The notes below the pieces were generated by a model. That model did no database searches. It saw only the letters and a list, made by a program, of their open reading frames with translations, and was not told where the DNA came from. A stretch of DNA of 42,196 nucleotides from a virus, in the IMG/VR virus record IMGVR_UViG_3300028590_000042, positions 1 through 42,196 of that record. The stretch is one strand, 5' to 3'. Position numbers and translations under genes: made by a program. Positions 1-42,196 of the stretch are shown one piece after another. Each line of letters begins with the position of its first letter. The stretch's first letter is position 1.

Positions 1-135
1 CTCGTGAGTCGATCACGCATTTCACCGTTGCGCCGAAACGCTTCAAGCTGCCCGACGCTGACGAGCAGCTCGCCGGTCCGTTCTTCTTTGAAGGGCCGCC
101 GCTGCATCGCCTTTTCCCCAGACTCTACAAAGCTT
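1..135. repeat. Terminal direct repeat, left copy
   Basis: Bases 1-135 repeat bases 42062-42196 with one difference (T at 9, C at 42070). The repeat lies inside a gene whose frame runs across the join, so the molecule is circular, or circularly permuted, and this is assembly overlap rather than a biological long terminal repeat. The unit length is about 42,061 bp. Confidence 0.93.
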
Positions 136-155
136 ACGTCACCAAAGGGAGCTAA
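1..155 (+). CDS. 3' end of small virion-region gene that begins at 41950
   Basis: The frame entering at base 3 continues the gene starting at 41950 and stops with TAA at 153-155. The joined product is 88 residues. This part includes a Pro/Phe-rich stretch (GPFFFEGPP) and a basic C-terminus. At codon 9-11 this copy reads TCG (Ser), whereas the copy at the other end reads CCG (Pro). The gene lies between a tail-completion gene and the tail tube gene, so a tail-related role is likely, but I recognise no family. Confidence 0.85.
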   Translation, partial: RESITHFTVAPKRFKLPDADEQLAGPFFFEGPPLHRLFPRLYKAYVTKGS

Positions 156-162
156 CTGAACC

Positions 163-1488
163 ATGGCCGGATCGTTTCAAAACAGGAAATTCTTTATCGC
201 GTATCCCGATCAGTTCGAGATTCAGTCGGCGTGGGATGTCGCGGTCGCGAATGCGGACATTGACGCCCGGCACCCGCAGGTAACGCCGACGTATCCGACG
301 TCGCAGGTGACGCGTGAGAAGACGCCGGACTGCTCGGGCGAATACTTCATCGCCGAGGATCTAACGTCCCGTCTCAAGCGGCTTCGTTTCGGATTCAATC
401 CGAATGCTCAGATGCTGGCCGGATGGCTGGCCATGGCATACGGAACGGCCGCATCGCCGACGGGAACGCCGGCGGATGAGACCCAGACAATCACGATCAG
501 CGCAACAGGCGGTACGTTCACGATCTCCTTCTCCTTCGAGGGACTGAGCGGCACGACCGAGGCGATAGCCTTCGACGCGACAGCAGCGGTCGTTCAATCA
601 GCCTTGAACGCGATCCGCTCGGTAAAGCAGGGAACCCAGAACGCGGCGAATATCGCCGTCTCAGGATCTGCCGGCGGGCCGTACACCCTCACGTTCCAGA
701 ACAAGCTTGCCAAGGCGAACGTGCCGCTGGTGACAACGAATGCCGCATCGCTCACCGGTGGAGCAGGAACGGCCGTCGTAGCCGCAGGGACCGCGGGAGC
801 GAACAAGCTCCATGCGATCTCACGCTCGACGTCCGATCAGCCGCCCCAGACCTCGCTGATCTACGGATTCGAGGGTGACTCCGACAATCCGCAGAAGATC
901 AAGAACGTCGTCGTCAACGAGATCGCCGTATCCGGCACCGCTCGAGGCCGCGTGCTTGTCGAGCTGGACCTGATCGCGACCTGGCCATTCTCGGCGGGCG
1001 TTTATTCGATCCCGGACTGTATCAACTTCTCGCCGATCACGACGAAAGACGTACGGCTGCTGATCAACTCGTCGTACTACGTCGACGCGCTTCGCGAGTT
1101 CCGATTCGTCTACTCGAACAACATCATTACCGGGGACGATGCCTTTCCGTTCGACGATATCGACGCGATCCGCCTTGAAAAGGGCGACCGCACGTCAATG
1201 TTCAACTTCACGATCTTCGGCTCCAAGGGCGACACGCTCTACACGCTTGCCGAGACCGAGCCTGAAGAGGATATCTCGCTGCATATCGGTCGTCCGGGCG
1301 ATCGTGTCTCGATCTACGCCCCGTCGGCAAAGCTGAAGCTCGAGGATACGGATACGACCTTCATCGGCGATGCGAACCGCTCGGCTATCAGCTACATGGC
1401 CGAGCCCTTCCTGGACGAAGGACTCTCGGGCACGCCCGACTATATCGAGGCGAACCTCGATCAGACGGTCCAGTACCTCTTGACCTAA
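163..1488 (+). CDS. Major tail tube protein with inserted beta domain
   Basis: The 441-residue product sits between the head-tail completion genes and the tail assembly chaperones, the normal place for the tube protein. The central part (about residues 105-205) is rich in Thr, Ala and Gly and carries two marks, a GTFTISFSFEG strand and a GGPYTLTFQNKLA strand. These match the repeat-type beta domain often found as an insertion in phage structural proteins. The flanking parts (1-100 and 215-441) would form the tube fold. A GGGAG element lies about 12 bases before the ATG. The tube assignment rests mainly on position and size; a tail sheath is unlikely because no second tube gene follows. Confidence 0.72.
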   Translation: MAGSFQNRKFFIAYPDQFEIQSAWDVAVANADIDARHPQVTPTYPTSQVTREKTPDCSGEYFIAEDLTSRLKRLRFGFNPNAQMLAGWLAMAYGTAASPTGTPADETQTITISATGGTFTISFSFEGLSGTTEAIAFDATAAVVQSALNAIRSVKQGTQNAANIAVSGSAGGPYTLTFQNKLAKANVPLVTTNAASLTGGAGTAVVAAGTAGANKLHAISRSTSDQPPQTSLIYGFEGDSDNPQKIKNVVVNEIAVSGTARGRVLVELDLIATWPFSAGVYSIPDCINFSPITTKDVRLLINSSYYVDALREFRFVYSNNIITGDDAFPFDDIDAIRLEKGDRTSMFNFTIFGSKGDTLYTLAETEPEEDISLHIGRPGDRVSIYAPSAKLKLEDTDTTFIGDANRSAISYMAEPFLDEGLSGTPDYIEANLDQTVQYLLT

Positions 1489-1507
1489 GTTTCCACAGTA
1501 CCGGCGT

Positions 1508-1531
1508 GGGGCAGCGGTTAAATACTGCCCC
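1508..1531 (+). promoter_or_regulatory. Intercistronic hairpin before tail chaperone gene
   Basis: GGGGCAG at 1508-1514 pairs perfectly with CTGCCCC at 1525-1531 around a 10-base loop. It ends five bases before the ATG at 1537, and no Shine-Dalgarno sequence is visible there. There is no T-run, so this is not a terminator. It may protect mRNA ends or tune chaperone translation relative to the tube protein. Confidence 0.5.
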
Positions 1532-1536
1532 CGAAT

Positions 1537-1932
1537 ATGAAAAGTTCAACGAAAACCGCAACCGCAACTGCATCCATCTTCGATCGAACGGATATCGAAG
1601 TTCCTCTCTCTTACGACTTTCTGCCGGACGTCAGCATGAAGTTTTTCATGCGCCTGCAGATGAACAAGGAAGCCGTCGAGAGCAATCAAAAGTTCCTCGG
1701 ATTATCGAAAGAGCAGCGTGACGAGAAAGATCACGAGAACAACGTGCATCTGCTCGCTACCCTCTCGACGCGTTTCCCCGAAGGCGTTCCCGGGCTCGAG
1801 CTCGGCGAGGGTGAAAACGTCGGCTCGGCGATCACGCGGTTCTTCTCCGATCGCACTGAGATGAAGCAAAAGGTCTGCATCGACGTGCTGAACCGTTACT
1901 TTCGGCTGACGCAGCCGAAGGAGTATCTTTGA
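1537..1932 (+). CDS. Tail assembly chaperone (G-like)
   Basis: This 131-residue protein lies between the tube protein and the tape measure gene, where long-tailed phages encode the G/GT chaperone pair that coats the tape measure during tail assembly. It ends Pro-Lys-Glu-Tyr-Leu then TGA, and the termination context is a +1 frameshift signal (1918-1933). Ribosomes that shift enter the frame of 1931-2311 and make a fused protein of about 257 residues. The sequence is hydrophilic, with no membrane segment. The family cannot be named from sequence, but position, length and the frameshift together make the call strong. Confidence 0.83.
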   Translation: MKSSTKTATATASIFDRTDIEVPLSYDFLPDVSMKFFMRLQMNKEAVESNQKFLGLSKEQRDEKDHENNVHLLATLSTRFPEGVPGLELGEGENVGSAITRFFSDRTEMKQKVCIDVLNRYFRLTQPKEYL

Positions 1933-1933
1933 C
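1918..1933 (+). promoter_or_regulatory. RF2-type +1 programmed frameshift site
   Basis: The sequence is AAGGAG TAT CTT TGA C, with TGA in frame as the stop of the chaperone gene. The autoregulatory +1 site of bacterial prfB is AGGGGG TAT CTT TGA C. The last 11 bases here are identical to it, and the internal Shine-Dalgarno-like element has the same three-base spacing to CTT. A +1 slip of the P-site tRNA from CTT to TTT gives GAC as the next codon, and that frame is then open for 126 codons to 2311. It is closed upstream by a TGA at 1907-1909, so entry must occur between 1910 and 1932. Confidence 0.88.
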
Positions 1934-2311
1934 AGCTTTCAGATCGTAGCGTGGCAGCTCCTCTACCACTCTCGTGAGTTAGGCGACCTTGCACCGCAAT
2001 ACGACGACTGCCCGAAGTGCCCGGACACGGACGAACGGCTCCCTGATTTCTGCGAGACGTGCCCGCGGCGGGAGATGGAAGAGGGCTTCACGGAAGCCTG
2101 CGAGAGTTATTTGAATGAGCGGGTAGGCGACGGATGGCAGCGATACGGCCTCGACGTTCTAAGGCGTGACGTGATCGACGTGATCGGCCTCGAGGACAGC
2201 CAGATCGAGCTGACGATGCTCGCCGAGCGATGCGTCGAGATCGTAAAGACCGAACGCCGGAAGATGAAGCGGATCGATGAATGGAATCGAAGGCAAAAGG
2301 AGAAAACGTAG
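1931..2311 (+). CDS. Tail assembly chaperone extension (T-like), made by +1 frameshift
   Basis: The open frame begins right after the shift site and encodes 126 residues, with no good independent start near its beginning. The first ATG in frame is at 2075, deep inside it. Together with the upstream gene it gives a G-T fusion of about 257 residues, like lambda gpGT, which recruits the tail tube to the tape measure. Two Cys pairs (CPKCPD and CETCP, about residues 29-52 of the extension) suggest a small metal-binding knuckle. The end overlaps the next gene by 31 bases. Confidence 0.82.
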   Translation, partial: DSFQIVAWQLLYHSRELGDLAPQYDDCPKCPDTDERLPDFCETCPRREMEEGFTEACESYLNERVGDGWQRYGLDVLRRDVIDVIGLEDSQIELTMLAERCVEIVKTERRKMKRIDEWNRRQKEKT

Positions 2312-2478
2312 AGGAGTTTCGCTACTGGTCTTGTGAAAGAAAGAGACCATACGAATCGAGGGCAACGGCGAGGGCCGAGAGGAAGAAGATGGAGCGGCGT
2401 CACGGCATCAAGTTTCAGATCTACAAATGCGAATTCTGCCGCTGCTTTCATCTGACGAAGAATCGAAATGGCCAATAA
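2281..2478 (+). CDS. Small Cys/His-rich protein
   Basis: This 65-residue basic protein begins inside the end of the chaperone extension and overlaps the tape measure start by 11 bases, so translation is probably coupled. Its C-terminus has the form Tyr-Lys-Cys-x-x-Cys-x-x-x-His-Leu-Thr, a single zinc-knuckle end seen on many small phage proteins, with another Cys at YWSC. The middle is a basic helix (ARAERKKMERRHG). Nucleic-acid binding is plausible but not shown. Confidence 0.7.
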   Translation: MESKAKGENVEEFRYWSCERKRPYESRATARAERKKMERRHGIKFQIYKCEFCRCFHLTKNRNGQ

Positions 2479-4309
2479 AGATCAAGTTGAAATAGACATA
2501 ATCCTGAACGAGAAGAGTCTCGACGTTGGCCTGTCAAAAAGCAGGGCCAAGCTCGAGAGCTTTCGTCAGCAGATCATTATTGACCAGCAGCAGATCGCGG
2601 CGGCAGCGGCCAGCCAGTCTACCGACATATTCAGGAACCTCGCCGGGCAGGTGTCGCGATTCTCCGCGCAGCAGAAAGCTCAGCTGAGCTTCCAGGTGAA
2701 CGACATCATCACCGGACTTGCGAGCGGTCAGAGTCCGTTCCAGATCCTCGCTCAGCAAGGCGGCCAGATCGTCCAGATCTTCCAGATGACCAAGGTCGCC
2801 CAGGAAGGTACGGCGGTGGCTACAGCAGCCGCTGCCGCGTCAGAAGCTACGTTTGCCACCTCAGCAAAGGCCGCGGCAGTCTCACAAGCTCAGGTCGCAG
2901 TGTCGTCCGAGGCAACCGCTGCCTCGATGACTCAAGCGTCCGGAGCGGCCACGGTACTCGGTGCAAGCGTCGTGTCGCTCGGGGCGATCTTAGCGGCCGG
3001 ATTGGTGACGATCGGCGCGGTATACAAACTCACGAAGGACATCGAAGAGTCGGCCCAAAAGCGGCTTCAGCGTGAAAAGGAGATCACGGGCGAATTCAAC
3101 CGGCAGAATCTCGCCTTCGCGGAGTTGGCGAAACGGATCAAGGACGCTGCGAACGCTCGCTCGTTCGGAGCCTTTGCCGGCGGGGATGACGTTGTCGGAC
3201 TTCGAATCGGCCTGGCTTCACGTCAGCAGCAGCGACAGCAGTTAGAGGCAGACTTCAGGCAGCAGCAGGATCGCTACAACCGCTTGCTGCAGCTCCCCGG
3301 CCTTCCGGCAGACGTTCTCAAGCAGGCATTCCCCAAAGAGGCGGAAGACCGGCTCAGGAAGCTTGACGATGAGATCGTCTCGATCACGGACCGCCTTGCC
3401 GTTCTCAAAGAGCAGCAGCGTGAGGATTACCGCAACAATGTGTTCGGCGGCGTCCAGCGGGCGATCGAAGCGGATAGGAAGTCGGTCGAGCAGGCCGCGA
3501 TAAATGCCGCGAAAGCCGAGCAGGATCTCGCCGAGAAGCGAAAGAAGATGGTCGAGGAATCGATCGAGAAGGCGAAAGAATGGGCCCGCTACATGGAGCA
3601 GGCCCGGCGGACGATCGCCGAGACCTTCGCGTCGACCTCAGATAATCCGTTCGTCAGGATCTTCAACGACGGAGCGAACGCGATCGACAGAGTAACGGCG
3701 GCAACCGGACGGCTGAGCGCCGGACTGCAGCAGACTCTTCGAGACCTCATCAACAATCGAACCGCGGCAGCAGACTTCGCTCAGCAGCTTGATAACCGGC
3801 TGCGAGCCTCGGACCTTCGCGACCAGGCTCGGCAGTTCAGGGCAGGGCGTCGGGACGAGGACGATCCGAGCGCAACCTTGAGGCGACGGCTGCAGGCTTT
3901 GGGTGCAGGAGCCTCTCCATTTACATCGCAGGACTTTCAGTACGATCCGCGGACGCAGCAGGTCGGGCAAGCGATCGCTGAGACTGCCCGCAATGCGGCC
4001 GAACGCCGTTTGATCGATCAGCAGATCATCCGGCTTACCGAGGGCCTCGATCCATCGAAACTGACAGGCCAACAGAACACACTCGCTGCGGCAGCTCGCG
4101 AGCGTGAAGCTCTCCGCCTCGAGAACGAGCGGCAGCAGGGCGTCAAGTATTTCGAAGCGATGAACAAGATCATCGGCGAAAACGGCTTGAAGGTGTCGAT
4201 CGCGAACGGCAAGCACGTTGTCGAGATCCGCAACAAGGCGAAGGACCGGGCGGAAGTTACCGAGTCTCCGTCGCAGCAGCAGACGAACAGCTTTTACGAT
4301 CCCAAATAA
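2468..4309 (+). CDS. Tail tape measure protein
   Basis: The 613-residue product is mostly helical with long Gln/Ala/Arg-rich coiled-coil stretches. Residues about 75-105 (QLSFQVNDIITGLASGQ, followed by a LAQQGGQ motif) match the signature of the lambda-H-type prophage tail length tape measure family. A Gly/Ala-rich hydrophobic segment near residues 160-185 could insert into the host membrane during DNA entry. At about 0.15 nm per residue, the length implies a tail near 90 nm, short for a siphovirus. The start codon overlaps the small gene before it. Confidence 0.9.
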   Translation: MANKDQVEIDIILNEKSLDVGLSKSRAKLESFRQQIIIDQQQIAAAAASQSTDIFRNLAGQVSRFSAQQKAQLSFQVNDIITGLASGQSPFQILAQQGGQIVQIFQMTKVAQEGTAVATAAAAASEATFATSAKAAAVSQAQVAVSSEATAASMTQASGAATVLGASVVSLGAILAAGLVTIGAVYKLTKDIEESAQKRLQREKEITGEFNRQNLAFAELAKRIKDAANARSFGAFAGGDDVVGLRIGLASRQQQRQQLEADFRQQQDRYNRLLQLPGLPADVLKQAFPKEAEDRLRKLDDEIVSITDRLAVLKEQQREDYRNNVFGGVQRAIEADRKSVEQAAINAAKAEQDLAEKRKKMVEESIEKAKEWARYMEQARRTIAETFASTSDNPFVRIFNDGANAIDRVTAATGRLSAGLQQTLRDLINNRTAAADFAQQLDNRLRASDLRDQARQFRAGRRDEDDPSATLRRRLQALGAGASPFTSQDFQYDPRTQQVGQAIAETARNAAERRLIDQQIIRLTEGLDPSKLTGQQNTLAAAAREREALRLENERQQGVKYFEAMNKIIGENGLKVSIANGKHVVEIRNKAKDRAEVTESPSQQQTNSFYDPK

Positions 4310-4737
4310 TGGCCAGATACAGCCTCATTTCTATTGACGGGATCTACCTGACGCGGGACGGGCTGGACAGCGGCGTGCGGTGCAAGGTCGATGTTGAAGG
4401 GTTGCTGGCTCTCAGGCTCACCAACGGAAGAGTCATCCGGAACGCCATAACCGGAACGCCCAGAATGCAGAGACGGTCGGTCCTCGGAAAGCCGATCGCA
4501 ATGGTCATCGCTTCGAAATCGAAATCAACCATGGACGATCTCATTGATGCTATCAACACGGCGGAAACTTCGGGGCAGGTTCATGCGGTGACGATAGAGG
4601 GCGACTCGGGCGACTTTGACCTTGATCTCGTTCTCGAATCGCTCGAGGGGCCGGACAGTTTCAGGAACGGCATTCTCAACCGCATCAGCCTTGCGTTCCG
4701 GGTGCATACGGTGAACTCGATCGCAGCAGGAAGCTAA
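4309..4737 (+). CDS. Tail protein downstream of tape measure
   Basis: This 142-residue protein starts on the last base of the tape measure stop (TAATG). The predicted content is beta-rich, with Asp/Leu-rich strands (SGDFDLDLVLESLEG). The slot just after the tape measure usually holds distal-tail or minor-tail proteins. I recognise no diagnostic motif; a distal tail or hub adaptor role is inferred from order only. Confidence 0.7.
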   Translation: MARYSLISIDGIYLTRDGLDSGVRCKVDVEGLLALRLTNGRVIRNAITGTPRMQRRSVLGKPIAMVIASKSKSTMDDLIDAINTAETSGQVHAVTIEGDSGDFDLDLVLESLEGPDSFRNGILNRISLAFRVHTVNSIAAGS

Positions 4738-4740
4738 GTT

Positions 4741-5538
4741 ATGTCACAGGCAACAAATTTCTTGGAAGCGGCCTTGCTCGATCATCTGTTCGGGATCTCG
4801 GCGTATTCAGCTCCGGCGACGATGTATCTCGCGCTGTTTACAGCGATGCCATCGGGCGAGACGCCGACGGCTACGGAAGTGACCGGAGGTTCATACGCGA
4901 GGAAGGCGATCACAAATGACGCTACCGAATGGAGCCGAACGGGAAATGTCATCACCAACGATAACCTTCTCGATTTCGTGACCGCATCGGCGAACTGGGG
5001 CACGGTCACGCACTGGGCTTTGATGGATGCATCCAGTGGCGGAAACATGCTGGTCTACGGCGAGCTGTCGACGCCCGTAGCAATTAATAACGGATCGACG
5101 TTCAGAGTCGCGGCCGGCCAGCTTTCGATCACATACAACGCGAAATCGAACTACGCGGCCGGTAAGCTTCTTGATCACCTTTTCGGAATCGCATCGTGGA
5201 CCGTTCCCGCCAATCAGTACATCGCCCTGTTTACGGCGGCTCCGACGGATGCGGGAGGCGGCACTGAGGTCTCGACCTCCGGAACGGCCTATGCCCGCGA
5301 AACGGTAGCGAACAGTGCTTCAGGATGGTCCAGGACAAACAACGAGGTCACGAACGATAACAATATCGAGTGGGCAGAAGCAACAGCGTCATACGGCACA
5401 GTCGTCGCGGTTGGGTCCTTCGATGCACTGACCGTCGGCAACATGCTCTGGTGGGCAACGAAAACGCCGAGCGAGACTGTAGGACTCGGATCGATATTCG
5501 CATTTGCAGCGGGAGCTTTGGCGTACACCCTTGACTAA
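4741..5538 (+). CDS. Tail protein with two tandem copies of one domain
   Basis: The 265 residues are two related domains. Copy 1 (about residues 8-130) and copy 2 (about 143-265) share LLDHLFGI, YLALFTA/YIALFTA, SYAR/AYAR, a WSRT strand, a WGTV/YGTV strand, a GNML segment and an F-x-x-AAG-x-L end. Domains of this type occur in phage virion proteins near fibres, often named only as structural. The second copy has drifted, which points to old duplication. It probably decorates the tail or builds the fibre base. Confidence 0.72.
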   Translation: MSQATNFLEAALLDHLFGISAYSAPATMYLALFTAMPSGETPTATEVTGGSYARKAITNDATEWSRTGNVITNDNLLDFVTASANWGTVTHWALMDASSGGNMLVYGELSTPVAINNGSTFRVAAGQLSITYNAKSNYAAGKLLDHLFGIASWTVPANQYIALFTAAPTDAGGGTEVSTSGTAYARETVANSASGWSRTNNEVTNDNNIEWAEATASYGTVVAVGSFDALTVGNMLWWATKTPSETVGLGSIFAFAAGALAYTLD

Positions 5539-5891
5539 TGGTTATACCGACAGAGGTCATTTACGACGAGGATACGTTCATCAACCGTCCGACACTGGGA
5601 TTGCGAACGTGGAAGGCCGTAACATCTGGGACGATCACGGAGATGCGTCTATGGGTCGAGAACGCGGGCGGGCCGGGTTCAGCAAGGGGATATTTCAATG
5701 TTCGAAAGAACGGAGTGCCACTGTTCACGAATCCGGACCGGCCGCAAGTGACAAACGCGGTCTTCAATGTGACGAAAACGGGATTGAGCATCCCGGTGAG
5801 TTTGGGAGACGAACTTTCTCTTGGCCTGGAGCGGGCCCAGAGAATCGTGATCTATTCACCGATCACCTTCTTAATGTTGACAGAGGAATAA
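5538..5891 (+). CDS. Small beta-rich tail/fibre protein, paralogue of the gene at 7341
   Basis: This 117-residue protein starts inside the previous stop (TAATG). It shares with the 7341 product an FNV-x-x-NG strand, a DRP motif and a GD-x-(I/L) strand in the same order and spacing, so the two are paralogues that flank the fibre genes. The pattern looks like a small jelly-roll or carbohydrate-binding beta domain, but this is inference. Confidence 0.68.
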   Translation: MVIPTEVIYDEDTFINRPTLGLRTWKAVTSGTITEMRLWVENAGGPGSARGYFNVRKNGVPLFTNPDRPQVTNAVFNVTKTGLSIPVSLGDELSLGLERAQRIVIYSPITFLMLTEE

Positions 5892-5892
5892 T

Positions 5893-6525
5893 ATGGCGAT
5901 CGTACACAGCAAAGTAAGCGCGGTAGCAGATGGTGCAAATACATCGCTCGTCCGTCCGTCCGATTGGAACGACGACCACGATATCACGACCTCAGTGGTC
6001 ACGCCGGCGACGGATGACAAGATCCTGATCAAGGACACGTCGGGGAGCGACGGCCTTGCCCACATTCTAGTCTCCGCGTTACTCGCGTTGGTGGTCGATT
6101 CTGCTCCGGGTGCGTTGGATACGCTCAATGAACTGGCCGCGGCCCTCGGCGATGATGCGAATTTTGCGACGACCGTCACCAATGCTCTTGCGCTGAAGGC
6201 TCCGCTCGCACCTCGCGACGGTACTACCGCCTCGAGTGCGACGCCTACACCGGATGCGGACGCTCACGATCTCTACACGATCACCGCACTCGCGGTAGCT
6301 GCTGAGTTGCAGAATCCGTCGGGCACGCCCGTCAACGGCCAGGTACTGATCGTGCGGATCAAAGATGACGGTACAGCCAGGGCACTGACGTTCGACACGG
6401 ATTATCGGGCAATCGGGGTGACTCTGCCGACGACAACGGTGATCTCGAAGACGATGTATATCGGCACGATCTACAACTCAGCAGATTCGAAATGGGACGT
6501 TCTTTCGGTAGTAGAGGAAGCGTAG
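5893..6525 (+). CDS. Tail fibre protein
   Basis: This 210-residue protein carries the segment ALDTLNELAAALGDD followed by ATTVTNALALKAP (about residues 75-105). That segment is a common helical linker in phage fibre proteins, just before a beta-rich C-terminal part. It begins with the Met-Ala-Ile-Val start typical of short fibre proteins and has Asp/Thr-rich strands. It probably trimerises. Confidence 0.75.
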   Translation: MAIVHSKVSAVADGANTSLVRPSDWNDDHDITTSVVTPATDDKILIKDTSGSDGLAHILVSALLALVVDSAPGALDTLNELAAALGDDANFATTVTNALALKAPLAPRDGTTASSATPTPDADAHDLYTITALAVAAELQNPSGTPVNGQVLIVRIKDDGTARALTFDTDYRAIGVTLPTTTVISKTMYIGTIYNSADSKWDVLSVVEEA

Positions 6526-7344
6526 ATGAACTATCGAGCCTTAATCGGACTTATGGCAAGGGCTCCGGGCGGAGGCGGATACGACGCGGACGCTCAACCG
6601 TACATCGATGCTCTCGCCCTTCTCGGAATTGTCGACGCTACTTTGAATGACGCGTGGAATGACTTTGTAGTGTCGGCGAAGGCCGACGGCTATTGGGGTA
6701 ACTTTACCGCCGTATATCCGTTTGGAGGCGGAACGGCAGCGGCCCACGCGATCAACGCGAAGAATCCGGGCACATACGACATAACCTGGGCGGGCGGCGG
6801 GGGCACACACAACGCAAATGGTTTCACGCCGAACGGATCCACTAGTTACGGTAATACAGGAATCAACGCTTCTTCCGTTCTGACCTTCACTGACTGTCAC
6901 ATCTCAACATATTCTCGGACGACTGTACTGAGCTTGAATCAGATTGACATCGGGGCCGAGGTTGGGGGAGGCGGGCGGTTATATATTTCACCCGCGACGA
7001 GCCTCAATGATTTTCAACTAACTATCGGTAACGGTGCGACGATCATCGCCGGCTCGCAGGGTTCGGACACGCTGGGCCAATATCTTGTTACCCGGAGGGG
7101 AACGACAGACTCAGAGGCGTACAAGAACGGTTCATCAATCGGCACAAACGGGGTCAACAGCGGTTCATTGCCTAACCTGAATATCACGATCGGAGCGTTG
7201 AACTACGACGACGGGAACCGCTATAACTTCTCCTCCCGCAATCTCGCCTTCGCATCTATCGGGGCGGGACTAACAGATACGGAAGCGGCGAATTTTTACT
7301 CGGCGGTGCAGGCGTTTCAGACCACTCTTGGGAGGCAGGTATGA
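6526..7344 (+). CDS. Putative receptor-binding / fibre tip protein
   Basis: This 272-residue protein directly follows the fibre gene. It is rich in Gly, Asn, Ser and Thr, with many aromatic residues in strand-like stretches, consistent with a concanavalin/LamG-like beta sandwich. The N-terminus (about residues 20-55) is helical and includes an Ala/Leu-rich segment ending in NDAWNDFV, seen before such domains in phage proteins. The order hub, fibre, tip makes it a candidate for host recognition. There is no enzymatic motif that I can see. Confidence 0.6.
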   Translation: MNYRALIGLMARAPGGGGYDADAQPYIDALALLGIVDATLNDAWNDFVVSAKADGYWGNFTAVYPFGGGTAAAHAINAKNPGTYDITWAGGGGTHNANGFTPNGSTSYGNTGINASSVLTFTDCHISTYSRTTVLSLNQIDIGAEVGGGGRLYISPATSLNDFQLTIGNGATIIAGSQGSDTLGQYLVTRRGTTDSEAYKNGSSIGTNGVNSGSLPNLNITIGALNYDDGNRYNFSSRNLAFASIGAGLTDTEAANFYSAVQAFQTTLGRQV

Positions 7345-7751
7345 GCTTCCAAATAGATTCATTCCAGGCCGACGCGTTTCAATCGGAGATATCCGACTCT
7401 CCGTTCATCATTCCGATGAACAAGCAGCGGACTGGATCGCGCGTCCTTACCACCGGCACCATCCTTCGCTACAAGGCAACCGTGACTGGCGAATTCTCGA
7501 CTGTCGATATCTGGATCAACGGAGCGAACAGCTCGGCCACCTCGATCATCTTCAACGTCGAGATAAACGGCGATGCAGTCTTTTCCGGCGGTGATAGGCC
7601 GACGATCGCAACCGGAGCCAGTCATGTTCAGAAAACGAATGTCGGAGAAGCGGTAACCCTCGGAGACGATATCGAGATAACGATCGAACAGGTTCCGACG
7701 GAAGGCGTCGGCGTTCCGATAGATTCAATTATTCGCGTACTAGTCAGCTAA
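7341..7751 (+). CDS. Small beta-rich tail/fibre protein, paralogue of the gene at 5538
   Basis: The 136-residue product overlaps the previous gene by four bases (ATGA). About residues 40-130 align with the 5538 product (FNVEINGD, GDRPTI, LGDDIEI). The N-terminal 30 residues (Phe/Gln/Asp-rich) are unique. Two related proteins on either side of the receptor-binding candidate may bind glycans or form part of the same tail-tip assembly. Confidence 0.66.
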   Translation: MSFQIDSFQADAFQSEISDSPFIIPMNKQRTGSRVLTTGTILRYKATVTGEFSTVDIWINGANSSATSIIFNVEINGDAVFSGGDRPTIATGASHVQKTNVGEAVTLGDDIEITIEQVPTEGVGVPIDSIIRVLVS

Positions 7752-9910
7752 TGCCGATAATCGAGCAACAAAGCGAGTCCCTCAGTGAATTGACCGTCGG
7801 GACAACCTTGACCGCTTCAATGAGCGGCTCGGTCACGCTCGGCGGAACTGCGCGAGCCTCTACGTCGATCGTCGCGACTCTTTCGGGAACGCTTGAGATT
7901 AGCGGCACTTTGGATGTCGAGACTGCGATCCTCGGTGTCTGCAACGGCTTCGTGCCGCCGCAGCCGGACATCTTCGGCGAAGCGGATATCTCAACATCGA
8001 TCGATGCGGAACTCGTGCATCAAGTCGTGGCGAGTTCGCAGCTGCAAGTAGCGACGACGATCGCCGCTGAGCTCACCCCCTCAGTTTCCAATCCTGAAGT
8101 CTTCGAATGCCTGATCACGCTCGATCTGCTTATGCCGAGGCTGAGCGGAGCTCTGGAATACGCGACGAGGCTATACGTCGACGGCGTTCTCGTTCCGATC
8201 GTCAGCTATCAAATTCAGATCAGAAAAGACGGCTTTACCGATCTTGCGATTGAGCTTGACGACGTCGAGCAGCGGAGCCTGATCACGAGAGACGCCCTCA
8301 TCGATTTCGATCTTGGTTGGGCCGAAGCTCCGTATGAGACGTTCACTTACGAGCGACTCCTCGAGGACGGCTATGTGAACGAATCGGCATTCGCCGAGAG
8401 GCCGCCCGATCTCGGGCCGGACGCGTTCACCTTTACCGCTCTGTCGAGCGTTCGCCGTCGTTTGAACCGCACGCCGGCTACGGACCTCTTCATCTACAAT
8501 CCTAATCTCGTCGACGTCGATCCGTCGGACTTCCCCGTGATCTACGACGACTTTGGCCGGGCATTTACGACGGAGATCCTTGCCATCCCGGATCTCACGA
8601 TGGAGAAGCTTTTCGAGGAGATCTTTGAGAATCGCTGCGCCTTCGCCGACTTTCAGACGAACCTTCCCGTAAAGAAGCAGTCCTGGCCCTTGTCGAGCGT
8701 TCACTTCGAGGGCGGTGTGCCCTATCTTGCGGCCATCAACCCGCGAATCGGTATGTTCGATCCTACGCTTGAGGAGGTTGGAAATACTTTGTGGGTCCGC
8801 GGCGCCGGCCTTAAATACGCTACCGGATCACCGACGCCCGAGATTATCGAAGCGAGCGAATCCTTCGACCTGCAGCTCTCGACCGATCGGCTTCGCGTTG
8901 ACGTGATCGAGATGATCTATAACCTCTGGACGTATGAATACGATTACACGTCCGAGCGGCAGGAGAATTCGTCCTTCTCGACCGACAACGACGGCGAGAC
9001 GGTGATCACGACGATCACCAGGATCATCCAGGAATACTATCGCGAGTCTCAGCCGACCCTGCCGATCCACGAAGAACCGCTTTACGTGCAGACGATCGAC
9101 CTTCGGGGCGACGGCTGGGCGATGGAGAATTCGATCGAGCGATTCTACTACCGAGGCACGAACCGAATACGCAGGAATAAGCGAGTGCAGGTTCCAGTGC
9201 CGACGGTCACACCGCCTTATACGCCGCTGCTGCAGCATGCCGTCACTGAGGACGAGCCGTATATCTGGAAGGCTGTTCCGTCCAAACCGTCGCAGATCTA
9301 TATGCAGCGGCGAAACTTGAAGGTCTTCGGTCTCGTTGCGGACGATTATGCGAATCCTCGGGCTGACGGAACCCCGTTCCGGGAGGCTCTGATCGACTCG
9401 CACCGAAAGGCCAACTTCAATGCATCGACGGTGATCACGACCGGACCGATCCGGTCTGAGGATGAAGTTACGTCGATCATCAACAAAGACGCAGTCGAGA
9501 TCCGCGTGCTGAAGCGTGATCACTGTGCGAACCTTACCGATCGAAGCTGGACCGAGCAACGTGTCGGTGATATCGGCAAATCCGCTCTCGTCAACGATCA
9601 ACGGTCGATGTATCTCTTCGAGGAAGAGAACGCCGAACGTACTCTCGACTTTAAATTCGAGATGAACATCGGCGAGCTCTCACCGCTGGAAGGGATCAAA
9701 CTCGGTCATCAGAAGCTCGAGCAGTTCAAGCAGCGACCGAATAGGGCAACCGACGAGATCGAACTCGATCCGCAATTGAGACCCGGCGCGATCCGCCAGA
9801 TCAACAAACGAGACGGCACTAGTGCGGGGATCTTCGAGATTGGCACGGTGACGCACCGCGGAAGTGAGAACGGCCATTACACGAGCTTTGAGGCGGTGCA
9901 GGCAGCATGA
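7751..9910 (+). CDS. Large tail-tip / baseplate hub protein
   Basis: At 719 residues this is the largest tail gene. The first 120 residues are a Thr/Ser/Ala-rich repetitive beta region. About residues 135-200 (YVDGVLVPIV and onward) resemble the first domain of hub proteins that build the tail tip, and the C-terminal 250 residues are mixed alpha/beta with many charged residues. No lytic or peptidase motif is evident. It starts in the stop of the previous gene and is coupled to the next by ATGA. Confidence 0.65.
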   Translation: MPIIEQQSESLSELTVGTTLTASMSGSVTLGGTARASTSIVATLSGTLEISGTLDVETAILGVCNGFVPPQPDIFGEADISTSIDAELVHQVVASSQLQVATTIAAELTPSVSNPEVFECLITLDLLMPRLSGALEYATRLYVDGVLVPIVSYQIQIRKDGFTDLAIELDDVEQRSLITRDALIDFDLGWAEAPYETFTYERLLEDGYVNESAFAERPPDLGPDAFTFTALSSVRRRLNRTPATDLFIYNPNLVDVDPSDFPVIYDDFGRAFTTEILAIPDLTMEKLFEEIFENRCAFADFQTNLPVKKQSWPLSSVHFEGGVPYLAAINPRIGMFDPTLEEVGNTLWVRGAGLKYATGSPTPEIIEASESFDLQLSTDRLRVDVIEMIYNLWTYEYDYTSERQENSSFSTDNDGETVITTITRIIQEYYRESQPTLPIHEEPLYVQTIDLRGDGWAMENSIERFYYRGTNRIRRNKRVQVPVPTVTPPYTPLLQHAVTEDEPYIWKAVPSKPSQIYMQRRNLKVFGLVADDYANPRADGTPFREALIDSHRKANFNASTVITTGPIRSEDEVTSIINKDAVEIRVLKRDHCANLTDRSWTEQRVGDIGKSALVNDQRSMYLFEEENAERTLDFKFEMNIGELSPLEGIKLGHQKLEQFKQRPNRATDEIELDPQLRPGAIRQINKRDGTSAGIFEIGTVTHRGSENGHYTSFEAVQAA

Positions 9911-10212
9911 TCTATTTCGCTGATACAAACATCCACGCAACGCGGCCGCATTACACGACGCGCGGTTCTGCTGTCGAATTTGAATACGACGTCGAAGGTC
10001 GAGCGGGATATTATCTGCAGTGCGATCCGGTTGCGGGGATAACGGTTGAGGCTCGTGTAGAAGGAGCCGGAAGCTGGACCGATCTCGAAGCCACTCCGAT
10101 CGACCTAGAACCTTACATCGGCCTGCGTCAGCGGTTCGAATTCAAGATCACGCCCGTCACCTATACCGAAGATTGGCGGACGCTCATTCGTATCTTCGCC
10201 GGCAAGCTTTAG
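9907..10212 (+). CDS. Small tail-tip accessory protein
   Basis: This 101-residue beta-rich protein overlaps the hub gene by four bases and ends three bases before the next gene. The composition (Tyr/Thr/Glu-rich strands) resembles a single immunoglobulin-like domain. Its role is inferred from tight linkage to the hub gene; the family is not recognised. Confidence 0.65.
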   Translation: MIYFADTNIHATRPHYTTRGSAVEFEYDVEGRAGYYLQCDPVAGITVEARVEGAGSWTDLEATPIDLEPYIGLRQRFEFKITPVTYTEDWRTLIRIFAGKL

Positions 10213-10215
10213 CCA

Positions 10216-11307
10216 ATGCCGAAACTCGACACAATCGTTTCCATAAAGCCCGAGCCGGAGGATAAGGGCCGCCGGAAGGGCATCGTTCGACCGCGGATCG
10301 ACGACGAGCCATGGCGGCGCCGGAAGATTCCCGATCAGTACCTTTATCTACGCGTATGGGATCTCGGGCAAGACGCCGAGGGCGCTGACCGGACAGATCT
10401 CGATCGCCACTTCACGTTCACCGGGAATAGCCCTGTTGTGACCGCATTCGCAGCATTCAATTCTCTTATCTTCGCGGACAATTATGAAAACTGGGACACG
10501 ATCTACAAAGAGATCACCGATTCGATCGAAGACTATACTATCGAGCTCGGCGACTTCCATACCTATGTTCCGGGTCGCGGTCTGAGGAGTGATGAGCCGG
10601 TGCCGACTGTCCCGGAGATACACCTTTTCGCACAAAACAAATTCTTCACGACTTGGCTTCTACCGCGCAGCACGAAGATCAAGATCACCGGCAATCCGAC
10701 AAACCCAGTTTCTACGGATCCGGCAGTACCGTTCGCTTGCGACAAAGATTGCGACCTCTTCCTCGTCCCGGGCCTGCACAATCGATACGGCTTAGCCGTT
10801 TATGATCCGGATCAGATGGTAGACGCTGACGAGGTTGGTTACAGTATCTTGACCATTCAAGCGCCGCTGCCGAGAACGTTAGTCGGCTCTGCAGAGTTTG
10901 ATGAGATCTGGGAAAACCGTGTCAACGCGAGCGCGGCCAGCGTGATCGACATTTCGTTTTACCGCAATCTCTTCCTCAACGATCGAAACCCTCAGATGCT
11001 GGTCGAGCCGCCGTATACTATCTTCGATCCGAACGGCTTTCCGACTTACGCCGATCACCCGCCGGAGCAATGGGACTGGACGCCACGCTTAGGCTTCACT
11101 CCCGCGACTAAACCAGGCGGCCATCTGCTCGCTGCAATTCGAAAGCACGTCTCGACGACTGAAGCCGAGTGGTATTTTGTCTGGGCGGGCCCGGGCGGCT
11201 ACAGCCCAAGCGATCCGATCGGAATCGGAGCGTCCGGAGCATGGGCCTATGGTTTCGGTTCTGCATCGATTCCATCCCAACCCGAGCTATTCGGGCTCTT
11301 GGTCTAG
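10216..11307 (+). CDS. Last tail-module protein
   Basis: This 363-residue protein ends the tail operon. It begins with a charged, flexible region (about residues 1-40), followed by a long mixed domain with many Pro, Asp and aromatic residues and a Gly/Ser-rich end (GGYSPSDPIGIGASGAW). This composition fits a virion surface protein. No family is recognised. A short CCCGA/TCGGG inverted repeat lies at its end. Confidence 0.62.
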   Translation: MPKLDTIVSIKPEPEDKGRRKGIVRPRIDDEPWRRRKIPDQYLYLRVWDLGQDAEGADRTDLDRHFTFTGNSPVVTAFAAFNSLIFADNYENWDTIYKEITDSIEDYTIELGDFHTYVPGRGLRSDEPVPTVPEIHLFAQNKFFTTWLLPRSTKIKITGNPTNPVSTDPAVPFACDKDCDLFLVPGLHNRYGLAVYDPDQMVDADEVGYSILTIQAPLPRTLVGSAEFDEIWENRVNASAASVIDISFYRNLFLNDRNPQMLVEPPYTIFDPNGFPTYADHPPEQWDWTPRLGFTPATKPGGHLLAAIRKHVSTTEAEWYFVWAGPGGYSPSDPIGIGASGAWAYGFGSASIPSQPELFGLLV

Positions 11308-11309
11308 GG

Positions 11310-11346
11310 TTGGAACTCAGCAGTCATTCGTCTTATGCTGACTGAA
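11310..11346 (+). promoter_or_regulatory. Candidate sigma-70-like promoter for the Fis-type gene
   Basis: TTGGAA (11310-11315), an 18-base gap and TATGCT (11334-11339) place the start site at or next to the ATG at 11346. There is no Shine-Dalgarno sequence before that ATG, so the transcript would be leaderless. The boxes are imperfect and the call is tentative. Confidence 0.35.
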
Positions 11347-11600
11347 TGAACTCGATCCAGTTTCAGTGCCCTATCTGTTTCAACATGACGATGGCGGATC
11401 TTGAGGTGTTGGAAGATCTGCCGACGCTGATGGACCGGATCGAGAAATCGATCGTGCTTGCCGTTTACGAAAAGAATGGTCGCAACGGAGCCGCGACGGC
11501 CCGCGAGCTAAAGATCCCTTTCCATGCCTTTCGTCACCTACTCAAAAAGCACGATCTTAACTCAGAAAAAATCTCACATTTGAACTGCTCGCACGGCTGA
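11346..11600 (+). CDS. Fis-type HTH DNA-binding protein
   Basis: The 84-residue product has an N-terminal CPIC-x-x-M segment and then a Fis/NtrC-type C-terminal fold: a helix (IEKSIVLAVYEKNGRNG) followed by a turn and recognition helix (AATARELKIPFHAFRHLLKKH). This is the DNA-binding domain of sigma-54 enhancer-binding proteins without their AAA+ part. It lies directly before a sigma-54-like promoter and the pilin gene, so it is a candidate regulator of the pilin block, perhaps competing with or assisting a host PilR-like activator. That link is inference. Confidence 0.75.
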   Translation: MNSIQFQCPICFNMTMADLEVLEDLPTLMDRIEKSIVLAVYEKNGRNGAATARELKIPFHAFRHLLKKHDLNSEKISHLNCSHG

Positions 11601-11603
11601 AAT

Positions 11604-11618
11604 TGAGAAAAATTCTCA
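11604..11618. promoter_or_regulatory. Palindrome, possible upstream activator site
   Basis: TGAGAA-AAA-TTCTCA is a perfect inverted repeat. A related half site, TTTTCTCA, lies at 11633-11640. The palindrome is centred about 94 bases before the -24 box at 11705, a normal distance for enhancer-binding proteins of the NtrC class. Confidence 0.45.
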
Positions 11619-11704
11619 TCGGAACCTCCAGATTTTCTCAAAGTTGCAACGCTGTAAAACACGCCTTTTCAATAAAATCAACAACTTAGAGCGATATGAA
11701 CGAA

Positions 11705-11720
11705 TGGCACGCTTCTTGAA
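11705..11720 (+). promoter_or_regulatory. Sigma-54-like promoter of the pilin gene
   Basis: TGGCACG-N4-TTGAA matches the sigma-54 consensus TGGCACG-N4-TTGCA except that the conserved GC of the -12 box is GA. Transcription would start near 11730, giving a leader of about 130 bases. Many bacterial pilA genes use sigma-54, which supports the call. The -12 mismatch lowers confidence. Confidence 0.6.
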
Positions 11721-11860
11721 CTAGGAGCGACAACCCGAACTGCGTGAGAGTTAGATAGAGGCAAGTTCACCCTTGGCCTGGGAAATCTACACCTGCAAAG
11801 CATTTGGGGGAATTCGGCCTACGGGCTTCACCCTAGTTTTTACAATTGGAGATTACTCTT

Positions 11861-12370
11861 ATGAAGAACCAGAAAGGTTTCTCGCTCATCGAGCTGCTCG
11901 TGGTCGTTATCGTTATTGCGATCATTGCAGCTATTGCAATTCCGTCGCTTCTCGCTTCACGTCGTGCAGCCAACGAAGGCTCCGCGATCTCGTCGCTCCG
12001 TATCTATCATAGTGCTCAGGCCACGTGGCACGCGACGACGGGTGCAACTACCTCCTACACAAACTCGCTGGGCCTCGGTACCGCTGGCTTGGTAGATGCC
12101 ACACTCGGAACAGCGAACCCTACGAAGAGTGGTTACGCGTTTATTGTTGCCCCGACGGCTGCAGGGACTAATCCTGCTACCTACTGTGCGGCGGCGGCAC
12201 CGACCAGCATCACCTCCCCGACGCAGACGGGTACCCGTGAGTTCGGTGTTGGTTCGGCCAACGGCGGTCAGATAGTAGCCGCGACGGCGACATCAACTAC
12301 GGCCGGAGGCGGTGCTGTGACATGTGCGGCGGGTGTCCTTGGAGGAACCGGCGTCAACATCGGCAACTAG
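11861..12370 (+). CDS. Type IV prepilin (major pilin-like)
   Basis: The 169-residue product begins MKNQKG|FSLIELLVVV, a perfect prepilin leader: Gly at -1, Phe at +1 and Glu at +5, followed by the long hydrophobic alpha-1 helix ending in IPSLL. A prepilin peptidase would cut after Gly6. The rest is Ala/Thr/Gly-rich, with two Cys (TYCAA near residue 106 and VTCAA near 157) that could form the D-region disulphide. The start at 11861 is chosen because it gives the classic leader and has a GGAG 9 bases upstream. The gene has its own promoter and terminator, is not part of the virion operon, and looks like captured host cargo. The head-on-helix layout is like pilins of Acidobacteriota. Confidence 0.95.
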   Translation: MKNQKGFSLIELLVVVIVIAIIAAIAIPSLLASRRAANEGSAISSLRIYHSAQATWHATTGATTSYTNSLGLGTAGLVDATLGTANPTKSGYAFIVAPTAAGTNPATYCAAAAPTSITSPTQTGTREFGVGSANGGQIVAATATSTTAGGGAVTCAAGVLGGTGVNIGN

Positions 12371-12385
12371 CTAGTCCACAACTTT

Positions 12386-12413
12386 AGCGGAACTCCCACT
12401 CCGCTTTTCCTTT
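12386..12413 (+). terminator. Intrinsic terminator after the pilin gene
   Basis: AGCGGA (12386-12391) pairs with TCCGCT (12400-12405), followed by TTTTCCTTT. It ends the pilin transcript before the next small gene, whose own strong ribosome site (GGAGGGAG) begins near 12439. Confidence 0.7.
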
Positions 12414-12451
12414 AGCCTCCCTCACCAATCGCACAATCGGAGGGAGAAGCA

Positions 12452-12559
12452 ATGAGGGAATCGCGCACGCGGTTTTCAAAGATCGAACTGTTAGTAGTAG
12501 TCGCGATAATCATCATTCTGATCTCGATCGCGTTACCGAGCTTGCTTAGCTCGAATTGA
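12452..12559 (+). CDS. 35-residue pilin-helix peptide
   Basis: A GGAGGGAG ribosome site precedes the ATG. The product is only a pilin N-terminus: a basic head, FSKIELLVVVAII, a hydrophobic helix and IALPSLL, then a stop. Phe+1, Glu+5 and the Pro of the helix kink are kept, but the -1 residue is Arg rather than Gly, which should prevent normal cleavage by prepilin peptidase. It is either a decayed pilin or a small membrane peptide that mimics the pilin helix. The good ribosome site and intact reading frame favour expression. Confidence 0.6.
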   Translation: MRESRTRFSKIELLVVVAIIIILISIALPSLLSSN

Positions 12560-12583
12560 CAAAGAGTTTTGAGGTTCAGCGTT

Positions 12584-13003
12584 ATGGACTCTCAAGATGG
12601 CAAAGGATTGCTGGGGCTGCTGTTTGCGATGCTGATCGTTTTTCTGGTCGCATGGGTCGCAACGCCCTGGCTGCAGCGGGTAGGCAAATTGCTGCCGGAC
12701 GAGACGGCCGCGATCAACACGCTGCGGGCGATATACACCGCCCAACAAGATCAGTATGGGGCAAGCCGGATGTACGGAAGCCTCGGTAAATTGACAAATT
12801 CGAAGCTGATGAACCGGCCGCAAGACGATTTTAAGTCGGGCGGGTATGTGTTCTCGCACTCGGTGAGCGGTCGGGGGAGTACGTGGTGTGCTACCGCCGT
12901 GCCCGAGTCAGGCAAGCCGGGCAGGAGCTTTGCCATCGATGAAAGCGGAACGGTACAGGAAAAACCGCTCCGCTGCGTGAATGGAAGATTGATATCACTT
13001 TGA
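12584..13003 (+). CDS. Pilin-like (minor pilin) protein
   Basis: The 139-residue product has a short head ending in GKG, one hydrophobic helix (LLGLLFAMLIVFLVAWVA) and a globular part with the features of Acidobacteriota pilin-like proteins: a helix with NTLRAIYTAQ, a KSGGYVF-type strand, TWCA and LRCV cysteines, and a GRSFAIDESGTV strand. Glu+5 is missing, as in some tip minor pilins. The ATG at 12584 has GAGG nine bases before it; an in-frame TTG at 12569 is the alternative. It may cap or alter pili made from host or phage pilin. Confidence 0.72.
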   Translation: MDSQDGKGLLGLLFAMLIVFLVAWVATPWLQRVGKLLPDETAAINTLRAIYTAQQDQYGASRMYGSLGKLTNSKLMNRPQDDFKSGGYVFSHSVSGRGSTWCATAVPESGKPGRSFAIDESGTVQEKPLRCVNGRLISL

Positions 13004-13120
13004 CCGGCAACCCTTCGGGGTAAATGGTCAAAAGGGCCTGGTAACGGTGTGGGAGACGGTATCGGGCCCCCTTTAAAGTTCGTTCAGTTTCTACCGGCAA
13101 AGGATGTTTTGGAAATGGGT

Positions 13121-13139
13121 GAAACGTTAACCGAAACGT
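13121..13139. repeat. Short direct repeat GAAACGT
   Basis: GAAACGT occurs at 13121-13127 and 13133-13139, 12 bases apart, with a further ACGT about ten bases on. The 150-base stretch between the last pilin gene and the terminator (13004-13156) has no gene. These repeats could be protein-binding sites, for example integrase arm sites, but nothing proves it. Confidence 0.25.
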
Positions 13140-13156
13140 CCTATTACGTGTAGATA

Positions 13157-13194
13157 AAAAGGGCCGATCCTCACACGGGCCGGCCTTTCTTTTT
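13157..13194 (+). terminator. Intrinsic terminator after the pilin block
   Basis: AAAGGGCCG (13158-13166) pairs with CGGCCTTT (13181-13188) with one bulged G, followed by CTTTTT. It ends plus-strand transcription coming from the pilin-like genes before the attachment site. Confidence 0.72.
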
Positions 13195-13244
13195 GCCCCA
13201 TCGATTTGCTCGCCTTCGTGCGGGCATTTCCCCCAAGGGGAGAG

Positions 13245-13270
13245 GAGACGCTTTACGGCGTCTCTTTTTT
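13245..13270 (+). terminator. Second intrinsic terminator after the pilin block
   Basis: GAGACGC (13245-13251), a six-base loop and GCGTCTC (13258-13264) are followed by six T. Together with the terminator at 13157 it forms a tandem barrier that keeps phage late transcripts from crossing the attachment site into the host. The stop codon of the minus-strand gene lies inside this hairpin. Confidence 0.8.
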
Positions 13271-13597
13271 CGTTTCGACCTCCGTGAGCCGCCCGCCCGG
13301 GCCGACCGTCACCTTGATGACAATATCCTTCCCGTCTTGCCTGCCGGGGATCTCGATCACGTCATCCATCTCCATCTCCGCGTACGTCTCTTCCCAGCGG
13401 CGATCGTACTCGATGCCCGAGAGTCGACATCTCTCCCGTGCGGCCTCACGTTCTGCAGCCTCTTCACGGCTCCGCTCGTGCATCTTCCGCGTCGCCTCCG
13501 CCCGCTTCTCCGAATCCGCTCCCCGTCCGATGTACCCTTTTTCTCGGTATCCCTCGCTCACGAACTTGACGCTATCACGCGCGACAAGAACATCCAA
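13253..13597 (-). CDS. Charged coiled-coil protein next to attP
   Basis: The minus-strand frame encodes about 114 residues from a TTG at 13597. It has an Arg/Glu-rich coiled coil (near residues 30-65) and then a beta-like C-terminus (VIEIPGRQDGKDIVIKVTVG). No good ribosome site is visible; the frame stays open upstream through the attachment core to a TGA near 13744, so the true N-terminus may be supplied by host DNA after integration. Composition looks coding, but the start is uncertain and the function unknown. Confidence 0.42.
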   Translation of the reverse strand: MDVLVARDSVKFVSEGYREKGYIGRGADSEKRAEATRKMHERSREEAAEREAARERCRLSGIEYDRRWEETYAEMEMDDVIEIPGRQDGKDIVIKVTVGPGGRLTEVETKKETP

Positions 13598-13726
13598 ACT
13601 TTTTGGCAGGCTGGGGTAATGAAACGGGTAGGTTTTCGACCTTGGTAGACGGCAATGTCCGGGCGGTCGATTAGAGAACCTCAATAAACATCGAGGCTTA
13701 GTGAATGATGGGGTTTCGGCTTCCCG

Positions 13727-13771
13727 TTCGCAATGCCGAGGTCAGGGGTTCGATCCCCCTCATCTCCACCA
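13727..13771 (+). other. Putative attP core: 3' half of tRNA-Ala(CGC)
   Basis: The 45 bases read as the anticodon loop TTCGCAA (anticodon CGC), a 3' anticodon strand TGCCG, the variable loop AGGTC, a T-arm AGGGG-TTCGATC-CCCCT, the acceptor strand CATCTCC, discriminator A and CCA. This matches the 3' half of bacterial tRNA-Ala. The 5' half is absent: the sequence before 13727 does not form the D-arm or 5' acceptor. Phages that integrate in tRNA genes carry just such a 3' segment, and the integrase operon ends 18 bases away. Confidence 0.85.
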
Positions 13772-13788
13772 AGAAATAGGCGTGTTTT

Positions 13789-14304
13789 TCACTTTTCATC
13801 ATCAACCTCGCTGGAAAGATGAGAAATTGGCAGGCTCGCCCCGGACTCGGAAAGGGATTGGATGAATTTCACGTCCTTTTCCGAGAGTCGGAACCACTCG
13901 TCACGGATCCTGCTATCTTCGAACTTCTCGCACAATTCACGCTTCAGATCTTTTGGTTCCGGGCATGGGATTCGTGCGACTAGAAGAAGATCAAACGGAA
14001 TCCAGGTTCGTATCTCACGCAGACGTGTTATGAGCGAGTGCGAATAGCCGATCTTGTAGAAGCCCTCGACCTCAACCACAAAGACCTCTCCCGGATCGGA
14101 GCCCGTCAAGTAGCGGTCGGTCTTAGGCATGTCTTTGACTGAATCGGTCTTGAAGCCTTCAAGTATTTGGCTTCGCCAGCGAGCCTCGATTTTCGCAGCC
14201 TCGATCGGTGTGAAGTCCCGAGAAAGCCGCTTCTTGTAAAGGCGACCGAGCAACTCGAACTGAATGAATGGCCGCTTCGTTTGAGTATCGACGTAAATGC
14301 TCAC
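13789..14304 (-). CDS. GIY-YIG (T5orf172/MUG113-like) protein with an integrase arm-binding domain
   Basis: The 171 residues form two parts. Residues 1-50 are a close copy of the N-terminal arm-site-binding domain of the neighbouring integrase (FIQFELLGRLYKKRL here, YIQFERDGQLYKKRL there). Residues 73-145 have the layout of the GIY-YIG branch found in T5orf172/MUG113 proteins: a VFVVEV strand, FYKIGYS (the YIG part), Arg94/Arg96, Glu123/Glu126 and the EWFRL motif at 136-140. The first Tyr of the GIY motif is Phe75 or displaced, so activity is uncertain. The gene overlaps the integrase by four bases and is made from the same message. It may act at the phage arm sites: as a recombination cofactor, as a nuclease against related att DNA, or as a competitor of integrase. 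Confidence 0.82.
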   Translation of the reverse strand: MSIYVDTQTKRPFIQFELLGRLYKKRLSRDFTPIEAAKIEARWRSQILEGFKTDSVKDMPKTDRYLTGSDPGEVFVVEVEGFYKIGYSHSLITRLREIRTWIPFDLLLVARIPCPEPKDLKRELCEKFEDSRIRDEWFRLSEKDVKFIQSLSESGASLPISHLSSEVDDEK

Positions 14305-15374
14305 GCTGCCCTCCTCGACTGAAAGTCTCCGAGATCTATAACGTTGTCAGCGGGAACCATATTTTCCAGGCTCAGAATGGCCTTTCTTTTGATCTCCGTT
14401 CCTCGCTTATAACGATGAACGCAACGCAGTCCGACGTGGCCTAAGAGGTCCGCGATCGTCTTGTCGTCGAATCCATTCTCATGAAGGCGAGTGCCGAAGG
14501 TCCGGCGCAGATCGAAGATCGTGAGCTTCAATCCGAACTTCGATGAGGCGTTCCGGATCGAGTTATTGATCGACGTGAGCTTGCGGCCGGTCCGATAGCT
14601 CGGGAAGAAGAGATCGCCTTCATCATCCAGCCGCGAGAGCAGCATCGTCCGCAGCCTCGGGAGAAGCGGGATGCTGACGCGCCGTTTCGTCTTACCCTGG
14701 ACGAGGAATATCTCGTCAGTGCGGAAGTCGACCTGGTCCTTGCTGAGCCCGAAGAGATCCGTCTGCCTCAAGCCGGTGTAAAGGGCCGTCGTGCATAGAT
14801 CACGCTGCAGCTTGTACATCGACCAGAGGAAATCTTCCTCGTACTCGAGCGGAAGGATCGCATTCTGGACGTTGTCGAACTTGGGCATATCGACGCGTGA
14901 GACGGGATTGTAACGCACCAGATCGTTCTTCAACGCAAGGCTGAAGATCTTCGAGATGATAGACATCTCTCGATGGATCGTCGCCGGCTTGCGGACCGTG
15001 CCGTGATGAGTTCGCGTCTCCATCCTCAGCTGCTTGAACTGCTCGACATCAGCAGGCTTGATCTCGTCGAGCGCCCGATTTCCGAAGAACGGCATGGCCG
15101 CCTTACAGATCACGATCGCTTTCTCGAGAGCCTGCTCGGAGTTATTCGCCTTGACGTAGGGGAAATAGACGTCTTCGACGAATCGCTCCCACAGCACGGA
15201 TTCCTTTTCCTCGGGCAAGTGAGCGGCGAAAAAGATATCGTGCTTCCATTTCGTTTCCAGTACCTCGGCCTCTTTCCGGGTCGCCCCCTCGGGAAGCCTT
15301 TTCTTGTAAAGCTGACCGTCACGCTCGAACTGGATGTAGAGCCTGCCGGACCTGTTGTCGTGGTAACAAGGCAT
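14301..15374 (-). CDS. int: Tyrosine integrase
   Basis: The 357-residue site-specific recombinase joins attP to the host tRNA-Ala gene. Residues 1-55 form the arm-binding domain, about 60-165 the core-binding SAM-like domain, and about 170-340 the catalytic domain. Visible catalytic residues are Arg in ALYTGLRQTDL, Lys in GKTKRR, Arg in FDLRRTF, His in LLGHVG and Tyr in CVHRYKRG. The usual His of the HxxR box is Phe, a tolerated but uncommon change. It lies next to the putative attP with excisionase-like gene upstream. Confidence 0.95.
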   Translation of the reverse strand: MPCYHDNRSGRLYIQFERDGQLYKKRLPEGATRKEAEVLETKWKHDIFFAAHLPEEKESVLWERFVEDVYFPYVKANNSEQALEKAIVICKAAMPFFGNRALDEIKPADVEQFKQLRMETRTHHGTVRKPATIHREMSIISKIFSLALKNDLVRYNPVSRVDMPKFDNVQNAILPLEYEEDFLWSMYKLQRDLCTTALYTGLRQTDLFGLSKDQVDFRTDEIFLVQGKTKRRVSIPLLPRLRTMLLSRLDDEGDLFFPSYRTGRKLTSINNSIRNASSKFGLKLTIFDLRRTFGTRLHENGFDDKTIADLLGHVGLRCVHRYKRGTEIKRKAILSLENMVPADNVIDLGDFQSRRAA

Positions 15375-15418
15375 AAAGTGATTTCTCCTAAATGCCCGAA
15401 CATTGCCGTTCGGAGATT

Positions 15419-15685
15419 TTAGTTGCCGGAGAGGATCCCTGCAAACTCAGAGCGTTGGACCGGTGCAGGGACGGGAACTCGTCGCTTTCTGAGCGGTACC
15501 GGATCGACGGCGGCATCGGCCGTTGAGCTCTCGAGGAATGCGATCACCTTCTCGGGATCGAACCGCATCTTCGTACCGACAATGATGTGCGGGACATTTG
15601 TCTTCTTCGTCATTCTGATGAGCGTCCTGCCGCTGCAGCCCAGCAGCTTGGCCATCTCGTCAGCTGTGAGATATTTCTTGGTCAT
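15419..15685 (-). CDS. xis: Excisionase-like HTH protein
   Basis: This 88-residue protein begins with a MerR/excisionase-type winged HTH (YLTADEMAKLLGCSGRTLIRM, followed by a VPHIIVGTKMRFDPEKVIAFLE wing and helix). The C-terminal 35 residues are Pro/Arg-rich and probably disordered. It starts in the stop of the gene before it and lies 44 bases before integrase. Such proteins bend att DNA and direct excision; a plain transcription regulator is the alternative. Confidence 0.8.
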   Translation of the reverse strand: MTKKYLTADEMAKLLGCSGRTLIRMTKKTNVPHIIVGTKMRFDPEKVIAFLESSTADAAVDPVPLRKRRVPVPAPVQRSEFAGILSGN

Positions 15686-15957
15686 TACAGTATCTGTTTC
15701 CTTCGTTCGTAAGCAGCTTTTGCGGTCGGGTAGTGCTCCATGCAGAAATCGATGCCTTTCGTTACACCGTGGCGGACATGTTCGGCGCAGAGATGCCGAT
15801 CACAGGTCGCGACGGGCTTTCGGTCGCGGAGCAGTACTGGAAAGTCGCATTGGAATTCCGAAGCCCTGCGACACTTGTAGAAGCACCGAGGCCCTCGCCG
15901 GCCGCGCCTGCAGAGTATCGCTGTCGTGCCTTCGATCTGTACTGTCTCGCAGGGCAT
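15685..15957 (-). CDS. Cys/His-rich small protein
   Basis: The 90-residue product has many potential zinc ligands, including CRRGRRGPRCFYKC, FQCDFPV and CDRHLCAEH, and a CMEH near the C-terminus. The pattern suggests two treble-clef or B-box-like sites. The ATG at 15957 follows the previous stop directly; an upstream extension in the same frame is low-complexity and overlaps another gene. The function is not recognised; nucleic-acid or protein binding is likely. Confidence 0.72.
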   Translation of the reverse strand: MPCETVQIEGTTAILCRRGRRGPRCFYKCRRASEFQCDFPVLLRDRKPVATCDRHLCAEHVRHGVTKGIDFCMEHYPTAKAAYERRKQIL

Positions 15958-15958
15958 G

Positions 15959-16246
15959 TTATTTCTTCCTAAACTCCTTCGCCGACGGGCAGACAACGAA
16001 ATGTGAGACGTAGAGCGACTTGCGGTTTCGCTCAGCGATTTGGCGCTCATTGCCGGTCGCAAAGCGGTACTGCGTTCGCTCCGGGTTGACGACAAGGTTG
16101 CCGTCCTTCGGCCGCGGTAGAGCGTCGATCGGATTGGGCTTGGCATCGGGAACCGGTGTCAACGTTCCGGCGACAAAGTCTTTCTTGACTTGGGTCGCCC
16201 ACCAGATCTCGGCTCCGCAGCGGCTACACACCGAAGACGACGGCAT
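15959..16246 (-). CDS. Zinc-ribbon phage protein
   Basis: This 95-residue protein starts with CSRCGAEIWWAT, a half zinc ribbon, followed by a Pro-rich linker with PVPDAKPNPIDALP. It ends with YVSHFVVCPSA, giving a third Cys and a His. This layout occurs in many small phage proteins of unknown role that begin with a zinc knuckle and end in a SHF-x-x-CP motif. It overlaps the gene before it by 23 bases. Confidence 0.72.
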   Translation of the reverse strand: MPSSSVCSRCGAEIWWATQVKKDFVAGTLTPVPDAKPNPIDALPRPKDGNLVVNPERTQYRFATGNERQIAERNRKSLYVSHFVVCPSAKEFRKK

Positions 16247-16412
16247 CGATATCCTCCGCGTTTGCTCTAAGCCATTCCTCGATCGACATCAAAAGGTCGA
16301 CGGCTTGCGAGAAGAGTGCTGTATCGTCAGCCCGCCATTCCTTGATCAGCTCTGCGAGCTGCGATGCGTTCTGATCACTCAGGTCAAGTTGATATTTCGT
16401 TTCGTATGCCAT
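16224..16412 (-). CDS. Small acidic helical protein
   Basis: This 62-residue, mostly helical acidic protein (LSDQNASQLAELIKEW, followed by a Leu-rich second helix) lies six bases after the gene at 16419. Small acidic helical proteins near phage regulators can act as DNA mimics or inhibitors, but no evidence identifies this one. Confidence 0.6.
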   Translation of the reverse strand: MAYETKYQLDLSDQNASQLAELIKEWRADDTALFSQAVDLLMSIEEWLRANAEDIDAVVFGV

Positions 16413-16418
16413 ATTTCC

Positions 16419-16754
16419 TCACGCCAAAACAACACCCTCGACGAGTTCCTCGATCGACACCGGGCCCTCGAGGAACTTCATCGATTCCTCAGCCCGCTTG
16501 ATCTTCCTGATCACGTCGCGACCGAGAATGATCTCGCCGCGCTCGCTCCACCAGTCGATGTTGACCTCGCAGAAGTTAGGGCACGCGAGCGGCTGGTTAT
16601 TGAGATCGCGGACGGAGACGAAGTTGAACTTGCCGCCGGTCCAAAAGCCGGTCACTTCGTAATGCGAGTTCTGTTCCGCCTTCGTCTTTACTCGAAAGCG
16701 GTCGCCGATCCTGAGATCGCCGATCGAGATCTTGCTCGGGTGTCGTTTTGGCAT
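16419..16754 (-). CDS. Hypothetical protein with small beta domain
   Basis: The 111-residue product has an N-terminal beta region (about 10-60; the strand with IGDLRIGDRFRVKTK resembles a small barrel) and a C-terminal helix (IRKIKRAEESMKFLE). AGAGG lies seven bases before the ATG. A terminator-like hairpin lies just upstream (16776-16813), so this gene starts a new message or depends on read-through. Confidence 0.65.
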   Translation of the reverse strand: MPKRHPSKISIGDLRIGDRFRVKTKAEQNSHYEVTGFWTGGKFNFVSVRDLNNQPLACPNFCEVNIDWWSERGEIILGRDVIRKIKRAEESMKFLEGPVSIEELVEGVVLA

Positions 16755-16775
16755 TTGCCTCTGAAACGAGGCCGG

Positions 16776-16813
16776 AAAATAAAAAGACCTGAGCCAACTG
16801 AATGGTTCAGGTC
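16776..16813 (-). terminator. Intrinsic terminator of the STAS/GHKL operon
   Basis: On the minus strand GACCTGAACCA pairs with TGGCTCAGGTC (11 pairs with one wobble; 16786-16813), followed by TTTTTATTTT. It lies 85 bases after the stop of the membrane protein gene and separates that operon from the integrase side. Confidence 0.85.
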
Positions 16814-16816
16814 CTT

Positions 16817-16890
16817 AGAAACTTGAAGGTTTCTCAGCGGTGCTGAGGATTGGTCGCAGGGTCAGATTAAGTCAGATCGACAGATCTGTC
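16817..16890. other. Cluster of short hairpins between operons
   Basis: After the terminator stem come AGAAAC/GTTTCT (16817-16834), CTCAGC/GCTGAG (16833-16847) and the perfect palindrome GACAGATCTGTC (16879-16890). No gene fits here. The region may be the leader or end of a small RNA, or hold protein-binding sites. Confidence 0.45.
16837..16858 (+). repeat. 22-base direct repeat, copy A
   Basis: This 22-base segment is repeated at 20791-20812 with one change (C at 16843, T in copy B). The shared core is TGAGGATTGGTCGCA. Both copies lie in non-coding DNA at the borders of the lysogeny block. Confidence 0.7.
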
Positions 16891-16898
16891 AAGAACCT

Positions 16899-17471
16899 TC
16901 ACAGCCTGTTCAGTCTAACAATTAGCTCGTAAGTCTCTTTAGTGATTTTGCGATAGTATTCTTCGTGTTTTGCGCTGTGCCAAGCGGAGTAGGTTTTATC
17001 AGGGTCATCCGTCAGCGTTTGCTTATAGATCACGACGTTGAGCAGAAGCTCGTCGCACTTGGCGTCGAATTGTTGATAGCCTAGGCATTCCAGTAGGTCT
17101 TTTGTCGCGGTCAGATTGTTAGAGATGAGACGCAAAAGCGGTATGATGCGGTCTTTGATCGACCCGCTTGGTAGCTGGGACAATTGACAGGTCCGGAATT
17201 CAGTCTTGATCTCCCGCAGGCATCGAAGGGAATCGGTCAACGACCCGATGAGCATGTCCTGTTCAACCCGGGAACTCGCGACGCTCTTTTGAAAGGTGCG
17301 TTGTAGAATGAGCCCAATTACGAGTGCAGAGAAAAGCTCGACGACTGAGTCCCATCCGAGCTTATTATCCCATTCAGGCACGACAGCCGAGCCGGCCAAA
17401 GCGCGCGAAATCACTATTCCCAAAATGAGTCCCGCGACGAAGAAGAGTACGATTTTCAGAGATTCCCTCAT
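16899..17471 (-). CDS. Two-helix membrane protein, third gene of the STAS/GHKL operon
   Basis: The 190-residue product has two hydrophobic segments (about 7-30, IVLFFVAGLILGIVI, and about 42-60, VVELFSALVIGLIL) and then about 130 helical, soluble residues. Both ends are probably cytoplasmic. The ATG overlaps the stop of the DUF4325 gene by four bases, so the two are translationally coupled. In defence-like modules such proteins often act as membrane effectors; here this is an inference from context. No enzyme motif is visible. Confidence 0.72.
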   Translation of the reverse strand: MRESLKIVLFFVAGLILGIVISRALAGSAVVPEWDNKLGWDSVVELFSALVIGLILQRTFQKSVASSRVEQDMLIGSLTDSLRCLREIKTEFRTCQLSQLPSGSIKDRIIPLLRLISNNLTATKDLLECLGYQQFDAKCDELLLNVVIYKQTLTDDPDKTYSAWHSAKHEEYYRKITKETYELIVRLNRL

Positions 17472-17809
17472 CGAGAGCTCTGTCGCATGTAAATCTTGAT
17501 TTCTGTTTCGAGATAGGGCTCGTCTGTAGTGATCAGGACCAATGAGGCAACGACGCGGTCGTAACCGAACTCTCTGCCGAGTTCGCCGAAAGATCCATCC
17601 AGAAACGCCGTGCTGTAGCCCTCCGTGCCATCGAGATCGACAACTAGTTTCTGTTTAGCTTTTTCAGCGGCGAGGAACTGAGGTTTCAGCAGTGTCTCGA
17701 GAAACTCTTGACCAGATTTTTGGCCTTGCCACTCGTAACGCGGTCCAGGAGTTTTAGCGAACTGCTTCGAAATGGAAATTGTTAGTGGTGTGCTCACGGT
17801 TCCAACCAT
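17468..17809 (-). CDS. STAS-like DUF4325 protein
   Basis: The 113-residue product matches the STAS-like DUF4325 pattern: an N-terminal strand, FAKTPGPRYEWQGQKSG at about 18-33, and the core VVDLDGTEGYSTAFLDGSFG at 56-75. STAS domains are partners of GHKL kinases in sigma-factor partner switching, and the preceding gene is a GHKL ATPase whose stop overlaps this start (TGATG). Ser66/Thr67 are candidates for phosphorylation. A GTG one codon earlier is an alternative start. Confidence 0.82.
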   Translation of the reverse strand: MVGTVSTPLTISISKQFAKTPGPRYEWQGQKSGQEFLETLLKPQFLAAEKAKQKLVVDLDGTEGYSTAFLDGSFGELGREFGYDRVVASLVLITTDEPYLETEIKIYMRQSSR

Positions 17810-18822
17810 CACGGTTTTCGCACCTCCCAGTAGAAAAATGTTCCTCGAAAAGGCTTGGGAAGCTCTCGATACAATCCCTGATCAAAATCAATATATACGT
17901 TATTCGTGATTACAATCAATGCCGAAAATTGACCGCGTGATCGGGCTCTGAAGATAGCCGGCAGACCGTTGCCGCGATTTGAGAGTCCGGTGCTGGATAG
18001 AACCGCGCCCTCGAAGACCGCCTTGAGAAGATCCGGGTTGGTCTGGTATTTTTTGAGAAGTTTCAATTGATTGAGCCAGTTAATTTTAAGATGTTCCGCT
18101 ATTCCCACTCCGTTATCAAGCACACTGAAATAGGCTACCTTCGGATTACCTTCACAAAATACGGTCGCCCACCACGCCTCATGAAGTTTGCGATCCCTTT
18201 TCCCACTGGCATGAAAGGTCGTATTGTCCACGCACTCTGACAAGATTCGTTGGACGTCCCGAAGTTGCTTCTTGCGTCCGAAGACCTCTTTTGTTGCAAA
18301 TGCAATTAGCTCATTAGCCTTACTCGTATCGGCCTCCAAGCTCCATTTATTCCGAATCCGCCCGTGTTTCGCTGGCACTACGTCTTGTAAGCCGGCAAAC
18401 TGTTCCCGAATCCCCGATTCTCGCAGTCGGGCCGCTACTTTCGAGCTCTCCTCCGGAAGTTTGACGAATGCTTCGACGTTATTTGCAACGCGAGGGTCCT
18501 GAATGACCGAAAGCATCGCTATAAGCGCGTCGTTGGTTATCTCCACCACCTCGCTAAGGTCAACCAAAACAGATTGTTTAAGATCTAATGCCACCCGCAG
18601 TCGATCCAAGAATATGATCATGCCTTCGGTGTTGTTGATGAAAGAAAAGTTCGGCGGGGCCGGAATCGCGAGGCTTCGGGATCGGACGAGCTTTTCTTTT
18701 GTTTTTAGCCGGCCTTTTCGAAAGGTCGATTCGCGGCGCTTACGGTGGTTTAGGTAGAGGTATCTTCTATGTGCCCGTTCCTGGCTCTTTCTATACCGTG
18801 GGAAATTGCGGATCTTTCGCAT
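17809..18822 (-). CDS. STAS-GHKL ATPase (HATPase) protein
   Basis: The 337-residue product has a basic N-terminus (1-50), a STAS-like region (about 65-130, with VLVDLSEVVEITNDALIAM) and a C-terminal GHKL ATP-binding domain. The N box is ILSECVDNTTFH (Glu196, Asn200, His204), the G1 box DNGVGI (236-241) and the G2 box RGNGL (283-287). There is no histidine-kinase dimerisation domain. It starts directly after the stop of the 67-residue gene and is coupled to the DUF4325 gene. The family resembles anti-sigma or partner-switch kinases, or ATPases of mobile-element defence modules. The substrate is unknown. Confidence 0.85.
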   Translation of the reverse strand: MRKIRNFPRYRKSQERAHRRYLYLNHRKRRESTFRKGRLKTKEKLVRSRSLAIPAPPNFSFINNTEGMIIFLDRLRVALDLKQSVLVDLSEVVEITNDALIAMLSVIQDPRVANNVEAFVKLPEESSKVAARLRESGIREQFAGLQDVVPAKHGRIRNKWSLEADTSKANELIAFATKEVFGRKKQLRDVQRILSECVDNTTFHASGKRDRKLHEAWWATVFCEGNPKVAYFSVLDNGVGIAEHLKINWLNQLKLLKKYQTNPDLLKAVFEGAVLSSTGLSNRGNGLPAIFRARSRGQFSALIVITNNVYIDFDQGLYRELPKPFRGTFFYWEVRKP

Positions 18823-19026
18823 TTAGTCCGCGACAAAACCGGGCTCGCCATCAGCGAACACATAAATCAATTCACCGCGGGTCGGATCCATTTCGTCCTG
18901 AGCCTGGCCGATCGCGGCGGCGAGCTGGTGCGGCGTCGGGTTTGGAACGCCGGCAAGGATTTCGGCGAGGCGATTATGAAAAGCCTCGGCCCGCTCATCG
19001 GCGATGCGTTCTTGTTCGAAACTCAT
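18823..19026 (-). CDS. Small acidic protein linking protease and GHKL genes
   Basis: This 67-residue acidic protein has a helical N-terminus and the segment PTPHQLAAAIGQAQDEMDP. Its ATG overlaps the stop of the protease gene (TAATG) and its TAA is followed at once by the ATG of the GHKL gene, so it is fixed in the same message. The role is unknown. Confidence 0.7.
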   Translation of the reverse strand: MSFEQERIADERAEAFHNRLAEILAGVPNPTPHQLAAAIGQAQDEMDPTRGELIYVFADGEPGFVAD

Positions 19027-19484
19027 TACATTCGATAATCCTTCCGCACGGCGATTCGGTCCATGCAGAGGTTGAGCAGCGTCGGGTTATCCGCAACGTA
19101 CTCTTCACGCGAGAGCCTCTCAACCTCGGGCCATGGCAGCATCGCGACCAGGGCGAACGCATCCGCAAAGCGTTCACGCTCGTCGATCTCACCATCCTTT
19201 CCGCGGTAAAAGACGTAGTTCTTGTTATGCGTCGGCGCGTCGAAGAGATAGTGGCAGAATTCGTGCAAGGCAGTATGCAGCCAGCGATCGCCGTCAAGCC
19301 GGTTGTTGACGATGATGTAATACCGGCCGCGCTTGCGTTCGTGATAACCGTCGACCATCAGCGGCATCGATTTGACGATGATCCCGAGGCGTTTGCACGT
19401 TCGCCAGAAATCCTCCTCGGTGACGGGTGAGCGGTTGAATCGAGGGAATACCTCGCGGATGCGCTTGAGAGAAAGTTGTTTCAT
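19026..19484 (-). CDS. ImmA/IrrE-type metallopeptidase
   Basis: The 152-residue product contains HEFCH at 74-78 within TALHEFCHYLFD, the zinc-binding motif of ImmA/IrrE peptidases, plus an acidic third-ligand region (EIDERERFADAFA, about 110-122). Proteins of this family cleave XRE repressors to induce mobile elements such as ICEBs1. Here a XRE repressor lies two genes upstream, so the repressor at 19888 is the likely substrate. Confidence 0.88.
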   Translation of the reverse strand: MKQLSLKRIREVFPRFNRSPVTEEDFWRTCKRLGIIVKSMPLMVDGYHERKRGRYYIIVNNRLDGDRWLHTALHEFCHYLFDAPTHNKNYVFYRGKDGEIDERERFADAFALVAMLPWPEVERLSREEYVADNPTLLNLCMDRIAVRKDYRM

Positions 19485-19535
19485 AGGAGATCAGGACCGC
19501 CCGGGGCCGCCGGGCCTGCTGCTTGTTTTGAGTTA

Positions 19536-19877
19536 TCAGTCGAGGGATGTTTGGCACACCCGGCATTCTAACGCCTTTTGAAAGTTCACCAATCCACAGT
19601 TAGGGCATTCGGTCGACCGCGGCTGATCCTTTCCGCAATAATGGCACACCTTCGCCGCGGCCTGAATCGTTTCGGCACAGTCGGGACATTTCTTTGTAGC
19701 CGCTTCCGAGCTGCTCGGCATTAAAAGGATCATCGGGAGTGCGACGATCGCCAGAGCAAAGCCGAACAATCCCCAAAGAGCGGGGCTGTAGCCTTTTTCG
19801 TTCGCAATGACCGCAGTAAGGATTCCTAAAGCGAGGGCGATGATCAAGGCAAGCAGTAAAGAAGCGGATTCAAACAT
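19536..19877 (-). CDS. Membrane protein with double zinc ribbon
   Basis: This 113-residue protein starts with two transmembrane helices (about 5-25 and 33-55) and continues with two zinc ribbons: CPDC...CHYC (about 65-82) and CPNC...CRVC (about 91-108). Such proteins are common but poorly characterised; membrane-bound zinc ribbons may recruit partners. It lies between the repressor and the protease in the prophage-expressed block, so it may be a lysogenic-conversion or superinfection-exclusion gene. Confidence 0.78.
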   Translation of the reverse strand: MFESASLLLALIIALALGILTAVIANEKGYSPALWGLFGFALAIVALPMILLMPSSSEAATKKCPDCAETIQAAAKVCHYCGKDQPRSTECPNCGLVNFQKALECRVCQTSLD

Positions 19878-19887
19878 AGGCCAGGGA

Positions 19888-20289
19888 TCACTCCGTATCC
19901 TCGGTTTCGTCGTCGATGTAGTCCGTATCGTGATCCTGTTCCGAGAGCGACTCGATCATTGCCTGCATAGCTCGTTTTACAGCTTGCTGGTTCTCCGGTG
20001 AGAGCTTCTCGAGTCCCTTGAAGAATCCAACGTCACCCGCATCATAGGCCGGCGTTGCCCAGCCCGATCGGATCAAAGCTTCATCTGCGTTCAATCCAAG
20101 AGATGAGGCCAAGGCGATCACCGTATCGCGTCGGGTGCCGGTCTGACCTGCTTCGATCCTGTAAATTGTTTGCCGGTCCACGCCAACCTTGTCCGCTACG
20201 CCGCCCTGCGATAAACGCAAAGCCTCCCGACGATCTCGCAGCCAAGAGCCGAATTCCTTTCTAACTTGTTCCACCGAAGGATTTTGCAT
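19888..20289 (-). CDS. XRE-family phage repressor
   Basis: The 133-residue product has an HTH-3 domain at about 15-70 (SQGGVADKVGVDRQTIYRIEAG) and a C-terminal acidic tail. It lacks the LexA/CI self-cleavage peptidase, which fits induction through the ImmA-like protease. The ATG at 20289 is chosen because the domain starts soon after it; in-frame starts at 20346 and 20367 would give longer proteins. No Shine-Dalgarno sequence is visible, so the message may be leaderless. It is divergent from the Cro-like gene. Confidence 0.85.
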   Translation of the reverse strand: MQNPSVEQVRKEFGSWLRDRREALRLSQGGVADKVGVDRQTIYRIEAGQTGTRRDTVIALASSLGLNADEALIRSGWATPAYDAGDVGFFKGLEKLSPENQQAVKRAMQAMIESLSEQDHDTDYIDDETEDTE

Positions 20290-20342
20290 CGATGCAACAT
20301 TTGTAACAAATGATGTTTCGACATTTCCAGATACTTGTATCG

Positions 20343-20388
20343 ACATTAGGTGTTGACATTGCGACATGGTTTGTTTATCCTGTCCGCC
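20343..20388 (+). promoter_or_regulatory. Cro-like gene promoter with overlapping operator
   Basis: TTGACA (20353-20358), a 17-base spacer and TATCCT (20376-20381) form a strong sigma-70 promoter. The start site falls at or next to the ATG at 20389, so the message is probably leaderless. ACATTAGGTGT (20343-20353) overlaps the -35 box; nearly the same operator-box unit recurs at 20628-20643. Further ATGT/ACAT half sites lie in 20285-20335 on the repressor side. Confidence 0.72.
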
Positions 20389-20616
20389 ATGGATTCAAGA
20401 CACTACGATCCCGCCAAGCTGATCGCCGCCCGGGAAGGGGACGGCAAGTCCCAAGAAGAGATCGCTAAAGCACTCAACGTCAATAGACAGACCATTTACC
20501 GAGCAGAGGCAGGCAAGAATGCATCCTTCGAATTGCTCGCGTCCTATTGCGCCATTTATGCGATCCCGGTGACCGACGTTATCAACCCGTTTCCCGAGCT
20601 TGCGACGACGGCGTGA
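20389..20616 (+). CDS. Cro-like XRE regulator
   Basis: The 75-residue product is a single HTH domain with KSQEEIAKALNVNRQTIYRAEAG as the DNA-reading unit (residues about 20-43). It is transcribed away from the repressor. The ATG at 20389 sits at the predicted start of transcription, so translation is likely leaderless. It should bind the shared operators and favour lytic growth. Confidence 0.85.
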   Translation: MDSRHYDPAKLIAAREGDGKSQEEIAKALNVNRQTIYRAEAGKNASFELLASYCAIYAIPVTDVINPFPELATTA

Positions 20617-20667
20617 CATTGAATGTAACATTAGATGTTGACAAGATGTGACATCGTATGGTACATT
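20616..20667 (+). promoter_or_regulatory. Early promoter with three operators
   Basis: Three 11-base palindromes, ACATTGAATGT (20616-20626), ACATTAGATGT (20628-20638) and GATGTGACATC (20645-20655), flank and overlap TTGACA (20638-20643). TACATT (20662-20667) is a fitting -10 box at an 18-base spacing. The unit resembles the Cro promoter, so one repressor can close both. It drives the operon starting at 20861. Confidence 0.75.
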
Positions 20668-20743
20668 TCAAACATCAGGTCGATCCGAGGAGTGAACCTC
20701 AGAGAAAAGAACACATCGGCTGAACAAAAGTTCGAACAAGGGA

Positions 20744-20760
20744 AGAGGCTCCGAGGAGCC
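20744..20760 (+). other. Leader hairpin of the early operon
   Basis: AGGCTCC-GA-GGAGCCT forms a tight perfect stem. It has no T-run. It lies in the leader between the early promoter and the first early gene, where antitermination or RNA-stability elements are often found. The rest of 20668-20860 holds no gene that I can support. Confidence 0.45.
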
Positions 20761-20790
20761 TGATATTGACAACAAAACGGGTCCGGAAAG

Positions 20791-20812
20791 GCGGTGTTGA
20801 GGATTGGTCGCA
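20791..20812 (+). repeat. 22-base direct repeat, copy B
   Basis: This is the second copy of the segment at 16837-16858, with one change. It lies in the leader of the early operon, 49 bases before the ATG at 20861. Confidence 0.7.
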
Positions 20813-20860
20813 CATGACGCTTCATCGCTTTTCTTTCCCGGAATGCAGGAGAAAGAACAC

Positions 20861-21232
20861 ATGTCAGCAGATTCAGCCACAAAGGCCGCAGCTACACTCA
20901 CCGACGCTCAGCTCGACTACTCGGTCCTCGAGCGTGAGCTTGCCAAGCAGGAGCTCAACATCAAGCCGCTACGCGAGGCCCTGAATGATGCCAGGGACCG
21001 CGTGATCAATGAGAGCGGTATCAAGGTTTCGGGGCAGCCGATCTTCTTTCAGGACACATACGGCACCGTTCACCGTGTCGAGGCTCGCGAGTACGTGACG
21101 CTGCCCGTACATCCGTTCGGCATCTCGCACACGCGCCGCCCGGAACTCGGCGAAGTGAAGGGAAGTCTGAGCGAGAAGGCTGCGAAGGAAGCCGGATTCG
21201 AGCCGGTGATCCTCAAGGAGCAGGCGTCATGA
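20861..21232 (+). CDS. First early protein, unknown function
   Basis: This 123-residue protein begins after an AGGAG about ten bases upstream; an extension to 20804 would cross leader sequence and lacks a ribosome site. Its N-terminal half is helical (residues 10-50), the rest mixed, with a motif HPFGISHTRRPELGEVKG. It is coupled to the next gene by ATGA. It lies in the recombination/replication operon, but I recognise no family. Confidence 0.72.
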   Translation: MSADSATKAAATLTDAQLDYSVLERELAKQELNIKPLREALNDARDRVINESGIKVSGQPIFFQDTYGTVHRVEAREYVTLPVHPFGISHTRRPELGEVKGSLSEKAAKEAGFEPVILKEQAS

Positions 21233-21420
21233 CCGCGTACAGTCCCGCAACGTCGGAGATGGTGGTTGACGCTCGCAAACAGAAGTTCTTCGACGCCTAT
21301 GCCAACTGGAATCCCGAAGTCGACGACGGCTCGGAGCTGCAGCGGATGGAGCATGAGGCGGGGATAACGGCCGCCGACTGGAAGGCTTATCACGCTGCCA
21401 AGTTCGAGATCGAATTTTAA
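21229..21420 (+). CDS. Small early protein
   Basis: The 63-residue acidic, helical protein overlaps the previous gene by four bases and comes 46 bases before the annealase gene. No motif is recognised; likely a small helper or regulator of the recombination genes. Confidence 0.65.
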   Translation: MTAYSPATSEMVVDARKQKFFDAYANWNPEVDDGSELQRMEHEAGITAADWKAYHAAKFEIEF

Positions 21421-21466
21421 GAGACGGGCGGGAAAGCCGCCCGATATACCAAAAAGGAAAAAACAC

Positions 21467-22243
21467 ATGACACAAGCAATGCAAACGACGAACGGGGCCG
21501 GAACGGCCGTCGCTACCGTTGATGCTCTCGATCAGAGCGTTTACGAATCACTCGCTCTCAAGGGCGACATCTCCGGACTGAAGCCGGAAGAGAAGGTCAA
21601 GTATATGACCCGCCTTTGCGAATCGCTCGGGCTTAACCCGTACACGCAGCCGTTTCTCCCGCTCAAGCTCAACGGCAAGGAGGTCCTCTACGCTTCGAAA
21701 GGATGCACTGATCAGCTTTCGCAGATCCACAACCTGACTCGCGACATCATCTCGACGCAGCAGCTCGGAGATGTATTCATCGCAACCTGCAAAGCTCAGG
21801 ACCGTTCAGGCCGATACGAGATATCGACGGGCGTCGTCGCGATCGCCGGACTCAAAGGCGAATCGCTTGCCAATGCGCTGATGAAGGCCGAGACGAAGGC
21901 GAAGCGCCGAGCAACGCTCTCCTACTGCGGCCTCGGATTCCTCGACGAGTCCGAACTCGAGACGATCCCCGCGAACCGCATGGAACGCGTCGAGCCGCCC
22001 GTTCAGCCTCAGCTTCCCGCCGGGCAGCCAGAAGAGCCTTCCGCTCCGACGATCAGTGACATCTGCAAACAGCTCAAGGCCGCCGGCGACGAGGTCGACT
22101 GGAACAAGCAGACGCTAGCCGATTACGCGGAGACGCTGTTCGGTAACGAGTACAAGGGTTCTCTCGATGCTCTGACCGCCGAGCAAAAGACGTTTCTGGC
22201 CGAGGACCTCGGTGAACGTTTGAAGTCATTCAGGAAGGAATAA
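21467..22243 (+). CDS. Single-strand DNA annealing protein (phage recombinase, RecT/Rad52-like group)
   Basis: The 258-residue product has the signature of a phage recombination family: a segment near residue 50 (RLCESLGLNPYTQPFLPLKL), YASKGCTDQLSQIH, a GRYEISTGVV strand, LKGESLANALMKAETKAKRRATLS and GLGFLDESE. The C-terminal 80 residues form a Pro-rich linker and a helical tail, perhaps for SSB contact. It would promote strand annealing in replication and repair. I am confident of the family, less of which annealase superfamily it belongs to. Confidence 0.72.
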   Translation: MTQAMQTTNGAGTAVATVDALDQSVYESLALKGDISGLKPEEKVKYMTRLCESLGLNPYTQPFLPLKLNGKEVLYASKGCTDQLSQIHNLTRDIISTQQLGDVFIATCKAQDRSGRYEISTGVVAIAGLKGESLANALMKAETKAKRRATLSYCGLGFLDESELETIPANRMERVEPPVQPQLPAGQPEEPSAPTISDICKQLKAAGDEVDWNKQTLADYAETLFGNEYKGSLDALTAEQKTFLAEDLGERLKSFRKE

Positions 22244-22356
22244 CAAGTTTGCCCGACCCGGTCCTCCGCCGAGTATCTCCGGGGTTAGGCAAAGCCGGCA
22301 TAGATCCTTTCCATCCAGTTTCGGATCTCTGCCTTTCTTAGACCCAAACAAATCTT

Positions 22357-22494
22357 ATGAAGCTAAAAGTACAAAAGATCGCCTTCTGCAACTGCGAATA
22401 TTGCCGCTCCAAGGGACCGCACAAAGCAGTTATCGTCACCGCGATAGTCGTCATCGGCGTACTCGTCGCGTTTGCCCCGACGTTCTTCCGCTAA
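22357..22494 (+). CDS. Small membrane peptide with Cys motif
   Basis: This 45-residue frame has a basic start, FCNCEYCRSKG and one transmembrane helix (VIVTAIVVIGVLVAFA). Ribosome-site evidence is weak. The Cys cluster followed by a helix, together with an intact frame, makes a real peptide plausible. The 112 bases before it (22244-22356) hold two inverted repeats and no gene. Confidence 0.5.
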   Translation: MKLKVQKIAFCNCEYCRSKGPHKAVIVTAIVVIGVLVAFAPTFFR

Positions 22495-22498
22495 GGGA

Positions 22499-22721
22499 GA
22501 GTTGTCAAAGATCCCTCGTGAGGATCGATTCGAACGGGACGCTTCGGCTGCAAACATCCACGCCCGTTCATTGTTCACCCGGATACGTGTTGCAACTGCC
22601 GTATCCACTTGTCGCACCTGGCGGTGCATTTCATCGGCCTCGGCGCCGATGCATTGAAAGTAAGACTTTTTCTCACCCGGCGTAATCGAAAATCGCCGGT
22701 GAAATTCAACGAGGTTATTCA
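22499..22721 (+). other. Structured non-coding leader
   Basis: No supported gene lies here. CATCGGC-CTCGGC-GCCGATG forms a perfect seven-pair hairpin near 22630-22650, and a CACC(C)GGCG/CGCCGGTG hairpin lies just before the gene at 22722. A TTG-started minus-strand frame covers the region but has no ribosome site. Confidence 0.4.
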
Positions 22722-23222
22722 ATGAGACATTTCTACCCGATCACAGACGAGACGCGGAAGGTCATTAACGAGCATGTCGACGCCATCGCGAAGGAGATGG
22801 GCGTCTCCGACAAGTACATCTACCGCGTCATGGGCAAGGCGGAGAGCGATCCGTTCGCGAAGTTCCTGACGATGTATGTCGCTGCATTGCGGCTCGGGAT
22901 CTCGGTCGTTCCGTGGATCACCGCGTTGAAGCTGCTCGAGGAAAAGTACCGCCCGCTGTCGAAGGAGCTCTGCGTAATCACCGAGGCGAAGAAGTTCGTG
23001 AAGGAATCGAACGACGTCGCGGTCGCGCACATGGGCGATGAGGACCTGCTAAAGCTCCGCGAAGAACAGATCGAGGCGAACATGCAGGGCGAGAGAGCCT
23101 TGGCAGCGATCAACCAGGAGATCGACCGGCGCAACACCGTCGTCCTTTACAACGGCAACCCGGTCTCCTTCGCAACGCGTGACGCCGTTCGCTCAACGGT
23201 CCGCAACGGCAGAGCGTCATGA
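22722..23222 (+). CDS. CII-like phage regulator
   Basis: This 166-residue protein has an HTH-like segment near residues 18-60 (HVDAIAKEMGVSDKYIYRVM, then SDPFAKFLTM), similar to phage regulatory proteins of the CII/CP76 type. A coiled coil follows (LKLREEQIEANMQGERALAAI) with a basic tail. GAGG lies nine bases before the ATG. It may control the lysis/lysogeny choice or replication timing. Confidence 0.65.
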   Translation: MRHFYPITDETRKVINEHVDAIAKEMGVSDKYIYRVMGKAESDPFAKFLTMYVAALRLGISVVPWITALKLLEEKYRPLSKELCVITEAKKFVKESNDVAVAHMGDEDLLKLREEQIEANMQGERALAAINQEIDRRNTVVLYNGNPVSFATRDAVRSTVRNGRAS

Positions 23223-23315
23223 CGACCGAGGCTGCGGTCAGGGAATTGGTCCAGGCCGCATTCACGCAGAAAGGCGGTATCGGAGAAGCGAACTCGAGAG
23301 TGATCAGAAACAAAG

Positions 23316-23741
23316 ATGCGCGTAAAGCTCAAAGATTTCAAGGGCGGATTGTTCACCGGAAAGAAGCCGACGCCGCTCGTCCCAAGCGAACGCCTAGTCT
23401 CCAAGTCGATCGAAGAATGGCTGACCGCTCACCGCATCTACAACGACCGGATCAACTCGGGAATGGTCGAGGCGGTCAAGAAGGCATGGAACAAGCAGGA
23501 GCAGCGGCAGAAGGAATACCGTCAGTGGATCCACCTGGCCAAGAAGGGAACGCCGGACCGGTTCTTCATCATCTCGGGAAAGATCTACTTCGTCGAGGTT
23601 AAGAAGCCCGGCGGGCAGCTCTCTGACGATCAGATCACGCGTCACGCAGAGTTAAGAAAGAACGGCTGCACGATCTTCGTCGCCGACTCCATCGATTCGT
23701 TTATCGCTCAGTTTAATGAGCATTTCAGCAAGGGGAACTAG
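23316..23741 (+). CDS. VRR-NUC nuclease
   Basis: The 141-residue product carries the VRR-NUC (PD-(D/E)xK) core: GTPDRFF (about 80-86) and YFVEVKKPGGQLSDDQ (about 92-107), with the catalytic Asp, Glu and Lys in place, then an IFVADS strand. Stand-alone VRR-NUC proteins in phages act on branched DNA or as resolvases. The 95 bases before it hold an ATG frame (23219) that only overlaps this gene out of frame. Confidence 0.85.
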   Translation: MRVKLKDFKGGLFTGKKPTPLVPSERLVSKSIEEWLTAHRIYNDRINSGMVEAVKKAWNKQEQRQKEYRQWIHLAKKGTPDRFFIISGKIYFVEVKKPGGQLSDDQITRHAELRKNGCTIFVADSIDSFIAQFNEHFSKGN

Positions 23742-23761
23742 ACCAAACAAAGGAGAGGAAT

Positions 23762-24319
23762 ATGGCAAAACAGGAAAAGGCTGATCCGAACGATTTCTAC
23801 GACTCGCTCAGCCAGGAAGCAAAAGATCAATGGGATGCGATCGGGATCTTCGGCTACACGCCGGAGAAGGGAACCGCGGGATTATGGTTTGCCCGCAAGC
23901 CCGGACAGAACGCGAAGGATGCTATCGGCCCGGCCGATTCGCTGCAGTCGCTTCACGCACAGGTGAAGTCGGAGGTCGAGGCGTCCGCCAAGTGGAAAGC
24001 ATCGCAGGAGCAGTCCGGTGTTGTGGATCTCGATGGCTTCAAGTCGTCACGGCTGCCGGGAATGGACGAGCCGGCTATCGAGGAGCTGGATCGTCAGGCC
24101 GAGGTTGTTCGCCAGGCGAAGATCGCTCTCGACGCTGCCAAGGCTAAGCATGCCGACGAAGCGGACCTGATGAAGGAGCTGCTGCACAAGCATGGCCGAA
24201 AGCGCTGCCGTTACGGCGGATGGAATCACGTCATCGAGGAGACCGAAAAGCTCGTCTCGAAGCCTGAGACAAAGGAAAAGAAAGGGAAGAACGACGGCGA
24301 GATGTCGAAGGCAGCTTAA
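23762..24319 (+). CDS. Hypothetical early protein with coiled coil
   Basis: The 185-residue product has a mixed N-terminal half and a coiled coil at about 110-150 (Ala/Lys/Glu-rich), with RCRYGGWNHVIEE after it and a highly charged tail. An AGGAGAGG ribosome site lies before the ATG. It overlaps the next gene by one base. Many phages encode such a protein beside a nuclease, but its role is not known. Confidence 0.68.
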   Translation: MAKQEKADPNDFYDSLSQEAKDQWDAIGIFGYTPEKGTAGLWFARKPGQNAKDAIGPADSLQSLHAQVKSEVEASAKWKASQEQSGVVDLDGFKSSRLPGMDEPAIEELDRQAEVVRQAKIALDAAKAKHADEADLMKELLHKHGRKRCRYGGWNHVIEETEKLVSKPETKEKKGKNDGEMSKAA

Positions 24320-24756
24320 TGGCGAGAGGTCGAGCAAAACTGCGAGCCCGTCAAGGGCATCTTCGATTCCTCATCGACCGGCTCATCTACCGGCGAGAAG
24401 AGATCGACAAACGGCTCAACGGGCTCGCAGCTGCACTCGACGAGGTCAACGTCGAGCTCGCCATCGCGGAGACCTTCCAGGATGCCCAGAAGCTCTATCC
24501 GCAGATAAAAAGGAAAGAAATGCCTACATCAAAACTCTTAAATGACTCGATCTCTATGCAGGATCTTCGGACCCGTCGAGCGTTCCTAGCATTCTCGCCC
24601 GAGCAAAAGGAAACGATCGAGCTTGAATATCGCCGGCATGTGATGGCCTGCCATCGTAGCGGTTGTGAGCCTGATCCCCGTTTCCTTCCGGAGCTGGTCG
24701 CAGATGTACGGTCCGGGATCCATTTCAAAGAAGAGGTATTCGCGAAGGCGGCGTGA
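24319..24756 (+). CDS. Hypothetical early protein
   Basis: This 145-residue, mainly helical protein has a coiled-coil first half and a second half with HRSGCEPDPRFLPEL. It starts in the stop of the gene before it. No family is recognised. Placement between nuclease and methylase suggests a DNA-metabolism role. Confidence 0.62.
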   Translation: MARGRAKLRARQGHLRFLIDRLIYRREEIDKRLNGLAAALDEVNVELAIAETFQDAQKLYPQIKRKEMPTSKLLNDSISMQDLRTRRAFLAFSPEQKETIELEYRRHVMACHRSGCEPDPRFLPELVADVRSGIHFKEEVFAKAA

Positions 24757-24758
24757 AG

Positions 24759-25457
24759 ATGTTTTCTTACTACGGCAGCAAATCAAAACTGGCTCACATG
24801 TATCCCAAGCCGACAACCGGCAGGATCATCGAGCCGTTCGCGGGCTCCGCTCGGTACTCGCTTCTACATTTCGAGAAGAACGTGCTGCTCGCCGATCTTT
24901 CAGAGCATGTGTTTGCTGTCTGGGACTACTTAATCCAAGCCTCGGAAAAGGACGTGCGATCACTGCCTGACGTGCCGAGCAAGATCCATATCGAGAATTA
25001 CACGCAGCTTTCGGACCCCGAGAAGTACCTGATTGGCTTTCACCTATGCCGAGGCACGGCTAAGCCCCGCAAGGTCGGCCACGGGCAAAACTCGTGGAGC
25101 CGGGACCGTGAACGGATCGCCTCGCAACTCTACAAGATCCGGCATTGGCAGATCGTCCGATCTTCGTATCGCGACATTGCGAACACTGAGGCGACCTGGT
25201 TCATCGATCCGCCTTACGTTGGTGCGTCCAGCCGCCCCGGAAACTCCGACAGATACCAGCACTGGAAGATCGATTACGAGGATCTTGCCGACTTCTGTAA
25301 TTCGCGCCTAGGTCAGGTGATCGTTTGCGAAGGAGAAAAGGCGGATTGGCTGCCGTTCCGTTTCCTCGCTCACACGAATGCCAACACCAACAGCTCGAGC
25401 GTGAAGGTCAACAGCGAGTTCATATTCAGCCGAACGCAACAGGAGGTTGCTGCATAG
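24759..25457 (+). CDS. dam: D12-class N6-adenine DNA methyltransferase
   Basis: The 232-residue product has the Dam-type motifs in order: FSYYGSKSKLA at the N-terminus, EPFAGSARYSL (AdoMet-binding motif I) and FIDPPYVGAS (catalytic DPPY motif IV). It would methylate adenine in a short duplex site and protect the phage genome or regulate it. The ATG at 24759 is used; a GTG at 24753 overlapping the previous stop is possible. No partner restriction gene is seen. Confidence 0.85.
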   Translation: MFSYYGSKSKLAHMYPKPTTGRIIEPFAGSARYSLLHFEKNVLLADLSEHVFAVWDYLIQASEKDVRSLPDVPSKIHIENYTQLSDPEKYLIGFHLCRGTAKPRKVGHGQNSWSRDRERIASQLYKIRHWQIVRSSYRDIANTEATWFIDPPYVGASSRPGNSDRYQHWKIDYEDLADFCNSRLGQVIVCEGEKADWLPFRFLAHTNANTNSSSVKVNSEFIFSRTQQEVAA

Positions 25458-25459
25458 AT

Positions 25460-26263
25460 ATGCCAAAACAGGAGTTGCGGGAAATCCCGCTCAATCAGAT
25501 CCATGCGAAGGACAACTACCGAAAGACCTTCAAGGATAACTCTCTCGCCGAACTGGCCGCTTCGATCAAAGCGAACGGAGTGCTTGAGCCGATCCTTGTT
25601 CGCCGGAATGCGAACGGCTTCGAGATCATCGCGGGGGAGCGTCGCTTCCGTGCATCGCAGATCGCAAAGCTGGTAACGATCCCGGCCGTGGTTCGTGAGG
25701 TCGCCGACGATGACGTCCTGACCATGCAGATCGTCGAGAACGTTCAGCGTGAAGGCGTTCCGTACATGGAAGAAGCCTATGCGGTAAGAAGGCTACGGAA
25801 CGACAAATCCTTGGACGTTAAAGAGATCGCGAAACTGATCGGCAAGTCAGACCAGTACGTCTATTACATGCTACAGCTTTGCTCTATGAGCGATGACGCT
25901 CGGGCGATCGCCGAGAAGGGGTGGATATCTAAAACCGTCGCTTGGCAGATTGCGAAGCTGCCGAACGCAGAATTTCAAACCCAAGCCGCGAACGACCTTG
26001 CCCGCACGAAGCGTGACAAGCTGGTCTCTCCGAGCACTGCCAAGTCGTACATCGCTGACACCTTTGGCGACAGTAAGCGGAAGCTTCGAAAAGAAAGAGT
26101 TGATAGGTTCGGACCCGGCTCCGATTTCATCGCGAACTGGAAAAGGTATCTCGTCAATTTTGACTGTGAACAGTTCGAACGGTTCAAGAAGATCGTCCGA
26201 GGCCGAACGGAAACCGATGTTCTGGCCGAGGCTGTCGATCTAGTAATGCGGAGGGACGATTAA
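25460..26263 (+). CDS. ParB-like protein
   Basis: The 267-residue product starts with a ParB/Srx CTPase-nuclease-like domain (LREIPLNQIHAKDNYRKTF, IKANGVLEPILVRRN, and the GERRFRAS box at about 55-62) and continues with the KorB-type HTH domain (VKEIAKLIGKSDQYVYYML, about 115-135). There is no ParA gene. Orphan phage ParB proteins may help replication or regulate transcription. It begins two bases after the methylase stop. Confidence 0.85.
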   Translation: MPKQELREIPLNQIHAKDNYRKTFKDNSLAELAASIKANGVLEPILVRRNANGFEIIAGERRFRASQIAKLVTIPAVVREVADDDVLTMQIVENVQREGVPYMEEAYAVRRLRNDKSLDVKEIAKLIGKSDQYVYYMLQLCSMSDDARAIAEKGWISKTVAWQIAKLPNAEFQTQAANDLARTKRDKLVSPSTAKSYIADTFGDSKRKLRKERVDRFGPGSDFIANWKRYLVNFDCEQFERFKKIVRGRTETDVLAEAVDLVMRRDD

Positions 26264-26272
26264 ATCTCTCAC

Positions 26273-27217
26273 GTGGCTAACTTCTGGTTCAAATTTGAAT
26301 GGGACGTATGGCGTAACGACAAGCAGCTTCGCCGCTGCTCCAAGGAGACGCGCGGGTTTTGGATCGACTGTATCGCCGAGATGGAGAGTCAACAGACTTA
26401 TTTCTTACAGGGAACCCCGGAAGAGATCTGCCGGGAAGTGACCGCCGATCGCGGGGAATTTGATCGCTCAATAGCAGAACTTTCCCGCCACGGGGCCGCG
26501 ACAATAGAAAAAAGTCAAGAAACTGTCAAGATCATTTGCCGTAGGTTGCTCAAGAAGCTAAGTACCACTGAATACAACAGGTTAAAGCAACAAGAGCGTC
26601 GGTCACGCCAAATGTCAAACGATTGTCAAGACCCTCCCTCTAAAGATAAGAGTTTTAGAACTTTAAATTCTCCTATCGGAGAAGTACAAAACGTTTCGGA
26701 ACCGCCTCCGAGCGAGCCCGAGCGTCCGCCCGAGATCCCGGCTCCACCGTCCGAATCGGAAGCTCCGAAGGTACTCGTCCCGCTCTACTTCCGGCCGACT
26801 CCGGAAGGCTATGCGTGGTTCATCGAGAACTGCAAGGGCCTCGATCTCAACGCCGAGCTCGAGGAGTTCATCACGTTCTGGCGCGACATCGCGGACCGGA
26901 ACAACCGGCGAACAATGCGCGGCTGGCATGCCACCTGGAAGGCCCGAATGAAGGAACGCCAGGAGAAGCTCGCCGGCTCTAACGCGCTCGTTCCCCAACA
27001 GAGGCAAATCAATGGAAATGGCAATGGAAACTCTCAAAGAAACACTCGACAAACAGCAAGCGAGCGGAACGTTGAACGCATCGTCGCTAACCGCAACCTC
27101 GCAGAACGATTCGCAAGCGGAGAACTCGACGAAGCCGTCTCCGAGTTTCTTGGCAACGATGTCGCTCATCATCGAGAAGATCCAGAGTCTCGCCAACTTA
27201 CCGCCCCTGACCGATAA
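26273..27217 (+). CDS. Replication protein (initiator / DnaT-like loader)
   Basis: The 314-residue product starts at GTG. Its first 95 residues match the phage replication-organiser type winged helix (FWFKFEWDVWRNDKQLRRCS, followed by RGFWIDCIAEME). A disordered Pro/Ser-rich linker follows (115-170), then a DnaT-like C-terminal part with FITFWRDIADRN and GWHATWKARM. A candidate replication origin lies inside the coding region for the linker, as in lambda O. The last 206 bases overlap the next gene in another frame. Confidence 0.72.
   Translation: MANFWFKFEWDVWRNDKQLRRCSKETRGFWIDCIAEMESQQTYFLQGTPEEICREVTADRGEFDRSIAELSRHGAATIEKSQETVKIICRRLLKKLSTTEYNRLKQQERRSRQMSNDCQDPPSKDKSFRTLNSPIGEVQNVSEPPPSEPERPPEIPAPPSESEAPKVLVPLYFRPTPEGYAWFIENCKGLDLNAELEEFITFWRDIADRNNRRTMRGWHATWKARMKERQEKLAGSNALVPQQRQINGNGNGNSQRNTRQTASERNVERIVANRNLAERFASGELDEAVSEFLGNDVAHHREDPESRQLTAPDR
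26514..26675 (+). other. Candidate replication origin (iterons plus AT-rich block)
   Basis: GTCAA(G) occurs at 26514, 26525, 26614 and 26625: two pairs, each spaced exactly 11 bases, with 100 bases between pairs. An AT-rich block (26641-26675) follows directly. The repeats encode different residues, so they are not a protein repeat. Origins inside initiator genes are usual in lambdoid phages. Confidence 0.5.
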
Positions 27218-27695
27218 GGAGCAGTTTGCGAAGACATCGACATGGGCCCAGGCACTCTTCAGCATCATTCCCGAGCGGAAACTTCAGGAGTGCTACCTGA
27301 GAGCTGTTGCCGATCACGAGAGCGAGTACGCGATCTCAGCCCTCAACCTCAAGACCGCCTGGAAGAAGATCTGCTCGGACGAGAAACACCGCCGGGAAGC
27401 GAACCGGCTGAACGCCGATCGAGGAGCCTTCTACGGCCATGCGATCTCGTGCTACCGCTGCCGGGATACGAACGTCGAGATGGTCTACACAGCAGACGGG
27501 AAGTTCAAGGGGGCTAAGCCCGGCTGCGATCACCGGCCGCTCGACGAAGGTGAGTGGCTCTGGAAGGAAGAGCAGCGTCTCGACCAGGTGAGCGCCGATC
27601 TGCTTGCCCGCCAGCGGTCCGGTGAAGGCCGGATGATCGACGATCCTAACCGATCGAATCAGGCGACAGGTAACGTGATCGATTTTGAGTTTTGA
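27012..27695 (+). CDS. Replication accessory protein with zinc knuckle
   Basis: This 227-residue protein follows the initiator. The helical middle (FAKTSTWAQALFSIIPERKL and onward) resembles small helicase-loader or replisome proteins, and CYRC...C-x-H at about 138-160 is a likely zinc site. AGAGG lies seven bases before the ATG at 27012, which overlaps the previous gene by 206 bases; a later ATG at 27159 would cut the overlap to 59. Both reading frames look coding in the overlap. Confidence 0.7.
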   Translation: MEMAMETLKETLDKQQASGTLNASSLTATSQNDSQAENSTKPSPSFLATMSLIIEKIQSLANLPPLTDKEQFAKTSTWAQALFSIIPERKLQECYLRAVADHESEYAISALNLKTAWKKICSDEKHRREANRLNADRGAFYGHAISCYRCRDTNVEMVYTADGKFKGAKPGCDHRPLDEGEWLWKEEQRLDQVSADLLARQRSGEGRMIDDPNRSNQATGNVIDFEF

Positions 27696-27719
27696 CGGTT
27701 GAGAAAGGTTGAGAAGCCT

Positions 27720-28220
27720 ATGAGCGAAAGAGATCCGATCATCAACGCCGAACTAACCCGCCAGCGTGAGCAGGCACAGCACCGGGACGTTTACGGGGAG
27801 CAGAATTCTATGAAGGCAATCACCCTGAAACAGCCATGGGCATTCGCCATATTCAAGCTTGGCAAGTCAGTCGAAAACCGTGACTGGGATACACGTTTCC
27901 GCGGGCTCATCGCGATCCACACGTCGAAGAAAGTGAGCAGAGCAGACTTCGCCCTGTCATGTGCCGCGATTGCCCATATCGTCGGTGATCCAAACCAAGT
28001 GCCGGATCAGGTGGCCCTCCCGCACGGTCAGATAGTCGGCACAGTGGAGATTGTCGATTGTGTGTCAGCGTCCGACTCGCCGTGGTTCTTCGGCGAGTAT
28101 GGTTTTGTACTCGCGAACCCGACCCCGCTGAAGAATCCTATCGCGGCCAGTGGAGCCTTGGGTCTTTGGGATCTTCCCGAGACGATTGCGGAGGAGATCT
28201 TGAGAGAGCTGAATGCCTGA
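27720..28220 (+). CDS. ASCH-domain protein
   Basis: The 166-residue product contains an ASCH fold from residue 31 on (MKAITLKQPWAFAIFKLGK, ENRDW, RGLIAIHTSK, GQIVGTVEI). ASCH/EVE-type domains bind RNA or modified bases; phage copies may affect host RNA or modified DNA. The ATG at 27810 would give only the ASCH domain. The first 30 residues are charged and helical. It overlaps the next gene by eight bases. Confidence 0.82.
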   Translation: MSERDPIINAELTRQREQAQHRDVYGEQNSMKAITLKQPWAFAIFKLGKSVENRDWDTRFRGLIAIHTSKKVSRADFALSCAAIAHIVGDPNQVPDQVALPHGQIVGTVEIVDCVSASDSPWFFGEYGFVLANPTPLKNPIAASGALGLWDLPETIAEEILRELNA

Positions 28221-28428
28221 CACCGACGTCCTCACAAAGAAGCCGTTCACCTGCAAACGATGCCGCCAGCCGGTCGCCGAGACTGACGGCATCTCGATCT
28301 TCTTCGGAGTAAAACCTGTCCCGATGAACCCGCGGCGCATACTCTTCACCTGCCCGCACTGCAAGGCTGAGGTCCACTGGGAAACCGCAAGAAATGGAAA
28401 TGCATTGCCAAACACCCGCAAGGTGTAG
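28213..28428 (+). CDS. Zinc-ribbon protein
   Basis: This 71-residue protein carries CKRC (about 14-17) and CPHC (about 47-50), a classic four-Cys ribbon, with strands between. It ends the early operon, 52 bases before a strong terminator. Small zinc ribbons like this often bind RNA polymerase or nucleic acid. Confidence 0.75.
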   Translation: MPDTDVLTKKPFTCKRCRQPVAETDGISIFFGVKPVPMNPRRILFTCPHCKAEVHWETARNGNALPNTRKV

Positions 28429-28480
28429 TATTTTGGCGTTAATTTGATGAGGGATCTTTAGGATCCCTGCGAGGTAATTG

Positions 28481-28538
28481 ACGGCCTTCGCCTTGGTGAA
28501 AGAAGCGACTTTCACAAGTGCGAGGCCGTTTCTCTTTT
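28481..28538 (+). terminator. Long bulged terminator between early and late genes
   Basis: ACGGCCTTCGC pairs with GCGAGGCCGT (one bulge), and inside it CTTGGTGAAAG pairs with CTTTCACAAG (one bulge) around a six-base loop; TTTCTCTTTT follows. It should stop most early transcription. It ends 12 bases before the endolysin start, so late expression needs read-through or antitermination. A smaller AGGGATC/GATCCCT hairpin lies just before it. Confidence 0.85.
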
Positions 28539-28549
28539 GAGGCTGCCAA

Positions 28550-29545
28550 ATGAGATTCGACCGAAAGACATTCTTCGACGCGTTCCGCGAAAAGTTCGAT
28601 CCGACGATCGAGCAGGGCCAAGTTGACGGCATCGAGTTTCTGCTTGCGCGGTTCGAGGAAGACAAGACCTGGAAGGATCCGCGTCACATCGCCTACGCGC
28701 TCGCGACGATCTTTCACGAGACGGCCGGCACGATGCAGCCGATCACGGAATACGGCCCGCGCAGCTACTTCAACAAGTACGACGGCCGCAAGGATCTCGG
28801 GAATACGAAACCCGGAGACGGCTATCGTTTCAGAGGTCGAGGCTACGTTCAGATCACCGGCCGGAAGAACTATACGACCTACGGGATCGAGAACACGCCG
28901 GAGAAAGCTCTCAAGCCCGACACCGCCTTCTTCATTCTAACGAGCGGCATGCACCGCGGGCTGTTCACCGGCAAGAAGCTCAGCGACTACATCAAGGGAT
29001 CGACGACCGATTATCGAAACGCCCGAAAGATCATAAACGGTCTCGATAAAGCCGGGATGATCGCCACGTATGCGGAGAACTTCGAAAAGATGCTCCGCAC
29101 TTCCACAAGTTCGGCAGCTCCCGCAGCGATACCTTCCGAGAAGGGTGATCATCACCCTGAAGAACAAGGGGGTTTAGTTTCTGCAGAACAGGCTGCCGAT
29201 CATTCCAAGGCCGCGGAGATCGTCGAGACAAAGACAACGGAAGTCGTTCAGACAGGCGATACAACACACGCAGTCGAGACTACGCAGCCGAAAGGAGATC
29301 CGCCCGACGCAACACCGACAAAAGTCTCGCAGAACGGTCCGCTTGCGAAATGGCTTGCCGGCGGCGGCGGCTTGACCGCGATCGGAACATTCGTCTGGGG
29401 ATATATCCAGGCAAACCCGAGCGCCGTCGCGATCGGGATCATCTGTATCACGCTGCTGATCATCGTGATCATCTTCCGCGGAGCGATCACGGACGCGATC
29501 AGGATGCAGACCGCAGCTGACCCGGATAAAAAGAACGTCAGTTAA
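28550..29545 (+). CDS. GH19-type endolysin with C-terminal membrane anchor
   Basis: Residues 1-185 match the chitinase/GH19-like peptidoglycan-cleaving family common in phages: [18 protein letters not shown] with the catalytic Glu57, [17 protein letters not shown], and [13 protein letters not shown]. After a long Thr/Glu-rich linker come two hydrophobic segments (about 265-287 and 293-315). The anchor may tether the enzyme to the inner membrane, or represent a fused holin-like unit. There is no signal peptide. Confidence 0.85.
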
Positions 29546-29556
29546 GAGAGGACTTT

Positions 29557-30153
29557 ATGAAAAAACTTCTAATCGCACTATTCGCCCTGGCATCGTTCAC
29601 CTTCGCGCAGGACCGCCCGAAGAACGAGGTTTATATCGGCTTTGAGGCCGCAAGGGATAACGTCGAGTTCCGAGGCAGTAACTTCGAATACAAACCGGCA
29701 AACGATTCGTTCGGATTTAGAGGCGAGTACGTCCACAAGGTCACGCCCGTTATCGGGATCGGTATGAAAGCAGGCGTCACGTTCCATAACGAAGATACGG
29801 ACGAGATCGTTTCCTGCGGCACCGGATGCACTATCGACCGCAACGGGATCTCGAAGGTTGCGAATGCTCACGCTTCCTATTTCGTGCGATTCCAGGCGCC
29901 GAAAGGCTCGGTTCGTCCGTTTGCCGACGTTCACGCTGGTGCCTCACGCGAAAACTTTGGCGGGATGGTGTTTGTATCCGGGAAGGGTATTGTCGGCTCA
30001 AAGAACAGCTTTACCTACGGCGCGGGTGGCGGCGTCGACTTCGGCAAGGGCAAGGTCGCGTTTCGCGTCGGCGTCGATTATCTCAACACCGCCGGGAACG
30101 AAGGCCGCAGGCACAACCTGCAACTGCATCTCGGACCCGTATTTCGATTCTAA
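29557..30153 (+). CDS. Outer-membrane beta-barrel protein
   Basis: The 198-residue product has a signal peptide (MKKLLIALFALASFTFA, cut near QDR) and alternating strands typical of an eight-stranded OmpX/OmpW-like barrel. It ends in an aromatic Phe after VFR, the classic outer-membrane signature. Two Cys (SCGTGC, about 88-92) lie in a loop. A GAGAGGA ribosome site precedes it. A phage copy may change the host surface, for example to block superinfection, or aid lysis. Confidence 0.85.
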   Translation: MKKLLIALFALASFTFAQDRPKNEVYIGFEAARDNVEFRGSNFEYKPANDSFGFRGEYVHKVTPVIGIGMKAGVTFHNEDTDEIVSCGTGCTIDRNGISKVANAHASYFVRFQAPKGSVRPFADVHAGASRENFGGMVFVSGKGIVGSKNSFTYGAGGGVDFGKGKVAFRVGVDYLNTAGNEGRRHNLQLHLGPVFRF

Positions 30154-30154
30154 A

Positions 30155-30223
30155 AGTTTGGGGAAGCCTCATTCCGAGGGAACGGGAAGTGAAACGCCTG
30201 TAAGAACTTCCCCAATCAAACGA
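30155..30223 (+). other. Structured leader before the lipoprotein gene
   Basis: TTGGGGAAG pairs with CTTCCCCAA over nine bases, enclosing about 40 bases with GAGGGAACGGGAAGTGAAACG. A fold is likely, but it does not match a riboswitch class well enough to name. It covers the gap between the barrel gene and the micro-gene at 30225. Confidence 0.4.
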
Positions 30224-30224
30224 T

Positions 30225-30296
30225 ATGGCAACCGGAGTCAACTATTTTACCGAAGCTGAGTGTGAAACCTTCTGGCTCTGGATCAGCCTGTTATGA
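30225..30296 (+). CDS. 23-residue leader peptide
   Basis: A short frame (MATGVNYFTEAECETFWLWI plus a few residues) ends in TTATGA, so its stop overlaps the start of the lipoprotein gene by four bases. That gene lacks its own ribosome site, so coupling through this peptide is plausible. Confidence 0.4.
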   Translation: MATGVNYFTEAECETFWLWISLL

Positions 30297-30769
30297 GACG
30301 TCTGCTCATCGCATTGCTGATAACGTCCTGCGGTTCGCCATCGAACGGAACCGCGGGCGATGCGGCTTTACGTGAGCAGATCAACGCCCAGGTCGCGAAG
30401 GCGAACGCGATCGCTGCAAAGCACGGTTACGCTCCCGTTCCCGCTCCCGTCGTCGAACTGATGCAAAGGGACACGCGATGCCAGAATCCTGCCGCCTTTA
30501 TGGTCGAGCAGGAAGTCGCGGCAAACACGAATTACGACAACGATCCGAACTACGACTACGACGAACGGCTCGGGCATATTCGGATCTGCGTCGGCGGACG
30601 GTTTATCGAACCGAACCGGATACAGGTCACGCGGGAGGCTATCGAGTCGGGATACGGCGTTTGGTATGAGTGCGAGCATTACGTGCTTTATTTGCGCGAC
30701 CGTCAGCGGTACTACGCGACGATGTATCACACGCCGGCAACGGCGCATCCGATCTTAGGTGAGCTATGA
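30293..30769 (+). CDS. Lipoprotein
   Basis: The 158-residue product starts with a short signal sequence and the lipobox LITSC (Cys13), so it should be lipid-anchored. The mature part begins Gly/Ser/Asn-rich, then a helix (REQINAQVAKANAIAAKHG) and a region with four more Cys (TRCQ, IRICV, WYECEH). It lies in the lysis region; an outer-membrane spanin partner or a surface-exclusion lipoprotein are both possible. Confidence 0.7.
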   Translation: MRRLLIALLITSCGSPSNGTAGDAALREQINAQVAKANAIAAKHGYAPVPAPVVELMQRDTRCQNPAAFMVEQEVAANTNYDNDPNYDYDERLGHIRICVGGRFIEPNRIQVTREAIESGYGVWYECEHYVLYLRDRQRYYATMYHTPATAHPILGEL

Positions 30770-30912
30770 GCGCAGGAGCAGGCGGACCGTCGCGACACAC
30801 AAGAGACGTAGGAACTGAAGGGATCGGGTGTTTGATCGCGGTAGGCGTCGGAATAGGGCTGATAGCCGTCATCGTCGGCATTGCGGCTTTGATCGATTGG
30901 ATTGTGAGGTAA
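30766..30912 (+). CDS. 48-residue single-helix membrane protein
   Basis: The frame overlaps the lipoprotein gene by four bases (ATGA). It encodes a Gly/Ser/Arg N-terminus and one hydrophobic helix (CLIAVGVGIGLIAVIVGIAA). It could be a small holin or antiholin. Tight packing supports it as real. Confidence 0.65.
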   Translation: MSAGAGGPSRHTRDVGTEGIGCLIAVGVGIGLIAVIVGIAALIDWIVR

Positions 30913-30914
30913 AT

Positions 30915-31274
30915 ATGATTTCACTATTCTTCGCAAATCTTTGGGGCTGGATCCTGTCCCACAAAACCATCGCCATTCTCACCGCGATCGGCGTGATTCT
31001 CTTGCTTCTCCTGCTCTTCCAAACGTATTGCGGCGGGAAAGCTAAGCCGGTATTGGACGAGAAGCTAAATCAGGAAGTCCACGAGGCCATCGAGACAAAG
31101 GAACGGAAGAAAATGGAGGATGTTTTCGTAAAGGTCGAAGCAAAGCAGGCCGAGATCGACGCGAACGTTTCCAACTCCGAGGCTATTGTCGTCAATGCTC
31201 AGTATGAAGCCAAGAAAAAGGTTCAGGCGATGACCGACGAGGAATTGAGAAACCATTTGGAGGGATTGAAATGA
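30915..31274 (+). CDS. Membrane-anchored coiled-coil protein (i-spanin-like)
   Basis: The 119-residue product has an N-terminal transmembrane helix (ILTAIGVILLLLLLF) followed by a long coiled coil, the layout of inner-membrane spanins such as Rz. GAGGT lies before the ATG at 30915. With the lipoprotein gene nearby this could form a spanin pair, though that gene lies upstream rather than nested. Confidence 0.68.
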   Translation: MISLFFANLWGWILSHKTIAILTAIGVILLLLLLFQTYCGGKAKPVLDEKLNQEVHEAIETKERKKMEDVFVKVEAKQAEIDANVSNSEAIVVNAQYEAKKKVQAMTDEELRNHLEGLK

Positions 31275-31582
31275 AATTCAGAAAGAAGCCAGTAGAAATT
31301 GAAGCACGGCAATTTACTACCAATAACGATGATAGTCGCAATATGAATGAATTGGTCGCTTGGATGAACGACAGCGGACACCCCGATTCATATCCACGGC
31401 TGACGGACGCAGCGGCAGTCGCTCGACACGACCACACCTGCATTTACATCAACACCGTCGAAGGTGAGATGCGGGCAAGTGTTGGGGATTGGATCATCAG
31501 GGGCGTTAAGGGCGAGTTCTATCCGTGTAAGCCGGACATCTTCGAAGCCACCTATGATGTTGTTGCGGAGGCGTCTGCGTGA
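31271..31582 (+). CDS. Conserved phage protein (KFRKKPV...WIIRGVKGEFYPCKPDIF type)
   Basis: The 103-residue product matches a family found in many phages: N-terminal KFRKKPVEIEARQF, then DWIIRGVKGEFYPCKPDIF near the C-terminus. The function of the family is not known to me. It overlaps neighbours by four bases on both sides. Confidence 0.8.
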   Translation: MKFRKKPVEIEARQFTTNNDDSRNMNELVAWMNDSGHPDSYPRLTDAAAVARHDHTCIYINTVEGEMRASVGDWIIRGVKGEFYPCKPDIFEATYDVVAEASA

Positions 31583-31917
31583 AAGAACTTATCCGATTCC
31601 TAGCCATCGTCACCGTCTGCCTGTTGTTCGCCTATAACGCCGCTGCGCAGGACGAGCCAAAGATTTGTATTAGCCGTCAAGCGGCTGAAACTTGTGCCAC
31701 TAACGCCGAAAAGGTCAAGGCTCTCGAAGCGCATATCGCGACCCTTGAGCAAGCCCTCAAGGACGAGCGAAAACTCAACACGGACCTCCGCGTGGAAGTG
31801 GCACGCTATTCCGGACGTATCGAGTCCTGCGAGAAGAACGATGCATCGAACAGGGCGATCATCACGGCCATGATTCCGATGCTGCGCCCGAAACGGATCG
31901 GGTTGAATATTTTCTAA
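31579..31917 (+). CDS. Exported coiled-coil protein
   Basis: The 112-residue product (GTG start overlapping the previous stop) has an N-terminal hydrophobic helix ending in AYNAAAQ, which could be a signal peptide, then a coiled coil (Glu/Lys-rich, about 43-75) and single Cys residues. It may be a periplasmic spanin-like or envelope protein. Confidence 0.65.
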   Translation: MKELIRFLAIVTVCLLFAYNAAAQDEPKICISRQAAETCATNAEKVKALEAHIATLEQALKDERKLNTDLRVEVARYSGRIESCEKNDASNRAIITAMIPMLRPKRIGLNIF

Positions 31918-31983
31918 GTTTGAGCGCGGTTTTCTTTTTGCAAGCTGTGAAACAGCAAAGCTGAAAGGTGAGTGAGAGGTCTA

Positions 31984-32250
31984 ATGGGTGTTAGGGTGAC
32001 AACTCAAACGGAAACTTGTGAGGAGTGTCCAAAAGACCGTGCTCAATTCGATCTGGCGGTGAAACTCCCCGCCGATGTGCTGCTCGCAGCGGTGAAGCAG
32101 CAGGCAAACAACAGCGTCTTTTCAGAAGCCTATTGTTTGGAACTCGCCGGTGCGTACAACGATGCGGCCGAGGTCGCCAGGGAGAGAAGGCTGACACCGA
32201 GACGAGTCCCCGAGATCTTTGACGACTCGTTCAGGAATAAGGTGGAGTGA
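31984..32250 (+). CDS. Small hypothetical protein
   Basis: This 88-residue protein has a TGAGAGG ribosome site before the ATG. The N-terminus contains CEECPKD; the rest is helical and Ala-rich. No family is recognised. Confidence 0.6.
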   Translation: MGVRVTTQTETCEECPKDRAQFDLAVKLPADVLLAAVKQQANNSVFSEAYCLELAGAYNDAAEVARERRLTPRRVPEIFDDSFRNKVE

Positions 32251-32255
32251 GTAGC

Positions 32256-32675
32256 ATGGAGCCGGTTCGAATGGAACTAGCACTATTGATGAACACGATG
32301 AGTAAGAAATTCGCCACCCCCACGACGTTGACCTCAACCGTGTTCTTTATTTGCATCGCCGGACTCTTCGTGTTCGGCCAGGACGTGCGAGCTCAAAGCG
32401 CTACGCCGGGCATGACGGCCGACGATGTCTTCAAGTACTTCGGATATGTCAGTGTCGGGCTCTCAGCTCTCACGGTAGCCGTCGCCGCGGTATTCACGAT
32501 CTGGCGGAAATCTGCCCTGGCTGAATGGAAGGAACTGGCCGAGACCCGAAAGGGCAAGAACGCCGAGCTACAGCTTGAGATCGCAGAACTGCAAAAGGAT
32601 CTCGAACGGGCGAACACTGAACTGGAGCGGCTCGAAAAGCTCAATCTCCGGCTGCAGGACGATCGGAAGGTATAG
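32256..32675 (+). CDS. Two-helix membrane protein with coiled coil (holin-like)
   Basis: The 139-residue product has two hydrophobic helices (about 27-43, STVFFICIAGLFVFG, and about 63-83) and a C-terminal coiled coil of about 40 residues. The layout fits a class II holin or an inner-membrane spanin. The start at 32256 has GGAGTGAG upstream; an internal ATG at 32271 is possible. Confidence 0.65.
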   Translation: MEPVRMELALLMNTMSKKFATPTTLTSTVFFICIAGLFVFGQDVRAQSATPGMTADDVFKYFGYVSVGLSALTVAVAAVFTIWRKSALAEWKELAETRKGKNAELQLEIAELQKDLERANTELERLEKLNLRLQDDRKV

Positions 32676-32683
32676 GGGGCGAA

Positions 32684-33085
32684 ATGTTGAAACTTGTCTG
32701 CGTTGATGATGACAAGGATGTCTCGGAGATGATGAAGATCGTCGGAGAACAGGAGCGGGTTTGGACTATGAGCTTCACGAACGGAGCTGAGGCTTTGCCG
32801 TTCCTTGAAGAGAACCAGGTCGACGTAGTTCTCCTTGATCTCGCAATGCCGGTGCTTGACGGTCTGACCGTCGCCGAAGAGATCAGGCTCAATGAGTCGA
32901 ACAACCCTGGCCGGAAGCGTGTGAAGATCGCCTTCCTTACAGGCTGGCCGATAAGCGAGACGATCCATCGAGTGGCCGAACGGATCGGCACGGAAGCCAT
33001 TTTCACGAAACCGATGGACCCAAACGAAACCATCGCGAAGATCAAAAGCTGGTTCAGCGCCGCAAAGATACGGAATGCTGTTTAG
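32684..33085 (+). CDS. Stand-alone response-regulator receiver (CheY-like)
   Basis: The 133-residue product is a complete receiver domain: acidic pocket Asp8-Asp9, phospho-acceptor Asp52 in LLDLAMPVLDG, Thr86 in FLTGW and Lys109-Pro110 in FTKPMD. There is no output domain and no kinase gene nearby. AGGGGG gives a strong ribosome site. A phage receiver could draw phosphate from a host kinase or bind a host motility/pilus target; its place between lysis and packaging genes implies late expression. Confidence 0.9.
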   Translation: MLKLVCVDDDKDVSEMMKIVGEQERVWTMSFTNGAEALPFLEENQVDVVLLDLAMPVLDGLTVAEEIRLNESNNPGRKRVKIAFLTGWPISETIHRVAERIGTEAIFTKPMDPNETIAKIKSWFSAAKIRNAV

Positions 33086-33356
33086 TTCCAAGTCAGCAGA
33101 ACGACTTATTTGGGCGTTGATCGCCCTGTTGCTGCTTTCAAACTACTTCCATGTTAATTCGTGGTACGAGCGGGCAAAACTGCGAGATCAGATGGAACTT
33201 TCACGACAAATGCTCAACGCCAGAGCCGTTATCCAGGTCACACTCGCCAAAGCGGCAAAGGAGAACCGGGCACTTACGGTCGAGGAGCAGAGCAAGATCC
33301 GTGAGCTGTGGACCCAGGCTGAATATGATCGCGTGATACCTGTCGGTGAACTTTGA
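33075..33356 (+). CDS. Single-helix membrane protein
   Basis: The 93-residue product overlaps the receiver gene by 11 bases. It has one transmembrane helix (LIWALIALLLLSNYF) and then a soluble helical part. It may be spanin- or holin-related, but there is no proof. Confidence 0.62.
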   Translation: MLFSSKSAERLIWALIALLLLSNYFHVNSWYERAKLRDQMELSRQMLNARAVIQVTLAKAAKENRALTVEEQSKIRELWTQAEYDRVIPVGEL

Positions 33357-33368
33357 GATTTGAACGAG

Positions 33369-33788
33369 ATGCCTGGAGTTGGAAAAGTTGAAAACCTGAA
33401 GCCGTTCAAGAAAGGGCAGTCCGGTAATCCTAGCGGCCGGCCGAAAGGCTCGAAGAACATCTCGACGATTCTTACCGAGATGCTGCGGAAGATCTTCCCG
33501 GAAGCGGAGATCGATCTCGGCCTGGTCGATAATGCTCTTCTCAGCCAAATAGTCGGAAAGCGAAAGCTGACGAATGCCGATGCGATCGCAGCGAGAATGA
33601 TCTTCGAGGCTCTCAAGGGCGAGGCGTGGGCGGCGAAGGAGCTGCTCGATCGAACCGAAGGAAAGGTTACCGAGAAGCACGAGCACTCGAATCCGGACGG
33701 TACAGCGCTCGGTGAGCCGATCGCAAACGCAATGGCGAGTTTTGAGAAGTCACTCCTGAAGATCTATGGCGACGAACCCGAATCTTGA
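33369..33788 (+). CDS. terS: Terminase small subunit
   Basis: The 139-residue product begins with the GQSGNPSGRPKGSKN segment of the DUF5681-type domain, common in small terminase subunits, followed by a helical part (AARMIFEALKGEAWAAKELL) and a disordered end. It recognises packaging sites and recruits the large subunit, whose gene overlaps this one by 23 bases. A TTG at 33360 is an alternative start. Confidence 0.8.
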   Translation: MPGVGKVENLKPFKKGQSGNPSGRPKGSKNISTILTEMLRKIFPEAEIDLGLVDNALLSQIVGKRKLTNADAIAARMIFEALKGEAWAAKELLDRTEGKVTEKHEHSNPDGTALGEPIANAMASFEKSLLKIYGDEPES

Positions 33789-35175
33789 ACGAATTGAGAA
33801 AGCTCAGTTCGCTTACTTCGCACTCGCGAAGAGGCTCGGAGTGTCGGCTGATCAGCTTAGGAACTTCCGGAATGGCGGCTACGTCGCGCAGGAAAAGCAG
33901 CTGATGTTTCACGCTGCTTGCCGGGAATGTGATCTTCCCGGCGGGCCGACTCAGGTAGGATTCGGCGGAGCTCGCGGTCCTGGCAAGTCTCACGGGATCT
34001 TTGCCCAGGTCGCTCTCGACGATTGCCAGCGGTTCGCAGATCTCAAGGTCCTGTATCTCCGCAAGGTCGCAAAGAACGCCAAAGAGCAATTCGAGGACCT
34101 GCGCCGATCGGTGCTGAAGAACATCAAGCACGATCATCGCAAGATCTCCGGCACGATCTTCTTCGATAACGGCAGCCGCATCCTGATCGGGCACTTCAAG
34201 AACGAGTCGGATATCGATAACTATCTCGGACTTGAATACGACATTATCGCGATCGAGGAAGGAACGACACTAACCCTTTCAAAGTATAAGACGCTGCGCG
34301 ACTCCAACCGCACATCGAAGGAAGGCTTTCGTCCGCGTATCTACGTCTCGACGAATCCGGGATCGATCGGCCATGCCTGGTTCAAGGAGCGGTTCATCAA
34401 GCCCGCCCGTGAGAACCGCGAGACCGATACACGCTTCATCTTCGCGACCGTCGACGATAACGCGTTCATCGACGACGACTACACGAAGAAGCTCGAGGAC
34501 AATACCGGCTGGAAGCTCAAAGCTTATCGTTATGGGGATTGGGATATTGCTGCCGGTCAGTTCTTCACGACGTTTCGATATGACGTTCATGCGAAAGATG
34601 GTCTGAAGGCGATTCCCGGGGCTTCTTTCTGGGCCTCGCTCGACTACGGATTCACGCACTACACCGTGTCACACCTCTTCATGCGTTACGACGGGCATAC
34701 GTCCGTCTTGGACGAATTCGCCGAGCGTAAACAGCTCGTTTCGCAGAACGCCGACGGCATCAAATCGATGCTCAAGCGACACGGCCTGACGCCTGACAAT
34801 CTCTCAAACTTCGTCGCCGGCCATGACTGCTTTGCCTCTCGGGGCGTTTCTACCGGTGAGACAGTTGCCGACGAGTATCAGCGAGCCGGAATCCGCCTAA
34901 CGCGTGCCGATATCGACCGAATCTCAGGAGCTGCCCGCATACTGCAGATGCTCGGTGATGTTGACCGCAAGGAGAATCCCATTGAGCCGACGATCTCTAT
35001 CTCCACGCGATGCGCTCGCCTGCTCGAATGCCTGCCGGTCCTTGAGCACGATCCGAAACGACCAGAGGACGTGCTGAAGGTTGACGCGGACGACGAAGGG
35101 AACGGCGGGGATGATGCGTACGACTCTGCTCGGTACGGGCTCATGGCCTCGACGGGAGGCGGCATATGGCTCTGA
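33766..35175 (+). CDS. terL: Terminase large subunit
   Basis: The 469-residue packaging motor has Walker A GGARGPGKS (67-75), Walker B YDIIAIEE (158-165) and a C-terminal RNase-H-like nuclease whose acidic residues lie in ASLDYGF, HDCFA and GGDDAYDSARYG. All key residues are present. It overlaps the small subunit gene and the next small gene. Confidence 0.95.
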   Translation: MATNPNLERIEKAQFAYFALAKRLGVSADQLRNFRNGGYVAQEKQLMFHAACRECDLPGGPTQVGFGGARGPGKSHGIFAQVALDDCQRFADLKVLYLRKVAKNAKEQFEDLRRSVLKNIKHDHRKISGTIFFDNGSRILIGHFKNESDIDNYLGLEYDIIAIEEGTTLTLSKYKTLRDSNRTSKEGFRPRIYVSTNPGSIGHAWFKERFIKPARENRETDTRFIFATVDDNAFIDDDYTKKLEDNTGWKLKAYRYGDWDIAAGQFFTTFRYDVHAKDGLKAIPGASFWASLDYGFTHYTVSHLFMRYDGHTSVLDEFAERKQLVSQNADGIKSMLKRHGLTPDNLSNFVAGHDCFASRGVSTGETVADEYQRAGIRLTRADIDRISGAARILQMLGDVDRKENPIEPTISISTRCARLLECLPVLEHDPKRPEDVLKVDADDEGNGGDDAYDSARYGLMASTGGGIWL

Positions 35176-35312
35176 ACCGATCCGCCAGGCTGATCAAGAA
35201 GGGTGAAGCACGACCGCGTGAGGACAAACCGCGGCGTGAATTGCTGAAGGACGAGAAGACACGATTGATGAGACGGGTACGACAGATCGAAAGGGAGCTG
35301 CAAACGACATGA
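35166..35312 (+). CDS. 48-residue basic protein
   Basis: The frame overlaps the terminase end by ten bases and the portal start by four (ATGA). The product is Arg/Lys/Glu-rich and helical, perhaps a packaging co-factor. Overlaps on both sides support it. Confidence 0.62.
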   Translation: MALNRSARLIKKGEARPREDKPRRELLKDEKTRLMRRVRQIERELQTT

Positions 35313-37390
35313 AACTAACAGACTGGTTATTCGGTTCGGCTCCTCAGCCGCTTGAGCTGAAGGCAGACCCTATCAAAGCGAAGATCGATCTTCCGCAAGC
35401 CCCACCGATCGACGTGTCGACTTTGTCTCTCGGTCGATATGCGACCAGGAGCGAGGTCGTCTACGCGTGTATTGAAAAGAAAGCACAGGTCGCATGCGAT
35501 CCAGAACTGATCGTCCAGACGAAGACGTCAAAAGGCGATTGGGAACGTGTTGAGGACCATCCGGCCCTGTTTACTCTGCGAGATCCGAACCCGCACGATG
35601 ACGGCGAGTCGTTCTTGCGAACGTGGATCGCTTCCGAGAATATTGCCGGCACGTTCTACGCGGAGATCGTTCGCAATGGAGCTGGCCAGCCGGTTCAGCT
35701 TTACCCGCTTCGATCAGACTGCATCTTTCCGCAATACGTTCGAGGGAGCAAGGGCGACGTACTCGATTACTACGCCTACCGGATCAATGGCTACGAGGCC
35801 CGCTACAAGCCCGAGGAGCTGCTTATCCATCGACGGCACGGGCTTGGCTCGATGTATTCGGGCCTTTCACCGCTCGCCGTAGCGTTGAAGTCCGTCGATG
35901 CCGACATTGCTGCAACCGAGTATGTCCGTGATTTCTTCAACAATGACGGAACTCCCGCCGGTATCCTGAAGATCACGGGACGGAACCTCTCCGACGACGA
36001 GGCCCAGCGTATCCAGCAGAAATGGAAATCCAATTACTCGCGCAACGGAAAGAACCGCGGTGGCATCGCGGTTCTCGATGAACGTGTCGATTATGAGACT
36101 GTCGGGGCCCGTTTGAACGAGCTGGACAGCGAATCCCTCACCTCGATCGATGAGACGCGGATCTGCATGGCCTTCGGAGTGCCGCCGGTCCTGATCGGAG
36201 CTTATGTCGGACTTCGTAACGTCAATCAAAAGGCGTCATTCAAAGGTGCGATGGAAGAGTTCTGGATGAACACCATGTCGCCGGAGATGAAGGCCATCCG
36301 CAATTTCCTTACCCGGAAGTATCTGCCTTTTTTTGAAGACGAAGCGAAGATCAAAGCCGGGAAGATCCGCTTCTTTTGGGATATATCGAACGTCGACGCT
36401 CTTCAGGAAGACGTTGACGCGATCCATGACCGGATCGCTCTCGGCTACAAGACGGGCTTCTACAAGCTCGACGAGGCCAGGGCAAAGGTTGGGCTCGATC
36501 CGGTGGGTCCCGAACTAGGAGGCGAGGAGTTCTACAAGCCGACGCCTTCCATCCAATCGCCGGACGAAGAGGGCGAGGAAGACGAAAAGCTTGTGGAAAA
36601 GCGGGCCAAAAGCATCCTTGACGCCGACACCCTGGAAAAAAAAACTTCTGACTACGAGGGTCTGACCCTTTCGCGTGAGCCGACGGAGATCGAGAAGTCG
36701 ATCGACCTGAAGGCGATCGCGGATTCGTTCGACCCTTCGGAATTGTTCACGGTCGTTCTCGAGATTCGCGACGAGCTTTACGTCCAGGCGGCGAAAGAGG
36801 CCGTTAGACTCAGCGACGCCGAGATCCATACCCTTTCGCTCACTCCACCGCGAAGTGCATACAAGAAGATCAGAACGCCGATCGAGGCTTCGGTTGGATA
36901 CGGCCGCGAGCAGATCGCTGGAAATGCAAAGGCCCTACAGAAGAAAGATCTCTTCGATGACATTAGCCGGCTCGTTGAATTGACGGTCTCGCGCCTCATC
37001 AATTCGGTCTCAACGAACACCGTCGACGTGATGGCATCCCTTGGAGTTCTTGGAGTCGAGCGAGGAGAGATCGAGGCAGAGCTGCTCGAACGACTGGAAG
37101 AGCGAAGCGATAAGCCTTATGAGGGAATCGCACGGCAGACCACGAACACCGCGGTCAACGCCGGCCGCCGTGAGGAAATGGAAGCCCGCGCCGAACGGAT
37201 CGATTACTACGTCTATTCGGCGATCCTGGATAAGAATACTTGCAGGCCATGTAGCGAAGCAGACGGCCTCGAGGCCGAACGGCTCGATGACCTGCCCGAG
37301 ACACCGAACGTCGCATGTCCCGGAGGGGCAAACTGCAGATGCTTCATCATTCCAGTCTTTGCGACGGATGATGAGGTCATCGAGCGTTAA
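35309..37390 (+). CDS. Portal protein fused to MuF-like head protein
   Basis: The 693-residue product is an HK97-type portal in its first 400 residues (RSEVVYACIEKKAQVA, SMYSGLSPLAVALKS, RICMAFGVPPVLIGAY) followed by a Pro/Glu/Lys linker and a C-terminal MuF/SPP1-gp7-like domain. The latter ends with LDKNTCRPCSEADG and CPGGANCRCFI, the usual Cys-rich mark. Most phages encode the two as separate genes. The portal forms the DNA channel; the MuF part may be carried into the head. Confidence 0.9.
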   Translation: MKLTDWLFGSAPQPLELKADPIKAKIDLPQAPPIDVSTLSLGRYATRSEVVYACIEKKAQVACDPELIVQTKTSKGDWERVEDHPALFTLRDPNPHDDGESFLRTWIASENIAGTFYAEIVRNGAGQPVQLYPLRSDCIFPQYVRGSKGDVLDYYAYRINGYEARYKPEELLIHRRHGLGSMYSGLSPLAVALKSVDADIAATEYVRDFFNNDGTPAGILKITGRNLSDDEAQRIQQKWKSNYSRNGKNRGGIAVLDERVDYETVGARLNELDSESLTSIDETRICMAFGVPPVLIGAYVGLRNVNQKASFKGAMEEFWMNTMSPEMKAIRNFLTRKYLPFFEDEAKIKAGKIRFFWDISNVDALQEDVDAIHDRIALGYKTGFYKLDEARAKVGLDPVGPELGGEEFYKPTPSIQSPDEEGEEDEKLVEKRAKSILDADTLEKKTSDYEGLTLSREPTEIEKSIDLKAIADSFDPSELFTVVLEIRDELYVQAAKEAVRLSDAEIHTLSLTPPRSAYKKIRTPIEASVGYGREQIAGNAKALQKKDLFDDISRLVELTVSRLINSVSTNTVDVMASLGVLGVERGEIEAELLERLEERSDKPYEGIARQTTNTAVNAGRREEMEARAERIDYYVYSAILDKNTCRPCSEADGLEAERLDDLPETPNVACPGGANCRCFIIPVFATDDEVIER

Positions 37391-37395
37391 ACCTG

Positions 37396-37431
37396 TTGAC
37401 GCACACCACATCTTGTGTTCTAATTCGCGTT
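37396..37431 (+). promoter_or_regulatory. Candidate sigma-70 promoter after the portal gene
   Basis: TTGACG (37396-37401), a 17-base spacer and TCTAAT (37419-37424) each match five of six consensus bases. The transcript would begin near 37431 and meet the terminator at 37491-37541 after about 60-110 bases, so it may define a small RNA or a tuned late promoter. Confidence 0.5.
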
Positions 37432-37490
37432 AAGCGGGGAATCGCCCGTTGACAATTTCATCCAGAGTCTACTGCGTCACGAACGCTCTA

Positions 37491-37541
37491 GCTCGCCTTA
37501 GAGGAAACACTTCGCCTGTTTCCTGTGAGGCGAGCTTTTTT
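37491..37541 (+). terminator. Bipartite terminator before the prohead protease gene
   Basis: GCTCGCCT pairs with AGGCGAGC (outer stem), and AGGAAACA pairs with TGTTTCCT (inner stem) around CTTCGCC; six T follow. It ends ten bases before the protease ATG, with no ribosome site between. It resembles the long hairpin at 28481 in layout. It may set the ratio of capsid to portal proteins, or act in antitermination. Confidence 0.8.
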
Positions 37542-37550
37542 ATTTGCCCT

Positions 37551-38345
37551 ATGAGCGACCGCCAATTCAAATCCCTGCCTTTCACGAATCTGAAGGCGGA
37601 AAGCTCCGGCCGAGTGAGGTCCGGGATCGCGGCCGTTTTCGGGAATGTCGACGCCGCCGGCGAAAGGATCATGCCGGGAGCATTCACGCGGACGATCGAG
37701 GGTGGGGCAAAACGAGCCCGCTTCCTCTGGAACCATTCTTTTCAACATCCGCCGGTCGCATCGATCAAGGAACTGCGGGAGCTATCCCGTGCCGAACTTC
37801 CCGATGAAGTTCTCGAAAAAGCACCTGAAGCGACCGGAGGGCTCCTCGTCAAACGCGAATACTTCGACGTTGAACTTGCCAACTGGATACTTGCTGCCAT
37901 TGATGCGGGTGACATCAACGAGATGAGCTTCGCGTTTGACGTGGTCAAATCTGCCTCCGTCACCGAGCCGATCGCGGGCGATGCGGAAAAAACGATGGAG
38001 ATCCGCGAGCTGCAGGAGCTCAAGCTCTACGACTGCTCGGATGTTCTCTGGGGCTGCAACTTTGCGACCGTGGCGACAGGTGCGAAGAGCGTCGACACGA
38101 TACCGCTCGGCGTCGTCGCCTCAAACTTCGCGATGATCGCGAGCGAGATCAAGGCCGGCAGACGCAACGCCGATTCCGATCAGAAACTTATCGACCTTAT
38201 CCACGACACGGCCATTGGACTCGGCGCCGTATGCAAGACCGAGCAGACAGAAGATGCGAAAGACGATCAACCCGAACCCGCTGTTAAAGGCACTTCACTT
38301 GATCTCTTGAAGCTGGAATTTCAACGGCTGGAATTAGGACTTTAG
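37551..38345 (+). CDS. Prohead protease (S78 family)
   Basis: The 264-residue product fits HK97-type prohead protease: a FGNVDAAGERIMPGAF start region, the catalytic His in FLWNHSFQHPP, a middle part ending in DINEMSFAFDV with the catalytic Ser, and a charged C-terminal scaffold-like tail. It matures the capsid protein encoded next. An in-frame TTG at 37449 would add 34 residues across the terminator; the ATG is preferred. Confidence 0.9.
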   Translation: MSDRQFKSLPFTNLKAESSGRVRSGIAAVFGNVDAAGERIMPGAFTRTIEGGAKRARFLWNHSFQHPPVASIKELRELSRAELPDEVLEKAPEATGGLLVKREYFDVELANWILAAIDAGDINEMSFAFDVVKSASVTEPIAGDAEKTMEIRELQELKLYDCSDVLWGCNFATVATGAKSVDTIPLGVVASNFAMIASEIKAGRRNADSDQKLIDLIHDTAIGLGAVCKTEQTEDAKDDQPEPAVKGTSLDLLKLEFQRLELGL

Positions 38346-38359
38346 GAGACAAAAGAAAA

Positions 38360-39625
38360 ATGAAATCGAGATCAGCAGAACTCAAAGAAATTCTCGACTA
38401 TTACGCTTCGAAAATGGCGGAAGTCGAGGCAGATCCTGCAAAAGAAACGCAGGAACTGAAAGACGAACTCGGCAAGAAACTCGCCGAAGCGAAGGCAATC
38501 CAAAACGCTATCAAGATCAACGGCGAATGGGAAGATCTCAAGAAGTTCCTCACCGAACCGGTGACGGTCGCGAAGGCTGAGGCTATCCACGGAACGGGCA
38601 CCGGCACGATCGGTGAAGAAGCCCGGACTCTCGGGGATCAGGTCATCGAGCAGTTCAAGGCCGGCGGTTCGTTGAAGGGCGTTCAGCAGCAGTTCCAGGC
38701 GAAGGGTTTCTTTACCACGCCTTACGCTGTGCCCTCAGGAATGAAGGCGACCTTCGACTCGACGGCTGCCGGACTCGACACCTCACGCAACTACGTGACG
38801 CCTCCAGGCGGTCTCGTTCTGATCGAGCAGCAGCGGCTGACGATTCGCGACCTTCTTCCCGTTGGCGAGACGGTTCAGAACACTGTTTATTTCCCGAAAG
38901 AAACTCTCTTCACCAACGCTGCCGAGACGGTTGCCGAGGAAGGCCAGAAGCCGGAGGCAACGCTCGACATCGAGGGGTCGTCCGCTCCGGTCAAGAAGAT
39001 CGCAGTTCTCATCAAGGTCACGGACGAAATGTGGGATGACTTCCCGATGCTCCGCGACTATGTCAACAGCCGTCTCCGCTTCATGGTCGAGCAGAAGGAA
39101 GAGGACCAGCTTCTTAACGGCGACGGCCTTGGCAACAACATCACCGGAATCCTGAACTCGGGCGTTCAGACGCAGCCGGAAGGCTCGGACACACCCGTCG
39201 ACGCGATCCGCAAGGCGATGACGAAGATCAAGAATCCGGCGTCGAATGTCGGCGGATACAATCCGTCGGGCGTCGTCATGCACCCGATCGATGTTGAGCT
39301 GATCGAGCTGTCGAAGGATCAGAACCTTCAGTATTACGGCGGCGGACCGTTCATGGGGCCCTACGGCAATGGTGCTTATGTTGCTCCGAAGTATCTTTGG
39401 GGCCTGCCGATCGTCGAGACCAACGCCATAGCGCAGGGAACCGCCCTCGTCGGCGACTTCCGTCTCGGAGCCCAGATCTTCCAGCGCACCGGCATCGACG
39501 TCAAGACGTTCGATCAGAACGAGGACGACGTGAACTTTAACCGGAAGACGATCCGTGTTGAAGAGCGTCTCGCCCTGGCGGTGTATCGTCCGTCGGCATT
39601 CTGCACGGTCACATCGATCGACTAA
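38360..39625 (+). CDS. Major capsid protein (HK97 fold)
   Basis: The 421-residue product has an N-terminal helical delta/scaffold region (about 1-75), a Gly-rich linker, and an HK97 fold core (TPPGGLVLIEQQRLTIRDLLPVGE, followed by QKEEDQLLNGDG and the long P-domain). The protease gene just before it fits its maturation. GGAGAC lies before the ATG. Confidence 0.95.
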   Translation: MKSRSAELKEILDYYASKMAEVEADPAKETQELKDELGKKLAEAKAIQNAIKINGEWEDLKKFLTEPVTVAKAEAIHGTGTGTIGEEARTLGDQVIEQFKAGGSLKGVQQQFQAKGFFTTPYAVPSGMKATFDSTAAGLDTSRNYVTPPGGLVLIEQQRLTIRDLLPVGETVQNTVYFPKETLFTNAAETVAEEGQKPEATLDIEGSSAPVKKIAVLIKVTDEMWDDFPMLRDYVNSRLRFMVEQKEEDQLLNGDGLGNNITGILNSGVQTQPEGSDTPVDAIRKAMTKIKNPASNVGGYNPSGVVMHPIDVELIELSKDQNLQYYGGGPFMGPYGNGAYVAPKYLWGLPIVETNAIAQGTALVGDFRLGAQIFQRTGIDVKTFDQNEDDVNFNRKTIRVEERLALAVYRPSAFCTVTSID

Positions 39626-39631
39626 TAGAAC

Positions 39632-39654
39632 GGGCGGTGCAACTCCGCCCTTTT
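39632..39654 (+). terminator. Hairpin after the capsid gene
   Basis: GGGCGG (39632-39637) pairs with CCGCCC (39645-39650), followed by TTTT. The short T-run suggests partial termination or 3'-end protection of the capsid message. Confidence 0.6.
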
Positions 39655-39687
39655 ACCATGCCAATCAGGATTCATCAGAGGGACGTC

Positions 39688-39966
39688 ATGAAAGATCTCG
39701 CATCGGACCAGAACTACTACTACGACGCAGAAGGCAACGTCACGACTGACGCGACCAAAGGCGTCAGATGGCTCGCACGGGAAGGAGCTAATGTGCTTCC
39801 CGAACATCGCGAAGCGCTCAAGGCGTTTCAGGCCGCTGGAGACAGCAAGGTAGCTCAGGCTGAAGGTGAGGCTGAGTTCGAGTCGGAAGATTCGAAGAAG
39901 GCCAAAAAGCCGGCAGCAAATAAGAAGGCAGCCCCTTCGAAAAATAAAGGAGTGAAAAGCAAATAA
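39688..39966 (+). CDS. Small head-region protein with Lys-rich tail
   Basis: The 92-residue product has an AGAGGGA ribosome site before the ATG at 39688. The first 50 residues are mixed, with GVRWLAREGANVLPEHREAL; the rest is Glu- then Lys-rich and disordered. Upstream ATGs lack a ribosome site and overlap the hairpin. Probable minor head or connector accessory protein. Confidence 0.68.
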   Translation: MKDLASDQNYYYDAEGNVTTDATKGVRWLAREGANVLPEHREALKAFQAAGDSKVAQAEGEAEFESEDSKKAKKPAANKKAAPSKNKGVKSK

Positions 39967-40394
39967 TGGGACGCAGACTCAAGAATTACGGCGTTCACGT
40001 TCCGGTTGGAGCGTCGATCGCAACCACAGGAAACACTGACACATATTTCCAGGTGCCTAAGTCTGGCAGGCTGACTCACGCAAACGTCGGCAGCCTACTC
40101 GGTCTAGCCGTGAGCGACACCAACTACGTCACGTTTACGATGACCAATCTTGGTCAGGCGGGAGCTGGCACTACCGAGATGCTTGCGACTTCCGATCTCA
40201 ACACTACGAAGTCCACGGGCGGAGCGGCAATGCCGGCAAGTGGCAAGAAGGCTCTTACCATTCACGGTACAACGGCGAACCTTAACGTCACCGAAGGCGA
40301 CACCATCCGTATCCGGGCGGCGGTAACCGGAACTCTCGGCGCTGCGGTCACCGTACCTCGCTACAGCGTCAACTTCGACGCGAGCGGTGCTTAA
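39966..40394 (+). CDS. Putative head decoration protein
   Basis: This 142-residue beta-rich protein (Thr/Ala/Gly/Val) starts in the previous stop (TAATG). Its composition and place right after the capsid genes fit a trimeric decoration protein such as lambda gpD or a similar jelly-roll. The family is not certain. Confidence 0.65.
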   Translation: MGRRLKNYGVHVPVGASIATTGNTDTYFQVPKSGRLTHANVGSLLGLAVSDTNYVTFTMTNLGQAGAGTTEMLATSDLNTTKSTGGAAMPASGKKALTIHGTTANLNVTEGDTIRIRAAVTGTLGAAVTVPRYSVNFDASGA

Positions 40395-41017
40395 TGGCCG
40401 ATTACGCAACAGTCGAGCAGATCAAGGGGCTAGGTATCCAAACCGATGCCCCTGCAACCGCTTTAACGGCTTGGGAAGATCTGGCGACCGGTGCGTCGAG
40501 GCTCTTTGACACATTGTGCGAGGTCAGCGAGGACTTCTTCGCGGAGGAGAACGGTCTCACTGAGGACCGTGATTTCGTCGGCGACGGTACTGCTTACCTG
40601 AAACTCCCGCCGTATGTCGATCTCGATTCGATCACGATCAACGACGGCACGATCGCAGTACCCGACTATACGACGGATAACGTGCCTGACTACATCGCGA
40701 AAGACGGGATGCTGATCGTCCTCGAGAAGACGAAGCAAGGATCTCTCGACTCAGCGATGTACCGGAATCGCTTCACCGGCTGGCCGGATGGATCGCAGAT
40801 CCGAGTTTCAGCCGTGTGGGGCTTCGAATCTACGCCGAAGGATGTCCAGGTAGCGGTTGCAAAGATCGCATTGCATCACTGGCGTATGTCTGATCCGGTG
40901 AATGCCGACAACACGAACGCTACGCCCGAGCCACTGATCGACGGGCTGCCCGCGAGCGTCTGGCCGACGGTTGAGAAGTACAGGGAGAAATACTCACAGC
41001 GATGTCTGTTCGCCTGA
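40394..41017 (+). CDS. Head-tail connector (adaptor) protein
   Basis: The 207-residue product has the layout of phage gp6-type connectors: an N-terminal helix, a middle beta insert (LKLPPYVDLDSITINDG) and a C-terminal helix (KDVQVAVAKIALHHWRM). It joins the portal to the tail. It overlaps the next gene by 16 bases. Confidence 0.78.
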   Translation: MADYATVEQIKGLGIQTDAPATALTAWEDLATGASRLFDTLCEVSEDFFAEENGLTEDRDFVGDGTAYLKLPPYVDLDSITINDGTIAVPDYTTDNVPDYIAKDGMLIVLEKTKQGSLDSAMYRNRFTGWPDGSQIRVSAVWGFESTPKDVQVAVAKIALHHWRMSDPVNADNTNATPEPLIDGLPASVWPTVEKYREKYSQRCLFA

Positions 41018-41445
41018 ACAATCCGATCTGGGACAAGGGCAAACGCCTGAACCGCTACGCCAAGGCGATCTATGCCGTCGGCGTGGAAGCGGTGAAGGAC
41101 GTTGAGGAGAACTATCGAACCGCCAGAAGAACAGGCGTAAGGGCCCGCGTTCCGGTCGTAAAGTTCTCGGGCCGCGGGGCTGATCGTAAAGCGAACCGGA
41201 CCGGTCGATACAAGATCGTAACCCGATCGGCATACGGCGAGACGCCCGCAAGGGTCACCGGGCAGCTTCAGAGAGGGACCAAGCTGAAGCGAGTCTCAGC
41301 ATTCGCGATAAGGATCTATAACGACGTTCCTCACGCAAAACACCTTGAGCCGCCGGCAAAGCTGAACCGGCCTTTCCTTCGAAAGCCGATCGCGGCTAAC
41401 CGATCGAAGTACGTGGAGATAGTTCGCAAGTCACTGCTGACATGA
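41002..41445 (+). CDS. Tail completion / neck protein (HK97 gp10-like)
   Basis: The 147-residue basic product has an N-terminal helix (YAKAIYAVGVEAVKDVEENY) and a C-terminal NDVPHAKHLEPP plus RPFLRKPI motif, like neck proteins that close the head-tail joint. The overlap and order connector, neck, tail terminator support this. Confidence 0.72.
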   Translation: MSVRLNNPIWDKGKRLNRYAKAIYAVGVEAVKDVEENYRTARRTGVRARVPVVKFSGRGADRKANRTGRYKIVTRSAYGETPARVTGQLQRGTKLKRVSAFAIRIYNDVPHAKHLEPPAKLNRPFLRKPIAANRSKYVEIVRKSLLT

Positions 41446-41446
41446 G

Positions 41447-41950
41447 ATGCCGCTTCTTACCGCCGCAAAAGAACTCGCGATCGCCGCTGAACTCGCGGAG
41501 ATCTTCGCATCAGCCGATGCCGAGGTGTTCACCAGGCCGCGGCAGATCATTTCGAAGCAGCACTTCGTAGCGAACACGGTCAAGACGATCCTCGGCGTTA
41601 CCGAGGTCAGATATTTGGAAATCTATTGCGAAGGGATCGAGGTCCTGGACGACGACGAGCAGCAGCTCGACAGCGATTGCGTGGCCGTCAACCTTCAGTA
41701 CCGGGGCCAGTTCGGCTTTCAGTACATGGAGCAGCGATCGGACCTTTCCTACTCGTTCGACGATGCCAAGGCTTACATGATCTTCCTTCACAACGCGGCG
41801 ATCGATAACGGTTCGCTGCTTGTCGACGGTGTTTATCACGAGTTGTCGAGGCTGACGCAGGCGGCACCTTTGAGGATCGAGGATCACCCGATCACGGAGC
41901 TTCCCACACACATGTGGGATTTCACATTCAACGTTGAGGTCAGAGCGTAA
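41447..41950 (+). CDS. Tail terminator-like protein
   Basis: The 167-residue product follows the neck gene and precedes the tube gene, the usual slot for a tail terminator. The N-terminus is a helix (TAAKELAIAAELAEIFASA); the rest is mixed alpha/beta with MWDFTFNVEVRA at the end. The next gene starts in its stop (TAATG). Confidence 0.65.
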   Translation: MPLLTAAKELAIAAELAEIFASADAEVFTRPRQIISKQHFVANTVKTILGVTEVRYLEIYCEGIEVLDDDEQQLDSDCVAVNLQYRGQFGFQYMEQRSDLSYSFDDAKAYMIFLHNAAIDNGSLLVDGVYHELSRLTQAAPLRIEDHPITELPTHMWDFTFNVEVRA

Positions 41951-42196
41951 TGGCGAAGAAAAAAGTACAGGACGAACAGCCGGAGCCGAACTACATGTTC
42001 ATCGGCGGATCGAAGGACGCGTCGGCAAAGGGCGTGAAGGAAGGCGAGGAAGGATTCGTCGCTCGTGAGCCGATCACGCATTTCACCGTTGCGCCGAAAC
42101 GCTTCAAGCTGCCCGACGCTGACGAGCAGCTCGCCGGTCCGTTCTTCTTTGAAGGGCCGCCGCTGCATCGCCTTTTCCCCAGACTCTACAAAGCTT
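41950..42196 (+). CDS. 5' part of small virion-region gene (ends at 155)
   Basis: The frame starts in the previous stop (TAATG) with MAKKKVQDEQPEP, then NYMFIGGSKDASAKGV and a GFVAREPITHFTVAP segment. It runs off the window end and continues from base 1 to the stop at 155, giving 88 residues. Position between terminator and tube suggests a tail role. Confidence 0.85.
   Translation, partial: MAKKKVQDEQPEPNYMFIGGSKDASAKGVKEGEEGFVAREPITHFTVAPKRFKLPDADEQLAGPFFFEGPPLHRLFPRLYKA
42062..42196. repeat. Terminal direct repeat, right copy
   Basis: This is the partner of bases 1-135; the only difference is C at 42070 against T at 9. It shows circular closure of the sequence. Confidence 0.93.

Follow-up and report, generated by a model that had tools for sequence, protein, structure and literature searches.

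A phage gene joining an integrase-type arm-binding domain to a GIY-YIG domain without its catalytic residues

Arm-binding domains are regulatory parts of integrases. What would such a domain do when it is encoded apart from the integrase, joined to a GIY-YIG domain, in a gene that lies between the integrase gene (int) and the attachment site of the same phage? The stretch of DNA in which this arrangement occurs (the window), 42196 bases long, is a single virus record that covers a complete, circular phage; its ends carry a 135-bp direct terminal repeat of 99% identity and the window is thus one phage genome. Relatives of its integrase (Int) were found in Acidobacteriota genomes, so the host is probably a member of this phylum of soil-type bacteria. 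Here we describe the homology of the N-terminal domain of the two-domain protein (the chimera), the coupling of its gene to int, the core of the attachment site, the conserved candidate arm sites on its flanks and the loss of catalytic residues from the GIY-YIG domain, from which we infer DNA binding without cleavage and an effect on Int.

A two-domain gene overlapping int

The int and GIY-YIG ORFs were found where the sequence-only reading had placed them, overlapping by four bases and adjoining attP, whose tRNA-Ala core is itself identified (Table 1). The shared bases are GTGA, and GGAGG lies 5 nt ahead of the GTG start of the chimera; this overlap and Shine–Dalgarno sequence suggest that the chimera is translated together with Int. 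At its other end, the gene stops 17 bases away from the tRNA-Ala(CGC) attP core. AlphaFold2 predicts, with modest confidence (pLDDT 65), a β-β-β-α N terminus leading through a disordered linker to a GIY-YIG layout.

Table 1 Features of the int–attP locus (coordinates in the window)
Feature	Coordinates	Strand	Details or basis
Chimeric gene, arm-binding domain + GIY-YIG (MUG113/T5orf172)	13789..14304	-	171 aa, GTG start
Arm-binding-like domain of chimera, residues 1-50	14155..14304	-	BLASTP, profile, predicted β-β-β-α
GIY-YIG domain of chimera, residues 72-152	13849..14091	-	Pfam, alignment, AlphaFold2
Codon AAG (K121), catalytic Glu position (I-TevI E75/Odn E180 equivalent)	13942..13944	-	
Tyrosine integrase, 357 aa	14301..15374	-	PF00589 1.7e-18; phrog_1 9e-43
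Arm-binding domain of integrase, residues 1-50	15225..15374	-	AlphaFold2, profile
Excisionase-like HTH gene, upstream of int	15419..15685	-	TIGR01764 8e-10; HTH_17 3.5e-8
attP core, 3' half of tRNA-Ala(CGC), 45 nt	13727..13771	+	Relatives' junctions, ARAGORN
Candidate arm-type site CTGCCA, int side of core, within 3' coding end of chimera gene	13828..13833	-	
Candidate arm-type site CTGCCA, far side of core	13604..13609	-	
Possible weaker arm-type site CTACCA, far side of core	13643..13648	-	

The resemblance of residues 1–50 to the integrase N terminus, as first proposed, is supported by several comparisons. Residues 1–48 of the chimera align with residues 1–48 of Int without gaps at 44% identity (BLASTP, E = 2e-9), and in a search of the chimera against the whole of this phage the Int N terminus is the sole second match (E = 3.2e-7). 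A hidden Markov model of four integrase arm domains, built without the chimera sequence, finds the chimera among 4,120 ORFs at E = 1.4e-13, its next matches being more distant integrases (E = 7.7e-6 and weaker); the profile comparison that had been named as able to refute the match thus recovered it. Eleven of the 16 residues invariant across the arm domains of three integrases are kept, and the AlphaFold2 models of the chimera and Int N termini have, at modest confidence, the same β-β-β-α layout, the Int model being poor beyond this region. The domain matches no Pfam arm model, and a Foldseek search of the Protein Data Bank returned no significant match for either domain of the chimera; the solved arm-type domains 3jtz and 3rmp fit the chimera model at 2.3–2.5 Å with non-significant scores (E = 3.6–3.8). 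On these sequence comparisons, we assign the N-terminal domain to the arm domains of this integrase clade. Like the arm-binding domains of tyrosine integrases, the classes of which have been reviewed (PMC8138268), it is N-terminal and homologous to them, with a predicted β-β-β-α layout and candidate arm-type repeats flanking the core; in integrases the arm domain is attached to core-binding and catalytic domains, whereas here it is attached to a GIY-YIG domain.

The copied domain is no nearer to its own Int (39% identity over 51 residues) than the integrases are among themselves, sharing 21 of 50 residues with Int, 22 of 50 with the integrase of locus L104 and 20 of 50 with that of L003. At this protein identity, and with codon sharing at chance (10 of 19, expected 9.1), a recent duplication of the 5' end of int is ruled out; by the same comparison the domain would be either an old copy or an acquisition from another member of the clade, and its specificity may have changed.

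Across all the material searched, the two-domain fusion occurs only once. No second chimera was found in pattern scans of IMG/VR or GTDB 220, which detect close relatives only, nor among 396 genomes of the phylum, 162 of the class, and phage and plasmid records. The gene is absent from the int–att junctions of all six relatives (L003, L010, L011, L070, L104 and L105), in which no gene lies between int and the core, and it was thus added in the lineage of this phage. The sequence-only reading had regarded homologues lying mostly away from integrases as evidence against it. The GIY-YIG domain in general does behave in this way: MUG113 domains, present in 21 of 297 Acidobacteriota genomes, lie almost always away from integrases, and ten such proteins checked by Pfam have no arm domain. 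For the two-domain protein there are no homologues on which such a count could be made. A habitual placement of GIY-YIG genes beside integrases is ruled out, as among 66 integrase loci only the window (with its two sub-loci) and L014/L018 have one. In L014 (G271:C33, Acidobacteriota), a GIY-YIG gene at 1201–1785 follows, after some 450 bases, an ORF that on inspection by eye is similar to an integron-type integrase and is matched by the integrase profile; the GIY-YIG gene there may be a cassette. Two further candidates were rejected: a 169-aa GIY-YIG protein (L106) has no adjoining integrase, and the annotated 'integrase' beside a GIY-YIG gene in Mycolicibacterium phage phi1_186018 (L005, PP947710.1, 2800–3846) is unlike a tyrosine integrase and is likely to be misannotated, as is its GIY-YIG neighbour, labelled 'DnaD-like helicase loader'.

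Residues of the GIY-YIG domain

The assignment of residues 73–145 to the T5orf172/MUG113 type of GIY-YIG domain is upheld by Pfam, in which both models score above their cut-offs: MUG113 (PF13455) at 47.7 bits against 22.3 (E = 2.3e-12, residues 83–146) and T5orf172 (PF10544) at 26.4 bits against 20 (E = 1e-5). In keeping with this, Foldseek matches the chimera model to phage MUG113 proteins (E = 1e-4).

The GIY-YIG domain was aligned with others from Acidobacteriota, phages and one plasmid, to give 37 sequences in all. In the chimera, the catalytic Glu position, in the xE..LH..F helix, is occupied by K121, as compared with Glu in all 35 other aligned domains that have a residue there, and the motif Tyr position by F75, as compared with Tyr in 30 of 30 others. 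The usual His of the domain is replaced by Cys (C125). R94, the KIG motif (K84-I85-G86) and the EWF motif (E136-W137-F138) are kept, and on this alignment the losses are limited to the active site. In the related nuclease Odn of phage ICP1, the substitution E180A of the catalytic Glu leaves the protein unable to cleave in vitro and inactive in vivo (PMC8263062). Since Odn E180A is inert, the chimera, which has neither the Glu nor the Tyr, is predicted to lack nuclease activity, its GIY-YIG domain being nuclease-dead with the fold retained; a working nuclease is not supported. Codon 121 may contain a sequence error, as AAG is one transition from GAG; the loss of Tyr at F75 is independent of any such error.

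Attachment core and candidate arm sites

The core seen in the window also adjoins a 58%-identical integrase in L003 and L010, and is present in the remnant L011; in L010, L070, L104 and L105 the integrase gene borders on a full tRNA-Ala(CGC) (ARAGORN), such that five bacterial and one viral relative of the integrase are all found at tRNA-Ala(CGC). A tmRNA, an impression given by the CCA end, is ruled out as the att site by the sequence, which is that of tRNA-Ala(CGC).

Repeats sought around attP without reference to relatives did not exceed those in shuffled sequences. Comparison of the flanks with those of the relatives yields a common word on the strand of int, CTGCCA or its variant CTACCA. 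In the window, CTGCCA lies at −62 and +118 from the core; CTGCCA/CTACCA pairs are found at −66/−54 and +121/+132 in L003 and L011, at −66/−54 in L010 and at −66/−55 in L070, and L104 has the same tandem ahead of the core. Under a Markov model, CTGCCA would fall within 150 bp of the window core on both sides with P = 3e-4, and this layout flanking the core is unique to attP within the phage genome. The clear second half of the relatives' tandem arm sites is missing in the window, which has one clear CTGCCA per arm.

The integrase arm domains of the clade are only 41–60% identical to one another and CTGCCA is nevertheless conserved, so that the arm domain of the chimera, as judged from sequence, plausibly reads the same word. 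No CTGCCA was found near the start of the xis-int operon, which leaves attP as the obvious target. Delivery of the protein to the arm sites, as the sequence-only reading had suggested, would follow naturally from an N-terminal domain that is truly of the integrase family; that membership stands, and candidate CTGCCA sites are present at attP in the window and in all relatives tested.

The gene upstream of int in the window encodes an excise-type helix–turn–helix (HTH) protein, and a gene resembling it precedes int in L003, L010 and L070, where the upstream gene was read; Pfam and a further domain search gave no excise-type HTH match in the chimera itself. As separate observations on the integrases, box II reads FDLRR, RDLRR or RALRR in those of the window, L003 and L070, with LGH and the Tyr region kept and the usual first His of HxLR apparently missing from this clade. 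In L003 (1042–2274), L010 and L104, the int frame reaches into or across the att core, and the C-terminal tail of Int would thus change upon integration.

Proposed role at the arm sites

We propose, at what we judge to be even chances, that a non-cutting chimera made together with Int occupies the arm sites and alters intasome assembly at its own attP and possibly at those of related phages. The protein would bind the arm sites, with their CTGCCA word, on either side of the attP core and leave them uncut, its targets being the phage's own arm sites and those of related phages at tRNA-Ala(CGC). Occupancy of these sites would change which intasome can form, such that Int-driven integration and excision would be lowered or steered and, possibly, related phages would be kept from integrating at this tRNA. 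Among known GIY-YIG proteins, I-TevI (cited in PMC10448857) is able to repress as a DNA-bound protein without cutting. I-TevI retains its catalytic residues and cuts when its site is within reach; the chimera would share the non-cutting, DNA-bound role, but the catalytic residues are present only in I-TevI.

The nearest known kind of protein is Odn (gp88) of ICP1, in which a T5orf172 nuclease is joined to RepA_N; this domain shares 42% identity with the RepA of a satellite, the origin of which Odn cuts (PMC8263062). Relatives of this RepA_N–T5orf172 type occur in E. coli phages (PMC8263062, PMC10448857). Both Odn and the chimera carry a T5orf172-family GIY-YIG domain behind a copied DNA-binding domain of a mobile element, at similar identity (42% in Odn and 44% in the chimera). 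In Odn, the copied domain is that of the satellite's replication initiator, whereas that of the chimera belongs with the integrase arm domains found in the phage's own clade; unlike Odn, the chimera is coupled to int at attP and has Lys where Odn requires its catalytic Glu. A more specific version of our proposal, which we hold as tentative and somewhat doubtful, is that of a nuclease-dead, Odn-like chimera for integration exclusion, through which rivals would be denied tRNA-Ala(CGC) by way of the shared arm sites, or its own Int tuned. The sequence-only reading knew of no described system of this form, and none was found in the literature searched.

An active weapon of the Odn type, in which the arm domain guides a working GIY-YIG nuclease to cut the attP of competing tRNA-Ala(CGC) phages, has a direct precedent in the cutting of a satellite origin by Odn (PMC8263062), and several relatives use the same att site. 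We nonetheless regard it as quite improbable: the chimera alone has lost the catalytic Glu and the motif Tyr, the first of which Odn cannot do without, and its own arm sites bear the same word as those of its rivals, so that self-cutting would be expected. With own and rival arm words alike, a cutter would put its carrier at risk, in keeping with the loss of catalytic residues; the suggestion of a weapon against related phages using the same att site is weakened on both counts. That the GIY-YIG domain has lost its catalytic residues, that the gene is a singleton missing from all integrase relatives and that its GC3 is below that of int (0.61 vs 0.75) would also suit an inactive, functionless remnant of a homing endonuclease, decaying near attP after a chance joining to an integrase N terminus. 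Like phage homing endonucleases of the T5orf172/MUG113 type, as described in a survey of phage T5orf172 genes (PMC10448857), the chimera is encoded by a small GIY-YIG gene in a gap that relatives lack and has a modular DNA-binding part; it differs from them in that the catalytic residues are gone and an arm domain takes the place of the usual Zn-finger. Zn-finger domains are reported in the survey for 200 of 229 phage T5orf172 genes, and the section consulted names no integrase arm domain (PMC10448857). The presence of the gene in the window and its absence from the same locus in relatives is a trait of homing endonucleases; the predicted effect of losing both Glu and Tyr speaks against cleavage of an empty allele by the chimera. 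Against mere decay stand the open frame with its good ribosome-binding site and translational coupling, the restriction of the GIY losses to the active site (KIG, Arg and EWF stay) and an arm domain that retains conserved positions despite its long-ago divergence, and we consider the remnant unlikely.

A positive role is also conceivable, in which the chimera is a recombination cofactor that acts as an architectural part of the intasome, for example substituting for the lost tandem halves of the arm sites or steering direction with the Xis-like protein. The presence of one clear CTGCCA in each arm, instead of the tandem pairs of the relatives, would fit this, as would the coupling of the gene to int and the position of the int-side arm site inside the chimera gene; set against it, relatives integrate at the same tRNA without a chimera and a separate excisionase-like gene is present, making a cofactor improbable.

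If a non-cutting chimera does occupy the arm sites, it would mark the first known case in which an integrase arm domain has been copied to serve as an effector of its own, and the combination of a free-standing arm domain with a disabled nuclease would constitute a new means of controlling or blocking site-specific integration. It would also bring to attachment sites the principle that Odn represents at replication origins, that of a copied mobile-element DNA-binding domain. The candidate arm sites make the proposal directly testable with short DNA probes.

Several other genes of the phage were noted. Next to attP, 11846–12370 (+) is a type IV pilin-like gene with an N-terminal methylation motif (Pfam, E = 1.1e-9), and 12569–13003 (+) is another, small gene whose product has a hydrophobic segment at its N terminus and is possibly prepilin-like; the pair may represent lysogenic-conversion or pilus-related cargo. 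At 17468–18822 (−), a DUF4325 STAS-like gene (Pfam) lies beside a 337-aa gene that has no Pfam match and whose product, on inspection by eye, is similar to a GHKL-type ATPase or a STAS protein; after this pair comes a small gene with a hydrophobic N terminus (16899–17471), and all three are cargo of the lysogeny region. A lone response-regulator receiver domain is encoded among the late genes at 32684–33085 (+) (Pfam, E = 9.7e-18).
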